In this document: one piece after another, positions 1 through 64,000 of the stretch
Position numbering within the stretch: position 1 is the first letter of the stretch
How the letters are laid out: the number at the start of each line of letters is the position of its first letter
Assembly (NCBI RefSeq): GCF_000015285.1
Contig: NC_008709.1
Coordinates: forward strand, 2,728,001 to 2,792,000
Direction: 5' to 3'
Source of the DNA: Psychromonas ingrahamii 37
GTDB lineage: Bacteria > Pseudomonadota > Gammaproteobacteria > Enterobacterales > Psychromonadaceae
DNA: 64,000 bases
Translations under genes and position numbers: made by a program
The notes under the pieces: generated by a model
The model's input: only the letters and a program-made list of their open reading frames with translations
The model's database searches: none
Told to the model about the DNA's origin: nothing

Positions 1-493
1 CCGTGTTTAATCAATAAAAACGTTCAAGTGCTTGTAAATTAATCTAAACTACCATATTTCCAGAATTTACAAGGTGCAGTTGATAGCATTTAACAGCAGC
101 ACTAATCTACAATAAATAATTTAACAGACCGTTCGGGAGATAAATTTTAAATACACGTCGAAATAGCGGTCCCCATAAATTCAATCGCAGTGACGCCTCT
201 CATAAAGACAACAATTATCTAAGATAGACTAGACTTTCCAACGAGTCGACTTTAAGACAGATCTGAATAATAAAGGGCAAGCAAAAATTTATTTTTTGAT
301 ATTTAAATGAGTCAGAATAAGTGGAAAAATGTTAAACTGATTTGAGCATAAAGGTTAACGATCAATATTTTTCTTAAACCAGATGCTTAAGTAACTAGAT
401 ATTTTCTTGTGCAGACTAAATTTATCGACCATCAATTTAGTCCGTTTTAGAGAAAGTATTTAGTCTTGTTTATAATAGTTTTGCATTTCGGAT
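1..493. other. gene-free AT-rich stretch upstream of the VF530-family gene
   Basis: No convincing coding region is seen in either strand here. A TATAAT hexamer at 471-476 could be the -10 box for the gene starting at 494, but no good -35 box lies at the right distance. Just upstream is a perfect 9-bp inverted repeat (414-422 with 434-442, GACTAAATT and its complement) that could be an operator or the end of an upstream transcript. Both readings are inference. Confidence 0.4.
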
Positions 494-838
494 ATGAAAA
501 TGAATAAAAATGATCCTCTAGATGGCGTTAAACTCGAACAGATATTGACTGAACTTGAAGCTAAATTGGGCTGGCGTAAAATGGGAGAATTACTTAATAT
601 TCGCTGTTTTATGGACAAGCCTAGCCTTAAATCTAGTTTAAGATTCATGCGAAAGACACCCTGGGCACGCAGCAAAACAGAGGTTCTTTACCTTAAAGTT
701 TTTTTTAGCGACCACCCCGCCACCACGTTATTAATAAGAAAAAATATTACCCGGCAAAGGGAGGCGTCTGCACAACTTCCTGAAAAATCGGACTCCTTTG
801 CTTGGCCATCATTGAAAGATAAACAGAGCGATAATTAA
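494..838 (+). CDS. VF530 family (DUF2132) small protein
   Basis: This 114-residue protein belongs to the DUF2132/VF530 family, named after a Vibrio fischeri protein of known fold and described as probably DNA-binding; its cellular role is not established. The family core is easy to see at about residues 15-65: an ExKLGW-like segment, then NIRCF, a PSLKSSLRFMRKTPWAR motif and a VLYL segment. The tail after residue 75 is polar and probably disordered. The gene stands alone on the plus strand. The start at 494 is the first in-frame ATG; a second ATG lies two codons later and neither has a strong Shine-Dalgarno sequence. Confidence 0.85.
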   Translation: MKMNKNDPLDGVKLEQILTELEAKLGWRKMGELLNIRCFMDKPSLKSSLRFMRKTPWARSKTEVLYLKVFFSDHPATTLLIRKNITRQREASAQLPEKSDSFAWPSLKDKQSDN

Positions 839-966
839 TGCTGATGATAATTGGGATTTCATGTTAAAATCTCACGGTACTGTTTATTTTTATTAGATTA
901 ATATCTCATATTGATATCTCCAGATAAACAAAAAATAATTAATTAAGCACTAGGAAAAAAATACCA

Positions 967-1305
967 ATGGCACAACAAAATAAATTTGATTACCGTATTA
1001 CCCAAGAAGGCGATAAATGGAATGCGGAAATCACCCGCCGAGTGACTGCCCGTAGAACAAGTGTCTCAAAGCGCCAAAATGGTTTTGAAAATGAAGCGTT
1101 AGCAGAAGTATGGGCAAAAGAAGAACTCGTACAGTTTGTGAAAAATTTACAGGCCGCAACGATACGTAAGGCGGACAAACGTACTGTGCGCAATGAATTA
1201 GCAGCTAAAGCAGAAGCTGAAAAAATAGCAGCCGCTGCAGCATATGAAGAAAAGCGCCTTGCAGCCATGGAAGCGCAAGATCAACAAGAAAACGAAGAAG
1301 CCTAA
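967..1305 (+). CDS. DUF3622 domain protein
   Basis: A 112-residue protein with the DUF3622 domain, a short family of unknown function found in Vibrio and relatives. Residues 5-70 carry the family pattern: FDYRITQEGDKWNAEI, then ITRRVTARRTSVSKRQNGF and an acidic AEVWAKEEL helix. The C-terminal 45 residues are rich in Ala, Glu and Lys, predict as one long charged helix, and extend beyond the usual family core. The reading frame starts at an ATG with a loosely spaced AGGAAA upstream. Nothing in the neighbours suggests a role; it is a monocistronic gene between the VF530-family gene and an envelope protein gene. Confidence 0.8.
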   Translation: MAQQNKFDYRITQEGDKWNAEITRRVTARRTSVSKRQNGFENEALAEVWAKEELVQFVKNLQAATIRKADKRTVRNELAAKAEAEKIAAAAAYEEKRLAAMEAQDQQENEEA

Positions 1306-1382
1306 TTATCAGGCTAATGTAGTTATCAGACTAATAGCGTCATAATCTAACGGTTGTATTCTACACATCAGGTTATACTGAG

Positions 1383-1436
1383 ATATCCAAACTAGTTGAA
1401 GATACAGTAATCAGCATCTTCACGTAGTTTGGGTAT
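1383..1436. repeat. dispersed imperfect palindrome, family TACCCAAA-ACT-GAAGAT
   Basis: The arms 1383-1403 and 1416-1436 are complementary at about 18 of 21 positions around a 12-nt loop. The arm sequence (ATACCCAAACTACGTGAAGAT on the minus strand at the right arm) recurs in related form at 61948-61993, at the ends of the element at 39067-39332, and as a shorter version at 19374-19405. The copies lie outside genes, which suits a small mobile or REP-like repeat. It could also act as a terminator for the DUF3622 gene, but no T tract follows. Confidence 0.6.
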
Positions 1437-1539
1437 ATACAACTGCTAACTACCTCTTAAATTATAAATACCCTGTTCGTTAAGCGGGCTCGTTAAGTAG
1501 ACTCGGTTTAATAATATTTATTAATAGGTGACAGATCAC

Positions 1540-2469
1540 TTGTATAAACTAATTATTTACACGCTTATTTTATCATTTTACCCGCATTTCATCGCTGCAG
1601 AAGAGAACAACAAGGGTATCTGCTTTAGTAAAAGCGAACAGCATAGCTTACTCGATGATAGCTACCATTATCTTAATACTAAATTTTGTCAGCCCGCCCC
1701 GTGGTTTGACAATTTTTTTATTGATCAAAAAACAACAAAAAATGTGCGCGCTGGTACTATGATACGTTGGTATAATGATTTGATCTGGCTTGACGGCAAA
1801 GGTTTTTCATATGAGCCCAATATCAGTGCTCGACTCTACCTGCCAAAAATAAGTAAAAAATTTAAAATCATTTTCGAGTCCGATACAAAAGATACAATCA
1901 AAGAACTGTTTCCAGATGACCAGTCCCAACAAACCAAAAATGCATTAGGACTGAGCTATGATGTATCGGTCAAGACGCGCAGCAGTCTTAATATAAAAGC
2001 AACCTTACGCCCTGGTTTAGAAGTCAGCTATCGTTATATCTACCCTTTTACGCAGCAGACCTTATCGCGATTTACACAAAAAGTTTATCAAAACAAAATG
2101 GTCACCGGTGAAATTACTTATTTTGATATTGACCATTCATTTAATGATAAATTTTTATTGCGCTGGGCAAACTTCGCCGGATTAGATACTGACGTTGAAG
2201 GTATTGAAATGGGAACGGGTTTGACCCTATACCATTACATCTCCCCCACTCAGGCACTCAATTACAGAGCCAGTATCAGCGCTAAAAATAAACCCGACTA
2301 TTATATTGATAATACGCATTTAGGGTTAACCTATCGACACAACATCATCCGCAGCTGGTTTTTTTATGAGCTATCTCCTGAAATAAACTGGCCAAAAAAC
2401 AGCCTTCAGGAGCAAAGCAAAGATGTCTCTTTTACACTGCGCTTAGAAGTTATGTTTAAAAATATATAA
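1540..2469 (+). CDS. predicted outer-membrane beta-barrel protein, unknown function
   Basis: I do not recognise a named family. The N-terminus is a signal peptide (hydrophobic run LIIYTLILSFYPHFIAA, cleavage just before the EENN stretch). The mature part, about 290 residues, is full of alternating aromatic/polar strands such as LEVSYRYIYPF, GLTLYHYI and LGLTYRHNI, and ends in a strand-like LRLEVMF segment, all as expected for a barrel or autotransporter-like surface protein. The proposed TTG start at 1540 has an AGGTGA Shine-Dalgarno 8 nt upstream. The alternative GTG at 1528, four codons earlier and overlapping that sequence, has no ribosome-binding site of its own. The gene is alone on its strand. 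Confidence 0.6.
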   Translation: MYKLIIYTLILSFYPHFIAAEENNKGICFSKSEQHSLLDDSYHYLNTKFCQPAPWFDNFFIDQKTTKNVRAGTMIRWYNDLIWLDGKGFSYEPNISARLYLPKISKKFKIIFESDTKDTIKELFPDDQSQQTKNALGLSYDVSVKTRSSLNIKATLRPGLEVSYRYIYPFTQQTLSRFTQKVYQNKMVTGEITYFDIDHSFNDKFLLRWANFAGLDTDVEGIEMGTGLTLYHYISPTQALNYRASISAKNKPDYYIDNTHLGLTYRHNIIRSWFFYELSPEINWPKNSLQEQSKDVSFTLRLEVMFKNI

Positions 2470-2715
2470 TAACAATCACGGCCTTTAGCACAGCGTCAAA
2501 GTCCCCTACCTCTGTTTATCGTCTATCGACTCAGATCCTTAAAAAAGAGCAGAAATTTCGCTTAATAGCTGTTGTACGCTATCAATTAGGAAGCATATCT
2601 ATTTAAATATTGCTTTCAAACCAAAAGGCAGCGAAATAACACACTCTGAGTAAAATACACCAGCATTCATTTATTATAAAATAGTTTAGCTAAGTAGGCT
2701 TGCCGCACCAGAAAT

Positions 2716-3693
2716 TTAATTGATGGGAAACGCTTTATAGTGCAATCGAATTTGTTCTGCTATTTGTGCTTTGAGCGATGTCGAAATAAGACAAATATCT
2801 TGCTCGGGAAGCAACCTTAAAAATCGTTTAATTAACTTATCCTGAGGAGCAGGCGTAATATCCACCCAACTCGCTAATAACACACGATTGATTCGCGCAG
2901 GTAAGGATCCTAGTGTCCCGGTGTCATTCTGATTATGGATTAACAAACCGGTAGTGGTACCCTTGTCTAAGGTTAAAACCTGGTAAAAATACAGAGTATG
3001 ATAATTTAACTGAGCGATTTTTTGAGCCTCTGTTGGTGACTCAGAATGAAGTGTTTTTTGTGCTAATATCTCGCTATAACATTGTATAACGGATTCCCCA
3101 AAGTTTTTTGCAAAGTGATTGGTGGTCATGCTATCAGGATTAAAGCCCTCAAGATAAAAATGGCTCACACCGCGAAAACATTGCAAAGCAGGAATATAAA
3201 AATACGCATTCCCCAAACGCTCCCCCTGCTGATAATATTTTCCGGTTATTTCTTTTAAGCAATTATCAAATTTTTCTTTCTCTTTCTGATCGGGTATAGA
3301 GGGATTTAAGTCCGCCATTATTCGCCATGAACCTTGACCATTTTTAAATTCAGTCCAGCTAATATGCATATGCAGAGAAGGCGCTAACGGATTACTCGGG
3401 TGAATGATAGTCGAAAGCGCGGTCGCGGAAGAAAAGGACTTATTGGGCAGATCGTCATATTGCACTTGAGAAATATTGATTGAAGCACGGTTAAAGAGTT
3501 TGCCTTTCACGGCCTCAAATCTGAGTCCCCCACCATGTAGCCCTTCGTCTCTAAGCCACTCAACGGTTTTAAATTGTGCCGGGCAGCCAAACTCTTTACT
3601 TACCAACTGCAATATTTCCATAAAGTCACTTTGTAACGTTAACAGCATCTTCATTGTTTCTTGCGCTTTATTTGAAGTGGGTGCAATTTTCAT
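2716..3693 (-). CDS. divergent HemF-like (aerobic coproporphyrinogen III oxidase family) protein
   Basis: The 325-residue sequence lines up along its length with HemF, the oxygen-dependent enzyme that decarboxylates coproporphyrinogen III in haem synthesis. Matching blocks are GGGLRFEAVKGKLFNRASIN (about 53-72), IHPSNPLAPSLHMH (about 97-110), YFYIPALQCFRGVSHFYLEGF (about 165-185) and LTLDKGTTTGLLI near 245. The identity is low and important positions differ: the family stretch H-x-N-x-R is H-M-H-I-S here, losing the arginine, and the GG-DLTP stretch is MADLNPS. The aspartates of the latter and of the D-x-GT motif are kept. It may be a paralogue with altered or lost activity. Ribosome-binding site weak; start could also be the ATG 13 codons in. 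Confidence 0.6.
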   Translation of the reverse strand: MKIAPTSNKAQETMKMLLTLQSDFMEILQLVSKEFGCPAQFKTVEWLRDEGLHGGGLRFEAVKGKLFNRASINISQVQYDDLPNKSFSSATALSTIIHPSNPLAPSLHMHISWTEFKNGQGSWRIMADLNPSIPDQKEKEKFDNCLKEITGKYYQQGERLGNAYFYIPALQCFRGVSHFYLEGFNPDSMTTNHFAKNFGESVIQCYSEILAQKTLHSESPTEAQKIAQLNYHTLYFYQVLTLDKGTTTGLLIHNQNDTGTLGSLPARINRVLLASWVDITPAPQDKLIKRFLRLLPEQDICLISTSLKAQIAEQIRLHYKAFPIN

Positions 3694-3742
3694 ATAATTA
3701 TTTAATCCGGTAACTTTTTTACTAAGAACGAGTGTAATAAAT

Positions 3743-3800
3743 ACGGTCCTTAATAGTAAGAGGTAATATTAATTATCACCTATTAACTATTAAGGACCGT
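3743..3800. repeat. long perfect inverted repeat between convergently unrelated genes
   Basis: The 15-nt arm at 3743-3757 (ACGGTCCTTAATAGT) is exactly complementary to 3786-3800. The 28-nt interior is itself nearly palindromic (AGGTAATA against TTATCACCT), so the whole 58 bp could extrude as one cruciform. It lies downstream of the DUF2789 gene and upstream of the HemF-like gene, both on the minus strand. It may terminate the DUF2789 transcript, but no T tract follows on that strand; a small repeat element is the alternative. Confidence 0.55.
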
Positions 3801-3971
3801 TTAGGTTTTATTTGATATAAAAAATTGAAGTATCAATAGCTTAGCTGACCATTTTTATCTGTTCAGTCGTAGGATTATTATTTAAGTTTAAGATACATAA
3901 ATGCCAACCTGCGGTGACTAAATTAAAGTAGCGCCGTTATGTAAAAGTAAACACGCGACTTAATTTGCGCT

Positions 3972-4205
3972 TTAAGGACGTAACGTTAAGTCGAGCTGAT
4001 CAACTATTTCAGCCCAATCGGCATCTTCATCTTTAGCTTGCTTTAAAAAATCTGCCTGTGCACTATTCCAAAAATTAGCTTCATGCAATTTGGCATCCCC
4101 CTTCAAAATAGCGTTTTTGTTTATAAAAGAACGAATTCCCGTCTCAGAACTATCCAAGCCTAATTGATCAAACAAAGCTGATAAAGAATGATTTTGTGTG
4201 TCCAT
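3972..4205 (-). CDS. DUF2789 family protein
   Basis: A 77-residue protein of the DUF2789 family, whose function is unknown. The diagnostic features are the opening MDTQNHSLSALFDQLGLD, the middle FWNSAQADFLKQA and the acidic ending DEDADWAEIVDQLDLTLR. The length is usual for the family. A good Shine-Dalgarno sequence (GAGAGG, 5 nt before the ATG on the minus strand) supports the start. It is monocistronic; its promoter region contains the heptanucleotide repeats at 4275-4319. Confidence 0.85.
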   Translation of the reverse strand: MDTQNHSLSALFDQLGLDSSETGIRSFINKNAILKGDAKLHEANFWNSAQADFLKQAKDEDADWAEIVDQLDLTLRP

Positions 4206-4274
4206 TTTAACCTCTCATATGTTGACTTATTTGGAAAATCTTTGATAAGTATAGTGACTTATCACTGCCTAACT

Positions 4275-4319
4275 ACCTAATACCTAATACCTAATACCTA
4301 ATACCTAATACCTAATACC
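4275..4319. repeat. heptanucleotide tandem repeat (ACCTAAT)
   Basis: Six perfect head-to-tail copies of ACCTAAT followed by a partial ACC fill 4275-4319, between the start of the DUF2789 gene and the end of the VOC-family gene. The same heptamer occurs twice more at 53963-53976. A repeat of this kind changes copy number by replication slippage, so the spacer length here probably varies between strains. Confidence 0.9.
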
Positions 4320-4348
4320 GTATTTTTCTGGAATCAGTATAATCTACT

Positions 4349-4756
4349 TTAAATTTTATTTTTTATCTCGACAGTATTGCCCTCGGGATCATTAATGTAA
4401 ATAGAGTTACCAAATCCTTGTGCGCCATATCGCCTGGTAAACGGCTCAACAATAAGGCCAAAACTTAATAAATATCTGCTAATCTCTTCTTCCGGCATGG
4501 CTTTTATTTGCAAACAAAAATGATCCATATTGTTTTCTGTATGAGTAGCAGCACCACCACCGAGATGACCTAATTCACTATCAACAGAGACTAAATCAAT
4601 TAAAGCATTACCTGCACGTAACTGAATCAACCCTGTTTCTGGTGACGTTTCCCTTTCAATACAACAACCTAGAATTTGACAATAAAAAGTTAACATTTCA
4701 GCCATTTTTGTCGTTCTGAGAACAAGATGATCAATACCGTTAACTTCAATGCGCAT
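4349..4756 (-). CDS. VOC (glyoxalase/bleomycin-resistance) superfamily protein
   Basis: A 135-residue single VOC domain. The start is set at the ATG giving MRIEVNGIDHLVLRT, because an AAAGGCGG ribosome-binding site sits about 10 nt upstream; a longer reading from a TTG has no such site. Visible family features are the first metal-ligand position in GIDHLVLRT, a second His in NNMDHFCLQI and a terminal Glu in DPEGNTVEIKNKI, the usual H-H-E set of metal-binding VOC enzymes. The GNSIYINDPEGN ending is typical. The substrate cannot be told from sequence. No operon partner is seen. Confidence 0.8.
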   Translation of the reverse strand: MRIEVNGIDHLVLRTTKMAEMLTFYCQILGCCIERETSPETGLIQLRAGNALIDLVSVDSELGHLGGGAATHTENNMDHFCLQIKAMPEEEISRYLLSFGLIVEPFTRRYGAQGFGNSIYINDPEGNTVEIKNKI

Positions 4757-4941
4757 TTTCACATTCACCGCCTTTATAGATATCTGCAATTTATGCAAGG
4801 TTACAAACTGAACTTCGCATGGAATTTCGCATAAATATTGCTTAAAAAAAAGATAGAATAAGTCTTTTCATTTTAGGCTATTAAGATTGCAATGCCACCC
4901 TTAATTCTATTGAGAGCCTAATTACGCTGCTAATCTGTGTT

Positions 4942-5015
4942 ATACCAAAAGAACTAAAAAGCTGATCACCCTTGCTGGTTAAAAGAATTAATCACTTGAT
5001 TAATTCTTTTGGTAT
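4942..5015. repeat. short MITE-like element with ATACCAAAAGAA ends and an internal hairpin
   Basis: The ends 4942-4953 and 5004-5015 are perfect 12-bp inverted repeats. Inside, 4981-4994 pairs perfectly with 4997-5010 around a 2-nt loop, so the right arm can pair either with the left end or with the inner arm. The ATACCAA terminus recalls the larger element at 27739-27899. No coding capacity. Confidence 0.55.
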
Positions 5016-5216
5016 TACTAATGCAAATTTGCATAAAAAAGATCTGATATTGTGCAGAAAAAACGAATACTAGCAAGTTGTATGATGGCTGGTTATTGCA
5101 AATAAAACAACGAGGTTAGTCTTTATTTTCACCCGTAAAAGTGCTCAAATAGTGGTATGGATTGGTATAATATGCGCTCACCTTTGCTGCGCAGACAAGC
5201 GGTGAGCTATTTTTTG
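5016..5216 (+). other. possible small-RNA region with intrinsic terminator
   Basis: A plus-strand terminator-like hairpin (GCTCACC at 5176-5182 pairing with 5201-5207, followed by a run of seven T interrupted once) has no plus-strand gene upstream to serve; the nearest genes on both sides are on the minus strand. An extended -10 element (TGGTATAAT) lies directly before the hairpin at 5163-5171, but a promoter there would start within the stem. A short transcript from further upstream is possible. This is inference only. Confidence 0.2.
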
Positions 5217-5298
5217 TGTATTTAATAATAACAGCTTTAATCCATTACCATTAATGAAATTCTACAACGGTAACCACGAAATATATTTATTTTTGAAA

Positions 5299-5328
5299 TA
5301 AAAAAACCCCGTTAAATAACGAGGTTTT
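5299..5328 (-). terminator. Rho-independent terminator of the sdh-suc operon
   Basis: On the minus strand an AACCTCGTTA/TAACGGGGTT hairpin with a short AT loop is followed by a run of seven T. It lies about 45 nt beyond the sucD stop codon and is the expected end of the operon transcript. Confidence 0.85.
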
Positions 5329-5370
5329 GAGACTATTGATACAAAAATATCTAAAAATATCAGCGGGTAA

Positions 5371-6243
5371 TTACCAACCTGTTACTTCACGTAATGCTTG
5401 ACCAATCTGAGCAAGTGATTTAGTGGTTTTAACACCAGCATCTTCAAGTGCTTTAAACTTATCATCGGCAGTCCCTTTACCACCGGCAATGATTGCACCG
5501 GCATGTCCCATACGCTTACCTGCAGGTGCAGTAACACCGGCAATATAAGATACGACAGGTTTAGTCACATTTGCTTTGATAAATGCAGCGGCTTCTTCTT
5601 CCGCAGTACCACCAATCTCACCAATCATAACAATAGCTTCAGTTTCAGGATCTTCCTGGAAAAGTTTCAGGATATCAATAAAGCTTGAACCTGGGATAGG
5701 ATCGCCACCGATACCCACACAAGTAGACTGTCCAAAACCTTCATCAGTTGTTTGTTTAACTGCTTCGTAAGTTAATGTCCCAGAGCGAGAAACAATACCT
5801 ACTTTACCTTTTAGATGAATGTGACCAGGCATAATGCCAATCTTACATTCGTCAGGAGTGATAACACCAGGACAGTTAGGACCAATCATAACAACACCAG
5901 CTTGATCAAGTTTAACTTTAACGCTAACTAAATCCAGTGTTGGAATACCTTCAGTAATGGTAACAATCAGTTTAATACCCGCGTCAATCGCTTCTAATAT
6001 GGCATCTTTACAAAATGGAGCTGGTACATAGATAACCGATGCTGTCGCACCTGTTTTTTCAACTGCTTCGCGTACCGTATTAAATACAGGAAGACCTAAA
6101 TGCGTTTGACCACCTTTACCCGGTGAAACACCACCGACCATTTGTGTGCCGTATTCAAGCGCTTGCTCAGAGTGGAAAGTACCTTGTCCGCCAGTGAAAC
6201 CCTGGCAAATTACTTTAGTGTCTTTATTAATTAAAATGCTCAT
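5371..6243 (-). CDS. sucD: succinyl-CoA synthetase, alpha subunit
   Basis: SucD with SucC interconverts succinyl-CoA and succinate with NDP phosphorylation in the TCA cycle (cytoplasmic). The 290 residues match the usual length (E. coli 289). Seen: the N-terminal CoA-binding Rossmann part ([19 protein letters not shown]), the GPNCPGVI loop, [10 protein letters not shown], and the active-site histidine region [18 protein letters not shown] at about 246. The start ATG overlaps the sucC stop codon by one base (TAATG), so the two are translationally coupled. It is the last gene of the block and is followed by a strong terminator. Confidence 0.97.
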
Positions 6244-7409
6244 TATTTGCCACCTACCGCTTTAACCGCTTGCTCAGCAGCATCTGTTAATGATGCAGCT
6301 GCGATAATATTAAGACCAGATTCTGCAAGAATTTTACGACCTAAATCAGCATTGTTGCCTTCTAAACGCACGATAACAGGCACTGTTACACCAACTTCAG
6401 CTACTGCGCCAATGACACCGTCAGCAATTAAATCACAACGTACAATACCGCCAAAGATGTTTACTAAAACAGCTTTAACATTATCGTCAGAAAGAATGAT
6501 TTTGAAAGCTTCGGTAACACGTTCTTTGGTTGCACCGCCGCCTACGTCCAGGAAGTTAGCCGGATTACCACCGTGTAAATGCACGATATCCATTGTTCCC
6601 ATTGCAAGGCCGGCACCGTTTACCATACAGCCGATGCTACCATCAAGAGCAACATAGTTAAGTTCCCATTGTGCAGCATGCATTTCACGTTCATCATCTT
6701 GCGTTGTATCGTTTATCGCATGTAACGCTTTTTGACGGTACATTGCGTTAGAATCGATAGAAATTTTACCGTCTAAACAGATAAGATCGTCTTGTGCAGT
6801 CACAACCAGTGGATTGATTTCTAATAACGATAAATCTTTCTCTTCAAAAAGAGTCGCAAGACCCAGAAAGATTTTTGTAAATTGACCAATCTGTTTACCA
6901 GAAAGACCTAATTTAAAGGCAAGTTCACGACCTTGGTACGCTTGTGCGCCCACTAATGGATCAATCATTGCGGTATGAATAAGCTCAGGCGTCTCTTCTG
7001 CTACTTTCTCAATTTCTACACCACCTTCTGTCGATGCCATAAAAGTAACACGTTGTGAAGCACGGTCAATAACCGCACCTAAGTAAAGCTCATTAGCAAT
7101 ATCACTACAGCTTTCTACTAATAACTTATTAACCGGTTGACCGTTTGCATCGGTTTGGAAAGTAACTAAGTTCTTACCTAACCATTTATGTGCAAACTCA
7201 CGTAAACCATCTTTAGTGCTAACTAACTCAACACCACCGGCTTTACCACGGCCACCTGCATGTACCTGACACTTGATAACCCATTTGTCTCCACCAATTT
7301 GAGAGGCTGCACTTACTGCTTCCTCAGCGGTATCGCATGCGATACCTTGTGGTACAGGTAATCCATATTCTCTGAACAACTGTTTTGCCTGATATTCATG
7401 CAAATTCAT
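6243..7409 (-). CDS. sucC: succinyl-CoA synthetase, beta subunit
   Basis: The nucleotide-binding beta subunit, 388 residues as in E. coli. It opens with [16 protein letters not shown], the family signature, and carries the ATP-grasp segments [17 protein letters not shown] (about 46-62) and LLEINPLVV (about 195), and the [11 protein letters not shown] and [12 protein letters not shown] loops that bind the active-site region of SucD. A GGATAAG ribosome-binding site precedes the ATG. A 132-nt spacer separates it from sucB upstream, long enough for an internal promoter, though none is obvious. Confidence 0.97.
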
Positions 7410-7541
7410 GATTCTTATCCATTTATTTGGTTTAACTTAATGACCCTATTAATCAGGTCATAACTCGAAGTAATGTTACTTACGTTAGCGCCGGTTATAT
7501 TGACTAAATTACGGAAGATATAAACAGCGCTGGACTACCCC

Positions 7542-8741
7542 TTAAACATCCAATAATAAGCGCGTTGGATCTTCAAGCAATTCTTTGATTGCGACTAAGA
7601 AGCTAACTGATTCTTTCCCGTCGATTAAACGGTGATCATAAGAAAGTGCCAGATACATCATCGGTAAAATTTCCACTTTACCGTCAACTGCCACAGGACG
7701 ATCTTGAATTTTATGCATGCCTAGGATGGCGGCTTGTGGAGGGTTAATAATAGGCGTTGATAATAAAGAACCAAATACCCCGCCGTTTGTAATAGTGAAG
7801 TTACCACCAATCATTTCATCAACGGTTAATTTTCCATCACGGCCTTTAATCGCAAGTACTTTTATACCCTTTTCGATTTCAGCAAAATTTAAATCATCCA
7901 CATCACGTAAAACAGGTGTCACTAAACCGCGAGGTGTTGAAACAGCAATACTGATATCAAAGAAATTATGATAAACAATTTCATCACCATCAATAGCCGC
8001 ATTCACTTCAGGGAATCGTTTCAGTGCTTCTGTCACAGCTTTAATATAAAACGACATAAATCCTAAACGTACACCGTGTTTCTTCTCAAAAACTTCTTGA
8101 TATTGGCGACGAAGATCCATAATCGGTTTCATGTTAACTTCATTAAAGGTGGTTAACATTGCAGTAGAATTTTTTGCTTCTAATAAACGCTCAGCAACAC
8201 GCTTACGCAAACGTGTCATTGGTACGCGCTTATCGCTGCGAGCAGCTACCGCAGCAACAATGTCAACTTTTGGTTCAGTTTGTTCCTGATTTTTTGTGAC
8301 TCGATGTTTTTCTACATCTTCACGTGTAATAGAACCGCCTTTGCCTGTTCCCTTGATATCGGCGGCATTTAACCCTTTTTCAAGAATTAAACGTCGCACC
8401 GATGGGCTTGCATCTGCAGTGTCAGTAGCAGTAGCAGCGGTGTCAGTAGCAGATTCAGCAGGCGCTTCATCAGTTTCAGTTTTTTGCTCTTTTACCGGCG
8501 CTGCTGCACCTTCTTTTAATTGACCCAACAATTGCTTTGAAAGGACGGTTGCCCCTTCATTTTCGATGATGCTTTCCAATACACCAGAGGCAGTTGCTGG
8601 CACTTCTAACACTACTTTGTCGGTTTCTATTTCAACAAGTACTTCATCACGCTCAACAAAATCACCAGGTTGCTTATGCCAAATGGCAACACTTGCATCA
8701 GCAACTGATTCTGGAAGCTCGGGAACCAATATTTCAATCAT
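7542..8741 (-). CDS. sucB: dihydrolipoamide succinyltransferase (E2 of 2-oxoglutarate dehydrogenase)
   Basis: E2 core of the 2-oxoglutarate dehydrogenase complex; it passes succinyl groups from E1 to CoA through a swinging lipoyl arm. Order of domains: one lipoyl domain (residues 1-75, lipoyl lysine in [11 protein letters not shown]), an Ala/Thr/Asp-rich linker (about 80-110), a peripheral-subunit-binding domain ([25 protein letters not shown]), then the catalytic domain ending with [17 protein letters not shown], which holds the catalytic His and Asp. 399 residues against 405 in E. coli. Strong GGAAAGG ribosome-binding site. The E3 gene (lpd) is not in this block. Confidence 0.97.
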
Positions 8742-8799
8742 AATTGACCTTTCCTAGGGTAAAAACCCTAAACTAAAAAATTCGGGTTTGTTTTAAATA

Positions 8800-11607
8800 T
8801 TATTCAACAACGGCCAGTGCGTCATTAATTAATGCTTTTTGCTGCTTGAGATGTAAAGACATATAACCAACAGCCGTTGAAGCCGATGCGTCGCGGCCGG
8901 CATAACGTAATCGCGCGTCAGCTGGCAATATACTCCTGAAATTATGCTGAGTACAATACCAAGCACCTTGATTTTGAGGTTCTTCCTGACACCAGACAAA
9001 ATCTTTAACGTGTTGATAAGCACTTAAAATATCATTAACTTCATTCGCGGGGAAAGGATATAGTTGTTCAATGCGTATAATTGCGACGTTAGTCAATCCG
9101 GCATCACGACGTTTACCTAAAAGATCGTAATACACTTTACCACTGCACATAATAACAATATTTACTTCTTTAGGATCATGCTCATCAATCTCAGCAATCG
9201 CATTTTGGAATGTACCATTTGCTAATTCATCTAGACTGGAAACCGCTTCAGGGTGACGTAATAATGATTTAGGTGACATTACAATTAATGGCCGACGCAT
9301 TGAGCGCACTACTTGACGGCGTAACATATGGTAAACTTGCGCTGGTGTAGAAGGTACACATACTTGCATATTATGTTCCGCGCAGAGTTGCAGATAACGC
9401 TCCAATCTGGCAGACGAATGTTCCGGTCCTTGCCCCTCGTATCCATGTGGTAATAAAACCGTTAAGCCACACATACGTCCCCACTTCTGCTCTCCAGAAG
9501 ATAAGAACTGATCAAATACAACCTGTGCACCGTTAGCAAAATCTCCAAACTGCGCTTCCCATATACACAAGCCTTTAGGGGCACCTGTTGAGTAGCCATA
9601 TTCAAACGCTAATACCGCTACTTCCGACAGCACTGAATCATAAATATCAAAATGACCCTGTTTTTCAGAGATATTTTTAAGTGGAATATAGCGCTTTCCT
9701 TCCGTTTGCTCATGCAATACGGAATGACGATGGAAGAAGGTACCACGGCCGGAATCTTGACCGACCAGTCGAATATTAAACTCACTGTCAAGCAGCGTTG
9801 CATAAGCTAAATTTTCAGCAAAGCCCCAATCACATAATTTTTCACCACGTGCCATTAATTTACGATCGTTATAAATCTTTGTAACGCGTGAGTGTTGCTT
9901 GTGGGCATCCGGGTAGTGGCTAATTGATTCCCCTAATTCCATTAAACGTTCTTTAGGAAATTTTGATTCATAGGGAGCATCCCAGTCATGCTTTAAATAG
10001 GGAGACCAGTCAACTGAACGGTGCTGCATAACTTGCCATTCTTTCACGACACATTCACCGCTGTCTAAGGCATCACGGTAATCTGTTACTAATTGTTTCG
10101 CATATTGCTCATTAATAACACCTTCAGTAACAAGCTGCTTTGCATAAATTTCACGTGGTGTGGCATGCGCTTTAATTTTTTTGTACATCAAAGGCTGGGT
10201 CGCACTGGGTTCATCGGCTTCATTATGGCCATGACGGCGGTAACAAACCAAATCAATAACAACATCCCGTTTAAAGGTATTACGGAAATCCAGTGCTATT
10301 TGTGTAACAAAAATAACGGCTTCAGCATCATCTGCATTAACATGAAAAATCGGTGCATGAACCATTTTTGCAATATCGGTGCAAAAACGAGTAGAGCGAG
10401 CATCTTCCCGGTCAGATGTTGTAAAGCCAATTTGATTATTGATAACGATACGCACTGTGCCGCCAACTTTAAACGCACGTGCTTGTGACATATTAAATGT
10501 TTCTTGCACAACTCCCTGACCTGCGATCGCGGCATCGCCGTGAACGGTAATGGGCAGTACAGTTTCACTAAAAGCTTTTAAACGCTCTTGCCGGGCGCGA
10601 ACAGAGCCCAATACAACAGGATTAACAATCTCTAAATGCGAAGGGTTAAAACTCAGCGCTAAATGCACATTACCTTTCGGGGTTTTAAAATCACTGCTAA
10701 AACCCTGATGGTATTTCACATCGCTTGAACCATCAATAGTGCTATGTTTGCCTGCAAATTCGTCAAATAAATCCGCGGGTTTTTTGCCGAACACATTAAC
10801 TAATACATTAAGACGGCCTCGGTGAGCCATTCCTAATACGACTTCCTGTGCGCCTTGCTCTCCAGCACGTCGAATCAACTCTTTTAACATTGGAATAAAA
10901 GAGTCACCACCTTCTAAGGAAAAACGCTTTGCACCGGGGAATTTAGAGCCAAGATAACGTTCAAGACCTTCCGTTGCAGAAAGTTCTTCAATAAAACGAT
11001 TCTTTGCCTCATAGCTGAACGAAGGTTTACTTTCACAGGATTCGATACGGTTTTGCAACCAGCGTTTCTCATCCGTATTAGTGATATGCATATATTCCGC
11101 ACCCACTGACCCGCAATATGTTCGTTTCAGTGATGCGATAAGATCACGTAATACCATCGTTTCATTAGAGGCCGCGTAGGACCCTACATTAAAGCTCGCA
11201 TCAAGGTCTGCCCCTTCTAACTCATGATAGAAGGGATCTAATTCCTTGATTGTTTCCAGTATAGTCAGCCCTAACGGATCCAATGAAGCCACTTCGTGGC
11301 CTCGATTACGATAGGCACCTATTAACTGCAAAACGCGAACCTGTTTCGCATCATTATGCTCTACGTCATTAGGCGGGGTAATACATTTTGTTGCTTTGGC
11401 GGCCAGTTTCATCTGCGCACGAATGCGGGAATGCGCTTCTTCAGGTTTATCACTGACTTGTGGTAAATCATCAAATACTTTCCGCCAGTTGGCGTCAACA
11501 GATAAAGAATCTTCTAAATATGACTCATAGATATCTTCAATATATGTTGCATTGCCCCCGGAGAAATGGGATGAAGCTAACCATGTCTTCATAACATTAG
11601 TTGGCAT
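8800..11607 (-). CDS. sucA: 2-oxoglutarate dehydrogenase E1 component
   Basis: Thiamine-diphosphate-dependent E1 subunit that decarboxylates 2-oxoglutarate. 935 residues, almost the same as E. coli (933). Features seen: the N-terminal SHFSGGNATYIEDIYESYL segment that binds the E2 core, GMAHRGRLNVLVNVFGK, VHGDAAIAGQGVVQETFNMS, the ThDP/Mg motif region with HVNADDAEAV, and CYRRHGHNEADEPSATQPLMY. The C-terminal part has the EYGYSTGAPKGLCIWEAQFGDFANGAQ block. The spacer to sdhB upstream is only 47 nt, supporting one sdh-suc transcript. Confidence 0.97.
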   Translation of the reverse strand: MPTNVMKTWLASSHFSGGNATYIEDIYESYLEDSLSVDANWRKVFDDLPQVSDKPEEAHSRIRAQMKLAAKATKCITPPNDVEHNDAKQVRVLQLIGAYRNRGHEVASLDPLGLTILETIKELDPFYHELEGADLDASFNVGSYAASNETMVLRDLIASLKRTYCGSVGAEYMHITNTDEKRWLQNRIESCESKPSFSYEAKNRFIEELSATEGLERYLGSKFPGAKRFSLEGGDSFIPMLKELIRRAGEQGAQEVVLGMAHRGRLNVLVNVFGKKPADLFDEFAGKHSTIDGSSDVKYHQGFSSDFKTPKGNVHLALSFNPSHLEIVNPVVLGSVRARQERLKAFSETVLPITVHGDAAIAGQGVVQETFNMSQARAFKVGGTVRIVINNQIGFTTSDREDARSTRFCTDIAKMVHAPIFHVNADDAEAVIFVTQIALDFRNTFKRDVVIDLVCYRRHGHNEADEPSATQPLMYKKIKAHATPREIYAKQLVTEGVINEQYAKQLVTDYRDALDSGECVVKEWQVMQHRSVDWSPYLKHDWDAPYESKFPKERLMELGESISHYPDAHKQHSRVTKIYNDRKLMARGEKLCDWGFAENLAYATLLDSEFNIRLVGQDSGRGTFFHRHSVLHEQTEGKRYIPLKNISEKQGHFDIYDSVLSEVAVLAFEYGYSTGAPKGLCIWEAQFGDFANGAQVVFDQFLSSGEQKWGRMCGLTVLLPHGYEGQGPEHSSARLERYLQLCAEHNMQVCVPSTPAQVYHMLRRQVVRSMRRPLIVMSPKSLLRHPEAVSSLDELANGTFQNAIAEIDEHDPKEVNIVIMCSGKVYYDLLGKRRDAGLTNVAIIRIEQLYPFPANEVNDILSAYQHVKDFVWCQEEPQNQGAWYCTQHNFRSILPADARLRYAGRDASASTAVGYMSLHLKQQKALINDALAVVE

Positions 11608-11654
11608 TTAAGTTTCTTCCTTCTTTTACTTATTAGTTATAATTACATAAAAAA

Positions 11655-12368
11655 TTAAATAGCACGTTGTAATAACATTGATTTGATTTTTCCTATTGCT
11701 TTTGTCGGGTTTAATCCTTTGGGACAAACACTGACACAATTCATAATATTATGACAACGGAATACACTGAATGCATCATCTAAGTCTGCAAGTCGCTCTT
11801 CTGTTGCATTATCACGACTGTCGATAAGGAAACGGTAGGCCGCTAATAAACCGGCAGGACCAATAAATTTATCTGGATTCCACCAAAAAGAAGGACAAGA
11901 ACTTGAACAACAAGCACATAAAATACATTCATATAAACCATCGAGTTTTTCTCTCTCTTCTGGTGTTTGTTTGTACTCTCCAACGGGTGGTTGACGATCA
12001 TCAGGAATCAAGTAGGGTTTGATTTTTTCATATTGAGTATAAAATTGGGTCATGTCTATGACTAAATCACGTATTACGGGTAATCCCGGTAATGGACGTA
12101 ATATTACTTTACCTTTCGACAATAAATCCGACAATGGAGTGATACAGGCTAAGCCATTTTTACCATTCATATTCATACCATCGGAACCACAAACGCCTTC
12201 CCGACATGAACGACGAAAAGATAAGGTAGGATCCTTCTCTTTCAGAGTCATTAAAGCATCAAGCACCATCATATCAGAGCCCTCTGCAATATCTAAAGAC
12301 ATATCTTGCATATAGGGCGCGTTATCAACATCAGGGTTATAACGATAAATAGAAAATTTCACTTGCAT
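11655..12368 (-). CDS. sdhB: succinate dehydrogenase iron-sulfur subunit
   Basis: SdhB carries electrons from the flavoprotein to ubiquinone through three clusters. Seen: the 2Fe-2S ligands in CREGVCGSDGMNMNGKNGLAC (about 55-75), the 4Fe-4S/3Fe-4S set CILCACCSSSCP (about 148-159), CHNIMNCVSVCPKGLNP (about 205-220). The start at MQVKFSIYRYNPD is chosen because AAAGGC precedes it and the length (237) then matches E. coli SdhB (238); 16 further upstream codons are open but unsupported. It begins 13 nt after sdhA. Confidence 0.97.
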   Translation of the reverse strand: MQVKFSIYRYNPDVDNAPYMQDMSLDIAEGSDMMVLDALMTLKEKDPTLSFRRSCREGVCGSDGMNMNGKNGLACITPLSDLLSKGKVILRPLPGLPVIRDLVIDMTQFYTQYEKIKPYLIPDDRQPPVGEYKQTPEEREKLDGLYECILCACCSSSCPSFWWNPDKFIGPAGLLAAYRFLIDSRDNATEERLADLDDAFSVFRCHNIMNCVSVCPKGLNPTKAIGKIKSMLLQRAI

Positions 12369-12381
12369 AACAATAGCCTTT

Positions 12382-14148
12382 TTAATAAACACGTGCTTTA
12401 GGAGGGAAAGGTTCACGCAATACTGGTTTCATATTAACATCACGCTTACACATCTCTTCGGTTTCAGGATTAAAGATGCTGTGGCATAGCCAACTTTTAT
12501 CATCCCGATCCGGGTAATCAAAGCGGCTGTGTGCGCCTCGACTTTCCGTTCTAAAATTAGCGGCCATGGCAGTTGAAAATGCAGTTTCCATCAAGTTATC
12601 AAGCTCTAAACATTCAATGCGGTTAGTGTTAAATTCGGTACTTTTATCGTCTAATTTTGCATTTTTCAAACGCTCACGCAGTACTTTCAGTTCAGCTAAG
12701 CCTTCGGCCATTGCCTCACCATCTCTAAAGACAGAGAAATTGTTTTGCATACACTGCTGCAGATCTTTTCTGATTTGATTTGGACATTCAGTGCCGTTAC
12801 CTTTTTCCCAACGGTTAAAACGTTCCAGTGTAGCATCAATATTTTCCTGGGTAGGCTCCTTAGCTGTGTTTTCTTGCGCAAGCACCACACCCAAATGTTT
12901 ACCTGTCGCACGGCCAAATACCACTAAGTCTAACAGTGAATTACCACCTAAGCGGTTAGAACCGTGTACTGATACGCATGCTATTTCACCGACTGCAAAG
13001 AGTCCTTTAACTTCTACATCTTTACCGTTTTCATCCAATTTAAGCACTTGACCATTGACTGTTGTTGGTACGCCACCCATTTGATAATGACAGGTTGGAA
13101 TAACTGGAATAGGCTCTTTAACAGGATCAACATGCGCAAAAGTACGTGATAATTCCATAACACCTGGTAATCTCGACTCTAAAACATCTTTACCTAAGTG
13201 GTCTAGTTTTAATTTAAGGTGTACGCCCCACGGCCCCTCGCAACCGCGACCTTCACGAATTTCAATCATCATTGCACGGGCAACAACATCGCGCCCTGCT
13301 AAATCTTTGGCATTTGGCGCATAACGTTCCATAAAACGTTCGCCATCTTTATTAAGCAGATAACCACCTTCACCACGACAGCCTTCTGTTACTAGTGTAC
13401 CTGCACCAGCAATGCCAGTCGGATGGAACTGCCACATTTCCATATCCTGCACTGGAACACCCGCACGCAGCGCCATGCCAACACCATCGCCGGTGTTAAT
13501 ATGTGCATTAGTGGTAGAGGCGTAAATACGACCTGCTCCACCCGTTGCAAGCACGGTCGCCTGTGCTTTAAACATCACTACTTCGCCAGACTCAATATCA
13601 ATAGCAGTACAGCCAACAACATCACCGTCATCATTTTTTACTAAATCAAGTGCATACCACTCAGAAAAAACGGTGGTTTTATTTTTAATATTCTGCTGAT
13701 AAAGTGTGTGTAATAAAGCATGACCAGTACGGTCGGCAGCTGCCGCAGTACGAGATGCTTGACCTTGACCATATTCTTTAGACTGCCCGCCAAAGGGACG
13801 CTGGTAAATACTGCCGTCTTCAAAACGAGAAAAAGGCAAGCCCATATGTTCAAGCTCGCGTACAACTTCAGGCCCGATTTTACACATATACTCAATAGCG
13901 TCCTGGTCACCGATATAATCAGAGCCCTTAACGGTATCATACATGTGATACTGCCAATCATCTTCATGGGCATTACCCAATGCGACAGTAATACCGCCTT
14001 GCGCTGAAACAGTATGAGAGCGGGTTGGAAAAACTTTACTTATTAAGGCACAACTTTTGCCTTCTTCTGAAATGGAAAGTGCTGCGCGCATACCTGCGCC
14101 ACCCGCACCAATCACAATAGCATCAAATTCACGAATCGGTAAACTCAC
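12382..14148 (-). CDS. sdhA: succinate dehydrogenase flavoprotein subunit
   Basis: Catalytic subunit oxidising succinate to fumarate at a covalently bound FAD. Seen: the dinucleotide-binding [12 protein letters not shown], the covalent-FAD histidine in [12 protein letters not shown], the active-site HPTGI...[10 protein letters not shown] region, and [21 protein letters not shown]. The GTG start at 14148 gives a protein beginning [14 protein letters not shown], 588 residues, exactly the E. coli length, with a GGGGTG ribosome-binding site inside the sdhD end. A GTG nine bases further upstream would overlap sdhD. Only one base separates it from the sdhD stop codon. Confidence 0.97.
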
Positions 14149-14149
14149 C

Positions 14150-14494
14150 TTAAACACCCCACAAAATTACAAAACCAAAAATAACATAGACAAATGCCGT
14201 TGACGTTAATAAAAACTGTAATGCAGCACGCAACAAAGCATTTTTAACGTAATCAGTTAGCACTTGCCAAAGACCAATCCACGAATGCACTAGCATTGCA
14301 ATTAATGCAAACAAAGTAAATACCTTGGTTAGCGTCAATGAGAAAAAATCAACCCACGTAAAATAGTCAATGTCTGCAAAAGTTACAAAACCTACAAGAT
14401 AAAGAACATATGCCAATATAATGATCGCACTTGCACGTGTTAAAACATAATCATGAACTCCGTTTCTACCGAAGCTGCCCACAACGTTTACCAT
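14150..14494 (-). CDS. sdhD: succinate dehydrogenase membrane anchor subunit
   Basis: Hydrophobic anchor with three membrane helices that, with SdhC, binds haem b and ubiquinone. The start [23 protein letters not shown] is supported by an AGGGG site and gives 114 residues (E. coli 115). The haem-ligand histidine lies in [16 protein letters not shown], followed by the quinone-site Asp-Tyr pair. Its start overlaps the end of sdhC by 7 nt. An extended reading upstream of this ATG is only the out-of-frame sdhC coding region. Confidence 0.95.
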
Positions 14495-14862
14495 ACTAAT
14501 ACCCCTGTTAATACTGATAAGATAGCCGTGATTATAAATCCAACTTTTGCACTCAAAGCGGCACTTTCTAATTCTTCCCAATAACCCAAATCTTGAATCA
14601 TATGGCGTACACCAAATACAATATGGTAAGTAAGCCCGGTTAGCGCTGCCCAGATAATAAATCCAATGAAGAAATTATCTATATATCCCATCACATTATT
14701 AAAATCTGTTTCTGAAGTTAAGGACTGATTTAACAGTGTTAAGAATATTGCTAATGCAATAAATACGATGATCCCAGATATTCGATGCAATATTGATGCT
14801 GTTGCAGTTATCGGGAATTGAACCGTGGTTAAGTCTAAATTTTTAGGTCTGTCTCTGCGCAC
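14488..14862 (-). CDS. sdhC: succinate dehydrogenase cytochrome b556 subunit
   Basis: The other anchor subunit: RPKNLDLTTVQFPITATASILHRISG is the family signature (quinone-site Ser and Arg in SILHRISG), three membrane helices follow, and the haem-ligand His lies in HIVFGVRHM. I place the start at the GTG at 14862 (124 residues, close to E. coli 129), with a weak AAAGAG site upstream. An ATG at 14913 or 14922 would add about 17-20 basic residues not usual in the family. First gene of sdhCDAB-sucABCD. Confidence 0.93.
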   Translation of the reverse strand: MRRDRPKNLDLTTVQFPITATASILHRISGIIVFIALAIFLTLLNQSLTSETDFNNVMGYIDNFFIGFIIWAALTGLTYHIVFGVRHMIQDLGYWEELESAALSAKVGFIITAILSVLTGVLVW

Positions 14863-14927
14863 AATGAGGTCTCTTTTTATTAGCCGATAAGAAGTTTTTT
14901 TTAGCAGGTACATTGTTAGCATATTGT

Positions 14928-14950
14928 TGACATAATGTCAGTCATATGAC
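14928..14950. promoter_or_regulatory. adjacent palindromes upstream of sdhC
   Basis: Two palindromes abut: TGACATAATGTCA (14928-14940) and GTCATATGAC (14941-14950). They sit 65-90 bp upstream of the sdhC start, a position suited to a dimeric repressor or activator of the TCA operon. I cannot assign a regulator; the sequence does not match the consensus sites of CRP or ArcA by eye. Confidence 0.3.
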
Positions 14951-15828
14951 GTTTTTTTGTGATACAAACGCAATTATAATCCGGTTATCTGAGGAAAAGT
15001 ACAAATTATAACCACTTGTTATGGTAACTAAGAATTGATGTGATAATTTGATGATTTAATGATTTCTTGTCATTGGATTTTAAAATTCTAGTGCAGATCA
15101 TTTTATAAAATGTTCAGTTCGACTTTTTCCACTTTTTAAACCAAAAGTTATTTGGTTTTTTTGATAAAAACATGATACTTTACAAGTTTCACTGGCTGTC
15201 ATTTGTATCTGCTACTTACCTAAAAAAATATATATACTTCGACAAAAAACATGCTTTGGTTAATCATGACCCCTTAGTGTGGATAAAATTTTTTGCAGCT
15301 ATTTTGCAGTTATAAAGCAGATTCATTACAAGCCTAAAGCTGATCCTGCTCGCTGAACGAAATAACGTTGCTCACCGGTTAATCCTGGATCCTATTGACC
15401 TTTCTAGTACAAATTTTATTCAATATCGCATTGTTCTAAGCAAGACATGAGGAGAGCAGCATGGTTATTCTATGTAAATTGTGAATATAATGCAGAATGC
15501 TGACAGCCTATCTAGGATAAGGACACAACGCAGGCTCTGGCTTGTATAAAGCACGCACAGATTGCTGTAAAAACGCACAGCAAAGATCAACAGATTCTTG
15601 TGATTTAATTTTAAATTCTCTATTATAAGTTTTGTACTAACGTTTTGCACTCATGTCAGCTAGATAGTCGATAGTATCATCTAAAATTAAAGTATTCCGT
15701 TAAATTAGAGCAGAACAGCTCGCAAAGTTGAACTGTTAAAATTGACAAGGCTAAATTTAGCCTGTAAAAATATGCGGGTTAAATTCTTGTAATGCTTGTA
15801 ATTCTTAAAAGAAATGGAGATAGAACAA
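14951..15828. other. long divergent sdh/gltA control region
   Basis: About 880 bp without a supported gene separates sdhC from gltA, transcribed away from each other. It must hold both promoters. An AT-rich hairpin with a T run (15138-15145 with 15151-15158, AAACCAAA/TTTGGTTT) looks like a weak bidirectional terminator. I see no further clear element; the short open frames in this stretch have no ribosome-binding site and unnatural composition. Confidence 0.4.
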
Positions 15829-17124
15829 ATGTCTGAACAAAAAGCAATACTTCAATTACCTGGACAAGAAGCAATAGAACTACCAATCATGAAAGGGACT
15901 GCCGGTAATGATGTCATTGATATTCGAAGCTTAGGGAAAGCAGGTTATTTTACCTATGACCCCGGTTTTCTAGCAACAGCTTCTTGTGAATCAGCAATAA
16001 CCTTCATAGATGGCGACAAGGGAATCCTATTACATCGCGGCTATGGAATTGAAGAATTAGCTGAAAAATCTGACTACCTCGAAGTTTGTTATTTACTGTT
16101 AAATGGCCAATTTCCTGACCAGGAACAGTCAGAAAAATTCCATCATGTTATATTACACCATACAATGATTCACGAACAGTTAGCAAAACTGTACCAAGGT
16201 TTCCGTCGCGATTCTCATCCAATGGCAATCATGTGTGGTGTTGTTGGCGCATTATCAGCTTTCTACCATGACTCTCTTGATGTTACCAACGAAACTCATC
16301 GTGAAATTACCGCTTACCGTCTAATTTCTAAAATGCCAACCTTAGCGGCCATGTCCTATAAATATTCAAATGGTCAGCCCTTTGTTTACCCTGACAATAG
16401 CCTTTCATATGCAGGTAATTTCCTGAAAATGATGTTTGCTGTTCCCTGCGAGGAGTTCAAAGTAAACCCCGTACTTGAACGTGCGATGGATAAAATATTT
16501 ATCCTGCATGCAGACCATGAACAAAATGCGTCTACTTCTACCGTCCGTCTGGCTGGTTCATCGGGTGCTAACCCATTTGCGTGTATTGCCGCAGGTATCG
16601 CATCTTTATGGGGTCCTGCACATGGTGGCGCCAATGAAGCTTGTTTGAATATGTTAGAAGAAATCGGCAGTGTTGAAAACATTCCTGAATATATCGATAA
16701 AGCAAAAGATAAAAATGACCCATTCCGCTTAATGGGCTTTGGACATCGGGTCTATAAAAATCACGATCCCCGTGCAACTGTTATGCGAAAAGCCTGTCAC
16801 GAAGTATTAGATGATCTGAACATTAATGATCCTCTTCTTGACGTTGCTATGGAGCTTGAAAGAATTGCGCTTGAAGACCCATATTTTGTAGAGAAAAAAC
16901 TCTACCCGAATGTGGATTTTTATTCTGGTCTGGTACTGCGGGCAATGGGTATTCCTAAATCAATGTTTACGGTTATTTTTGCGATTTCCCGTACTATTGG
17001 TTGGATATCACATTGGAAAGAGATGTTAGATCAACCTGGACTGAAAATTGGACGACCACGTCAGTTATATACTGGTGAAGTTGGACTAAAAATTGATGAC
17101 GTTAAAAATCGTTCTAACACATAG
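15829..17124 (+). CDS. gltA: citrate synthase (type II, hexameric)
   Basis: Condenses acetyl-CoA and oxaloacetate at the entry of the TCA cycle. The start at MSEQKAILQ has GGAGA 8 nt upstream; the ATG 15 nt earlier lacks spacing for it. 431 residues (E. coli 427). Catalytic His are seen in [14 protein letters not shown] and [14 protein letters not shown], and the catalytic Asp in [17 protein letters not shown]. The N-terminal small domain with [15 protein letters not shown] marks the Gram-negative NADH-sensitive type. It is divergent from the sdh-suc operon, the arrangement seen in enteric bacteria. Confidence 0.97.
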
Positions 17125-17226
17125 CAAATGAATAAGAAGTGATCAGAATTACTGTTGAAAGCGACACTAGCTGTTTTGCTAGGACTCATTTATCCGGTTC
17201 AATACTTGATCATTTTTGTTATACAT

Positions 17227-17255
17227 CAGCAACCACTTAAAAGTAGTGGTTGCTG
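17227..17255. terminator. strong hairpin downstream of gltA
   Basis: Perfect 11-bp stem (17227-17237 with 17245-17255, CAGCAACCACT and its complement) with a 7-nt loop, about 100 nt after the gltA stop. It lacks a clear T tract, so it may be a Rho-assisted or stabilising 3' structure rather than a classic terminator. Confidence 0.45.
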
Positions 17256-17340
17256 AATATTCAAATCTTATAGGCGTAGTTGCCACTAAATTTATTCAAT
17301 CCTACCGCGCTTCTTTCCTTTTCTAAATTTGTAAATATCG

Positions 17341-18057
17341 ATGACTCTATACATTCCAGAATTGCCCATAAATAATACTATTTTCCCAGACACAAGCTTA
17401 GCGTTAAGCGATCCCGATGGCCTTTTGGCTATGGGCGGGGATTTAAGTCCGCAACGAATCATCAAAGCTTACCAGCAGGGTATTTTCCCCTGGTTTAGTG
17501 ACGGCCAGCCCATTTTGTGGTGGAGCCCTTCACAGCGCGCCATCATTCAACCAAACCTTGTGCATATCAGCAGCAGCATGAAAAAAATAATTAGCAAAAA
17601 TAATTTCTCTCTTTCTATCAATCATGCCTTTCACGATGTGATTGACGCCTGTGCGGCGCCCCGGGGAAATCAAAACGAGACATGGATTACTTTCGATATG
17701 ATCGCGGCATATCAAAAACTTCATCAACAAGGTATTGCCCATTCCATTGAAGTGTGGCGGGATAATAAGTTGGTGGGTGGTTTATACGGTGTCTGTATTG
17801 GCAGTGTATTTTGTGGTGAGTCGATGTTTAGCAAAGAGGATAATACTTCTAAAATCGCCTTTATAGCCTTATGCCAGCACTTTGATAAATTTAAAGGCCA
17901 GTTGATAGATTGTCAAATATTAACCAAGCATCTGCAAAGTTTTGGAGTGCAAAATGAATCTAGAGACAATTTTATAAATTATCTTAACCAATATAAAAAT
18001 ATAAACATAAATAAAAAATGTTGGGACAAACAGACTATTTTCATAAAAAACAGATAG
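17341..18057 (+). CDS. aat: leucyl/phenylalanyl-tRNA--protein transferase
   Basis: Adds Leu or Phe from aminoacyl-tRNA to proteins with N-terminal Arg or Lys, marking them for ClpAP (bacterial N-degron pathway). Family marks: FPDTSLALSDPDGLLAMGGDLSPQRIIKAYQQGIFPWF at about 15-55, WWSPSQRAII, and GLYGVCIGSVFCGESMFS near 150-170. 238 residues, a few more than E. coli Aat (234), with an unusual Lys/Asn-rich C-terminus. The arginyl-transferase gene (bpt/ate), often next to aat in relatives, is not found downstream. Confidence 0.96.
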   Translation: MTLYIPELPINNTIFPDTSLALSDPDGLLAMGGDLSPQRIIKAYQQGIFPWFSDGQPILWWSPSQRAIIQPNLVHISSSMKKIISKNNFSLSINHAFHDVIDACAAPRGNQNETWITFDMIAAYQKLHQQGIAHSIEVWRDNKLVGGLYGVCIGSVFCGESMFSKEDNTSKIAFIALCQHFDKFKGQLIDCQILTKHLQSFGVQNESRDNFINYLNQYKNININKKCWDKQTIFIKNR

Positions 18058-18232
18058 GCAATAACGCCGTAGAAAGGAGCTACAAACGCTGCCCAAGGGT
18101 TCAGCTAAAAGCATTTTGCTCTTTGTTGCAAGGTATTTACTTAAATGACTACGCTGCACACCTCGCGGTGCGATTAAAACGCTTTTATCACCAACAAAAA
18201 TTAACCACGAAAGATAAACAGGCCCTCGCTTA

Positions 18233-18649
18233 TTACATTACCGGTGAACAAATATTGAATTGTTTACTCATTCCGGCTAAAACGTCCTTTCTTGAAATGA
18301 GTCCGATAAATTTATTATTTTCATCTACAACGGGGTAAATTTTTGGCTTTGCAGATAACATAAGCTGCGCTAGGTCAATAATACTCATGGTTGCTTTAAC
18401 CGTCAGGGGAGTATTAACCATCACATCCTCAACTAACGCAACTAATTCGCAGTAGTAACTTGCTGCCAGCATTTTAGCTAAACAATCCTGCTCAGATAAC
18501 CAACCAATAACATGGCCGCGATCATCAAGAACAGGCCCTCCAATCTCTTTACTCACGAGCAATTTAGTAACCGCACTTTCAATTGGCATCTCTTTTTTGA
18601 AAAAAATACTTTTACCGGACATGCAGTGTAATATTTGCAGATTTTCCAT
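18233..18649 (-). CDS. CBS-domain pair protein
   Basis: A 138-residue protein made almost wholly of two CBS domains (a Bateman module), which usually bind adenosyl nucleotides. First domain: VTKLLVSKEIGGPVLDDRGHVIGWLSEQDCLAKML. Second: MVNTPLTVKATMSIIDLAQLMLSAKPKIYPVVDENNKFIGLISRKDVL. There is no attached enzyme or transporter domain, so the target is unknown. An AGGAG site 6 nt before the ATG supports the start. It faces aat, and a plus-strand open frame across this region is treated as spurious. Confidence 0.9.
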   Translation of the reverse strand: MENLQILHCMSGKSIFFKKEMPIESAVTKLLVSKEIGGPVLDDRGHVIGWLSEQDCLAKMLAASYYCELVALVEDVMVNTPLTVKATMSIIDLAQLMLSAKPKIYPVVDENNKFIGLISRKDVLAGMSKQFNICSPVM

Positions 18650-18805
18650 ATAAATCTCCTCTTAATGTAATTAAAGTTTAATCTTTTTTGTCTGTTTGTC
18701 GATGATTTTACAATAAATATGAGGGTTCCACGGAAATTTAGTTTCCTTCGCATATGTTTCCTCGCTAAACTACCCCATATACATATTCAAGCATTAAGGT
18801 ATTTT

Positions 18806-19348
18806 ATGGCTTCTCTACAAGAACAACTGATGAAATCCGGTCTTATCAACAAACAAAAAGCACAGCAGGTACAAACGGATAAACGCCGTAAAGCAAAACA
18901 AAAGAAGAAAAAAGGGAGCGTTGAAGTTTCTGACATGCAAATGTCGCTCAACGATCAAAAACAACAAAATAAACAACAAGATCTGGATAAAAATAAAAAA
19001 ACACAAGCAGAATTAGCGTTGCGCGCAGCACACGGTAAATTGATTCAGATGATTGCCCAACATTGCGAAAAGAATTATCAAGGTGAAATTGACTATCATT
19101 TTACCTATAACAACAAAGTTAAACGCATTGCAGTTGATAGTAAAACACAGCAGGGCTTGATTCGTGGTAACTTAGCGATTTGTGTATTAAATGAAGCATT
19201 TTATTTAATTAATAAAGAGGCAGCGGGCATATTAGCAGAGATTGATTCCTCAGTATTGGTCGCTTTACATGACACAAAAGAGCCATTAGAAGCGCTCGAA
19301 GATGATCCTTACGCTGATTTTGCTATTCCAGATGATCTTATTTGGTAA
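18806..19348 (+). CDS. DUF2058 (YaiL-like) nucleoprotein
   Basis: Member of the DUF2058 family (E. coli YaiL), annotated as a nucleoprotein/polynucleotide-associated protein without proven function. The start MASLQEQLMKSGLINKQKAQQVQ with an AAGGT site is the family N-terminus; 29 upstream codons that remain open are rejected. A strongly basic, Lys/Gln-rich coiled segment (about 20-75) is followed by the conserved C-terminal domain ending in EDDPYADFAIPDDLIW. 180 residues, close to YaiL. Confidence 0.9.
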   Translation: MASLQEQLMKSGLINKQKAQQVQTDKRRKAKQKKKKGSVEVSDMQMSLNDQKQQNKQQDLDKNKKTQAELALRAAHGKLIQMIAQHCEKNYQGEIDYHFTYNNKVKRIAVDSKTQQGLIRGNLAICVLNEAFYLINKEAAGILAEIDSSVLVALHDTKEPLEALEDDPYADFAIPDDLIW

Positions 19349-19373
19349 ATTTATCCACTAAAAATAGCTCCTA

Positions 19374-19405
19374 GAATGACTTGAAGATGCATTTTCAAGT
19401 CATTC
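19374..19405. repeat. palindrome GAATGACTTGAA between convergent genes
   Basis: Perfect 12-bp inverted repeat (19374-19385 with 19394-19405) with an 8-nt loop, between the convergent DUF2058 gene and yajQ. The core ACTTGAAGATGCA matches the dispersed palindrome family at 1383-1436 and 61948-61993. It may double as a terminator for both genes. Confidence 0.6.
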
Positions 19406-19461
19406 GGATATAAGCGAGTCTTTTTGATGTTAAGGACACCCTTTTTACGACCCTCTTTAAA

Positions 19462-19944
19462 TTAATCTCTAAAGTTATTAAACTGAAATGCCTGGTCGAG
19501 CTCCGTCCCTTTAATCAAGGTCATCACGGCCTGTAAATCATCACGTTTTTTTCCTGTAACACGCAGTTGTTCACCCTGCACGGCAACCTGAACTTTCATT
19601 TTATTATCTTTAATAAGTTTAATTAATTTCTTAGAAGTTGGTTGATCTACCCCTTCTTTAAATTTAATAACTTGTGTCCATGTTTTCCCTGTGTGGTTTG
19701 GTGTTTCCGGATCCATTGCACGCGAATCAACTCCGCGCTTAATCAAATTTGTACGCAGCAGATCCATAAGTTGTCTTAACTGTGAATCATGCTCTGCTGA
19801 CAATTTTGCTACGTCATTAGTGATTGAAAGACTTGCTTTCACACCTCGAAAATCAAAGCGAGTAGCAAGTTCACGGTTAGCATTGTCAACGGCATTTTGA
19901 AGCTCAGACGTATCAATTTCTGAAACAATATCAAATGATGGCAT
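19462..19944 (-). CDS. yajQ: YajQ family nucleotide-binding protein
   Basis: YajQ has two RNP-like folds; the family binds nucleic acid or nucleotides, and some members bind cyclic di-GMP. The N-terminal [34 protein letters not shown] and the C-terminal [15 protein letters not shown] are diagnostic. 160 residues (E. coli 163). A CAGGATAAT site precedes the ATG. It lies back to back with panE, as the two are near neighbours in E. coli as well. Confidence 0.95.
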
Positions 19945-20049
19945 TTTATTATCCTGTTTTTTATTAAAAATTTAATAACGCTAAGTTACCAGAAAACTTC
20001 AATTTCATCTATGTTATGATCTTTAAAATAATTATTTCAGGCTGAAAAT

Positions 20050-20949
20050 ATGTGGCAAATTATAGGTGCGGGCGCAATAGGTTGTTTATGGGCCGCTAAC
20101 TTATTGCGGATCAGAGAAAAAGTCCAGCTTATCACTCGCCGCCCCTGCACAGCTAACCTCCTGCAATATCAGGATTTATTAAAGCAGCAGTTTACTTTTC
20201 CTATAACGACCAGTACATCACTCAGCAGTACTTCTGATCCTGTCTTAGTCTGCGTGAAAGCAACACAAGTGATACCCGCCATTACAACACATCTAGCCTC
20301 AATAGATGCAGAGCAGGCTATTATTTTAATGCATAACGGCATGGGCTGTGCTGAGCAGGTAGCAAAATTATTACCTGACAATCCAATTATCTGCGCAACA
20401 ACGGCAAATGCAAGTTTACTGCATTCTCCATTAAATATTGAGCAAACGGGCAAAGGTGTCACCTACTTGGGAGCCTACAACAATAAGGGAAAACTGTTTC
20501 AATCATTACAGGTGCCTCTGAATTCTGCCCTTACCAATACCTGCTGGTGTGAGGATGTTAATGAAAAATTATGGCTTAAACTAATCATCAATATGGCTAT
20601 CAATCCATTAACAGCCATTCATCAAATAAAAAATGGACAATTAAAAGAGTCTTTTTTTCAAACGCAAATCAACAGTCTGGTAAATGAAAGCTTAGCAGTG
20701 GCTAACGCTGAAGGTGTTACCTTTAAAAAAGAGGAAATATTAGCAATTATTCAACAGGTAATAACATTAACAGCAGAAAATCTTTCCTCCATGAACCGGG
20801 ACATTTTTTATCGAAGACACACTGAAAATGAGTTTATTGCGGGTTATTTATTAAAATCAGCCACCTTTAAGCAGATTCATACCCCGACAATTATGCGCCT
20901 TTATCAACAAATAAAGGCATTGGAGCAAGCCGCTCTTGCCGAACAATGA
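20050..20949 (+). CDS. panE: 2-dehydropantoate 2-reductase
   Basis: NADPH-dependent reduction of ketopantoate to pantoate in pantothenate/CoA synthesis. The N-terminal IIGAGAIGCLWAANLL is the NADP-binding motif; VCVKATQV, ILMHNGMGCAEQV, and the catalytic-lysine region EKLWLKLIINMAINPLTAIHQ follow, as in ApbA/PanE. 299 residues (E. coli 303). Monocistronic. Confidence 0.93.
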   Translation: MWQIIGAGAIGCLWAANLLRIREKVQLITRRPCTANLLQYQDLLKQQFTFPITTSTSLSSTSDPVLVCVKATQVIPAITTHLASIDAEQAIILMHNGMGCAEQVAKLLPDNPIICATTANASLLHSPLNIEQTGKGVTYLGAYNNKGKLFQSLQVPLNSALTNTCWCEDVNEKLWLKLIINMAINPLTAIHQIKNGQLKESFFQTQINSLVNESLAVANAEGVTFKKEEILAIIQQVITLTAENLSSMNRDIFYRRHTENEFIAGYLLKSATFKQIHTPTIMRLYQQIKALEQAALAEQ

Positions 20950-21011
20950 TAGCCAAATAATACATCTTGAAATTTTGCCAACGTTAACCTGATGCGGGAT
21001 TAAGACATGAT

Positions 21012-22259
21012 TTAAAGCTGCTGATAATGAAAAACATGATCTGATAAGCTATTAATTAATATCATATTTTTAGAGCCTTTAAGAATATTAATTTTTTCTG
21101 GACGGTCATTGAATCCATTAATTTGAATCTCATTTTCAGTTGTTTCAAGATAACCAAATTGAATATTGCCAGGCAGCATATTCCAACTGCGTAAATCTGC
21201 GTTTTCCGTGGCAACGGTTGCCAGATTTAATAACAGCCCGACAAGATTGTCTTTTTGAGTGACACGACGCACCAGTTCATATTTAGCTAATGCGCGGGTT
21301 GTGGTCAGTAATAAAATAGAAGGCGTTTCTCGCTCTAAATCTTCTCTTACCAAGTCGTCTACATTTTCCACTATTTCGGTACGGACCTGTTGCTTAGAGA
21401 GCCTTAATTGAGCACCTCTAATACGCTGTTCTACTCTTGGATAATCAGGCATTGATATTCTAATTAACTGTGCGAAATTTTGGCTGGGCAGCACCACGGT
21501 TCTTTCAACCTTATGACTGACCACGCCGTCGAAATACAAAACAAATACTTGATTATCTGTCTTTTGACTGGGCTTAGGCAAATCCGGGAAGCGCTTTTGA
21601 TAGTTGACAAACTGCTGCTCAGCACCCAATTTAAAACTCATCCGCAGTAATGCTTGTTTTAATCCAAGGGGGAGTGGCATAACACGTTGTGTAATAATAT
21701 CCTGTGCAAATCGATAGCTTATCAGAGCATTGGATTGTTCATTTAACAGCTCATAAACAATACCGGCAATAAGATGAGCACTTGCTAGTTGGCCATTTAA
21801 TGAATCTTTTTCGGCGAGTTTTTTCATAGCAATATCAGCTTGCAGTATTTCTACCCGCGCACCTTCTAACTCGTTCTTAAACAAATAACTGAGGGCTAAA
21901 ATATTATGCACCATCACCCGATCAGTTGGGTAACCGCTATAACTTCTTAAGGTTTCACTTAACGTGCCCGCCCCCACATTCTCGCTGATTGAGGTAGCTT
22001 CTAATACAGACATCTCTTTTTTGGCTAAAGAAAGTGTTGTTATTGCACTGTCGAAATCTCCCGTGAGAAACGCCAACAAACCTTTATTAAGGTGGAATTG
22101 CGCATTATCCCGCGCTTTGGGTTCAGCATCTTGTAACTGTGCCAAAACACGCTCTGGCGATTGGGTATTTAAGGCCGTTGCTAACCGGTTAGAATCTCTT
22201 TGGTATGCTGTGCAGCCAGAAAGTAGCACAATAACGACAATCAATAATATTTTCTGCAT
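21012..22259 (-). CDS. COG3014-type lipoprotein partner of LpoB
   Basis: A 415-residue lipoprotein: MQKILLIVVIVLLSGC is a clean lipoprotein signal with the lipobox cysteine at 16. Residues 30-230 look like a TPR-type helical repeat region (FHLNKGLLAFLTGDFDSAITTLSLAKKEM; LALSYLFKNELEGARVEILQAD); the C-terminal half is a mixed domain of unknown role. Homologues sit next to lpoB in Vibrio and Shewanella, which suggests a cell-wall role, but no activity is shown. The start could be the GTG at 22319, which has a perfectly spaced AAGGAG, adding 20 residues before the signal peptide. Confidence 0.8.
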   Translation of the reverse strand: MQKILLIVVIVLLSGCTAYQRDSNRLATALNTQSPERVLAQLQDAEPKARDNAQFHLNKGLLAFLTGDFDSAITTLSLAKKEMSVLEATSISENVGAGTLSETLRSYSGYPTDRVMVHNILALSYLFKNELEGARVEILQADIAMKKLAEKDSLNGQLASAHLIAGIVYELLNEQSNALISYRFAQDIITQRVMPLPLGLKQALLRMSFKLGAEQQFVNYQKRFPDLPKPSQKTDNQVFVLYFDGVVSHKVERTVVLPSQNFAQLIRISMPDYPRVEQRIRGAQLRLSKQQVRTEIVENVDDLVREDLERETPSILLLTTTRALAKYELVRRVTQKDNLVGLLLNLATVATENADLRSWNMLPGNIQFGYLETTENEIQINGFNDRPEKINILKGSKNMILINSLSDHVFHYQQL

Positions 22260-22294
22260 ACAGTTACCGGAAAATAAGATGGAAGAGCAAAAAC

Positions 22295-22355
22295 CAGGCA
22301 TTATAACAAATCCACTCACTGGATATTCTCCTTAGTGGAATGGTCATAATGCCTG
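22295..22355 (-). promoter_or_regulatory. inter-gene hairpin with a Shine-Dalgarno in its loop
   Basis: In the lpoB-lipoprotein spacer, 22346-22355 pairs with 22295-22304 (10 bp, perfect) and 22334-22339 with 22311-22316 (6 bp, perfect). The 17-nt loop contains AAGGAG. On the transcript the hairpin is followed by GTTTTTGC. It could act as a partial terminator, an RNA-processing signal or a translation switch for the second gene. Confidence 0.5.
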
Positions 22356-22368
22356 ATGAAGTCGGTTA

Positions 22369-22968
22369 TTACTGGCGTAGTCGACTGTTTCTGACCAGTT
22401 TTTTAATCTTCTTCTCGCCAACCCAAACTTTACGGTTATCTTTAATGCTGATTAATTCCAAATTCACCTGATAATAACGCACTTGGGTTTTGCCTTCCAT
22501 ATCGATAATAGTATTAATTTGTCCCTGCATCATAAAATCAGCGCCATACTCTTGTCTTGCTACATTACGAGACTCGGCTGTTGCATTTAAATCTTGATCG
22601 CCACGTTCCGCACGGACTTCTTGACGCGCAACCGCTGAAGCGACAAATTGCACTTTGCCCGAATTGATTAATTCACGCTCCATATTAGCAACAAAGGTAT
22701 TAGTATTAATATGCTCATGGCTTAAGTTTTTAACTGACCCCACAATGACCGCAGGATCTTTACCTGTTTGGGTAACAAACTGGACAATCCAGGGGCGAGA
22801 CAATGAATCGTCAATCATTTCCCGTGCTACCAGTTGCGAATCAGTATCATTCCATGCCCCGCTTAAATCAATTTGCTCTTGAGCATCTATTCGTTCAACC
22901 GATGTTGAACAGGCGGTCAGTATAAAAGTAACCGCCAAGGCTGCCCATAGATTTTTTTGTGTTTTCAT
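22369..22968 (-). CDS. lpoB: penicillin-binding protein activator LpoB
   Basis: Outer-membrane lipoprotein that stimulates the peptidoglycan synthase PBP1b in enterics. Signal peptide ending LTACS (lipobox Cys at about 20), then a short linker and the CsgG-like LpoB domain: DDSLSRPWIVQFVTQTGKDPAVIVGSVKNLSHEHINT and YGADFMMQGQINTIID with a C-terminal YYQVNLELISIKDNRKVWVGEKKIKKLV strand pair. 199 residues. It follows hinT closely, as in E. coli, but the small ycfL gene usually found between them is absent. Confidence 0.9.
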   Translation of the reverse strand: MKTQKNLWAALAVTFILTACSTSVERIDAQEQIDLSGAWNDTDSQLVAREMIDDSLSRPWIVQFVTQTGKDPAVIVGSVKNLSHEHINTNTFVANMERELINSGKVQFVASAVARQEVRAERGDQDLNATAESRNVARQEYGADFMMQGQINTIIDMEGKTQVRYYQVNLELISIKDNRKVWVGEKKIKKLVRNSRLRQ

Positions 22969-23027
22969 TGTTGACCCATCCTTTTAGATTAAACTCTGCC
23001 CGATTATAGGCATTAAACAGTTATTTT

Positions 23028-23378
23028 TCAGCAAGAAATCAACTTTCCAAGCGGTTTTCCGCCCAACAGGTGCAGATGTATATGATATACCTCCTGACCA
23101 CCGTCTTGATTACAGTTCATAATTAAACGGTACCCGGATTCTGCAATCCCCTCCTGTTTTGCCAATTTTTTTGCCACCGTATACAATTTACCAATTAGCA
23201 GCTCATCTTCTATTTCTATCTCATTAGCAGTGGCAATGAGTTTATTCGGAATAATTAAAATATGCGTTGGTGCCTGAGGGTTGATATCTCTAAAGGCCGT
23301 CACGAACTCATCTTGATAAAGCAATTCCGAGGGGATCTCTTTATTAATGATTTTTCTAAAAATGGTTTCTTCTGCCAT
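23028..23378 (-). CDS. hinT: HIT-family purine nucleoside phosphoramidase
   Basis: HinT hydrolyses AMP-lysine and related phosphoramidates. The histidine-triad motif is seen as HIHLHLLGG near residue 98, and the upstream [15 protein letters not shown] is typical. 116 residues counted from the second of two adjacent ATG codons, which is better spaced from AAGGG (E. coli 119). First gene of the hinT-lpoB-lipoprotein cluster. Confidence 0.95.
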
Positions 23379-23450
23379 CATATTTCCCTTAAGTTAATTA
23401 GCTGTTTTTCTACCGGTTAAAATCAAAAATGCCTTATTACAACGCTATTA

Positions 23451-24320
23451 TTACCGTTCTGAAATCGCGCCTTTACCCACGCCTTCATAAGCATACACAG
23501 TGACTTTTTTATCACCCATCCGGGCTTTTATCTGTTCACAAATAAATTCAGAGAGAGATTCTACTGTTGTATCATTGGGTAAAACTTCAGCGCGCCCTGC
23601 CGGTATAAGCAGCTCAAAATAACCTTGTACCGCGTCGTAAGCGGTGTATATTTCAGCACTATTATTTTTTCCTGCTACAAGAAAAGACAAGTCTGATTCT
23701 GTAATAATATCTTCAGCACTGACCAGGTAGATATCCTGCCAACGTTTAGCCCATTCTTCTGCCAGCGCTTCACTGTATTTATCATCAATAAATATATCGA
23801 TTTTAGAACGGTGCCCATGAGCAATACGCTGACAGTTACCCTTATGTTTTTTTAATCCATGCGTGTAATGGTAATAGGGAGTGGTAATATTTTCACTACG
23901 TAATTTAATGTCAAGCCCCAATACGTTTTCAGGTAACTGCGGCAGAATAATTTGCTCAAGATAAGTCTCTAATACTTCAATAGAAACGGTTTTGCTTTCC
24001 AGTAAACAATAGGCTTCATTTGGACAGTTTAATTGTATAACGTCACTATCACCGAGTTCGAAATTAACTTGTGTTCTATGGCCCTCTGGAGTGACAGTGC
24101 AATTATCTGCTGACTGTGGTAACAATAATTTATGATCTACTTCGGCATCAATAATAGTTTTAATCTGTTTTTTTACCAATGAGAAATCAAGGACCATGGA
24201 TTGCTCATTAAGCGCCCCTGTTAATATAACATCCACTAAATAACTTTCACCGACAAAACCTCGATTTTTATCTAAATATGACGCATCGATAACCGTTAAA
24301 TCACGTACAAATAATTTCAT
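23451..24320 (-). CDS. tandem PTPS-fold (QueD-like) protein
   Basis: Two 6-pyruvoyl-tetrahydropterin-synthase-like domains in one chain of 289 residues. The second (about 150-289) has a CxxxxHGH zinc/catalytic motif (NCQRIAHGH) and the usual DTTVESLSEFICEQI ending. The first (about 1-120) keeps MVLDFSLVKKQIKTIIDAEVDHKLLLP but has GESYLV where the metal-binding HGHxY would be, so it looks structural only. QueD makes 6-carboxytetrahydropterin for queuosine; whether this longer form does so is unknown. GAGG ribosome-binding site supports the ATG at 24320. Confidence 0.75.
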   Translation of the reverse strand: MKLFVRDLTVIDASYLDKNRGFVGESYLVDVILTGALNEQSMVLDFSLVKKQIKTIIDAEVDHKLLLPQSADNCTVTPEGHRTQVNFELGDSDVIQLNCPNEAYCLLESKTVSIEVLETYLEQIILPQLPENVLGLDIKLRSENITTPYYHYTHGLKKHKGNCQRIAHGHRSKIDIFIDDKYSEALAEEWAKRWQDIYLVSAEDIITESDLSFLVAGKNNSAEIYTAYDAVQGYFELLIPAGRAEVLPNDTTVESLSEFICEQIKARMGDKKVTVYAYEGVGKGAISER

Positions 24321-24421
24321 TCTATCCTCATTCAATAAACGACAATCAAAATCTGTATTTTCTTGCCGACTTTATGCCTATTTTCGTTAATATTATTGTA
24401 ACAATACAACAAAGCGCTTTG

Positions 24422-25477
24422 TTAAAATGGCGGGTTTTGATCATCCTTTTGATTATCATCGGCAAAGTTATCACGTTTTAACTGTTCGCGTAAATTAGGG
24501 GGGATCCCCTGGATAGTTAATGTATCGCTATTCGCATCATAAAATATGCGTTCCCCAAGGTGTTTTTGATCAAAACTAATGCTTATCCCCCCCCCTTGCC
24601 CAACATATTTGGTCAGCTTTCTAACCACACTACGGTCGACGGGAAAACTGTTTTCTAATTGATAATCTTCACTCACAAAGTCGTAAAAACTACCCTCAAG
24701 TTTTGGTGAGTCCTGAAGTTGTTCTGATAACACGGAAAGTTCAATATCATCCCCCTGTTTTAACTGTTCATTACAATATTCAAAGGCAACTTCACGTACT
24801 TCTTTTTTCTTCGCAACGGGTAAGGCCTGATTTTCGCAAAATTCATCAACGGCCTTCATTAGCCCCTGATTTTGCTCTTTTGCATCAAAACCTTCCTGTG
24901 CGCCCATAAAATCCAGGAAAAAATCAGAAACTTTACGCCCGGCACGACCTTTAATAAATGAGATGTAACGATTTGACTGCGGATCCCGCGCCAATAAGGT
25001 TAAATCAATACGTGCGACAAGTTGTATTTTGCTGGTTTCAATATGCTGACTCTCCTGCAACTCAAGATTTTCATTAACACTGACTGAGTGATTATTTTGC
25101 AGTAATGCAATAAATAAATAATCACTTGCTGTCCAACTGTATTTGCTGATTAATAGAATCCCCTCTTCCGCAAAATCATGCTTTTGCAACTCTTCAACTA
25201 AACAACTGGCGGTTTTTTGTGAAAATCTCACAAAATCGAGCTGTTGAGACATATAATCCGTCAACGCCTCTCTAAACAGAGGTGATTTATCAGTTTTATC
25301 TCCAAAAGAAGCAAAGGCTTTATTCGTTTTACTTTGGTAAGTACGATGCAGTTTGGTTAAAAATTCATCGATAGAAGCTGAAATAGGTAACTCCCCTTCA
25401 CGCATTTTACATTGTAAAATCCCTTCAGGGTTGTAGGATAAAGAATGTAAAATAATATTACTGGCAGAGATGTTCAT
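24422..25477 (-). CDS. yejK: nucleoid-associated protein YejK/NdpA
   Basis: YejK (NdpA) is a nucleoid-associated protein of poorly known role. The 351-residue reading from MNISASNIILHSLSYN matches the E. coli protein along its length: HRTYQSKTNKAFASFGD, VNENLELQESQHIETSKIQLVARIDLT, FIKGRAGRKVSDFFLDFMGAQEG, and the ending LGERIFYDANSDTLTIQGIPPNLREQLKRD. A 27-codon upstream extension is open but not supported. It is divergent from yejL-yejM, the same neighbourhood as in E. coli. Confidence 0.94.
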   Translation of the reverse strand: MNISASNIILHSLSYNPEGILQCKMREGELPISASIDEFLTKLHRTYQSKTNKAFASFGDKTDKSPLFREALTDYMSQQLDFVRFSQKTASCLVEELQKHDFAEEGILLISKYSWTASDYLFIALLQNNHSVSVNENLELQESQHIETSKIQLVARIDLTLLARDPQSNRYISFIKGRAGRKVSDFFLDFMGAQEGFDAKEQNQGLMKAVDEFCENQALPVAKKKEVREVAFEYCNEQLKQGDDIELSVLSEQLQDSPKLEGSFYDFVSEDYQLENSFPVDRSVVRKLTKYVGQGGGISISFDQKHLGERIFYDANSDTLTIQGIPPNLREQLKRDNFADDNQKDDQNPPF

Positions 25478-25592
25478 AAATTTTTGCACCATATTAATAA
25501 AGAGATAACCGTAAATTATACAGAGTGAATGAATAAATAGTCTATAATTTCTATTCACTGTATAAAAATAAAAACAAGCGACCTTAAGTGAT

Positions 25593-25601
25593 TGGTATAA
25601 T
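25593..25601 (+). promoter_or_regulatory. extended -10 promoter of yejL-yejM
   Basis: TGGTATAAT is an extended -10 element; no good -35 is seen, as is usual with this promoter type. It lies about 50 nt before the yejL start. Confidence 0.45.
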
Positions 25602-25652
25602 TGATAGAGTAAGTTATTATCACATTTTTTACTTTAAAGTGAGCCAGTGACT

Positions 25653-25877
25653 ATGCCAATTATTTCTAAATATTCAAACAAAAAGATCGAAACAATACTT
25701 GATGAAGTAATGGAAGTTCTTCATCAAAATGATGTTTCTGTCGATTTAAGTTTAATGGTATTAGGCAACGCCATCACGCACGTCATTAATAGTCAGGTTC
25801 CAGTTGACAAACGTGCACAAATCAGCGAAAAATTTGTCAAAGCACTTTCGGTTTCGATTAATTCTAAAGAAAAATAA
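25653..25877 (+). CDS. yejL: YejL family (DUF1414) protein
   Basis: A 74-residue protein of the YejL/DUF1414 family, function unknown, almost always next to yejM. The family opening is MPIISKYSNKKIETILDEV; LMVLGNAITHVI is the conserved middle. The ATG at 25653 is preferred over a GTG two codons earlier because homologues begin MPI/MPQ. Six bases separate it from yejM, so the two are cotranscribed. Confidence 0.92.
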   Translation: MPIISKYSNKKIETILDEVMEVLHQNDVSVDLSLMVLGNAITHVINSQVPVDKRAQISEKFVKALSVSINSKEK

Positions 25878-25882
25878 AGAAT

Positions 25883-27670
25883 ATGGTAGAAACAGGTAAT
25901 AAATTCCATGATAAAGTTTCCAGCTTAATAAACTGGGGGCATTGGTTTACTTTTTTTAATATAATCATTGTGTCCCTTATAGGTTTACGATATATCGCCT
26001 ATGCAGGTATGGCGGATTCCTTTGCCGGTATTATTTATCAATTTATTAGTTTAATTGGGCATTTTAGTTTTCTTTGTGCAGCTGTCTTTATGCTGATTTT
26101 ATTCCCCTTGGCATTTTTAATCCCTTTCCCGCGTTTATACCGGATTATTGCTATTTTTATCAGTACCATCTTGATCACTTTTTTAATTATTGATACGCAA
26201 ATATTCAAAATTTATAATTTTCACCTTAACCCTTTAATTTGGCATTTTTTACAAAGTCCCTCTCAAGTCGAGCAAATTTATACAATTAACCTGCATTACA
26301 TCTCGATTCCGATTATCTTTATTATTGAACTATTTGTTTCCTATTTTGTATGGAAAAAATGCCGTAAATTACAGGCTAAACGTATTGGTAAACCTATTGC
26401 AGTTGTACTGTTTAGCGCCTTTGTTATTACGCATTTAACGTTTATATGGGCGGATGCAAAGCAATATCGTCCCATTACCCAACAAAAAGCAACCTACCCA
26501 CTCTCCTATCCAATGACGGCACGTACTTTTTTGAAAAATCAGGGCTGGTTAAGTGAGAATAAGTTACATGAGCGTATCAGTCGCCAGAGTAATGAGTTTA
26601 AAAATGAATTACGTTATCCGATAACGCCATTAACTTTCCAGACAACAAAATCTGCGCAAAATATTTTATTAGTGACCGTTGAAGCCTTACGCGCAGACAT
26701 GTTAAATGAACAAAACATGCCCAAGCTTTATAAGCTTAGCCAACAGGGATTAAATTTCAAAAACCATTACAGTGGTGCGAGTAATCGGGCTCAAGGTATT
26801 TTTAGCTTATTTTATGCTTTGCCAAATAATTACTGGTCAGATATAACGCTTAATTATATCCCCCCCGTGTTACTAACCCGTTTACAACAACAGCACTATC
26901 AGTTTGGCTTATTTTCAAGTATTGGCTTCAATCAACCCGAGTTTTTACAGAGCAGTTTCAGCAACTTAAAAACAGAGCATTTAAAAAATGCGAATGCAGA
27001 AAATGGTAATCAGAAGATCACCAAAGAATGGTCTCAGTGGTTAAATCTGCAAAATGACACAAACAGCTGGTTCAGTTTTTTATACTATGAACAACCGGAT
27101 AAATCGTTTTTACATAACACTGATCATGTCAGTTTTATGGATCACACCAAAAAACTTGCCTTATATCAAAAACAAGTATTAACCATTGATCAACAGATAG
27201 CTCAAATAATAAAAGCCCTGAAAAGCAAAAACCAACTGGAAAATACGATCGTTATTATTACCGGAACGCATGCCGTGTCTTTCGCAAAAAACAGTTCTGC
27301 ACAAAGCGCGATCAGCGATGCACATGTCCCACTGGTGATCTTATGGCCAGGTGAAAATGCCGGTCAAATTTCTCGCATGACAAGCCATTTAGATATTGTC
27401 CCGACCTTGATGGAAAAATCTTTAGGCGGCCAATCTAATGCCAATTTGTATAGCAGTGGACAAAGTTTATTTGATGAGAGTGAACGTCAGTTTTTATTGT
27501 CAGGGGATTTAAACAAATATGTAGTGTACGAAAAAGAAAGAATCACTCAATTTTCAGATGATGGTGAAGTCAATAGTATAGATTGGAATGCTAATCCGCT
27601 TGCCGAGGATAAAGATGATGTCACCTTATTGATTAAGGTTGTATCACAGTTACGCCGTTTTAATCGTTAG
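25883..27670 (+). CDS. yejM: YejM/PbgA-type inner-membrane regulator of LPS synthesis
   Basis: In enterics YejM (PbgA, LapC) senses periplasmic LPS and through LapB restrains LpxC turnover. The 595-residue chain (E. coli 586) has five membrane helices in the first 190 residues, a basic linker, and a periplasmic alkaline-phosphatase/sulfatase-like domain beginning at NILLVTVEALRADMLNEQNMP. The nucleophile position of active sulfatases appears as T/V-E-A here, in line with the view that the domain is not a hydrolase. Downstream lies a MITE-like element. Confidence 0.93.
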   Translation: MVETGNKFHDKVSSLINWGHWFTFFNIIIVSLIGLRYIAYAGMADSFAGIIYQFISLIGHFSFLCAAVFMLILFPLAFLIPFPRLYRIIAIFISTILITFLIIDTQIFKIYNFHLNPLIWHFLQSPSQVEQIYTINLHYISIPIIFIIELFVSYFVWKKCRKLQAKRIGKPIAVVLFSAFVITHLTFIWADAKQYRPITQQKATYPLSYPMTARTFLKNQGWLSENKLHERISRQSNEFKNELRYPITPLTFQTTKSAQNILLVTVEALRADMLNEQNMPKLYKLSQQGLNFKNHYSGASNRAQGIFSLFYALPNNYWSDITLNYIPPVLLTRLQQQHYQFGLFSSIGFNQPEFLQSSFSNLKTEHLKNANAENGNQKITKEWSQWLNLQNDTNSWFSFLYYEQPDKSFLHNTDHVSFMDHTKKLALYQKQVLTIDQQIAQIIKALKSKNQLENTIVIITGTHAVSFAKNSSAQSAISDAHVPLVILWPGENAGQISRMTSHLDIVPTLMEKSLGGQSNANLYSSGQSLFDESERQFLLSGDLNKYVVYEKERITQFSDDGEVNSIDWNANPLAEDKDDVTLLIKVVSQLRRFNR

Positions 27671-27738
27671 TTGTTAATAATGGGCGCAGGAAAATAAATA
27701 AGAGCAAGGCGTTTAATTGAGTGGAAAGAAATGACGTT

Positions 27739-27899
27739 ATACCAATTCCACTAATTAAGTGATCTGTTTAGGCGCTGGGAAAACCCATGAAAGCAAGGCA
27801 TTGATTGCAGTAACTAGTTGTTCTAATTATAAAATCAATAACGAAGCTAGCATGTGTTTTAACCAGCATAAATGAACAGAAAATTAATGGATTTGGTAT
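27739..27899. mobile_element. MITE-like element with ATACCAA terminal inverted repeats
   Basis: About 161 bp bounded by imperfect terminal inverted repeats: the left ATACCAATTCCACTAATT and the right end read inward as ATACCAAATCCATTAATT (16 of 18 match). No coding capacity. Such non-autonomous elements are common in marine gammaproteobacteria. A palindrome with a related end sequence (ATACCCATTCCACT) occurs at 54034-54086. Confidence 0.65.
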
Positions 27900-27954
27900 T
27901 AGTCTTGCTATCAGCAGGATTGATCTGATATTAATGCGTAGATATGCTTAAACG

Positions 27955-27985
27955 AAAAAAAGGCTTCTCAATGAGAAGCCTTTTT
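27955..27985. terminator. bidirectional Rho-independent terminator
   Basis: GGCTTCTC at 27962-27969 pairs with 27973-27980, flanked by seven A on the left and five T on the right, so it works in both directions: for yejM on plus, and as the last terminator of the tRNA-Ser repeat array on minus. Confidence 0.85.
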
Positions 27986-27988
27986 AAA

Positions 27989-28288
27989 TGTGGCTGAATA
28001 AAGAGCAGGAGAGATTCAGACTCTCATAACCTATAAAACCAGTCGTATAAAACAAAAAACCGCGGTAAAAAAGCGGGCTTTTAATGTGTGGCTGAGTAAA
28101 AAACAGGGGAGATTAAGACTCTAATGACCTATAAAACCGGTCGTATAAAACAAAAAACCCGCTGTAAAAAAAGCGAGTTTTTAATGTGTGGCTGAATAAA
28201 AAGCAGGAGAGATTCAGACTCTAATGACCTATAAAACCGGTCGTATAAAACAAAAAACCCGCTGCAAAGACAGCGGGTTTTCAATGTG
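27989..28288 (-). repeat. three ~100-bp tandem repeats derived from tRNA-Ser 3' end plus terminator
   Basis: Units begin (plus-strand view) at 27989, 28087 and 28187, spaced 98 and 100 bp, and the tRNA gene itself occupies the fourth register at 28287. Read in tRNA direction each unit has a T-arm-like AATCTCTCC, a CAGCCACA resembling the tRNA end with its CCA, then a hairpin-plus-T terminator, then a shared TTGTTTTATACGAC spacer. The arms of the terminator have decayed most in the unit farthest from the gene. The layout resembles the rtT repeats behind E. coli tyrT. Confidence 0.8.
28254..28281 (-). terminator. terminator of the tRNA-Ser gene
   Basis: Perfect 11-bp stem AAAACCCGCTG/CAGCGGGTTTT with a 6-nt loop followed by more T on the minus strand, 8 nt beyond the tRNA CCA end. 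Two diverged copies occur in the tandem units. Confidence 0.85.
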
Positions 28289-28379
28289 TGGCGGAGGAGG
28301 AGAGATTTGAACTCTCGGAGAGCTATTAACCCTCGCTGGTTTTCAAGACCAGTGCATTCAGCCGCTCTGCCACCCCTCC
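28289..28379 (-). tRNA. tRNA-Ser (anticodon UGA)
   Basis: 91 nt including encoded CCA. The acceptor stem pairs GGAGGGG with CTCCTCC (one G-U), the discriminator is G, the anticodon loop is CTTGAAA with anticodon TGA at window positions 28343-28345, and the long variable arm between the anticodon stem and the T arm is typical of class II tRNA-Ser. The T arm reads GAGAGTTCAAATCTCTC. Confidence 0.97.
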
Positions 28380-28391
28380 GGAACGAGGCGT

Positions 28392-28420
28392 ATGATAAAG
28401 ATATCCAGATACAAAGTCAA
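28392..28420 (-). promoter_or_regulatory. promoter of tRNA-Ser
   Basis: TTGACT (28415-28420) and TATCAT (28392-28397) on the minus strand, 17 bp apart, then a GC-rich ACGCCTCG discriminator before the tRNA 5' end. This is a near-consensus sigma-70 promoter with the discriminator expected for stringent control. Confidence 0.85.
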
Positions 28421-28574
28421 GTGCTTTTAAAAAATGTTTTATATTTACTCTTTTTATAGCATTGCCTCTTTTATTAAAACGCAATCACCTTTATATTTAA
28501 CACTGTCAAACAGCTGAGCTTATTTCCTTTCAAAATAGGCTGTTTATATCGACATCTATCTAAGGTTTTATTTT

Positions 28575-30545
28575 ATGTTTCAGAACAATCCGTTGCTAAG
28601 TCAATTAAAAAAACAAATTCAAGAAGATATTCCCAAACGTCAGGGAAAGGTTAAAGCAACTGATCGTGGTTATGGCTTTTTAGAAACAGATAAAGGTAAA
28701 CGTTTTTTTATCCCGCCAAGTGAGATGAAAAAAGTATTACACGGCGATCAAATTAATGCATTTATTCGTGGTAAAGGTGATAAATCAACTGCGGAGCCAA
28801 ATCAACTCAAAAAAACAGGTTCAGCTGTTTTTATTGCACGGTTAGTTATCAAGCAAAAAAATATCTCTATTATTCCAAAAAATCCCCTGCTTAAAGGATT
28901 TTTTAAAATAAAAGGCAGCCAATCTTTGCAATCCAGAGGATATCAAGATGGTGATTGGGTTAAAGTTGAATTAGTAAGCCATGCGCTCGAAGGAAATGGT
29001 TTTTTAACTCAGATTATCGAAAAAATAGCCGATGCCAGTGATCCTTTTGCCTATCGTTTATTAACCGTCGCAACTCATAACCTAGCCAACAAAGCCCCTG
29101 AATTTGATCATCCATGGAAAATTATTGATCCACAATTATCCCGTAGCGATTTAACTAAAACCCCCTTTTTTACTATTGATGGTGTTAACACCCAAGATAT
29201 GGACGATGCACTGTACATCGAAGCTGATGAGAATGGTTGGAAATTGACCGTCGCGATCTCAGATCCATCCGCCTACGTACCAGAAAATAGCGACATGGAT
29301 GCTGAAGCTAAACGTCGTGCCTTTACGTTATATCTACCTAATTTTAATGTGCCCATGTTGCCGCGTGATTTGAGTGACAGTCTTTGCTCATTAAAAGAGG
29401 GCGAAAAACGGGCAACACTCTGCTGTACTATCCATATTAATAAAAAGGGTGAAATTGAGGGTGAACCCGCATTTTATGGCGCATGGATAAAATCTCATTA
29501 TCGCCTTAACTATACGGATGTTTCCAATTATCTCGAAAATGAAGAGCTCAGCAATGATTGTTGGAAACCCAGTACACAACTTGCCGAGCAACTGCGCACT
29601 TTGGATTCGCTCTCCCTAAAGCGTCTACAATGGCGAACTGATAATAATGCTGTCTTTAAAAACCAACCTGATTACACCTTAAAACTAAACAATAAAGGTG
29701 AGATTTCCGAAATACTCTGCGAACCAAGGCGCAGTGCTAATCGCCTGGTAGAGGAATCGATGATTGCCGCCAATATATGTGCAGGTGACTTTTTAGCAAA
29801 ACATAAACAGCAAGGTGTGTTTAATACCCATTCAGGTTTTTCCAGTGAGCGCCTGGGAAAAGTAGTCTCTTTACTGAGTGAGTTTGGCATTGAAAGTGAT
29901 ATTCAAACATTAGCCACCGTTACAGGTTATACAAAAATACGCCAACAAACGAATTTATTGCACAACAGTTATCTGGACCACAGATTGCGTAAACTGCTCA
30001 GTTATGCCGATATTAAAAACACACCAGAAGCACATTTTACCCTTGGGGTCGACCACTACGCGACGTGGACTTCTCCTATCCGCAAGTACGGTGATTTACT
30101 TAACCATCGTTTGATTAAATCAGTGTTGTTAAAAGAAGATAATATTCAGATCGATAATGAGATCGGGCAGGTGCTTAATGCAGCCCGTAAATTACAACGT
30201 TTAGCCGAAAGAGATGTTAATAATATTCTTTACAGTCAATATCTAAAGAATCAGGTAGAGTCCAAGTGGCGCTATAAAGCGGAGATTTTTGATATTATTA
30301 AAGCGGGTATCCGGGTCAAAATACAAGAAAATGGGGCGACTTTCTTTATCCCTTGCTCACTACTGTGCAAAGACAGCAGCGATGCCACAAAAATCGACTG
30401 CAATCAAGCATTAGGAAAAGTTATTATTGCACAACAAACCGAATTACAACTCGGGGATGTGATTGATGTGATGCTTAATAATGTCAAAGTGGAAAGCGGT
30501 CAATTAATCGGAAAGCTTGCCGAATCATTGACAATTAGCGAGTAA
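28575..30545 (+). CDS. rnb: exoribonuclease II
   Basis: Processive 3'-5' exoribonuclease (RNase II). Order: N-terminal cold-shock RNA-binding domains (KATDRGYGFLETDKGKRFFIPPSEM near 28-52), the RNB catalytic domain with the acidic motif NTQDMDDALYIE near 210, the MLPRDLSDSLCSLKEGEKRATLC segment, HYATWTSPIRKYGDLLNHRLI, and a C-terminal S1 domain. 656 residues (E. coli 644). AAGG about 10 nt before the ATG. A 10-bp AT-rich hairpin (30545-30578) directly follows the stop. Confidence 0.96.
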   Translation: MFQNNPLLSQLKKQIQEDIPKRQGKVKATDRGYGFLETDKGKRFFIPPSEMKKVLHGDQINAFIRGKGDKSTAEPNQLKKTGSAVFIARLVIKQKNISIIPKNPLLKGFFKIKGSQSLQSRGYQDGDWVKVELVSHALEGNGFLTQIIEKIADASDPFAYRLLTVATHNLANKAPEFDHPWKIIDPQLSRSDLTKTPFFTIDGVNTQDMDDALYIEADENGWKLTVAISDPSAYVPENSDMDAEAKRRAFTLYLPNFNVPMLPRDLSDSLCSLKEGEKRATLCCTIHINKKGEIEGEPAFYGAWIKSHYRLNYTDVSNYLENEELSNDCWKPSTQLAEQLRTLDSLSLKRLQWRTDNNAVFKNQPDYTLKLNNKGEISEILCEPRRSANRLVEESMIAANICAGDFLAKHKQQGVFNTHSGFSSERLGKVVSLLSEFGIESDIQTLATVTGYTKIRQQTNLLHNSYLDHRLRKLLSYADIKNTPEAHFTLGVDHYATWTSPIRKYGDLLNHRLIKSVLLKEDNIQIDNEIGQVLNAARKLQRLAERDVNNILYSQYLKNQVESKWRYKAEIFDIIKAGIRVKIQENGATFFIPCSLLCKDSSDATKIDCNQALGKVIIAQQTELQLGDVIDVMLNNVKVESGQLIGKLAESLTISE

Positions 30546-30680
30546 TTTAATCGGTAAAATTTATTTTTCCGATTAAATATCAATCACTTAAAAACCATAA
30601 AAACATCATGGTTAAGAAAGCATCGCAGAGTTTAATTTCTTCTGTATAATCAGCGCTCATTTTCCAGTTAGGCAAAAATA

Positions 30681-32993
30681 ATGAGCGTTGATCTATTACA
30701 AGCCGAAAGACCCCTTTTCTCATACCCGTCATTTAAATCCAGAAACGAAAAAGCAGCGCCATTCCTACCAATGTCACGCCAAGAGATGAAAAAACTCGGC
30801 TGGGATAGTTGCGATATTATTCTCGTTGTGGGTGATGCTTATGTTGACCACCCCAGTTTTGGCATGGCGGTGATCGGTCGAACACTTGAAGCTCAAGGTT
30901 ACCGCGTGGGTATTATTGCTCAGCCAGATTGGCAGAGTAAAGAAGCCTTTATGACATTAGGTAAACCTAACCTGTTTTTTGGTGTTTCAGCCGGTAATAT
31001 GGACTCGATGATCAACCGTTATACAGCGGAACGCCGAATGCGTCACGATGATGCCTACACGGCTAACAACGAAGGTGGTAAACGTCCAGATCGTGCGGTA
31101 TTAGTGTATACACAACGCTGTAAAGAAGCTTACAAATCGGTGCCCGTTGTTATTGGCGGAATTGAAGCCAGTTTACGCCGTATTGCCCATTATGATTACT
31201 GGTCCGATAAAGTGCGTCGCTCAGTTATTCTCGATGCGAAGGCCGATATTTTATTATACGGCAATGCGGAGCGGCCTCTTCTAGAAGTTGCCCACCGTTT
31301 ATCACAGGGTGAGCCGATAAGCTCGATGACCGAGATTCGCGGTACCGCTATTTTGACTAAAGCCGCGTTACCAGGATGGGATGGTGTTGATTCACGCAAG
31401 GTGGATCAACTGGGTAAAATAGATCCTATTATCAATCCCTATGCCGATATTAATGTTGCCTGCGCCACACAAAAACTGGCGGACGAAAGCTTAAACGATC
31501 CAACCCAGGTTATTACTATCCAACCGGCAGAATTTAAACCAAGCAAGAAAAAACCTTGGGAAAAAACCTATATCCAACTGCCAAGCTACGAGAAAGTCTG
31601 TCAAGATAAAGTGCACTATGCTCATGCTTCTCGTATTATGCATCAGGAAACCAATCCCGGTTGCGCTCGCGCCTTAGCACAGTTCCACGGTGAACGTTTA
31701 GTGTGGCTCAACCCACCTGCCTATCCGCTCACAACTGAAGAGATAGACAGTGTTTTTGGACTGCCTTATCAGCGTATACCACATCCGTCCTACGGTGATG
31801 CAAAAATACCGGCTTACGATATGATCCGTTTCTCAATCAATATTATGCGCGGTTGTTTTGGCGGTTGTACTTTCTGCTCAATTACAGAGCATGAAGGACG
31901 GGTAATACAAAGTCGTTCTGAAGATTCTATCATTAAAGAAATTGAAATTATTCGCGATACCGTCCCCGGATTTACCGGTGTTATTTCTGATTTGGGTGGC
32001 CCGACGGCAAACATGTATCGCCTGAAATGTAAAAGTCCTAAAGCCGAACAAACCTGTCGCCGTTTGAGCTGTGTTTACCCCGATATTTGTCATCATCTCA
32101 ATACTGACCATGAGCATACAATTAATCTTTATCGTCGCGCGCGTAAACTCACGGGTATTAAGAAAATATTGATAGCCTCCGGTGTACGTTATGATATCGC
32201 CGTTGAAGATCCGCGTTATGTGAAAGAGTTAGTTGAACATCATGTTGGCGGTTATCTGAAAATTGCACCTGAGCATACAGAAAAAGGCCCATTAGACAAA
32301 ATGATGAAGCCGACCATGAGCAGTTATGAAGCATTTAAACAAATGTTTGAAAAATACTCTAAAGCGGCGGGCAAAAAACAATACCTTATTCCCTATTTTA
32401 TTTCGGCGCACCCGGGTACTACGGATCAAGATATGATTAATCTTGCATTATGGTTAAAAAGTAATAATTTTAAACTCGATCAGGTACAAAACTTTTACCC
32501 TTCGCCTCTGGCGAATGCAACCACTATGTACCATACCGAGAAAAATCCGTTACATAAAGTATCCAAAGACAGTGAAGAGGTGATAAGCCCTAAGGGTGGC
32601 CGACAACGTAAACTTCATAAAGCGATATTACGTTATCATGTGCCGGAAAACTGGCCATTAATTCGTGAAACCCTTAAGAAATTAGGATTAGCGAGAAAAT
32701 TGATTGGTAAAAGTCCTCAGCACCTGGTGCCACCGGAATCACGTAATGAGCTACAGGGTATTGCTCAGCAGGGTAAATTTGTAAGCAAGAATAAACCGGT
32801 ACAAAGTGCTGTCACCCGCTTTACCGGCTCCGCACAATTTAAGAAAGCGGCACCCAATACAAAACAGGAAAAATCAGCCGCTGGCAAAAAAATAGGCAGC
32901 AATAAACCAGTACCACTTGAAAAAGCAGAAAATAAGATTGCGAGTAAGCCCAAAAATAAGCAGTTTAATTTTGCAGGGCAAAAGAAAAAGTGA
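30681..32993 (+). CDS. ygiQ: YgiQ family radical SAM protein
   Basis: Large radical-SAM protein of the YgiQ (UPF0313) family; substrate unknown. The N-terminal cobalamin-domain-like [31 protein letters not shown] is followed by the radical SAM domain with the CxxxCxxC cluster in [12 protein letters not shown] (about 391-402). 770 residues; the last 80 are Lys/Ala/Pro-rich and probably disordered. Monocistronic with its own terminator. Confidence 0.94.
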
Positions 32994-33021
32994 TTATAAA
33001 AGCTTGACGAGCTAATTATTT

Positions 33022-33044
33022 AAGGGCGGTTATCCGCCCTTTTT
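33022..33044 (+). terminator. Rho-independent terminator of ygiQ
   Basis: AAGGGCGG/CCGCCCTT stem with a TTAT loop, followed by TTTTT, about 30 nt after the ygiQ stop and ahead of the convergent recR end. Confidence 0.9.
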
Positions 33045-33070
33045 ACTGCCTAGATTAAACAATGGATAGG

Positions 33071-33670
33071 TTAAAAAACAGATCGTCCAGAAAATGAATG
33101 AGAAAGTGTGGTGCTGTCGACATACTCCAGCTCGCCTCCCACTGGCACACCGTGTGCGATTCGACTCACTTTTATAGCATATCGCTTGGCCATCTCGGCA
33201 ATATAATAAGCCGTCGCTTCACCCTCAACTGTTGGATTTGTCGCTAATATAACTTCAGAATGTTGACCTGATGAAAGTTGTTTATCAAGGAGGTTTAAAC
33301 CAAGCTGCTCCGGTCCAACGCCATCAAGGGGGGAAAGATGCCCCATCAGCACAAAATAGGTACCTGAAAACAAAGCCGTTTGTTCAATCGCCAACACATC
33401 AACGGGCATTTCAACAACACAAATCATGCCGTTTTTATTACGTTTATCATTGTCACAGATAGCACATAAATTCTGCTCGGTAAAAGTACGGCATTGTTGG
33501 CAGTGACCTATTTCATTAACGGCTCTTTCAAGCAGAGAACTCAGGTTTAAAGCCCCCTTTCTATTTTTATCCAGCAGATGATAAACCATCCGCTGCGCAG
33601 ATTTTGGACCGACACTGGGCAAGCACTGTAATGCCTGCATTAGATCTTCAAGTAAAGAACTGGAACTCAT
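33071..33670 (-). CDS. recR: recombination mediator RecR
   Basis: RecR with RecF/RecO loads RecA at single-strand gaps. Features in order: helix-hairpin-helix ([17 protein letters not shown], about 17-33), the C4 zinc finger CQQC...CAIC (about 57-72), the TOPRIM domain ([12 protein letters not shown]...), and the C-terminal Walker-B-like tail. 199 residues (E. coli 201). In most gammaproteobacteria it directly follows ybaB; here a broken cyclase gene lies between. Confidence 0.96.
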
Positions 33671-34004
33671 ATCTAAGGCTGCTTCTTATTATTAAGTAGA
33701 GGAGGAGATTTTACCTTAATTACCTTCTTAAATATATTTAACTGTTATCTTAGCAAGGCAATAAAATCACTCTGCTTATTGGCCAATCCGCTCGCTATTT
33801 TTCTATCAACCATTGCTAACCGTTAAGTTTACCCATTATCAGCGTCTTTGGAGTGCAACAAAGCAAAAAAGAACTCGCTGCTCCATCTTCTACTTTTTAA
33901 TTCAACTAAAAACGGGGATCAGTGTTCATTTCAGGATCTCTCCTATTGCAAGATCCGGCATCGAAAAATATGCTTATGCAGCACAACGGGTTCCATAGAT
34001 AAAA
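33671..34004. other. recR upstream region, no gene seen
   Basis: This stretch should hold the recR promoter, since the operon link to ybaB is broken. Short open frames here have no ribosome-binding site or family resemblance. I see no clear -35/-10 pair. Confidence 0.3.
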
Positions 34005-34048
34005 GGGATCGTTGATAAATTTTCATTATTATATTTATCAACGATCCC
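34005..34048 (-). terminator. terminator behind the cyclase pseudogene
   Basis: Perfect 15-bp stem (34005-34019 with 34034-34048, GGGATCGTTGATAAA) around a 14-nt loop; on the minus strand it is followed by CCCTTTTATC. It lies 40 nt beyond the pseudogene stop. Confidence 0.75.
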
Positions 34049-34088
34049 TTCTCTGGTTAAATCTACAGAGAAACAATAAGCGAGCGCT

Positions 34089-35471
34089 TTATTCCATTCT
34101 CTTATCCACAAAAGAGATCTGATTACGGCCATTTTCTTTTGCCCAGTATAATGCTTGATCTGCCACTTTAGGGGTTTCTTCCAGCGAACAGCTACCATCA
34201 TTGACAGCGCATCCAATTGAAACAGTCACCGGCCCATACCTATCGGTCCAACCTTCTATGCTGGGGAAGTTTCTATTTTCATACGGATACTCTCAGCGAC
34301 GCGCGCAGCTCCCTGTCTGTTGGTATCAAGCAGTATAATAGAAAACTCTTCTCCCCCGATACAGCTAACAAGGTCAATGCTGCAGACAGAATTTTCAAGC
34401 ATTTGACTTAATGTGACAAGTAATTGATCACCCATATCATGACCTTCGGTATCGTTAATTTTTTTAAAATAATCAATATCCAAAATCAAAAGCCAAAGTT
34501 TATTTTTAGTACGTTGGGCGCGCTTAATCTCTTCTTGACCAAATTCCATGAATTTTCTGCGGTTTGAGAGTCCAGTCAATTGATCATACATGGCGGCTGA
34601 GCAAGTAAACGTTCTCCTTCCCAGCGCTCAATATCGATCTTTTCTTGAAGAATAGCCGAAATACTCACCATTGATATAATAAACCAACAGATGGTCACCA
34701 CAAAAATACCGAATAAATTCACATCGCTAGAGTGGAGTGATTCAATCAGCAGATAACCGAGTATGGTTGGGATAATATAACCTGCGGCTGTTTGCAGCCT
34801 GGCTATTTTACCGCCAATATGCGAGCTTAAAATCGCTTTTACAGCCCCGGTTTTGGCAGTCATTAGCAGGGTTGCGGTTGCCAGAGAAAATCCTGTGAAT
34901 GCCGTCAGAATCGACATCTGACCGTAAAAGTGATCAAGCCCATAGGCATAACCCGTAAAGGAGACCATGGGTATGGCTATTGCAATAAAAGCGACAAGTT
35001 GTGAGGCTGTGAATCGTTGAAAACCATAGAGTATCAGGCTAACAGCAATGAGAAAAAACATGGCGGCAGATTTGCTCCCCATATCATTGCTTTCCCCATT
35101 TGCAGGTCAAGCTGCACCTGATGCTGAAAGGGGGTTATCAACGCGGAAATATTTGAATCACTAACAGTATCGACAAAGAGAGTCGATATAACAATCATCA
35201 CGAGAAATGCCAATAACCTCGACAACCACCGTTCGTATTTGTGATTGTTACGGTTTCGAATTGCAAACCCTATCAGAATCATGCAGATTGCAGTCAACGG
35301 GTTGGTTGCTGCTCCATCGGTTATTGGCCTGTATAGTTCTTCGATAGCACTAACATAGCCCGCTATGGCCGTTACACCAAACAAGATACCCACTGTGCCG
35401 AGGGGGCAGACAAGCGCTTGAGCAAACTTAACAAGTACCCAGGGTTTTTCTTCAATAGTGGTTTTTAACAT
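34089..35471 (-). pseudogene. membrane GGDEF diguanylate cyclase, broken by frameshifts
   Basis: Parts of one protein lie in successive minus-strand frames: 35471-35034 and 35082-34576 (membrane helices), 34591-34256 (DQLTGLSNRRKF to IGGEEF), then a frame change near 34257 into GPVTVSIGCAVNDGS and ADQALYWAKENGRNQISF ending at 34089. Together they make a membrane-anchored GGDEF protein interrupted at least three times. The GGEEF signature survives, but the Arg expected before it is Cys and no RxxD inhibitory site is seen. Sequencing error at three sites is possible but less likely. It is inserted between ybaB and recR. Confidence 0.85.
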
Positions 35472-35740
35472 AGTTGATTCGACTCGTCTTATTGTTTATC
35501 TTTTAAGCAGAACATTATGACGGATTGGCTAGCATGATCTTTTCCGAGGCAGTTTTTATCTCTATATAATATGAATTCCTACAAATATAGGATAAACATA
35601 TGTCGGCGCTATTTAGGAGGGATCACAATAAAAATAAAGGGCCTTAGTCAGCCCCTCTAAGATGTATCAGATTAAAAAAGAAACTTGTGCTTTCTAAGCC
35701 TTCTAAAAATGATAAATCGTAATGCATTTTTTAATAATAA

Positions 35741-36070
35741 CTAGAATGGCATTTTAAAACCAGGTGGTAATTCCATACCACCCGATACACCGCTCATTTT
35801 ATTTTTATTGACTTCTCCAATACGATGAACCGCGTCATTCATAGCCGCTGCGATAAGATCTTCAAGCATTTCTTTATCATCTTCCATCAGGCTCGGATCA
35901 ATCTCAACTTTACGCACATTGTGATTACCCAAAATCGTTATTTTAACCAAACCCGCACCAGATTCACCGGTAACTTCTGTATTGGCAATTTCAGCTTGTG
36001 CTTTTTTCATATTTTCTTGCATCTCTTGGGCTTTTTTCATTAAATCGCCCATGCCTTCTTTACTAAACAT
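35741..36070 (-). CDS. ybaB: YbaB/EbfC nucleoid-associated protein
   Basis: Small DNA-binding dimer, 109 residues (E. coli 109). [49 protein letters not shown] and [13 protein letters not shown] are diagnostic. It starts 46 nt after dnaX and is part of the apt-dnaX-ybaB unit. Confidence 0.97.
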
Positions 36071-36116
36071 ATCACTTCTCTTTTTGATGGATTAACATAT
36101 AAAATATAGTATCAGA

Positions 36117-38441
36117 TTATAACGGTATGATGCTATTTTCGTAGACCTTTGCGCCGTATTCACTGACAAAAGTTAGAATGTTTTGATCTTCTTTAATAGC
36201 CGTTTTTGCATTATTCAAATAGGTTTGATAAATAGCCAATTCCGACTCAAATGCGGTTAACTTGCCAGTGACATGCCCCACTTCAACATACATGCTCATT
36301 TGCGCCCCAAAATGAACTTTTAATTTTGTCTCTAATTGTGTGCATAATTGATGGTTATTGAGTAAGTGTTGTTGTTCAGGTTTTAAGGTCAATACAATTT
36401 GCTGTTCAACTATTTTCATGACGCTATTTTTGGCTAATAACTTCACTAAACCGACTAAGCGCATTTTCTGAATAGCTAATGCCCAGGGATCGCTTAATTT
36501 GTCTGCCACATATTTGCCGGGATCAATTTCCGCTCGTTCAATATCATCATTAACAAAGATATTATCTGATAGAAAAGTGCTACTTTTATCTTTATTCTCC
36601 GCAACAGCAGGTTCTTTTTCCTCCCGCTTATTCTCCAGGATATTTTCCGGTCCACGGCTTTCACCATAATCAGCACTCATTGTTTGACTAAGATAGTCTG
36701 CCGGCTGTTCTTGATTGTCACTATCCGGTACAAACTGATCCTGCTGATAAGATTCAAGGGGGATTATCTCTTGATCGACCCTATTATCTTGTATTGCTGA
36801 TAGATTATCAGCAATAGCATTGTTTCGATTAACTCCCTGAAGATCTGGCGTGCTGCTGATATCCTCATCAATGCCACTCATCTGATACTTATCAGCTTTA
36901 AACTCTGCTGTTACATTTTCCGCCCCGGATGCGACAACTGAGGCAGGTTGTTCAGTAGTTGTCGCCTGGTTCTTTTTTGCGCTTTCTCGTTTTAATCTAT
37001 GACTACGTAACATATTTCGAGAATGAGAGACCTCAGCAACAGGTGCTATTTTTTCACTGGGCGGTGCAGACTGATTCTGCTGCGGCTCTGGTTGTCTTTC
37101 AATTGGGGGCGGCACCGAAGACGCAGCTGATCTCTGTAATGGCTCGACAGAGGGAGACGTCGACTGAACTGAATCTGCGCTTTTAGGCTCCTGTTGCACT
37201 ATTTGCGACGCTGCCGGGTTTTGCTGCAAGTTTTCTATCACAGGGGCTTCTGCTATTTCTACAGATTCGACCGATTCTGAAGCCGCTGCGATATTACTCT
37301 GCTGCGCATCACTTGCTTCCGCGCTATTCGGATTACCAAGTTGCCGCTCATCCAAACTGATATAATTTGCGGGTTTAAAGGCAAGCAGACGCATCACCGT
37401 CATCTCAAAAGCAATTTTACCGTTAGGTGCAAAAGCGTAATCTTTATAGCCCTGAACAGCAATTTGATAATAAAGCTGCACCTCTTCGGGCGTTAAACGT
37501 TCTGCTAATAATTGTACGGCAGATTTTTGGGTTACATTCTGTTTAGGCTGCATCTGTGATAGTGCAATTTCATGACACAAACTGGCTAAGGTTTGGTGTA
37601 ACATGGCAAAATCTGCCCCAAGATGCACAAATTCATCTATTTTCAGGAAGACTTTTGAAACATTTCCGGAAGCAATAAAGTGTAATAAATAATGCAAATG
37701 ATTGTTGTCAATAGAGCCAAGCATCTTTAATACAGACTGGTATGCAATGTGGCCAGAGCCAAAAGCCAGTGCCTGGTCAGTCAAACTTAACGCATCCCGC
37801 ATACTGCCCTCTGCTGCCGTGGCAATAACAGTCAGCGCAGCATGCTCAAACGTCGCCTGCTCATGGTTCAGAATATAAGCTAATTGGGTTTCAATTTCTT
37901 GCGGCAAAATCGCTTTTAAGTGAAATTGTAGACAACGAGATAATACCGTAATGGGTAATTTTTGTGGGTCTGTCGTGGCTAATAAAAACTTCACATATTC
38001 AGGCGGCTCTTCCAATGTTTTTAGCAAAGCATTAAAGCTGTGCTTGGAGAGCATATGCACTTCGTCAATAAGATAAACTTTATAACGCCCCTGTGCAGGT
38101 TTATATTGAACATTATCAAGCATTTCACGCGTATCATCGACCTTAGTACGGGAAGCGGCATCTATTTCTAATAAATCAACAAAACGCCCCTGATCAATAG
38201 CCTGACAATGTACACATGCGCCACAGGGTGTTGCCGTCACCCCCTTTTCACAATTCAGGCTTTTTGCCAAAATACGTGCAATGGTCGTTTTACCTACACC
38301 GCGGGTACCACTGAACAGATAAGCATGGTGTAATCTGTTTTGCGCCAAACTATTAGATAAAGCGGTCAACACATGTTGCTGGCCAACCACTTCCTGGAAA
38401 TTACCTGGTCGCCATTTTCGTGCTAAAACTTGATAACTCAC
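36117..38441 (-). CDS. dnaX: DNA polymerase III subunits tau/gamma
   Basis: Clamp-loader ATPase; tau also tethers polymerase cores and the DnaB helicase. AAA+ module with Walker A GTRGVGKTT (45-53), zinc module CEKGVTATPCGACVHC (64-79), Walker B LIDEVHML, sensor SRC. After residue 380 comes a long acidic/Gln/Pro linker, then conserved tau domain V near the C-terminus. 774 residues, longer than E. coli tau (643), the excess being in the linker. A frameshift signal at 36931-36978 would yield a gamma form of 496 residues. Five bases separate it from apt. Confidence 0.97.
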   Translation of the reverse strand: MSYQVLARKWRPGNFQEVVGQQHVLTALSNSLAQNRLHHAYLFSGTRGVGKTTIARILAKSLNCEKGVTATPCGACVHCQAIDQGRFVDLLEIDAASRTKVDDTREMLDNVQYKPAQGRYKVYLIDEVHMLSKHSFNALLKTLEEPPEYVKFLLATTDPQKLPITVLSRCLQFHLKAILPQEIETQLAYILNHEQATFEHAALTVIATAAEGSMRDALSLTDQALAFGSGHIAYQSVLKMLGSIDNNHLHYLLHFIASGNVSKVFLKIDEFVHLGADFAMLHQTLASLCHEIALSQMQPKQNVTQKSAVQLLAERLTPEEVQLYYQIAVQGYKDYAFAPNGKIAFEMTVMRLLAFKPANYISLDERQLGNPNSAEASDAQQSNIAAASESVESVEIAEAPVIENLQQNPAASQIVQQEPKSADSVQSTSPSVEPLQRSAASSVPPPIERQPEPQQNQSAPPSEKIAPVAEVSHSRNMLRSHRLKRESAKKNQATTTEQPASVVASGAENVTAEFKADKYQMSGIDEDISSTPDLQGVNRNNAIADNLSAIQDNRVDQEIIPLESYQQDQFVPDSDNQEQPADYLSQTMSADYGESRGPENILENKREEKEPAVAENKDKSSTFLSDNIFVNDDIERAEIDPGKYVADKLSDPWALAIQKMRLVGLVKLLAKNSVMKIVEQQIVLTLKPEQQHLLNNHQLCTQLETKLKVHFGAQMSMYVEVGHVTGKLTAFESELAIYQTYLNNAKTAIKEDQNILTFVSEYGAKVYENSIIPL
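36931..36978 (-). promoter_or_regulatory. programmed -1 ribosomal frameshift signal in dnaX
   Basis: Slippery heptamer A AAA AAG (36978-36972, in frame as GCA AAA AAG), a 6-nt spacer, then a perfect 9-bp stem GCGACAACT/AGTTGTCGC (36965-36957 with 36939-36931; 17-nt loop). After a -1 shift the reading is GAA CCA GGC GAC AAC TAC TGA, so gamma would end with EPGDNY at 36952. This matches the E. coli dnaX arrangement. Confidence 0.85.
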
Positions 38442-38446
38442 AAAAA

Positions 38447-38992
38447 TTACTCACCTTCAAATTTGATTAAGGAAAAATACGGAACATTAAGTGCGTGCAG
38501 TTTTTGCGCCCCTTTTAAGGCCGGCAATTCAATAACAAAAGCTGACTCAATAACAATTCCCCCCGAGCGGTGAATTAATTTGATAGAAGCTTCGGCTGTC
38601 CCGCCCGTCGCTAAAAGATCATCCACTAGTAACACTCTTTCATTCTTTTTAATCGCATCGCTGTGGATATGTAACGAATCAGTGCCATATTCAAGTTCAT
38701 AATTTTCATGAACGGTTGTTCGGGGTAATTTACCCGGTTTACGCACAGGCACAAATCCAGCCCCAATCGCCGCCGCTAAGGGAGCGCCAAAAATAAAACC
38801 GCGCGCTTCGGTGCCCACCACTTTGGAAATATTTTGATCTTTATAACGTTCGACTAATAAGTTAATGGTGGCTGAAAATGCAGCGCCATTTTCAATTAAA
38901 CTGGTGATATCACGAAACATAATGCCCGGAATAGGATAATCTGGAATACTTTTAATACAGTTTTTGATCTCTTCTAATGTCGGTGCTGTCAT
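38447..38992 (-). CDS. apt: adenine phosphoribosyltransferase
   Basis: Purine salvage: adenine plus PRPP to AMP. The PRPP loop [17 protein letters not shown] is at about 120-136; [11 protein letters not shown] and [30 protein letters not shown] are family marks. 181 residues (E. coli 183). First gene of the apt-dnaX-ybaB unit. Confidence 0.97.
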
Positions 38993-39066
38993 TATTTAAC
39001 TCTTTTTAAAAACCTGTAGGTGAAGAATAATTAGTTGCATGACCATGTGCAAGCATTGCTGACATA

Positions 39067-39332
39067 TATACGCAAATTACTTGTAGATGTAGCACTCAGC
39101 AAGACGATAAATGATAATATTCGAGGAAGAAAGCTGATGTTCTAGTTGTTCTAAATCAAAGCCTTCTAACAACATCGATCATCATTTATCGCATTACCCT
39201 TCCGGAGATTCGCCCGAAGGCGAGCACTGCGTTGTAACACTTAAAAAGGGGATAACCATTTCCATCATATTACAACTTGTTCTAGCATACGGATGAAACT
39301 CTGAATCTACATCATTAAGTCGTTTGGGTATA
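39067..39332. mobile_element. MITE-like element with TATACCCAAA-ACTT ends
   Basis: The left end TATACGCAAATTACTT (39067-39082) and the right end 39317-39332, read inward as TATACCCAAACGACTT, are inverted copies with three mismatches. Inside is an 11-bp inverted repeat (39105-39115 with 39181-39191) and no gene. The ends share their sequence with the short palindromes at 1383-1436 and 61948-61993, which may be solo or deleted versions. It fills most of the 518-bp apt/dusC divergent region; the remaining 180 bp before dusC holds its promoter. Confidence 0.6.
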
Positions 39333-39510
39333 CTCATCAATAATCAGAAAATACTCCTAATTTATTGTCTTTAATCCGCACATGAAATAAAACTAAAGAC
39401 CCTGATTTTCTATTTGCTGCTACTTTTTTAAGGCGTCGGGACAGATCTTATTTGTCACATAAATCATCATACTCAGGTATACTGCCGCTTTTTCAAAGAG
39501 AGAGTAGCTG

Positions 39511-40455
39511 ATGCAAATAACACTTGCCCCGATGGAGGGCGTCATGGATCACCAGATGCGCCAATTGTTAACGGCAATTGGTGGTTATGATCTCTGCATT
39601 ACCGAATTTATTCGCGTTGTTGATATGCAACTCCCGGCAAAAGTATACCGCCGTCATAGCCCGGAACTGTATAACGACAGTAAAACTGCCTCCGGCACCC
39701 CGGTACGCATTCAATTATTAGGTCAAAACCCGCAATGTTTAGCAGAAAATGCGCATCAAGCCATCAGTATCGGCTCCGATGGTATTGATCTTAATTTTGG
39801 TTGCCCTGCAAAAACGGTTAATAAAAACAAAGGGGGCGCCGTGTTATTAAAATCACCGGAAGCCTTATATCAAATTGTGACCGAGGTACGTAAAGCGGTG
39901 CCCGTATTTCAAACGCTCAGCGTCAAAATACGACTGGGTTATGAGGATAAGTCTCTCGCAATTGAAAACGCGCAGGCGATCCAAGCCGCAGGGGCCGATG
40001 AACTTGCGGTGCATGCCCGCACGAAGGCAGAAGGTTACCGCCCGCCCGCCCACTGGCATTGGATAGCTAAAATTAAAGATGCGATCACTATTCCCGTGAC
40101 AGCAAATGGTGATATTTTCTCTGTTGATGATGCCAAGCGTTGCATGGAAATAACCGGTTGTGAGCGATTAATGATCGGCCGGGGTGCCCTGGCAACACCC
40201 AACTTAGCACAAGCAATTAAAGGGATTGAATCTCCTAATAGCTGGCCAGAGATTTTGAATATACTGGAAAAATATATGTTTGTTCAAACTCACGGCGATC
40301 AGGAAAAATATTTACCCAGTCGCATTAAACAATGGTTAATATTTATAAAAGCGCAACATCCGCAGGCTGCTGTTTTCCTTCAGCAGGTGCGCACTATTAA
40401 AACAACCCAAGAAATGTTGGCGGCGATCAATCAAGAGCAGTTAAGGTTTAAATAA
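39511..40455 (+). CDS. dusC: tRNA-dihydrouridine(16) synthase
   Basis: FMN-dependent reduction of U16 in tRNA. LAPMEGVMDHQMRQLLTAIGGYDLCITEFIRV is the DusC-type start, the catalytic Cys is at 98 in LNFGCPAKTVNKNKGGAVLL, the same number as in E. coli, and TANGDIFSVDDAKRCMEITGCERLMIGRGAL forms the phosphate-binding end of the barrel. 314 residues (E. coli 315). Preceded by AGAGAG. Confidence 0.96.
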   Translation: MQITLAPMEGVMDHQMRQLLTAIGGYDLCITEFIRVVDMQLPAKVYRRHSPELYNDSKTASGTPVRIQLLGQNPQCLAENAHQAISIGSDGIDLNFGCPAKTVNKNKGGAVLLKSPEALYQIVTEVRKAVPVFQTLSVKIRLGYEDKSLAIENAQAIQAAGADELAVHARTKAEGYRPPAHWHWIAKIKDAITIPVTANGDIFSVDDAKRCMEITGCERLMIGRGALATPNLAQAIKGIESPNSWPEILNILEKYMFVQTHGDQEKYLPSRIKQWLIFIKAQHPQAAVFLQQVRTIKTTQEMLAAINQEQLRFK

Positions 40456-40473
40456 TAAAGACTACTTTGTTAA

Positions 40474-40513
40474 CAAAAAAACCACTTCAGGATTTAATAT
40501 ACTGAAGTGGTTT
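40474..40513 (-). terminator. terminator of the uup-DUF3466 unit
   Basis: 11-bp stem AACCACTTCAG/CTGAAGTGGTT (40480-40490 with 40502-40512), then seven T on the minus strand. It also lies just past the dusC stop and may act weakly in the other direction. Confidence 0.85.
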
Positions 40514-40536
40514 ACTGATTTAATTAAATAGTATTT

Positions 40537-42375
40537 CTATTTAATTAAACGACGTACCAATAATACCGGCAGTGCGAAAATCCATAACCACAAACTTGCA
40601 GCCCCGGAGCGCTCGTAGGAACTATCAATGCTTTTTAACAGCTCAGAATCCCAACAGTTTGGACTGTCATCCGGCGTCATTCCAGCAGTCGGTGTTAATT
40701 TCAACATGACTTCTGTGCCATTGGCTCTATTCACATAATCCTGATCTGTTAAGTATGTTTGACCTTCCGCTAATACTTGACCCGCATCATTAATAACCGT
40801 TGCACTGCGAATTCTATAGCGTGGTGAAGTAACAGCACCCGCGTTTAAACTGCAGATTAAGTCATTTAGAAACCAGCTTTGATCGGTGTTATTGTTATAT
40901 AAAAATGCAGATTGAGCACGAGGACTCCCACCATTGACAGAATGGGTTTGATCATAATCATCCGCTTTACCGACAATAAAACCCGATTCATTAATATCAT
41001 ACACTTGGCTATCAGCACCTTTTTTAGCGCTGCTGTTGCCATTTAGCCGCTGCTTAGTGCTCTGAACTTTAATGTCCTGTAGCGGAAAGCGAATGCTGTC
41101 TCCGTCAATATCATAAACAAAAAACTCAGTGGGTTTATTAACCGATTTTGATACATTATATTCGCGGTTACCAATAACAGTATTAGTGTCTGTAATAGCA
41201 ATAGCCCAGGTATTATAGAGCGTATCACCTTGATCACCTTCGCTTTCAATATCTCGAGCAGCATCGGTTAATTCTGTCGGCGCGCCATAAGCCCCATCAG
41301 CATCGGGTGTCATAATAATGGCACGCTGACGGCCGCCTTGTTCAGCATCAGAATATTCAAAAGTAGAAACACCAACAGCAATACCAACTGCATTAATATC
41401 TAAGGCACTGGCGCTGTAGGTTGCATTTGAATCATTATTATCAGCGTTATCATCAAGCCAGTTGCTTGCTAAAGAAAAACCACTCAAATCGACATCAGCA
41501 CTTGAACTAACATTAACCGTTCCGGCATTATCAATCACCTCCCAAGCCCAAGCCTGAGTATCAAAACCGGGACAATTAACAAGTTCATTAGTCGTTAATA
41601 TTTGATCATTTTCAGCACTAAAATAACAGTTCTGGAAATATTCAGCAGTATCTTGAGCATAAGAGACACTGGAAGCTCCTACTACTAAGGTTTTTGTCTC
41701 ACCATTGCTATAAGTAACCTGTTTAATTTTATAAGCACTGCTAAAACCGCCATTAGTGGAGAATTCAGGTAATAATGAGGTAACAAAATCACTGCCCTGA
41801 TATTTAATAAATGCACGGCGGACAAAATCGCGTTGATTAGACACATCATAAGGTGCAGAAGAATAACCAACGATAAATCGGTTAGTTGCTAATGAATCTG
41901 TAACATCGGTGATTTTTACATCGCTATTATTAACTGATGCCGGGTAAGGAGTTTGTGCTTCATCAAAACCATTTAACAGAGTATTACCCATAAAATAACT
42001 GGTGTAATCAACGTTTTTCGCATTAGACTGCGCATTACGCCATGCCTGAGAAGCATTATCATAACTTAAGTCACCGAAGGTTTCTGAACCATAAAATGCA
42101 AGTTCACAAAACACGGCATCATATTGACAATCCCGATTAAAGGTAAAGGGCAAACCAATATCCATATCTATCGATAAGGAGGCTTTCATCGAATAGGTGC
42201 CGATAAAAGTACCATCCTCTGACATGGCAGAAGGATAAGGTCCATAACTCGCCCCTTCTGCAATAACGTCGATTGTTTCAACACTATAGTAAGCAGCACC
42301 AGCCGGAGCCGGAAGTGCCCAACCGTTAGCAGATAATAATAACGCCACTCCGGTCAGGGATAGTTTATATCTCAT
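40537..42375 (-). CDS. DUF3466 exported protein with CTERM-like sorting tail
   Basis: A 612-residue exported protein: signal peptide MRYKLSLTGVALLLSANGWA, then a long Asn/Asp/Ser-rich extracytoplasmic region with repeated INESGFIVG / INAVGIAVG / ITDTNTVIG motifs, a pattern of the DUF3466 beta-repeat family. The C-terminus has a short SGAASLW stretch, one membrane helix (LWIFALPVLL) and a VRRLIK basic end, reminiscent of the GlyGly-CTERM signals cleaved by rhombosortase, though the Gly-Gly is not kept. It begins right at the uup stop codon, so the two are coupled. Function unknown. Confidence 0.8.
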   Translation of the reverse strand: MRYKLSLTGVALLLSANGWALPAPAGAAYYSVETIDVIAEGASYGPYPSAMSEDGTFIGTYSMKASLSIDMDIGLPFTFNRDCQYDAVFCELAFYGSETFGDLSYDNASQAWRNAQSNAKNVDYTSYFMGNTLLNGFDEAQTPYPASVNNSDVKITDVTDSLATNRFIVGYSSAPYDVSNQRDFVRRAFIKYQGSDFVTSLLPEFSTNGGFSSAYKIKQVTYSNGETKTLVVGASSVSYAQDTAEYFQNCYFSAENDQILTTNELVNCPGFDTQAWAWEVIDNAGTVNVSSSADVDLSGFSLASNWLDDNADNNDSNATYSASALDINAVGIAVGVSTFEYSDAEQGGRQRAIIMTPDADGAYGAPTELTDAARDIESEGDQGDTLYNTWAIAITDTNTVIGNREYNVSKSVNKPTEFFVYDIDGDSIRFPLQDIKVQSTKQRLNGNSSAKKGADSQVYDINESGFIVGKADDYDQTHSVNGGSPRAQSAFLYNNNTDQSWFLNDLICSLNAGAVTSPRYRIRSATVINDAGQVLAEGQTYLTDQDYVNRANGTEVMLKLTPTAGMTPDDSPNCWDSELLKSIDSSYERSGAASLWLWIFALPVLLVRRLIK

Positions 42376-44292
42376 TTAGCTGTTTTCTCCATTTTGCAAT
42401 TCTTCTAACTCTTCCCAGCGCATAAAGGTTGTTTCAAGCTGCTCTTCGGCCTGGGCAAGTTGTGCTAAGAAGGCATCCGCTTCGGTTTTATCTTTGTTAA
42501 AAAATTCAGGCGTATTAATGGTTGCCTGTAAACTTTCTACTTTTTCTTCCAGCTCTTCAAGTAAACGCGGTGAATTATCCAGTTCAAGTTGTAATTTATA
42601 GGATAATTTTTTCTTGGCAGCTGCTTTTACAGGGGCTTTGTCTTTTTTAGCAGCCGCTTTAACGTCGCTAATCACAGGCTGAGCGGGTGCTTCACTTTGG
42701 GTTTTATGGCGCATAGCGTCACTATAACCACCGACGAACTGTTTTACGTTACCATTGCCATCAAAGAACCAGGTATTAGTCACTGTATTATCAACAAAAC
42801 TACGGTCATGGCTCACCAATAATAAAGTGCCCTTATAATTGGCTAACAGCTCTTCTAATAACTCCAGCGTTTCAACATCGAGATCATTGGTAGGTTCATC
42901 AAGAATTAATAAGTTACTGGGTTTTAAAAATATTTTAGCCAGTAACAGACGGTTTTTTTCACCACCGGATAACGCTTTAACGGGTGTACGAGCGCGTTCC
43001 GGATGGAACAAGAAGTCTTGTAAATAACCTAAAACATGGCGTTTAATGCCATTCACTTCCACTTCCTGCTTACCTTCAGCAAGGTTATCCATTACCGATT
43101 TTTCAGGATTTAATTCACCCCGGTATTGGTCAAAGTAGGCAACATCAAGCTTAGTACCGCACTTGATTTCACCTGCATCGGGCTGTAATTGGTTCAGTAA
43201 TAATTTTAACAGGGTACTCTTGCCGCAGCCATTTCGACCGACTAATGCAATTTTATCTCCGCGCATAATAGCGCAGGAAAAATCACGTACTATGCATAGC
43301 TCATCATAACTGTAAGCAACATGCTCGGCTTCGAAAATGATTTTCCCGGAGCGCGTGCCGGCGTCAATATTAATTTTCGCTTTGCCCTGCACATTTTGAC
43401 GATCTGCGCGTTCATTACGTAATGATTTAAGCACTCGAACACGGCCTTCATTACGTGTACGACGGGCTTTGATACCCTGGCGAATCCACTTTTCTTCAAT
43501 CGCCAATTTACGATCGAATTCAGAATTCTGCTCTTCTTCGACGCGTAATGCTTCTTCTTTAGCAATCAAATACTCATCGTAACCACCCGGCCAGGAGCTT
43601 AAATTACCACGGTCAATATCAATTATACGTGTTGATAAACGGCGAATAAATTCCCTATCGTGGCTGATAAAGATAATCGCACCTTGAAAACTGAATAAAA
43701 AGTCTTCTAACCACTCGATAGTACCGACGTCGAGGTGATTGGTAGGCTCATCAAGCAACAACAGGTCTGGATCATTCACTAATGCTTTTGCTAAAGCGAC
43801 TTTGCGTAACCATCCACCGGATAACTGATCCAGCGTTGCCTCGGGGTCGATTCCTAAACGATCTAATATTTGATTGATTTTACTGTCTAACTGCCAGGCA
43901 TCCAGCTGATCGATTTGCTCCTGCAGTCTTTGCAGTTTATTTAACTGCTTTTCACTGCAGTCTTCTGCGATAACATGAAGTTGGTGATGATATGCTTTTA
44001 ATATTTCACCCGCATTTTCCATGCCGGAAGCCACAAAATCATAAGCACTCAGGGTATTCGCTGTGGGTGGATCCTGTTCTAAACGTGCCACTTTGACATC
44101 GGTATTGATCAATAAAGTGCCATCTTCAAGTTGAATACGACCGTCTAATACTTTTAACAGGGTTGATTTACCTGCGCCATTACGCCCGACCAAACAAACT
44201 CGTTCATTAGGTTCAATAACCAGATTGGATTTATTTAATAATGGGTGCTCACCAAAGGCGAGCTCTGCGTTGTGTAACGTTAATAATGCCAA
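42376..44292 (-). CDS. uup: ABC-F ATPase Uup
   Basis: Duplicated ABC ATPase without membrane domains, ribosome-associated ABC-F class. Two Walker A motifs (GRNGAGKST about 36-44 and GRNGCGKST about 350-358), two signature motifs (LSGGWLRKVALAKAL and LSGGEKNRLLLAKIF), two Walker B blocks (LLLLDEPTNHLDV and LLILDEPTNDLDV), and a C-terminal basic coiled coil specific to Uup. 638 residues (E. coli 635). In E. coli loss of Uup raises transposon excision. Confidence 0.96.
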   Translation of the reverse strand: MALLTLHNAELAFGEHPLLNKSNLVIEPNERVCLVGRNGAGKSTLLKVLDGRIQLEDGTLLINTDVKVARLEQDPPTANTLSAYDFVASGMENAGEILKAYHHQLHVIAEDCSEKQLNKLQRLQEQIDQLDAWQLDSKINQILDRLGIDPEATLDQLSGGWLRKVALAKALVNDPDLLLLDEPTNHLDVGTIEWLEDFLFSFQGAIIFISHDREFIRRLSTRIIDIDRGNLSSWPGGYDEYLIAKEEALRVEEEQNSEFDRKLAIEEKWIRQGIKARRTRNEGRVRVLKSLRNERADRQNVQGKAKINIDAGTRSGKIIFEAEHVAYSYDELCIVRDFSCAIMRGDKIALVGRNGCGKSTLLKLLLNQLQPDAGEIKCGTKLDVAYFDQYRGELNPEKSVMDNLAEGKQEVEVNGIKRHVLGYLQDFLFHPERARTPVKALSGGEKNRLLLAKIFLKPSNLLILDEPTNDLDVETLELLEELLANYKGTLLLVSHDRSFVDNTVTNTWFFDGNGNVKQFVGGYSDAMRHKTQSEAPAQPVISDVKAAAKKDKAPVKAAAKKKLSYKLQLELDNSPRLLEELEEKVESLQATINTPEFFNKDKTEADAFLAQLAQAEEQLETTFMRWEELEELQNGENS

Positions 44293-44309
44293 TTAAATAC
44301 TCTTTTTAA

Positions 44310-44543
44310 TTAAATATGAAGGTTAATAAAATCGTTTAACTGCTGTAAATCAAATGGCCAGTTAAGCGTATCCCCATTGTCACTTTGAATAACGGGAATA
44401 CTATAACCATATAGACTCACTAACTGCGGGTCATCGATAATATCGACTTTTGAATATGAAACAGACGTCTGCTGCAATAATCTCTGTGCATCATCACATA
44501 AATGGCAGCCGTCCGTAAAATATAATAAAAAATGCTTCTGCAC
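44310..44543 (-). CDS. glutaredoxin-like (DUF836) protein
   Basis: A 77-residue thioredoxin-fold protein with CHLC in place of the classical CPYC, and the cis-Pro region SIPVIQSD. It matches the DUF836 group, which often lies beside uup and rlmL in Vibrio relatives; the target is unknown. It is 11 nt downstream of rlmL and 18 nt upstream of uup, so it is in the same unit. Confidence 0.85.
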   Translation of the reverse strand: MQKHFLLYFTDGCHLCDDAQRLLQQTSVSYSKVDIIDDPQLVSLYGYSIPVIQSDNGDTLNWPFDLQQLNDFINLHI

Positions 44544-44554
44544 TATTATTTCTC

Positions 44555-46804
44555 TTAATCAGTATGCTTAGTTAAAATCCAGCACTGATGAATTTTTTTA
44601 TTGCGTCTAAAGTCTTCCGGTATGGAGGACTGGCTGATATCTTTAATATAAAAACCTAATGCTTTAATAGCATCAACATCTAATTTAAAACCACGTTTAT
44701 TATTTGAGAAAATAATTTCGCCCTGCTTATTTAAACGCTGACTGGCAGAGGTTAACAGTGCAACATGATCCTCCTGCACGTCAAACACATCATTCATACG
44801 TTTGGAATTTGAGAAGGTTGGCGGATCAATAAAAATAAGGTCATACATCTCGTGGGCATGCTGTAGCCATTTAATACAGTCCTGCTGAATAAACTCATGT
44901 TTACCTTTAATGCCGTTTTCTGCAAAGTTATCTTCGCCCCAGGCGAGATAAGTCTTAGACATATCAACACTGGTTGTTGATTTAGCACCACCCAGTGCAG
45001 CATGCACAGAAGCCGTTGCCGTATAACAAAATAGATTTAAAAAATCTTTGCCTTTAGCCATGTTGCCAATCAGTAAACGGGTTGGTCTATGATCTAAAAA
45101 CAGGCCAGTATCCAAATAATCCTGCAAATTAACCAGCATTTTGGCCTGCCCTTCATGGACGACTAATGACTGTTTTTTGGTATCCAATTTTTCATATTGC
45201 TGACGCCCTTTCTGACGTTCACGTACTTTAATAACTAATTTGTCATCGGGGAGATTTAATACGTAGCGTACTGTAGAAACAACATCTAAGAAGCGGCGAC
45301 GTACTTTTTGTGTCTCAATCTCTTTGGGAGCACGGTATTCTTGAATAATAATATATTCAGCATAACGGTCAATAGCGACGTTATATTCAGGTAAATCGGC
45401 ATCATATAAACGGTAACATTCAACCCCTTCACGTTTTGCCCATTTTTCCAGTTGTTTTAGGTTTTTAAGTAAACGGTTAGCAAATTCTTCCGCATAAATA
45501 GCGGGTTTTATTTGTTGAACCTCTTTAAAAACAAGCTCAGACTCATTTTCGATTGCGGCTTCAACAACACTTTCATTTTGACCCATGGTCCAGGGATTGA
45601 TAGGCTCAGGGGTTTCTTTGTTTGTCTTTTTCGGGGCTACCGGTTCAACTTCTACGGCCGGACGTTTTGGCGAAATACGGTAATTCTTAAGCACACACTC
45701 AATCGGTCCATTAAAGAATTTAAAACTTTTACCCGCACGCATCCCTAAACAACTTAATAATTCAGTGTCCATGGCAAACATAGATAAATTCCAACCGGCA
45801 AAGGCATCTTTAAAATGATAACCAAGCTCAGTATAAAGTGTGATGGTATCGCTGAAACTGCCTAGACGTTCACCATAGGGAGGGTTAGTAATTAACATTC
45901 CGGTTTCAAGTTCTTCGGGTGGTAGTACTTTTTTAGCATCGGTCACAGAAAATTCAATTACTTCGCCAACCCCTGCCCGTTGTGCATTTTTGCGGGCAAT
46001 TTCAATCATATCTTTGCTTAAATCAGATCCGTAAAAACGTGTTTCACACTGATTGACTGCGCGACGTCCATAAACTTGTGCCGATGTTTTAAGCGTTTGC
46101 CAGCATTCCTGATCGTGTTTTTTCCACTTTTCAAAACCAAAGGTTTCACGCAACGAGCCTGGCGCTATATTTAACGCCATCATGGCCGCTTCTATAACCA
46201 AAGTACCTGAGCCACACATTGGGTCTAAAAGAGCTTCACCCTGCCAACCACTGCGTTTAATAATACCAGCAGCTAAGGTCTCACGCAGTGGCGCTTCGCC
46301 TGCGATAGTACGGTAACCACGAAGGTGCAGCGGCGAACCCGACAGGTCTAAATAAATAGTCGCCTTGTCTTTCCATAAACGGCCGTTAAAACGAATATCA
46401 GCATCACGTTTTTGAACATTTGGACGCTCATCAAAGTGCTTACGGAAACGATCCACAATCGCATCTTTAATTTTTAACGCACCAAACTGAGTATTACGAA
46501 TTTCATCGTTGGTACCGGAAAAATCGATAGAGAAGGTTTTATCAACATCAAAATGCGTTTCCCAGGGAATATTGCTGCAGCCTAAATACAGATCCATTGA
46601 ATCTAACACTTTGAATTCAGAAAGCTTTAACAATACTCGGCTGGCAAAACGAGACCATAAACAAACTTTATACCCTTGCTCTAAGGTGCCCTCGAATTTC
46701 ACGCCACCATTCATTTGTTGCGGATTTTCAATACCCATCTCTTTTAGCTCAACTTCAAGCAGAGGGGCCAACCCTTTAGCGGTAGGGATAAAATAACTTA
46801 ACAT
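44555..46804 (-). CDS. rlmL: bifunctional 23S rRNA methyltransferase RlmKL
   Basis: Two methyltransferases in one chain: RlmL makes m2G2445 and RlmK m7G2069. N-terminal THUMP domain (about 45-155), the first SAM domain with LLDPMCGSGTLVIEAAMMA and the NPPYGERLG catalytic motif, a long charged linker (about 385-440), then the second domain with FLNLFCYTATASVHAA and IDPPTFSNSKRM. From the ATG at 46804 (GTGAGAT upstream) it is 749 residues, longer than E. coli (702) because of the linker. Confidence 0.95.
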   Translation of the reverse strand: MLSYFIPTAKGLAPLLEVELKEMGIENPQQMNGGVKFEGTLEQGYKVCLWSRFASRVLLKLSEFKVLDSMDLYLGCSNIPWETHFDVDKTFSIDFSGTNDEIRNTQFGALKIKDAIVDRFRKHFDERPNVQKRDADIRFNGRLWKDKATIYLDLSGSPLHLRGYRTIAGEAPLRETLAAGIIKRSGWQGEALLDPMCGSGTLVIEAAMMALNIAPGSLRETFGFEKWKKHDQECWQTLKTSAQVYGRRAVNQCETRFYGSDLSKDMIEIARKNAQRAGVGEVIEFSVTDAKKVLPPEELETGMLITNPPYGERLGSFSDTITLYTELGYHFKDAFAGWNLSMFAMDTELLSCLGMRAGKSFKFFNGPIECVLKNYRISPKRPAVEVEPVAPKKTNKETPEPINPWTMGQNESVVEAAIENESELVFKEVQQIKPAIYAEEFANRLLKNLKQLEKWAKREGVECYRLYDADLPEYNVAIDRYAEYIIIQEYRAPKEIETQKVRRRFLDVVSTVRYVLNLPDDKLVIKVRERQKGRQQYEKLDTKKQSLVVHEGQAKMLVNLQDYLDTGLFLDHRPTRLLIGNMAKGKDFLNLFCYTATASVHAALGGAKSTTSVDMSKTYLAWGEDNFAENGIKGKHEFIQQDCIKWLQHAHEMYDLIFIDPPTFSNSKRMNDVFDVQEDHVALLTSASQRLNKQGEIIFSNNKRGFKLDVDAIKALGFYIKDISQSSIPEDFRRNKKIHQCWILTKHTD

Positions 46805-46896
46805 ATAGGATCTCACGGGATTATAGAAAATAAAATGGGACGTATTATACCCTTAAAATTCGATTATCCCAACATAATTAATATCGAGCGGTTGTT

Positions 46897-46985
46897 AGCT
46901 GTCGGCTATCAGCTGTCGGGCGATCGGGCTTCGAGCTATCGAGTTATCGGCTGACGGCTGTTGGCTATCGGCTGATGGCTGCCGG
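46897..46985. repeat. degenerate heptanucleotide repeat (GGCTATC/AGCTGTC type)
   Basis: About twelve head-to-tail units of 7-8 nt built on (A/G)GCTNTC: AGCTGTC, GGCTATC, AGCTGTC, GGGCTTC, GAGCTATC, GGCTGAC, GGCTGTT, GGCTATC, GGCTGAT, GGCTGCC and intermediates. A further TTCTAGCC-type repeat follows at 46990-47015. It lies upstream of rlmL and downstream of the binding-protein gene. No terminator-like hairpin is obvious. Confidence 0.8.
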
Positions 46986-47020
46986 GGCATTCTAGCCTTT
47001 TAGCGTTCTAGCCTTATGGG

Positions 47021-48253
47021 TCAGTTCTTGATTGCTCTGATGGCCAATGAAAGAGAGTTTACCGTAGTGGCGGCATCGGCACTGGGATTGTTAAAATAAT
47101 TGCTTATTATTTTGCTTATAATATTTTGCAAATGACTGGTGCTGGCTAAATTTTGGGTAAAAGAGGGGACCAATTGCCCATTATTAAAATCAGTAAAAGA
47201 TTTATGTGCACATTGATTAAATTTATCCATATTAATGCCACGTCGAACTGGAATGGAACCTTTTGCGAGATTAAATTCGGCTTGAAATTTTTCGCTTAAC
47301 AAGATATTGACAAAGCTGCGTTGTGTTTCCCCCGAATTTTTTGTTCCGTTTTTTTCAAAAAACACAAAACTGTCGATATTGTAACTAAAAAGTCCTTTAC
47401 TTTCAGGGACATCAATACAGATATAGTCCACCATGGCTTTTTTTCCCTGGGTATTCCACATCCCCATTGCCCAGTCTCCCATAAACTGCATGCCCGCCTT
47501 ATTATTGCTAATAAGCTGGCTTGCCTGATACCAATCTTTACCACGCATATTAATATCAGTGTATTGATGTAAACGTTTAAACTGCTCAAATACATAGATC
47601 ATTTCTGGTGACGTTAACACCGCTTCATTATACTCAACAAAGGCCTGTTTATACTTTTCGGCCCCTAATAAAGACAGTGCCATCGATTCAAATAACAGCG
47701 CATCCTGCCAGGCAGTCCCGCCATGCGCAATGGCGATATAACCTGCAGCCTGTATTTTATCTGCATTGGCAAAAAACTCCTCCCATGTTGTCGGCAGAGG
47801 GAGACTCAGCTCGTCAAAAATGGCTTTGTTAAGCCACAACCAATTAACACGATGAATATTAATCGGTACAGCCATATATTTCCCGTCAAAGGTCACCGTC
47901 TCACGGACGATCTTGGGGAGAATCTCTGGCCACACGCTGGTATCTGCTATCGTCCCAATATTTTCAAGCATGCCTACTTTTGCCCACTCACCAATATCCG
48001 GACCTTTAATATGGGCGACATCGGGAGGATTCCCGGACAGTGCCCGCATTTGCAATACACGGACAGCACTTTCACCTCCTGCCCCCACAATGGCAAAGTT
48101 ATTCCATTTTATATTCTGCTCAAGCAACGCATCTTCAAGTATGCCTTGTGCTTCAACTTCTCCCTTAGCTGTCCACCAGTGAAGCACCTCGACTTCTGCC
48201 GCATAAACATTGACAGCGCATAAAAGAGCTGCCAGTAAAATTAAACATTTCAT
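47021..48253 (-). CDS. periplasmic sugar-binding protein, GtsA/glucose type
   Basis: Family-1 solute-binding protein, about 410 residues, signal peptide MKCLILLAALLCAVNVYA. Blocks such as VEVLHWWTAKGE, GNPPDVAHIKGPDIGEWA, VPINIHRVNWLWLNKAIFD, AHGGTAWQDALLFE and KAGMQFMGDWAMGMWNT resemble the glucose-binding protein GtsA of Pseudomonas. No permease or ATPase gene lies near it. It follows the kinase gene in the same unit; an ATG at 48274 overlaps the kinase stop (ATGA), so the start could be seven codons earlier. Confidence 0.88.
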   Translation of the reverse strand: MKCLILLAALLCAVNVYAAEVEVLHWWTAKGEVEAQGILEDALLEQNIKWNNFAIVGAGGESAVRVLQMRALSGNPPDVAHIKGPDIGEWAKVGMLENIGTIADTSVWPEILPKIVRETVTFDGKYMAVPINIHRVNWLWLNKAIFDELSLPLPTTWEEFFANADKIQAAGYIAIAHGGTAWQDALLFESMALSLLGAEKYKQAFVEYNEAVLTSPEMIYVFEQFKRLHQYTDINMRGKDWYQASQLISNNKAGMQFMGDWAMGMWNTQGKKAMVDYICIDVPESKGLFSYNIDSFVFFEKNGTKNSGETQRSFVNILLSEKFQAEFNLAKGSIPVRRGINMDKFNQCAHKSFTDFNNGQLVPSFTQNLASTSHLQNIISKIISNYFNNPSADAATTVNSLSLAIRAIKN

Positions 48254-48270
48254 CTCAGCATCCCGCTTTA

Positions 48271-49713
48271 TCATAAATTAGACTTGTAAATTCTTGGTAA
48301 GGTGATGATCACCTCCAAACCGCCCTGATCCCGATTAATAAGATGCAGCTGACCGTTATGTGCATGAATAATATTACGCGCAATACCGAGCCCAAGACCA
48401 TGGCCCTGCTGGTCATAATGTAAACGGCGATACGGCGTAAATATATTCTGAAGTTCTTTAACTGGAATACCCGGACCATTATCTTGAATTAAAAGCTGCA
48501 AACTTTCATCACTGTCCGTAAGGTAAACCTTTACTGAATGACCATACTTAACCCCATTATCTATTAAGTTAGAAAGACAGCGTTTTAACGCCAGAGGCTT
48601 ACCGCGATAAGGGGCAATTTCCCCGGAGATAATCTCTATTTGATCGGGTTGTGAACTACTTATCTGCTCTAATAATTTCAGCACATCAACTGACTGGATA
48701 TTTTCATGAATATCAGTATCTTTGACCGTTTGTAATGCCCCCTTAACCAACATTTCTAAATCGTCTAAATCGTGATTAAAGGCGACTATTTTTTTTTCAT
48801 TATTCAATAATTCCACGCGCAATCGTAACCGGGTAATAGGCGTTTTTAAATCATGAGAAATAGAGCGGAATAACACTTCACGATCTTGAATATAGCGCTG
48901 TAATTTTTGCTGCATGCGATTAAATGCGCGTGTCGCCATCACTATTTCAGAAGCTCCCTCTTCCTTAAGGGGTTTCTGGTATAAATCAATACTCATTTCA
49001 GACACCGCCAGAGCCAACTGTTTTAGGGGTCTGGTTTGCCAAAAAAAGAATAAAGAGATAAAGATAAGTAAAATAAAGGTAGTAAAAACCAGCGTAATGA
49101 TCTGTTGAGTTGATATAATTGAGTTTTGTGAAAGCAAATAAGGAGGAGGTAAAATAGCCGCCAGATAAAGCCACTCATTCTCAGCCATTTCAACCTGCAT
49201 CACTAAAACGGGTGGTTTAACGGAAGGAATAATCAAAGAATAAGCCCCCCAGGAAGGTGGTAAATTTTTTAATAAAATATCATTTTTTAATACGTGTAAA
49301 TTATCTGGATGTGAAAATTCTATGTGCAATTTTTTTTCCGTTGAAATTCTTCGCCTGAGTACATCCTTAACAGTTTTTATAATCTCACTTTTTAACCCAC
49401 TGGCCGCGATCGGATTGATGTTGATAAGTTCACTGTTTAACGACACAAAAAAACGGCTACCACCTAAATCTCGAAGTTGCTGTAACGCCAGATAACGGTA
49501 TTGCAGGGGCAAATCTTGAAAAAATGAAACAGTGCTTAAGGCATTTTCAGCTAAATTATTAGCATTAAGCAGCAGTGATTTTTCTTCACTTTCGGCAAAC
49601 TGATTTACCCAAAAAAAACTGCTCATGGCTTGTGCGACGATAACCGATACCATCGTCAGCAATAACATACGGGAAACTAATGATCTGAACAATAAGCGCA
49701 AATAAACCATCAT
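48271..49713 (-). CDS. sensor histidine kinase (GtrS-like)
   Basis: 480 residues: membrane helix 12-37, a periplasmic sensor domain of about 165 residues, a second helix near 203-226, HAMP, then the kinase core with phospho-acceptor His287 in SISHDLKTPITRLRLR, N-box LSNLIDNGVKYGHSV, DNGPGIP and GHGLGLGIARNI. The gene order regulator-kinase-binding protein recalls GltR-GtrS, the glucose-responsive pair of Pseudomonas. It starts 24 nt after the regulator gene and overlaps the alternative start of the binding-protein gene. Confidence 0.92.
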   Translation of the reverse strand: MMVYLRLLFRSLVSRMLLLTMVSVIVAQAMSSFFWVNQFAESEEKSLLLNANNLAENALSTVSFFQDLPLQYRYLALQQLRDLGGSRFFVSLNSELININPIAASGLKSEIIKTVKDVLRRRISTEKKLHIEFSHPDNLHVLKNDILLKNLPPSWGAYSLIIPSVKPPVLVMQVEMAENEWLYLAAILPPPYLLSQNSIISTQQIITLVFTTFILLIFISLFFFWQTRPLKQLALAVSEMSIDLYQKPLKEEGASEIVMATRAFNRMQQKLQRYIQDREVLFRSISHDLKTPITRLRLRVELLNNEKKIVAFNHDLDDLEMLVKGALQTVKDTDIHENIQSVDVLKLLEQISSSQPDQIEIISGEIAPYRGKPLALKRCLSNLIDNGVKYGHSVKVYLTDSDESLQLLIQDNGPGIPVKELQNIFTPYRRLHYDQQGHGLGLGIARNIIHAHNGQLHLINRDQGGLEVIITLPRIYKSNL

Positions 49714-49737
49714 ATTAATCCTGCATGACTAAAAATA

Positions 49738-50463
49738 TTAATTTTTTTCATTAACATCGGCGATAAAGACATATCCGGCACCGCGGATCGTTTTTATGAT
49801 TTTTGGTGATTTAGCATCATCCTTTAAACACTGACGCAAGCGGCTCACATGGACATCAATCCCACGCTCGTTGGCAAAAGCATCCCGGCCATGCAGTGCC
49901 TGACAAATTTGATCTCGTGAAATAGCGCTATTGGTATTGTCTAAAAATAGGGTAAGCAATTGAAAATCTGCACCGGTTAATGATATCTCATCTTTGTTGT
50001 CATCTATTAAAAGATGCTGTTTAGTGTCAAGCTTCCAGTTTGAAAACAATAAATAGCGCGCTTTTGCTGAGGGTTGATTTTCCTCACTGGCAAACTGTGT
50101 TCGTCTTAATAACGCTTTAATACGTGCCAGTAATTCTCGGGGGCTAAAGGGTTTAGCGATATAATCGTCAGCACCAATTTCCAGCCCTAACACACGATCC
50201 ATTTCATCGGAGTTAGCGGTTAACATAATAATCGGTACATGGGACGTCTGCCGGATTCGTTGGCAAAGGATAAAGCCGTCGTCACCGGGCAACATAATAT
50301 CCAGTATGATTAAATCGGGCTGATGGATTAATCGTTGTTTATCCATTTCCAGGCCGTCTTCCGCGGTAATCACATCAAAGTTATTCTTTGATAAATATTC
50401 CGCTAACAATTCACGTATTGCCTGGTCATCATCGATCACTAAAACTTGTTTATTATTGGTCAC
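49738..50463 (-). CDS. OmpR-family response regulator (GltR-like)
   Basis: 241 residues: receiver domain with acidic pocket VIDDDQ (10-13), phospho-acceptor Asp55 in LIILDIMLPGDDG, Thr in MLTAN, and Lys in IAKPFSP; then the winged-helix DNA-binding domain with LTGADFQLLTLFLDN and GRDAFANERGIDVHVSRLRQCL. First gene of the three-gene unit. The likely target is a sugar-uptake or sugar-catabolism gene outside the window. Confidence 0.92.
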   Translation of the reverse strand: MTNNKQVLVIDDDQAIRELLAEYLSKNNFDVITAEDGLEMDKQRLIHQPDLIILDIMLPGDDGFILCQRIRQTSHVPIIMLTANSDEMDRVLGLEIGADDYIAKPFSPRELLARIKALLRRTQFASEENQPSAKARYLLFSNWKLDTKQHLLIDDNKDEISLTGADFQLLTLFLDNTNSAISRDQICQALHGRDAFANERGIDVHVSRLRQCLKDDAKSPKIIKTIRGAGYVFIADVNEKN

Positions 50464-50739
50464 ATTTATTGCCTTTAAAAACAGAAATCCACAAACTCAT
50501 TATCGGCAGGATGTTAACGGAATCCTTTTTCAGTTAATAGCCGTGCCAGTCATTAATGATAAAATAAATCAGGCACTCAGCATAACATTTTTAAATGTGA
50601 GAAGAATATCTCAAAAAAAACACCTGCAACGATTCACTTTCCCCTCCAAAAATTTAATTTTTACGCTTAATTTTTATTATTAATTTGACAGTAAAATCAA
50701 TATCTAACAAAAAAAAGTCCGATACCCTGTTTTTTACAC

Positions 50740-50767
50740 TTGCCAGCAAACAAAACGATGATAAAAT
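50740..50767 (+). promoter_or_regulatory. probable promoter of the norspermidine operon
   Basis: TTGCCA (50740-50745) and TAAAAT (50762-50767) are 16 bp apart; a GCGCGCG discriminator follows. Transcription would start near 50774, giving a leader of about 300 nt before the first enzyme gene. A hairpin (50788-50797 with 50808-50817, 9 of 10 paired) lies at the leader's 5' end. Confidence 0.5.
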
Positions 50768-50865
50768 GCGCGCGCTGACACCGCACTAACACGTAGAACA
50801 ATCCATTTCTGCGTGTTTTAACACAACATTAAGAACAGCTTAAAATAATAATAGGAGCGTATTAA

Positions 50866-50973
50866 ATGTATCTATCAATCTTACTTAACCACGCTACAGC
50901 CCTGTTTTTTATTGGTTATGCTGCTTGTCACGCTTCATACCATACTTATTTAAACTCTCTCACAGAACCGTGA
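50866..50973 (+). CDS. 35-codon leader peptide candidate ahead of the norspermidine operon
   Basis: ATG with an AGGAG ribosome-binding site 9 nt upstream, open for 35 codons and ending Thr-Glu-Pro-UGA. The peptide begins MYLSILLNHATALFFIGYAA; the rest is rich in His and Tyr. The Pro-UGA end is also that of TnaC, where release is blocked when the ligand binds. It lies about 100 nt before dat in the same direction. A small membrane protein, given its hydrophobic middle, is the main alternative. Not recognised as a known family. Confidence 0.55.
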   Translation: MYLSILLNHATALFFIGYAACHASYHTYLNSLTEP

Positions 50974-51043
50974 GTTAATCGCTTAACCCCCTGTACCACC
51001 CTCATTTTTCTAAACGTAAGTAGAATCACTTTAACTCCATTTT
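50974..51043 (+). promoter_or_regulatory. C-rich, G-poor tract after the leader ORF (rut-like)
   Basis: Directly after the leader stop there are about 20 C and 6 G in 70 nt with no stable hairpin, including CCCCC and CCACCCTC. Rho prefers such RNA. No intrinsic terminator lies between leader and dat, so any attenuation here would have to be Rho-dependent or translational. Confidence 0.35.
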
Positions 51044-51076
51044 ATGGAGCACTTTAAAATATTTAAGGATCTCGTT

Positions 51077-52501
51077 ATGCAAAACGTCCTGAATTTGACG
51101 CCTGAAACCCATTTATCAAACGATCAAGAAATCCCCTTAGTAAACGAATTATATGATTTGACACCTGACAATGTGCTTTTAAATCAAGAACATTATGAAT
51201 CAGAAGTGCGCTCATACTCGCGTCGTTTACCGCTGGCGATTAATAAAAGTCGGGGCGTTATTATTGAAGATACCAAAGGACAAGTTTATTTAGATTGTCT
51301 TGCGGGTGCAGGTGCTTTGCCGCTTGGACACAACCATTTTGAAATCAACCAAGCGATGATAGAACAACTCAATAAAGGGGTACCTTATCAAACATTGGAT
51401 ATTACGACCCCGGGCAAAGACAAATTCATAAAATCTGTGATGCAGTTTTTACCCGCTAATTTTGCTAAAAATGCCTGTATTCAATTTTGTGGTCCCTCTG
51501 GGGCAGATGCTGTAGAAGCCTCTATTAAACTTGCAAAACTTTATACTAAACGTAATACCATGATTTCTTTCCATGGTGCTTACCACGGCATGACCAATGG
51601 CGCGTTATCATTAACCGGTAATTTGGGGGCTAAAAAACGCCGCAGCGGATTAATGCCCGATGTACATTTTTTCCCTTTTCCATACAATTTACGTTGTACC
51701 TTTGGCCTCGGTGGCATGGAAGGCGTTAAACAGAGCATTCGTTATATAGAATCGGTCTTAAATGATGATGAAAGTGGCATTACTAAACCTGCTGCTATTA
51801 TTGTTGAACCTATTCAGGGCGAAGGTGGGGTGAACCCTGCGCCGGTTTTCTGGTTACAGGAACTGCGACGTATTGCCACTGAACAAGGTATTTTATTAAT
51901 CTTTGATGAAATTCAGTGCGGTATTGGGCGCTCTGGAGACAATTTTGCTTTTGAAGCGTCAGGTATTGAGCCTGATATCCTTATATTATCCAAAGCGATT
52001 GGCGGTGGCATGCCCATGTCAGTTATTTTGTACAACAAAAAATTTGATTGCTGGAACGCAGGTGAACATACCGGTACTTTCCGCGGCAACCAGTTAGCGA
52101 TGGCAAGTGGCGCTAAAACACTGGAAATTATCCAACGTGATAATCTGGCCGAGAATGCCAAACAACGCGGTGAACAGTTACGCGCGTTATTATGCGAGAT
52201 TCAAACTGAAACAGATTGTATTGCCGAAGTGCGCGGACGCGGTTTAATGTGCGGCATTGAAATAGTCAAAGCAGGTAAATTTAACTCATTAGGCCATCCG
52301 GAAAGCGATCCTGAACGTGCATCATTAATTCAACGTGCCGCGTTAGAGCGTGGTTTAATCATTGAAAAAGGCGGCCGAAAAGGTGCTGTGTTACGCTTTT
52401 TACCACCCCTTATTATTAGCGAAACACAAATCAACTTTGTTGCTGAAACCGTTAAAGCTGCCATTATAGCGACACAGGATAACATCACTGATGCAGCCTA
52501 A
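51077..52501 (+). CDS. dat: L-2,4-diaminobutyrate--2-oxoglutarate aminotransferase
   Basis: PLP enzyme making L-2,4-diaminobutyrate from aspartate semialdehyde with glutamate as donor. Class III aminotransferase features: CGPSGADAVEASIKLAKLYT, FHGAYHGMTNGALSLTG, IVEPIQGEGGVNPAP, FDEIQCGIGRSG and the PLP-lysine region LSKAIGGGMPMS. The ATG at 51077 has AAGGA 8 nt upstream; the ATG at 51044 has none. 474 residues. It overlaps ddc by 11 nt. First gene of the norspermidine pathway. Confidence 0.93.
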   Translation: MQNVLNLTPETHLSNDQEIPLVNELYDLTPDNVLLNQEHYESEVRSYSRRLPLAINKSRGVIIEDTKGQVYLDCLAGAGALPLGHNHFEINQAMIEQLNKGVPYQTLDITTPGKDKFIKSVMQFLPANFAKNACIQFCGPSGADAVEASIKLAKLYTKRNTMISFHGAYHGMTNGALSLTGNLGAKKRRSGLMPDVHFFPFPYNLRCTFGLGGMEGVKQSIRYIESVLNDDESGITKPAAIIVEPIQGEGGVNPAPVFWLQELRRIATEQGILLIFDEIQCGIGRSGDNFAFEASGIEPDILILSKAIGGGMPMSVILYNKKFDCWNAGEHTGTFRGNQLAMASGAKTLEIIQRDNLAENAKQRGEQLRALLCEIQTETDCIAEVRGRGLMCGIEIVKAGKFNSLGHPESDPERASLIQRAALERGLIIEKGGRKGAVLRFLPPLIISETQINFVAETVKAAIIATQDNITDAA

Positions 52502-53975
52502 TTCACCTTGGTCCAAGCACTTTATCCAAGTCGCCGGGGCCAATAACCAGGCCTTTACAGTCGCCAGCCAGCAAGCACTGGATAATATAAACAGTCTCTT
52601 TGCGCAGTGCACTAAACCTTATTCGGGTTTGACGCCGGATTTGTTAAAAGAAGCAATTTATAACAGCAATTTAGATAAGGTTGAACCACTACAGCAGGTT
52701 ATTGAGCAAACCAATGATCTGATCGCTAAAAATTCAATTATGGTACAACACCCGCATTGTATTGCGCACCTTCATACCCCGCCATTAATCTCGTCGGTGG
52801 TGGCTGAATTTTATATTGCGGCATTGAACCAATCAATGGACTCATGGGATCAGGCATCTGCTGCGACTTATCTAGAGCAGTTTATTATCGATTGGCTGCT
52901 TAAAACCTATGCGCTCGGCGATAGTGCTGATGGTGTTTTCACCAGCGGCGGCACGCAGAGTAATTTAATGGGCTTATTATTGGCACGGGACTGGTTTGCA
53001 CAACACTATTCTGGCCATAATATTCAGCAGGATGGTTTACCTGATTACGGTAATAAATTACGTATTATCTGTTCAGATAAAAGCCATTTTACCATTCAAA
53101 AATCCGCCTCATTAATGGGTCTTGGGGAACGTTCGGTTGTGTGCATTAAAACCAATATTCAAGGTCAGATGGATACTGTGCATTTGCAGAGCACCCTTGA
53201 TGATTTGCTGGCACAGGGATTATTGCCGATGGCAGTGGTTGCCACCGCAGGCACAACGGATCATGGCGCCATTGATGATTTACAGGAAATTATAAAAATC
53301 AGCCGCCATTTCGGTCTGTGGTGCCATGTCGACGGGGCCTATGGTGGCGCATTAATGCTTAGTCAAAAACATAAATCCCGTCTACTAGGCATGGAATCAG
53401 CTGATTCCGTGAGTGTGGATTTTCATAAACTCTTCTATCAAACCATCAGTTGCGGCGCTTTATTAATTAAAAATAAAACACACTTTAAAAGTCTGTTGCA
53501 CCATGCAGATTACCTTAACCGGGAAGGTGATGATCTGCCTAACCTGGTTGATAAAAGTATTGCTACAACCAAACGTTTTGATGCATTGAAAATGTTTATG
53601 ACCTTAAAAGGGGTCGGTGCTAATACATTGGGTGAAATGTACGACAAGTTAATTGAACTCACTCAGGCGGTGGCAAAATCTGTGCAGCAAAACAGCCATT
53701 TTGAGCTTTGTTGTGAGCCATTATTATCAACGGTTTTATTTCGCTTAAGCACAAAATATCAAGGTCTATTAACGCTTAATGAGTTTAATCAGCTACAGCA
53801 AAAATTACGTTTGCAATTATTAACCTGTGGCGATGCTGTGATTGGCGAAACCAAAGTTGATGGCAAACTTTATCTTAAATTTACCCTGTTAAACCCCTGT
53901 TTAACATTAAACAATTTTGATAATTTATTTAAAAAAATCGAAAGGCATGCACAACAATTAATACCTAATACCTAA
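52491..53975 (+). CDS. ddc: L-2,4-diaminobutyrate decarboxylase
   Basis: Group II PLP decarboxylase producing 1,3-diaminopropane. Seen: HPHCIAHLHTPPLISSVVAEFYIAALNQSMDSWDQA, FTSGGTQSNLMGLLLAR, HVDGAYGGALML and the PLP-lysine region DSVSVDFHKLFYQTISCGAL. 494 residues. The start overlaps the end of dat, so translation is coupled. In Vibrio cholerae the two activities are, as I recall, fused in one chain. The last codons and the stop lie inside two ACCTAAT heptamers. Confidence 0.94.
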   Translation: MQPNSPWSKHFIQVAGANNQAFTVASQQALDNINSLFAQCTKPYSGLTPDLLKEAIYNSNLDKVEPLQQVIEQTNDLIAKNSIMVQHPHCIAHLHTPPLISSVVAEFYIAALNQSMDSWDQASAATYLEQFIIDWLLKTYALGDSADGVFTSGGTQSNLMGLLLARDWFAQHYSGHNIQQDGLPDYGNKLRIICSDKSHFTIQKSASLMGLGERSVVCIKTNIQGQMDTVHLQSTLDDLLAQGLLPMAVVATAGTTDHGAIDDLQEIIKISRHFGLWCHVDGAYGGALMLSQKHKSRLLGMESADSVSVDFHKLFYQTISCGALLIKNKTHFKSLLHHADYLNREGDDLPNLVDKSIATTKRFDALKMFMTLKGVGANTLGEMYDKLIELTQAVAKSVQQNSHFELCCEPLLSTVLFRLSTKYQGLLTLNEFNQLQQKLRLQLLTCGDAVIGETKVDGKLYLKFTLLNPCLTLNNFDNLFKKIERHAQQLIPNT

Positions 53976-53976
53976 T
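53963..53976. repeat. ACCTAAT heptamer pair across the ddc stop codon
   Basis: Two exact copies of the heptamer found six times at 4275-4319. They encode the last residues of Ddc (Pro-Asn-Thr) and its TAA stop, so a gain or loss of units would change the protein end. Confidence 0.75.
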
Positions 53977-54033
53977 ACCCAAAATAATTAAATGATCACC
54001 TTTTTATTTTTTTATAACTTACAGAAAAATATA

Positions 54034-54086
54034 GATAATACCCATTCCACTCAAGAGAAGATTCAATAAGTGGATTGGGTATTATC
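54034..54086 (+). promoter_or_regulatory. 18-bp inverted repeat in the leader of the carboxynorspermidine dehydrogenase gene
   Basis: 54034-54051 and 54069-54086 pair at 17 of 18 positions (GATAATACCCATTCCACT) with a 17-nt loop. The hairpin ends 19 nt before the ATG and just before the AAGGA ribosome-binding site. The arm end recalls the MITE terminus at 27739, so it may be a small element captured between ddc and the next gene; no T tract follows. Confidence 0.6.
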
Positions 54087-54105
54087 TCTTAACAAGGACT
54101 TTAAA

Positions 54106-55323
54106 ATGTCAGTATTACAGATAGGCGCCGGTGGCGTTGGTTGGGTTATTGCCCATAAATGTGCCCTGCATAATGATGTATTTGGCGATATCACCCTAGC
54201 TTCCCGCACTATTTCTAAATGTGAAAAAATTATTACCTCTATTAAAGGACGTAATAATCTGAAAGACACCACTAAAAAAATATCAGCAGTGGCGGTTAAT
54301 GCCGATGATCTTAATGCCCTGGTTAAACTTATTAATGAAGTCAAACCCGATTTACTGATCAATGCGGGCCCCCCTTGGGTGAACGTCAATATTATGGAAG
54401 CCTGTGTTTTAACTAAAACCGCTTACCTTGATACCTCGGTTGCGACAGATTTATGCAGTCCCGGACAACAAGTTCCTGAAGCTTATGATCCGCAATGGGC
54501 CTTTGCCGAACGTTTTAAAGAAGCCGGTATTACGGGTATTTTAAGTACGGGTTGTGATCCGGGTGTAGTCAGTGTTTTTGCAACCTATGCCCATAAGCAC
54601 CTGTTTGATGAAATTGATAGTATTGATGTGATGGACGTTAATGCGGGCGATCACGGTCAAAAATTTGCCACTAACTTTGATCCTGAAACCAACTTATTAG
54701 AAATTCAAGGTGATTCTTTTTACTTTGAGAATCAGCAGTGGAAAAGTGTTCCCTGCCATAGTCGTATGATGGAATTTGATTTCCCCGTGGTGGGTCCGCA
54801 AAAAGTGTACTCCATGGCACATGATGAAGTACGTTCTTTGGCTGAATATATTCCCGCTAAACGTATCGAATTCTGGATGGGTTTCTCCGATTCCTACCTT
54901 AATTATTTTAATATGCTGCGTGATCTTGGCCTGCTAAGCCCTAAGCCCATTACCACAGCTGAAGGCATTACGGTTAAACCCCTGCAGGTATTAAAAGCTA
55001 TTTTACCCGATCCCACTTCCCTTGCATCCGGTTATACGGGTAAAACCTGTATTGGCACCTGGATACGCGGTCAAAAAGATGGCCTGCCTAAAAGTGTCTT
55101 TATCTACAATATTTGCGACCATAAAGAATCTTATATTGAAGTTGAACATCAGGCAATTTCCTATACAACGGGTGTACCTGCGATCACCGCCGCCCTGCTT
55201 TACTTTCAGGGTAAATGGAATGATGTGGGTTTATTCAATGTAGAACAGCTCAACCCAGATGATTTCTTAGCGCTAATGCCAAGTGTCGGTTTAACCTGGC
55301 AGGTACAAGAGCTAGACGCTTAA
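54106..55323 (+). CDS. carboxynorspermidine dehydrogenase
   Basis: Saccharopine-dehydrogenase-family enzyme that condenses 1,3-diaminopropane with aspartate semialdehyde and reduces the imine with NADPH to carboxynorspermidine. N-terminal NADP site MSVLQIGAGGVGWVIAHKCA, then LLINAGPPWVNVNIMEAC, AYLDTS and GILSTGCDPGVVSVFATYA. 405 residues. The AAGGACTTTAAA before the ATG at 54106 decides the start; twelve upstream codons are within the hairpin region. Confidence 0.94.
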   Translation: MSVLQIGAGGVGWVIAHKCALHNDVFGDITLASRTISKCEKIITSIKGRNNLKDTTKKISAVAVNADDLNALVKLINEVKPDLLINAGPPWVNVNIMEACVLTKTAYLDTSVATDLCSPGQQVPEAYDPQWAFAERFKEAGITGILSTGCDPGVVSVFATYAHKHLFDEIDSIDVMDVNAGDHGQKFATNFDPETNLLEIQGDSFYFENQQWKSVPCHSRMMEFDFPVVGPQKVYSMAHDEVRSLAEYIPAKRIEFWMGFSDSYLNYFNMLRDLGLLSPKPITTAEGITVKPLQVLKAILPDPTSLASGYTGKTCIGTWIRGQKDGLPKSVFIYNICDHKESYIEVEHQAISYTTGVPAITAALLYFQGKWNDVGLFNVEQLNPDDFLALMPSVGLTWQVQELDA

Positions 55324-55337
55324 TCTCCGCTTACTTT

Positions 55338-55364
55338 AAACGAAGGTTCCGGCCTTCGTTTTTA
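55338..55364 (+). terminator. intrinsic terminator between the dehydrogenase gene and nspC
   Basis: AAACGAAGG/CCTTCGTTT stem (55338-55346 with 55353-55361), 6-nt loop, then TTTTT. It lies 15 nt after the dehydrogenase stop and 35 nt before nspC, so it should lower nspC relative to the first three genes, unless nspC has its own promoter. Confidence 0.8.
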
Positions 55365-55398
55365 TTCCTACTTTCTAACCTAAAAAAAGACTCCCATT

Positions 55399-56529
55399 AT
55401 GCGCTTTAATGAAAACCAATTAACCACCCCTTATTTTATGGTCGATGAAAAAAAGCTGATTGAAAATCTTGAAAAAGCCAAACAGCTGAAAAAAATTTCA
55501 GGGGCTAAATTAGTATTAGCATTAAAGTGTTTTTCAACCTGGGGAACGTTCGACACAATTAAACCCTATTTAGACGGCACCACCAGCTCCGGCCCTTTTG
55601 AAGTTCAACTAGGCCATGAGACCTTTGGCGGTGAAACCCATGCCTACAGCGTGGGTTATTCTAGCCACGATATCAATACCGTTGCGCCTTTATCGGACAA
55701 AATCATCTTTAACTCATTAACTCAGTTGGCCACACATTTTGAGGCAGCCAATCCCTTTGCATCCTTAGGCTTGCGCATTAATCCTGAGCGCAGCGTTGCC
55801 GGTCAAGATCTTGCCAATCCAACCCGCCCTTACTCACGTTTAGGCGTAAAACAGGATTTACTGGATTTATCCATTGTTGATAAAGTGGATGGTTTTATGT
55901 TTCATATGAACTGTGAAAACAAAGATGCCGATGCCTTTATAGAAATTTTAGATTATATTTCGAACACCTTTGCAGAATATTTAACCCACCTTAAATGGTT
56001 AAGTTTAGGCGGTGGGATTTTCTTTACTGCGCCGGATTACCCGATTGAAAAACTGGCCCTGGCATTAAAAGCCTTTAGTGAAAAACACCAGCTTCAACTC
56101 TACTTAGAGCCCGGTGAAGCAATTATCACCCGCACCGCGGATCTGGTGGTCAGCGTCATTGATATTGTTGATAATAATAAAAAAACAGCCATTGTAGACA
56201 GTGCCACAGAAGCCCATCGTTTAGATACGCTAATCTACAATGAACCAGCCTCGATTGGCGAGGCCTCCGCTGATGGAGCATTCCCCTATATTATAGGATC
56301 ATGCTCCTGTTTAGCAGGCGATCAATTCTGTGAAACACAATTTGATGAAGCGCTGCAAATTGGGCAAAAATTACATATTCTCGATTCTGCCGGTTATACC
56401 ATGGTCAAACTAAATTGGTTTAACGGTTTGAAAATGCCCAGTATCTACTACAAGCGTGTCGATGGGGAAATTGAGTTATTAAACTCTTTTGACTATCAAG
56501 ATTATAAAGACAGTTTAGGCAAAGGCTAA
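55399..56529 (+). CDS. nspC: carboxynorspermidine decarboxylase
   Basis: PLP-dependent alanine-racemase-fold decarboxylase, the last step to norspermidine; related enzymes also act on carboxyspermidine. PLP lysine at about 43 in [49 protein letters not shown] and the C-terminal [13 protein letters not shown] catalytic-Cys region are seen. 376 residues. In Vibrio cholerae this enzyme is linked to biofilm formation. Confidence 0.96.
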
Positions 56530-56617
56530 ACAAAGGATTAAACTAGCATAACGTTTGGATGAGTAATACTTGCCGAGTGTTCTGACAAATAACACCCGGC
56601 GCGCGTTAACTCTGCGA

Positions 56618-56647
56618 CCCCCAGTATAACAATCGATGCGCTGGGGG
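56618..56647. terminator. hairpin between convergent nspC and the cyclase gene
   Basis: CCCCCAG (56618-56624) pairs with 56641-56647 around a 16-nt loop. No T tract on either side; it is a likely 3' structure for one or both convergent transcripts. Confidence 0.4.
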
Positions 56648-56652
56648 CAGGA

Positions 56653-57669
56653 TTAAATGACCAGACTTAAGATCCTATTTCTGCCACTGTTTTTAGCCCG
56701 GTACATTAAATTGTCTGCCTGCTCATAAATCGTTGATATACTTTTAGTCTTATGTTTAATCGTTACTATGCCGAGCGAAATAGTCAGTAATTCATGATTT
56801 TCATTTTGAATATGGTCAATTGCTAAACTTTCTACACCTTGTCGAATATTATTGGCAAATTCACGGGCGCTAACTTCATCATCACTGTAGAATAATAAAC
56901 CGAACTCTTCCCCCCCTAATCTAAAGATATAATCATCGGCACGCAATAAACGCTTTTGCAGAAAACGGGACAATAGAATAAGCGCATTATCTCCCGCCAC
57001 ATGACCATAAGTGTCATTATAATTTTTAAAATTATCAACATCAATAATGGCAAAATTTAATAATCGTGTTTGCCGTTTTGCAATACTTAAGTTATTTGCA
57101 AATATATCGTTAAATTTTCGTCTGTTATGTAATCCGGTTAATGGATCAGTTTCAGAATGCACTTCTAATTGTTGACTTTTTTCTTGTAACGCCAACTTTT
57201 GATTTTCCAGCTCAGTCACATCAAGCATCACACCCACAATACCGACCACATTATTTTTTTTATCATGTACAGTGGCTTTGTGAAACACATAAATCCGAAC
57301 TAAACCATCGGCACAATTGACCGATGCTTGATAAACCTGCTTACCTGGATTTTCGAATAAATACTGATCTTTAGCATAATAACCCGGCGCTAATTCAGCA
57401 GGTATATATTGTGCTAAATCAAATAATGAGTGATTCATTATCTGGTCTTTGCTCACACCAAAGATGATATCTGCAAAGCTATCATTACAACTTCTATAGA
57501 TGCCCTGCGCATCTTTAAAATAGATCGGAGTAGGAATAGTATTGCCCAGGGTTTGCAAAAAATGATAGTCTTTTACCGATGTATTTATTAAACGGTCGGA
57601 CTGCTTAAGTTTTTTTTCAAGCAGGGTTACCTTTGCTTCTAATTGTTCATAAGTTAAATTTTTCTTCAT
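56653..57669 (-). CDS. PAS-GGDEF diguanylate cyclase
   Basis: Cytoplasmic 338-residue protein: an N-terminal coiled coil (MKKNLTYEQLEAKVTLLEKKLKQ), a PAS domain (about 40-155; TPIYFKDAQGIYRSCNDSFADII), and a GGDEF domain with DPLTGLHNRRKF and RLGGEEF at about 252-256. The RADD five residues before GGEEF fits the RxxD product-inhibition site, so it looks active. The start is the ATG at 57669, with weak ribosome-binding site; a GTG 13 codons earlier is possible. Convergent with nspC. Confidence 0.92.
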   Translation of the reverse strand: MKKNLTYEQLEAKVTLLEKKLKQSDRLINTSVKDYHFLQTLGNTIPTPIYFKDAQGIYRSCNDSFADIIFGVSKDQIMNHSLFDLAQYIPAELAPGYYAKDQYLFENPGKQVYQASVNCADGLVRIYVFHKATVHDKKNNVVGIVGVMLDVTELENQKLALQEKSQQLEVHSETDPLTGLHNRRKFNDIFANNLSIAKRQTRLLNFAIIDVDNFKNYNDTYGHVAGDNALILLSRFLQKRLLRADDYIFRLGGEEFGLLFYSDDEVSAREFANNIRQGVESLAIDHIQNENHELLTISLGIVTIKHKTKSISTIYEQADNLMYRAKNSGRNRILSLVI

Positions 57670-58304
57670 CGCATTTTCACAATTATAATCCCAATACTCA
57701 ACACCCACGATACACGCAATACACGCGATGGCAGTTATTGAGAGAGTAAAACTGACTAATTTTTAACCTGTATTGGTAAATTATGTCTTAAATTAAAGCA
57801 TTAAGATAATATTTCGATGTCTGTATCAGAAACAGACTAATATGCAGGTAAAAAAATAACATGAAACTATATCTAATACTAACTCTATTGCCCTGAGTAC
57901 AATAATAACACTTTAAATCTGCCTTGGTTAAAAAAGCTGTTAAGCAGCTAGCCAGAAAGCTTTATGATCCGATCGCTATACTGCTGATAACTTATTGACA
58001 CCTTTTTACAACTTACACCCGTCAAAAGTCCAGCCATTAAATATTGATTTAATTTCCCGGGTTTTCATAAGCTGATTGATATCATGTTGCTCTGTTCGAG
58101 CTTTAATCTTTAATCTTTAATCTTTAATCTTTAACATTAGGCAAATTCAATGCCGTTTATAAAGTGCTCACCTGCATATTAATCGCTTCTTTTCCCCATG
58201 ATTGGCAATGGATTGTTTTGCATCTCATTAGGTGTACTATTTAGGCATACAAAAAACGGATAATAACCAAAACAAATCATAATACCAAAGGAGAAAAATA
58301 ACTA
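57670..58304. other. cyclase/ltaE divergent region
   Basis: About 635 bp with no supported gene. It holds the heptamer repeat at 58101-58134 and a possible ltaE promoter (TTGTTT at 58213-58218, TACTAT at 58235-58240, 16 bp apart). Nothing else is clear. Confidence 0.35.
58101..58134. repeat. heptanucleotide tandem repeat (CTTTAAT)
   Basis: Four perfect CTTTAAT copies and six bases of a fifth, in the region upstream of ltaE. It is the fourth heptamer-based repeat in the window, with a different unit. Confidence 0.9.
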
Positions 58305-59318
58305 ATGATTGATTTTCGTTCTGATACAGTCACCCTTCCATCGCCCGCTATGCTGCAGGCGATGATCTATGCCCCGGTGGGTGATGACGTTTATGGTGAC
58401 GATCCAACCGTCAATGATTTAGAACAATGGGCTGCAGAACGTCATGGTTTTGAAGCTGCCATTTTCTGCACCTCCGGCACGCAGGCAAATCTATTGGCGT
58501 TGATGGCACACTGTGAACGCGGTGATGAATACCTTTGCGGTCAGCAGGCACATAATTATAAATTTGAAGGCGGTGGTGCGGCAGTATTAGGATCGATTCA
58601 GCCACAGCCTATCGAAAATGAAAATGATGGTTCCCTTTCCTTTGCAAAACTCGCCTCGGCCATTAAGCCTGTCGATCCGCATTTTGCCCGTACCACATTA
58701 TTAAGTCTTGAAAATACGATCAATGGAAAAGTGCTCTCACTTGCTTATCTGCAACAGGCTCGCACATTCGTGAACCTTCATGGATTACAGCTGCACCTTG
58801 ACGGTGCCCGGGTATATAACGCAGCCATTGCATTAGCCGTTGATATTAAAGAAATCAGTCAATATTTTGATTCAATGAGCATCTGTTTATCAAAAGGGTT
58901 AGGGGCTCCGATCGGTTCACTCTTGTTAGGTGATAAGAAATTAATCGCAAAAGCCCGTCGCTGGCGTAAAGTGTTGGGCGGTGGGATGCGTCAGGTGGGT
59001 ATTTTAGCGGCGGCAGGTAAATATGCCTTAACAGAGAATGTAACCCGTTTAGCAGAAGATCATGCTAATGCGCATTATCTTGCCCAGCAGTTATCATTAC
59101 TCGAAGGTTTTACGGTCAATCCGGCATTAGTACAAACCAATATGGTTTTTGCCAAACTTGATCCGGCGATCAATCAGCAAAAATTACAGGATACGTTAAA
59201 AGAGCAGGGTATAATATTGAGCACAGGGAACCCGGTTCGTTTAGTGACTCATTTGGGTATTAGTCGAATCGACATTGAGACTTTTTTAACCGCGTTAAAA
59301 CAGGCTTTAAAACCTTAA
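58305..59318 (+). CDS. ltaE: low-specificity L-threonine aldolase
   Basis: PLP enzyme cleaving L-threonine and allo-threonine to glycine and acetaldehyde. MIDFRSDTVTLPSPAMLQAMIYAPVGDDVYGDDPTV is the family start, LHLDGARVYNAA the PLP-Asp site, and SICLSKGLGAPIGSLLLG holds the PLP lysine. 337 residues (E. coli 333). AAGGAG lies 12 nt before the ATG. Confidence 0.96.
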   Translation: MIDFRSDTVTLPSPAMLQAMIYAPVGDDVYGDDPTVNDLEQWAAERHGFEAAIFCTSGTQANLLALMAHCERGDEYLCGQQAHNYKFEGGGAAVLGSIQPQPIENENDGSLSFAKLASAIKPVDPHFARTTLLSLENTINGKVLSLAYLQQARTFVNLHGLQLHLDGARVYNAAIALAVDIKEISQYFDSMSICLSKGLGAPIGSLLLGDKKLIAKARRWRKVLGGGMRQVGILAAAGKYALTENVTRLAEDHANAHYLAQQLSLLEGFTVNPALVQTNMVFAKLDPAINQQKLQDTLKEQGIILSTGNPVRLVTHLGISRIDIETFLTALKQALKP

Positions 59319-59371
59319 TAAATGGACGCGGCGCCGCTTTTCAGAGCGGGTATTATCCCGGGAAACAGGTG

Positions 59372-59860
59372 CTAGGGCCTGTTTCCATTGTCGCCTGCCA
59401 ATTGATCTAATAATTTAACAATATTTTTCTCATAGCGAGCCACTTCACTTTTTTCAAATCCGAGATGCTTTTCTGCCAGTTCACCCTTACCGGAAAACAG
59501 ATACGAGCTCGGCATAGCAGTAATTTTATATTTTTGCGCGCTAATACCTTTAGGATCAGAGTACAACAGAAAGTCAGCGGGGAAGGCTTTAATAAATTGA
59601 TCGGCTTTGTTTGAATCTTTATCAAGATTGACGGCAATAATAACCAGCCCTTTATCCCGGTATTTGCTGTGCATCGCATTTAACCACGGAAAAGATTGCC
59701 GGCATGGCCCGCACCATGATGCCCAAAAATCCAAGTAGACCACTTTATTCTGATACTCGCTCAGATTAAGTTCACTTAACCATTCCGGTTGTCGTGCAAC
59801 CGTTATACTGCTGGTTAATAAGATCATTAAAACTGTCACAAATTGCACAAACCGGCTCAT
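59372..59860 (-). CDS. TlpA-like exported thioredoxin-fold protein
   Basis: 162 residues with an N-terminal signal/anchor MSRFVQFVTVLMILLTSSITVA and a thioredoxin fold containing FWASWCGPCRQSFPWL and the cis-Pro ITAMPSSYLF. A periplasmic disulfide reductase or redox partner of the TlpA/ResA type is expected. The last codons overlap a GC-rich inverted repeat (59361-59369 with 59378-59386). AGAGAAA precedes the ATG at 59860. Confidence 0.88.
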   Translation of the reverse strand: MSRFVQFVTVLMILLTSSITVARQPEWLSELNLSEYQNKVVYLDFWASWCGPCRQSFPWLNAMHSKYRDKGLVIIAVNLDKDSNKADQFIKAFPADFLLYSDPKGISAQKYKITAMPSSYLFSGKGELAEKHLGFEKSEVARYEKNIVKLLDQLAGDNGNRP

Positions 59861-60157
59861 AGTTTCTCTTTGTTTATTTCTTATTTTCAATAGTTCACCC
59901 CAGTATGGTAGAGAATATTGCATATTCCTTAATAATTTAGCACGTTATGGGCGATATTAATGTGAATCAGTCAACACCATAAAATATTTTATCGGTAGAA
60001 ATAAACAATCCATCCTGAAACGGCAATGCCAGTGCAGTACTGATATACCGAAGCAATTTGGCGTTAACTACAAGGTGCAGGCCAATGAAGCGTAAAATTG
60101 CCTTTAGTTCACCGCTGGATACTTGTAAAATAGTTAAAAATTAATGGAGATAATTCA

Positions 60158-61189
60158 ATGACCACAACAAGAACAATAACCCGCCCCGATGATTGGCACT
60201 TGCATTTGCGCGACGGTGAAGTACTAAAGGACACTGTGCGTGATACCAGCCGTTATATGGGCCGCGCAGTTATTATGCCTAACCTTGTACCGCCCGTAAC
60301 AAATACTGCATTAGCACTTGCATATCAGGCCAGAATTTTTGCGGCGCAGCCGAAGGCTGGCTTTAAACCATTAATGACCCTCTATTTAACCGATAACACC
60401 AGCGCTGATGAGATAAAAAAAGCCAAAGCATCGGGACAAATTTATGCTGCCAAATTATACCCGGCAGGTGCCACTACCAACTCAGAATCAGGTGTTACCT
60501 CGGTTGAAAAAATAAAAGAGGCTCTGCAGGCGATGCAGGAGGTCGGCATGCTGCTACTGATTCACGGTGAAGTCACCGCCAGTGACATTGATATTTTTGA
60601 CCGTGAGGAGATTTTCTTACAGAAAGTCCTTGCCCCGATCGTTGCATCCTATCCCAATCTGAAAATCGTTCTGGAACATATCACCACGGCGAATGCGGTA
60701 GACTTTGTTAATAATGCAGGCGACAATGTTGCAGCAACTATTACCGCCCACCATTTAATGTTTAACCGTAACCATATGTTAGTAGGCGGAATTCGTCCAC
60801 ACTTATACTGTTTACCTATTTTAAAGCGTAATATTCACCAGCAAGCATTAATAAAAGCTGCAACCAGTGGCGCTAAAAAATTCTTTTTAGGCACCGATTC
60901 TGCTCCACACGCGGTTAACCGTAAGGAAGCGGCTTGTGGTTGCGCGGGGTGTTATACCGCTCATGCAGCCATTGAATTATATGCAGAAGTCTTTGAACAA
61001 GCCGGTGCATTGGATAAATTAGAAGCCTTTGCCAGTTTTAACGGCCCTGATTTTTATAATCTACCACGTAACAGCGATACTATTACCCTTGAGAAATCAG
61101 CTTGGGATGTGCCTGCGTCAATGAGTTTTGGTAACCAGCAAGTGGTGCCGATTAAAGCCAATGAGCAAATGCTTTGGAAAGTGCTGTAG
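60158..61189 (+). CDS. pyrC: dihydroorotase
   Basis: Zinc enzyme of pyrimidine synthesis closing carbamoyl-aspartate to dihydroorotate. Metal ligands in [10 protein letters not shown] (near 14-16), carboxylated Lys in [27 protein letters not shown] and [21 protein letters not shown]. 343 residues (E. coli 348). GGAG 8 nt before the ATG. Followed by a long hairpin. Confidence 0.97.
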
Positions 61190-61206
61190 ATAACTTTTTT
61201 AATGTC

Positions 61207-61248
61207 GGCACAAAAAGCGAATAACTGTTTTTATTCGCCTTTGTGCCA
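61207..61248 (+). terminator. long hairpin after pyrC
   Basis: GGCACAAA...GCGAATAA (61207-61224) pairs with TTATTCGC...TTTGTGCC (61231-61248) almost throughout, with a TTTT-rich 6-nt loop. It begins 18 nt after the pyrC stop. No T tract follows, so termination is likely but not certain. Confidence 0.55.
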
Positions 61249-61339
61249 AGTAGCGCCACCGTTGCTAGATTATTTTTCAACAAGAGTCCACAACGGCTGG
61301 GTTAACCTTATAAAAAAATGAATTAAAACTATTTTTTGT

Positions 61340-61927
61340 TCAGTCCTGCGGCATTTTCTTAATAAATTGCGTTAATAGGACAATACGTACCCCATTCACA
61401 CGGCCTTCAATCTGTTCCGGATTATCCGTTAGTGAGATATTACGCACCGGCGTACCGCGTTTAGCGGTAAAGCTACTGCCTTTCACGTCAAGATCTTTAA
61501 TTAAGGTGACATTGTCCCCCCCGGCCAGAACAGTACCATTTGAATCACGTGTCGCTGCCACTGCTTCGATTTGATCTGCGGCAACATTGTAATCGGCCCA
61601 GGCTTTCGTTTCATCTTCCATGTACATCATATCTAACAAGTCATGTGCCCAACCTTCGTTTTTAGCAAGTCTTGTTAACATGCGGAACGCCAGCACTTGA
61701 ACAGCCGGTACCTGGCTCCACATACTGTCATTAAGGCAGCGCCAGTGATTGCTGTCCATCTCAGTATTTTTTTCAATTTGTGGTAAACAGGTAGCACAGA
61801 CTAAAACAGCTTTATCCGAGTTAGGCTCGGCCACAGGTGGTACATCGAAAACAGATAACTCAGAAGTACTGCCACAGAGTTCACAAGCAGCATTGCTACG
61901 CTCTAATAGCGCTTTTTTAATCGGCAT
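61340..61927 (-). CDS. PhnA-family (YjdM-like) zinc-ribbon protein
   Basis: 195 residues. N-terminal zinc ribbon with CELC near 16 and CATC near 44, a middle helical region, and a C-terminal PhnA domain (DSNGTVLAGGDNVTLIKDLDVKGSS...). E. coli YjdM has only the ribbon and this domain (about 110 residues), so the middle is extra. Despite the name, phosphonate metabolism is not shown for this group. Strong AAAGGA site before the ATG. Confidence 0.9.
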   Translation of the reverse strand: MPIKKALLERSNAACELCGSTSELSVFDVPPVAEPNSDKAVLVCATCLPQIEKNTEMDSNHWRCLNDSMWSQVPAVQVLAFRMLTRLAKNEGWAHDLLDMMYMEDETKAWADYNVAADQIEAVAATRDSNGTVLAGGDNVTLIKDLDVKGSSFTAKRGTPVRNISLTDNPEQIEGRVNGVRIVLLTQFIKKMPQD

Positions 61928-61947
61928 AATAAGTCCTTTAAAGGAGG

Positions 61948-61993
61948 GTTACCCAAATGACTCGAAGATGCATCCGCAAGTATTTTGGGTAAC
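61948..61993. repeat. palindrome of the TACCCAAA-GAAGATGCA family
   Basis: GTTACCCAAA (61948-61957) and its exact complement at 61984-61993 enclose ACTCGAAGATGCATCCGCAAGT. It lies between the divergent PhnA-family gene and rlmG, so it is in their shared promoter region. Confidence 0.7.
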
Positions 61994-62186
61994 AAAATAA
62001 GATGGCGCTATTATGCCCCTCTTTAAGCGTAAAAAAAAGTTTGATTGGTCGCTCATTTATTCAGTAAATAGATTTATAAAATTCATTAATTATGCCGCAA
62101 ATGACAATATTACTTACCTAATGGGCTGGTTCACGTTAAAATGGATTTTTTATATTGACACTATTTTAAACACTGAGCAAAATCCT

Positions 62187-63335
62187 ATGAATGAAGCACT
62201 GAACATTGCAGACCAAACTTTGGTTCTGCATCGTCACCCAAGAATAAAAAATGAAACATTACAAGCATGGGATTCTGCTGATGAATACCTCATCAATTAC
62301 TTCTCTGAAAATGAACTGCAAAAACAGCTAAATGAAAATGAGCAAATATTGCTTGTTAACGACAGCTTCGGCGCACTGACTTGTTACCTGCAAGCATTTC
62401 AGCGTACTGTTGTTTCAGACTCATACTTATCCATTAATTCAATCAAGCTAAATATGCAGCGTAATCGTTGCCCGGAAGAAAATCTTCTTTTACAGGACAG
62501 TCTGCAGCAGTTTCCTGAAAACGTAAAAATTGTCTTGATTAAAATACCTAAAACACTTTCTTACCTTGAAGAAATGTTACAAAAATTACATGCAGTTATA
62601 ACGCCTGAAACTATCGTTGTGGCGGCCGGTAAAGTCAATATGATTCATAACTCTACTCTAGATTTATTTGAAAAATATATCGGCACAACCAAAACATCAT
62701 TGGCGAAAAAGAAATCACGTTTAATTTTCAGCTTACCAATAATTAAAGAAGTACCCGAAAAAGAGATAGCAATTACCTGGGAAATTGAAAAGCTTGATTG
62801 GAAAATCCATAACCATGCCAATGTATTTTCTCGTAACCACTTAGATATTGGCGGTCGTTTCTTAATGGATAATCTGCCTAAAGGCGATTTTTCTAAGGTT
62901 GTAGACTTAGGTTGTGGTAACGGAATTATTGGTATGGCGGCGTCTGCCGCATATCCGAAAGCACAAATCACCTTTATTGATGAGTCCTACATGTCGATTG
63001 ATTCTGCCCGTATTAACATGCAGAAAAATTTACCTGAAGAACAAGCTGAAAATGCGCGATTTGTGGTTAATAACGGATTAGTGGGTTTCAAACCCCGCAG
63101 CTATGATCTGATTTTATGTAACCCGCCTTTTCATCAGCAACAAACAATCACCGATCAGATTGCCTGGAGCATGTTTAATGATGCCCATTTCTGTTTAGTC
63201 GATAATGGTGAATTAGTGATAGTGGGTAACCACCATCTTAACTATCAGGACAAACTCGAGCGTATCTTTGGCAACTGTGAAATCGTTAGCCAGAACAAAA
63301 AGTTTGTTATTTTACGTGCAGTAAAAATGGATTAG
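62187..63335 (+). CDS. rlmG: 23S rRNA m2G1835 methyltransferase
   Basis: RlmG methylates G1835 of 23S rRNA. Two SAM-fold domains, the first degenerate; the second has VVDLGCGNGIIGMAA and the catalytic NPPF in LILCNPPFHQQQ. The start at MNEALNIADQTLVLHRHP gives 382 residues (E. coli 378); a reading 58 codons longer is open but has no family support. Its terminator follows closely. Confidence 0.95.
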   Translation: MNEALNIADQTLVLHRHPRIKNETLQAWDSADEYLINYFSENELQKQLNENEQILLVNDSFGALTCYLQAFQRTVVSDSYLSINSIKLNMQRNRCPEENLLLQDSLQQFPENVKIVLIKIPKTLSYLEEMLQKLHAVITPETIVVAAGKVNMIHNSTLDLFEKYIGTTKTSLAKKKSRLIFSLPIIKEVPEKEIAITWEIEKLDWKIHNHANVFSRNHLDIGGRFLMDNLPKGDFSKVVDLGCGNGIIGMAASAAYPKAQITFIDESYMSIDSARINMQKNLPEEQAENARFVVNNGLVGFKPRSYDLILCNPPFHQQQTITDQIAWSMFNDAHFCLVDNGELVIVGNHHLNYQDKLERIFGNCEIVSQNKKFVILRAVKMD

Positions 63336-63357
63336 TTTTCAAAAAAATGTGCACAAT

Positions 63358-63388
63358 AAAAAAGCAGCTCAATGAGCTGCTTTTTTTT
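63358..63388 (+). terminator. terminator of rlmG
   Basis: GCAGCTC/GAGCTGC stem with an AAT loop, flanked by A on the left and eight T on the right, about 25 nt after the rlmG stop. Confidence 0.92.
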
Positions 63389-63392
63389 GTTA

Positions 63393-63426
63393 AAAAAAAC
63401 CGTTTGGTTTTACCCAAACGGTTTTT
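63393..63426 (-). terminator. terminator of the NSS transporter gene
   Basis: AAACCGTTTGG (63397-63407) pairs with 63414-63424; the minus strand then reads a run of T. It lies 48 nt past the stop of the convergent transporter gene. Confidence 0.9.
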
Positions 63427-63473
63427 ATCTATTGCTTACACTTGAAGATAGCGTCGAGTGGTCTGCATAGAGA

Positions 63474-64000
63474 TTACTTAAAAAGACCTATCGCATTTAA
63501 AAATACGAGTAAAATACCTATTGGAGCAACATAACGTAGAAGTGTTAATACAATAGCAAAATATTTATCAGATAAGTTAAACTCTTCTTTTAAAATCTCT
63601 GGTTTAATGACCCAACCGGCAAAGATTGATATTAATATGCCACCCAGAGGCAATAAAATATTGGCTGTAAGGTAATCTAAAAACTCAAATATATCCCCAC
63701 CCATACCAAAAGACAGTTTTGTCCATTCCGCACCGGCAAATGAGTAGATAGTACATAAACTCAATATCCAAACTGCAGCACCTGCAATAATAGCCGCTTT
63801 AGTACGACTTACATTTTGACGCTCTACTAAATAAGCAGTAGGAGATTCAAGCAGTGCAATAGCAGAAGTGAATGCAGCAAAAACCACCATCACAAAGAAT
63901 AAAACCCCCACAAAATCACCAAAAGGCATTGAACCAAAGGCAAGAGGAAGTGATTGAAACAATAACCCGGGTCCGGCACTTGGCTCCAAACCATGCGCAA
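63474..64000 (-). CDS. sodium-dependent NSS-family transporter, C-terminal part
   Basis: The reading frame is open through the window edge, so the N-terminal part is outside. The visible 175 or so residues contain AHGLEPSAGPGLLFQSLP, membrane helices FGDFVGVLFFVMVVFAAFTSAIALLE, AGAAVWILSLCTIYS, and ILLPLGGILISIFAGWVI, and end FLNAIGLFK. The FAAFTSAIALLESP helix is typical of bacterial SNF/NSS amino-acid symporters. The substrate cannot be told. Partial gene. Confidence 0.88.
   Translation of the reverse strand, partial: AHGLEPSAGPGLLFQSLPLAFGSMPFGDFVGVLFFVMVVFAAFTSAIALLESPTAYLVERQNVSRTKAAIIAGAAVWILSLCTIYSFAGAEWTKLSFGMGGDIFEFLDYLTANILLPLGGILISIFAGWVIKPEILKEEFNLSDKYFAIVLTLLRYVAPIGILLVFLNAIGLFK

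Follow-up and report, generated by a model that had tools for sequence, protein, structure and literature searches.

A conserved leader peptide ending in Glu-Pro-UGA is very likely a control switch for norspermidine synthesis in Psychromonas and Vibrionaceae

The norspermidine operon of Psychromonas ingrahamii 37 is preceded by a leader containing a short open reading frame (ORF) that ends in Pro-UGA, and the locus thus raises the question of whether this ORF controls the operon and, if so, by what means. In the window, the whole stretch of 64,000 nt that was analysed, the operon dat–ddc–carboxynorspermidine synthase–nspC lies on the + strand at 51077–56529. It comprises dat, encoding diaminobutyrate--2-oxoglutarate transaminase (51077–52501; TIGR00709, 535 bits, cut-off 401.6), a ddc-like gene of the diaminobutyrate decarboxylase family (52491–53975; best match NF052646, below its cut-off, and hence assigned at the family level only), the gene for carboxynorspermidine synthase/dehydrogenase (54112–55323; NF043000, above cut-off) and nspC, encoding carboxynorspermidine decarboxylase (55399–56529; TIGR01047, above cut-off). 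An OmpR/EnvZ-like two-component gene pair lies divergently upstream of the leader, on the − strand (48271–50463). At gathering thresholds, Rfam returned a tRNA and nothing else for the whole window.

The initial annotation had given this leader a good promoter, a 5′ hairpin, a 35-codon ORF with a ribosome-binding site and a Pro-UGA end, and no intrinsic terminator. The promoter scan found TTGCCA-16-TAAAAT (50740–50767, + strand; 10/12, with TG), followed by GCGCGC, and a very similar block occurs in most of the 23 Psychromonas leaders compared. This promoter block, TTTTTACACTTGCC...GATGATAAAATGCGCGCG (window 50730–50780), is strikingly conserved across leaders whose peptide ends in Thr-Glu-Pro (TEP), those ending in Val-Glu-Pro (VEP) carry a close variant, and its start region is GC-rich in Psychromonas. 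The ribosome-binding site AGGAG (50853–50857, +) and the ATG-initiated ORF of 35 codons (50866–50973, +) were likewise read as described, the peptide being MYLSILLNHATALFFIGYAACHASYHTYLNSLTEP followed by TGA; an AGGAG- or GGAGG-like motif precedes the start in those Psychromonas leaders that have a start codon. The last four codons, ACA GAA CCG TGA (50962–50973, +), form the conserved core, in which codons vary synonymously and the stop is always TGA. Behind them, 103 nt separate the stop from the dat ATG. A C-rich stretch begins 7 nt past the stop (50980–51003, +) and is a candidate Rho loading site or anti-Shine-Dalgarno element. Two hairpins are predicted by folding further on, CTCCATTTTATGGAG (51035–51049, +), which has a resembling counterpart, TTCCATTTTATGG, in most of 13 Psychromonas TEP leaders, and CTTTAAAATATTTAAGG (51052–51068, +), which includes part of the dat ribosome-binding site (51065–51069); the latter is the fold of the window leader (L021), and other leaders show variants. 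The absence of an intrinsic terminator held for the + strand of 50400–51400, where the scan's one site lay on the − strand. The 5′ hairpin did not survive comparison, as Psychromonas 5′ leaders differ in length and sequence; because it is not conserved, it is not a core part of the leader.

Conservation in relatives had been set beforehand as the test that could refute the proposal, and both the ORF and its Pro-UGA end proved to be kept. A frame ending in [Thr/Val/Pro]-Glu-Pro-UGA lies ahead of dat in 103/104 leaders from Psychromonas, Motilimonas and Vibrionaceae (92 distinct tails, in a pool where some genomes appear twice under different handles), versus 0/40 distant dat loci (0/31 and 0/9). 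The frames were located by a Glu-Pro-stop search, so Glu and Pro are fixed by construction, and the informative quantities are the number of leaders having the frame, the stop codon and the residue before Glu; for the last, the pooled scan required Thr, Val or Pro, and an earlier unrestricted scan had given the same three. The 31 loci comprise L099 and 30 others, whose dat is 47–55% identical, and none has such a frame within 800 nt with any stop allowed. The nine are those of the distant loci L134–L143 with a readable dat start, L134 having given none.

All 24 Psychromonadaceae genomes examined, which belong to the single genus Psychromonas, carry dat. The ORF with a start codon is present in 22, of which 21 were recognized by scan as ending in Glu-Pro-TGA and the 22nd (L025) by hand; one genome has the frame without a start and one has none. 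The former, L042 (G004), holds an open frame ending ATEP-TGA, yet no ATG, GTG or TTG start was found; the latter, L043 (G017), has the most divergent dat of the genus and no Glu-Pro-TGA ORF, with dat and ddc present up to the end of the contig. These two are natural loss cases. A second dat homologue in G008 (L045; 49–51% identical) has no upstream Glu-Pro-stop ORF. The end is TEP in 13 Psychromonas leaders (L021–L025, L028, L036–L038, L040–L042 and L044) and VEP in 10 (L026, L027, L029–L035 and L039). The peptide bodies differ by group, as in MYLSILLNHATALFFIGYAACHASYHTYLNSLTEP (window), MQHTYIDSSKPLNRYFTPQNQYLLQYRERTVEP (L031) and MIFQLINKFRVPKPLCRSIFSAIRTEP (L038), and run from hydrophobic in L028 (MSLLILFSIAVSLLLLTFLCSDKSYHNFVTEP, read from its ribosome-binding site) to hydrophilic in L031. 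Lengths are 24 to 38 residues, with three longer readings of 58–68 that start further upstream, and no residue beyond xEP is common to the Psychromonas peptides compared. Across all groups, the last two residues alone, Glu-Pro, are shared, after Thr, Val or Pro.

Among the best 80 named loci, 49 of the first 50 (L054–L103) have a Glu-Pro-TGA frame whose stop lies at most 360 nt from the dat match, the exception being Massilia frigida L099. A Vibrio leader reads like MGNPTLNSLNKHTLISLVLPQCPVLQDSCITEP, a Photobacterium leader ...ISFVLPNCSIITEP and the Motilimonas leader ...AISLFCLMPEP. The frame was also present in 10/10 further Vibrio loci (L144–L153) and in 3/3 of L051–L053. When one leader peptide was compared with 148 Vibrio genomes, 107 were matched at E ≤0.1, mostly once, giving about one leader copy per genome. 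Three genomes gave a second match, in each case inside a 1618-residue frame, and these candidates for paralogues were rejected. A further 20/20 Vibrio loci end in ITEP-TGA, namely 17 weak matches (E 1.6e-5 or worse), G131 (unmatched) and two unlisted dat loci (G333 and G369); in G218, G102 and G245, also unmatched by the peptide query, a divergent ITEP frame is present. Inserted CPILQ-like repeats enlarge the Vibrio leader frame to about 50–60 codons in L087, L088, L090, L182–L186 and L188–L196, and these leaders still end in ITEP-TGA. L182, L184, L189, L191–L193 and L196 hold a second frame, whose Lys-Glu-Pro-TGA lies about 256 nt upstream of the leader end; this frame may be due to chance or be a by-product of conserved RNA.

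The leader also follows the completeness of the operon. In the best 80 named loci, to which the scoring of completeness was confined, the complete set of dat, ddc, CANSDH and CANSDC and the leader occurred together in 49/49, and the leader was absent from 31/31 loci with an incomplete operon, of which 29 hold dat alone and two, L099 and L109, dat plus ddc.

Uncorrected Nei-Gojobori counts indicate that the leader peptide is under codon-level selection. Over the last 20 codons, pN/pS was 0.34 in 39 Vibrio leaders (shifted frames 1.61 and 0.73), 0.41 in 20 Photobacterium/Enterovibrio leaders (1.87 and 1.79) and 0.36 in 9 Psychromonas VEP leaders (1.08 and 1.68), the shifted-frame controls covering the 14–18 of 20 codon columns free of stops in these three groups. 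In the 13 TEP leaders, the ratio was 0.44, 0.66 and 0.81 over the last 6, 12 and 20 codons, a gradient that fits a short motif; the ORF body gains little from it in the window's own group, where the constraint is confined to the peptide end. For the last three codons pS was 0.17–0.70 and pN 0, the latter a foregone result of choosing the groups by their tails, which leaves only pS informative there. Third positions at the end vary (Thr ACT/ACC/ACG/ACA, Glu GAA/GAG, Pro CCT/CCG/CCC). The stop was TGA in every frame found by scans allowing any stop (103/103); of 161 stops counted for dat, ddc, CANSDH and CANSDC across the 49 named loci, 11 were TGA, the count taking in only those 14 nspC stops that fall within the loci. 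Of the two release factors, RF2 recognizes UGA and RF1 does not.

Chance seldom produces such a frame, since 9 of 5000 mononucleotide shuffles of 50771–51076 gave an open frame of at least 15 codons ending in Glu-Pro-TGA. The pattern ACNGARCCNTGA occurs 21 times in the P. ingrahamii 37 genome, and the dat leader alone combines an in-frame start more than 4 codons away with a Shine-Dalgarno-like motif. The other 20 matches were considered as further leaders and rejected, none having the layout of the dat leader; 13 of them belong to one tandem array and one (L174) is antisense to a 626-codon open frame. The array (G000:C1:3517392–3521174) consists of tandem repeats with 13 exact copies of ACTGAACCCTGA spaced 303 or 318 nt apart. 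Judged from these comparisons, the leader is almost certainly a real selected element.

In Vibrionaceae, the ORF is joined to a known RNA motif, RF02951 (DABA-DC-AT), which reportedly comes from a 2017 paper. At the gathering score, RF02951 lies directly before the ORF in 7/8 Vibrionaceae loci and 10/10 Vibrio loci, and the one miss, L063, scores 55.1 against a cut-off of 56.1. RF02951 had no match in the window and none up to E 10 in 7 Psychromonas and 3 Motilimonas leaders, and its presence was rejected for these 10 leaders, which still have the ORF. Because Psychromonas and Motilimonas keep the ORF without RF02951, the xEP-UGA end is the shared core. The RF02951 model ends in GGGAAACCCAACA, and the leader ORF starts at the 3′ end of the motif. 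In Vibrio, an ATG overlaps the RF02951 tail and a TTG follows it. In Photobacterium L061 and L064–L066, an upstream stop closes the frame and the first possible start is a GTG right after AGGAACCCAACA, so that the RF02951 tail is, at least there, the ribosome-binding region of the leader.

Furthermore, the apical loop of the second RF02951 stem, AAGCUGAUU, is complementary to AAUCAGCUU inside the ORF, so that in most loci the loop faces the codons Ile-Ser (e.g., L080 3539–3788). In 74 of 75 Vibrionaceae leaders (L070 lacking the anchor), the mean energy of the best duplex anywhere in the 58-nt ORF segment was −9.03, versus −5.89 (sd 0.20) for shuffled ORF segments, and exchange of partners between loci reached the observed mean in 26 of 5000 permutations, a proportion that is not a strict probability as the loci are related. 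The best duplex covers the ATCAGC site in 53/74 loci and lies elsewhere or in another register in 21, which include L079 and the group it heads, where a stronger duplex is predicted further along. The duplex is weak (−1.5 to −4.4) in L066, L067, L068, L100 and L103, and the two sides mismatch in L069 and L102. In the Enterovibrio/Grimontia loci L071, L072 and L075, both sides change together (loop GUUGAAG, ORF CUUCAGC), although for L071 and L075 the program favours another register. ATCAGC is present in 62/76 leaders (75 Vibrionaceae and Motilimonas L060). Among the 55 distinct in-frame cases, the preceding codon ends in A in all but one and the next codon always begins with T, with residues varying; ATCAGC itself was required for this count, so its invariance, unlike that of the flanking A and T, is by construction. 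In most Vibrionaceae, RNA motif and ORF therefore look like one device, to judge from this complementarity, and the Rfam model may end too early on its 3′ side, the motif extending into the leader ORF.

The region behind the stop is less uniform. The initial annotation had placed a C-rich tract there, and this stood for the window (80 nt past the stop: C 0.28, G 0.11) and for Psychromonas (means of 0.22 and 0.11, 23 leaders) and failed for Vibrionaceae (0.213 and 0.195, 42 leaders of L061–L103). Because Vibrionaceae do not share this excess of C over G, a Rho site deduced from composition was rejected as a feature of the leaders in general, and Rho loading behind the stop is only one option. 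Consensus folds of free MAFFT alignments gave 0.0 for 24 Vibrio leaders and a weak −0.75 for 13 Psychromonas TEP leaders, whose individual folds differ. A direct search, on the other hand, found a small hairpin starting 18–23 nt past the stop in 24/27 mainly Vibrio leaders (L074–L101), with p ≤0.1 in 20 of the 27; the same level was reached, at less uniform positions, in 8/13 Psychromonas TEP, 6/7 VEP and 4/14 Photobacterium/Enterovibrio leaders. Covariation was scored in 21 of the 27 (L074, L075, L088, L090, L093 and L100 left out; L077 included but out of register), with 96.8% of cells paired, a value that leans upwards because the 21 were chosen after the hairpin had been seen, and with double changes in 5/6 pairs; the covariation score, 0.673 as aligned, did not exceed 0.115 once the partners were shifted by 1–3 columns. 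In the sequences inspected, this hairpin has no clear T run behind it. It would lie just downstream of the edge of a ribosome stalled at the UGA, and it may pause RNA polymerase or shape the access of Rho.

Considering these results, we propose the following scenario. The leader is very likely a control switch for norspermidine synthesis, and the best explanation, which we hold to be likely, is a leader peptide that acts in cis by causing the ribosome to pause at the peptide's own stop codon. This is the best reading because Glu-Pro before a stop stalls termination in Escherichia coli, where it has been used in a tmRNA-based selection (PMC13410324), and because TnaC blocks release by RF2 when its Pro24 occupies the P site and UGA the A site (PMC8429421). 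Proteomics also reported Glu-Pro as one of the C-terminal dipeptides preferentially tagged at the stop (PMC3985003), and the penultimate residue matters in TnaC (PMC8429421). Arrest at Pro-UGA as the control of dat, the central proposal of the initial annotation, thus finds support in conservation, in selection seen at the codon level, in the unvarying UGA and in the Glu-Pro-stop stalling known from the literature, and termination arrest as the action of the leader has a good probability on this evidence.

In this scenario, RF2 would be slow in releasing the peptide at E-P-UGA. The continuation of transcription into dat would then depend on whether the ribosome remains or departs, since this would determine whether Rho can reach the region past the stop; for Rho as the downstream step, we put the chance slightly below even. 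Alternatively, it is the opening of the dat ribosome-binding site that would depend on the fate of the ribosome. Polyamines raise RF2 synthesis in E. coli. If the release rate were set by polyamine or by the state of RF2, a feedback on norspermidine synthesis would result, and sensing of polyamine by the leader is put forward tentatively. As little but the end is shared across Psychromonas, such a signal would more likely be read at the peptidyl-transferase centre or the release factor than by way of a ligand-binding pocket that the peptide shapes within the tunnel. A wider and rather doubtful extension is a class of xEP-UGA arrest leaders without a tunnel sensor, in which termination would sense polyamine through RF2 activity or through polyamine in the peptidyl-transferase centre, and which in Vibrionaceae would form the output stage of DABA-DC-AT, an orphan candidate riboswitch; there, an RNA aptamer and termination arrest would form a two-input switch acting on norspermidine synthesis.

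Other explanations have to be weighed against termination arrest. In translation attenuation, the stalled ribosome would mask the C-rich stretch, which would otherwise pair with the dat ribosome-binding site, and no transcription would be terminated. The placing of that site within a predicted hairpin in the window leader, a fold of L022 in which an ATCCT segment behind the stop pairs with AGGAT of dat, and the terminator-free + strand of 50400–51400 are consistent with it; the weak consensus and differing single folds of the 13 leaders argue against it, as does the distance of 142–360 nt between the stop and the dat match in Vibrionaceae, which is far for masking. We consider it unlikely.

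The remaining three readings are far less probable. That the ORF encodes a functional small protein, for instance a membrane peptide, which merely happens to precede dat would account for its conservation, its selection and its good ribosome-binding site in Psychromonas; this is very improbable given bodies that change from hydrophobic to hydrophilic within one genus at lengths of 24 to 38 residues, and the invariant UGA points to a termination event instead. Slightly less credible still is a conserved end that acts as an RNA signal, such as a protein-binding site or an RNA structure, and not as peptide, since third codon positions vary at T-E-P and the nucleotides past the stop are not fixed, even though the A-ATCAGC-T part of the ORF is constrained as RNA in Vibrionaceae. 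Programmed readthrough or +1 frameshifting at CCN-UGA, as in the antizyme or RF2 genes, recalls the action of polyamines on antizyme frameshifting and the +1 frameshifting at UGA used in RF2 synthesis (PMC5009743). No long open continuation is seen, however: in 66 leaders, the open runs behind the stop have median lengths, by frame, of 12, 13 and 5 codons, with minima of 0 or 1 and none longer than 72. The base after UGA is T, G or A, and we give this reading the smallest chance of all.

A literature search that left out most subscription journals found no description of a norspermidine leader peptide, and the leader is likely, though not certainly, previously undescribed. In the same literature, no cis-regulator of the norspermidine operon was found, the one met being the orphan Rfam motif RF02951. 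In Vibrio cholerae, biofilm formation has been linked to the making of norspermidine (PMC11531321). With a known termination-stalling end as the one universal feature of the leader, bacterial polyamine sensing becomes testable by a simple reporter, and the DABA-DC-AT RNA gains a concrete candidate output, namely the initiation and translation of the leader peptide. Conserved short ORFs ending in Glu-Pro-UGA or Pro-stop are suggested as a search rule for further regulators.

Among known systems, the leader has the general traits of a termination-arrest leader, a short selected ORF that precedes an operon and whose C-terminal end, next to the stop, is conserved. The initial annotation had compared its layout with TnaC and SpeFL, and the Pro-UGA end and the place in a polyamine pathway bear this out, but the TnaC sensor residues and the RF1-read stop of SpeFL are missing. 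In TnaC, a rut site lies directly behind the stop, Rho terminates transcription, and the arrest is induced by free L-Trp. Like TnaC (PMC8429421), the norspermidine leader is a short ORF with a Pro-UGA end, an RF2-read stop and an operon behind it. It differs in its penultimate residue (Glu for Arg), in the lack of conserved counterparts of Trp12 and Asp16, the strictly conserved sensor of TnaC (the window peptide has no Trp), in serving a biosynthetic polyamine operon, and in a peptide body that is not shared across Psychromonas; the two resemble each other in how they work (Pro-UGA, RF2) and do not belong to one family. SpeFL, the ornithine-sensing leader of speF, is likewise a polyamine-pathway leader peptide that arrests at its stop codon, but it inhibits RF1-mediated release (PMC8429421), whereas the norspermidine leaders all end in UGA, which RF1 does not read. 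MdtU, a leader ORF of 34 codons in E. coli, is required for induction by spermidine, a process in which Rho takes part, and ends 106 nt before mdtJI, the spermidine exporter (PMC7815308), compared with 103 nt before dat. Because MdtU ends in Asn-Ala-Leu-UAG (translated in this analysis), and not in Thr-Glu-Pro-UGA, it is a parallel and not a relative, and it governs export in place of synthesis. RF02951 is a cis-regulatory motif of the same operon in Vibrionaceae, absent from the Psychromonas leaders tested. Elsewhere, Glu-Pro-stop stalling has been reported for ordinary proteins or as a selection tool (PMC3985003, PMC13410324), whereas here it has apparently been kept for regulation.
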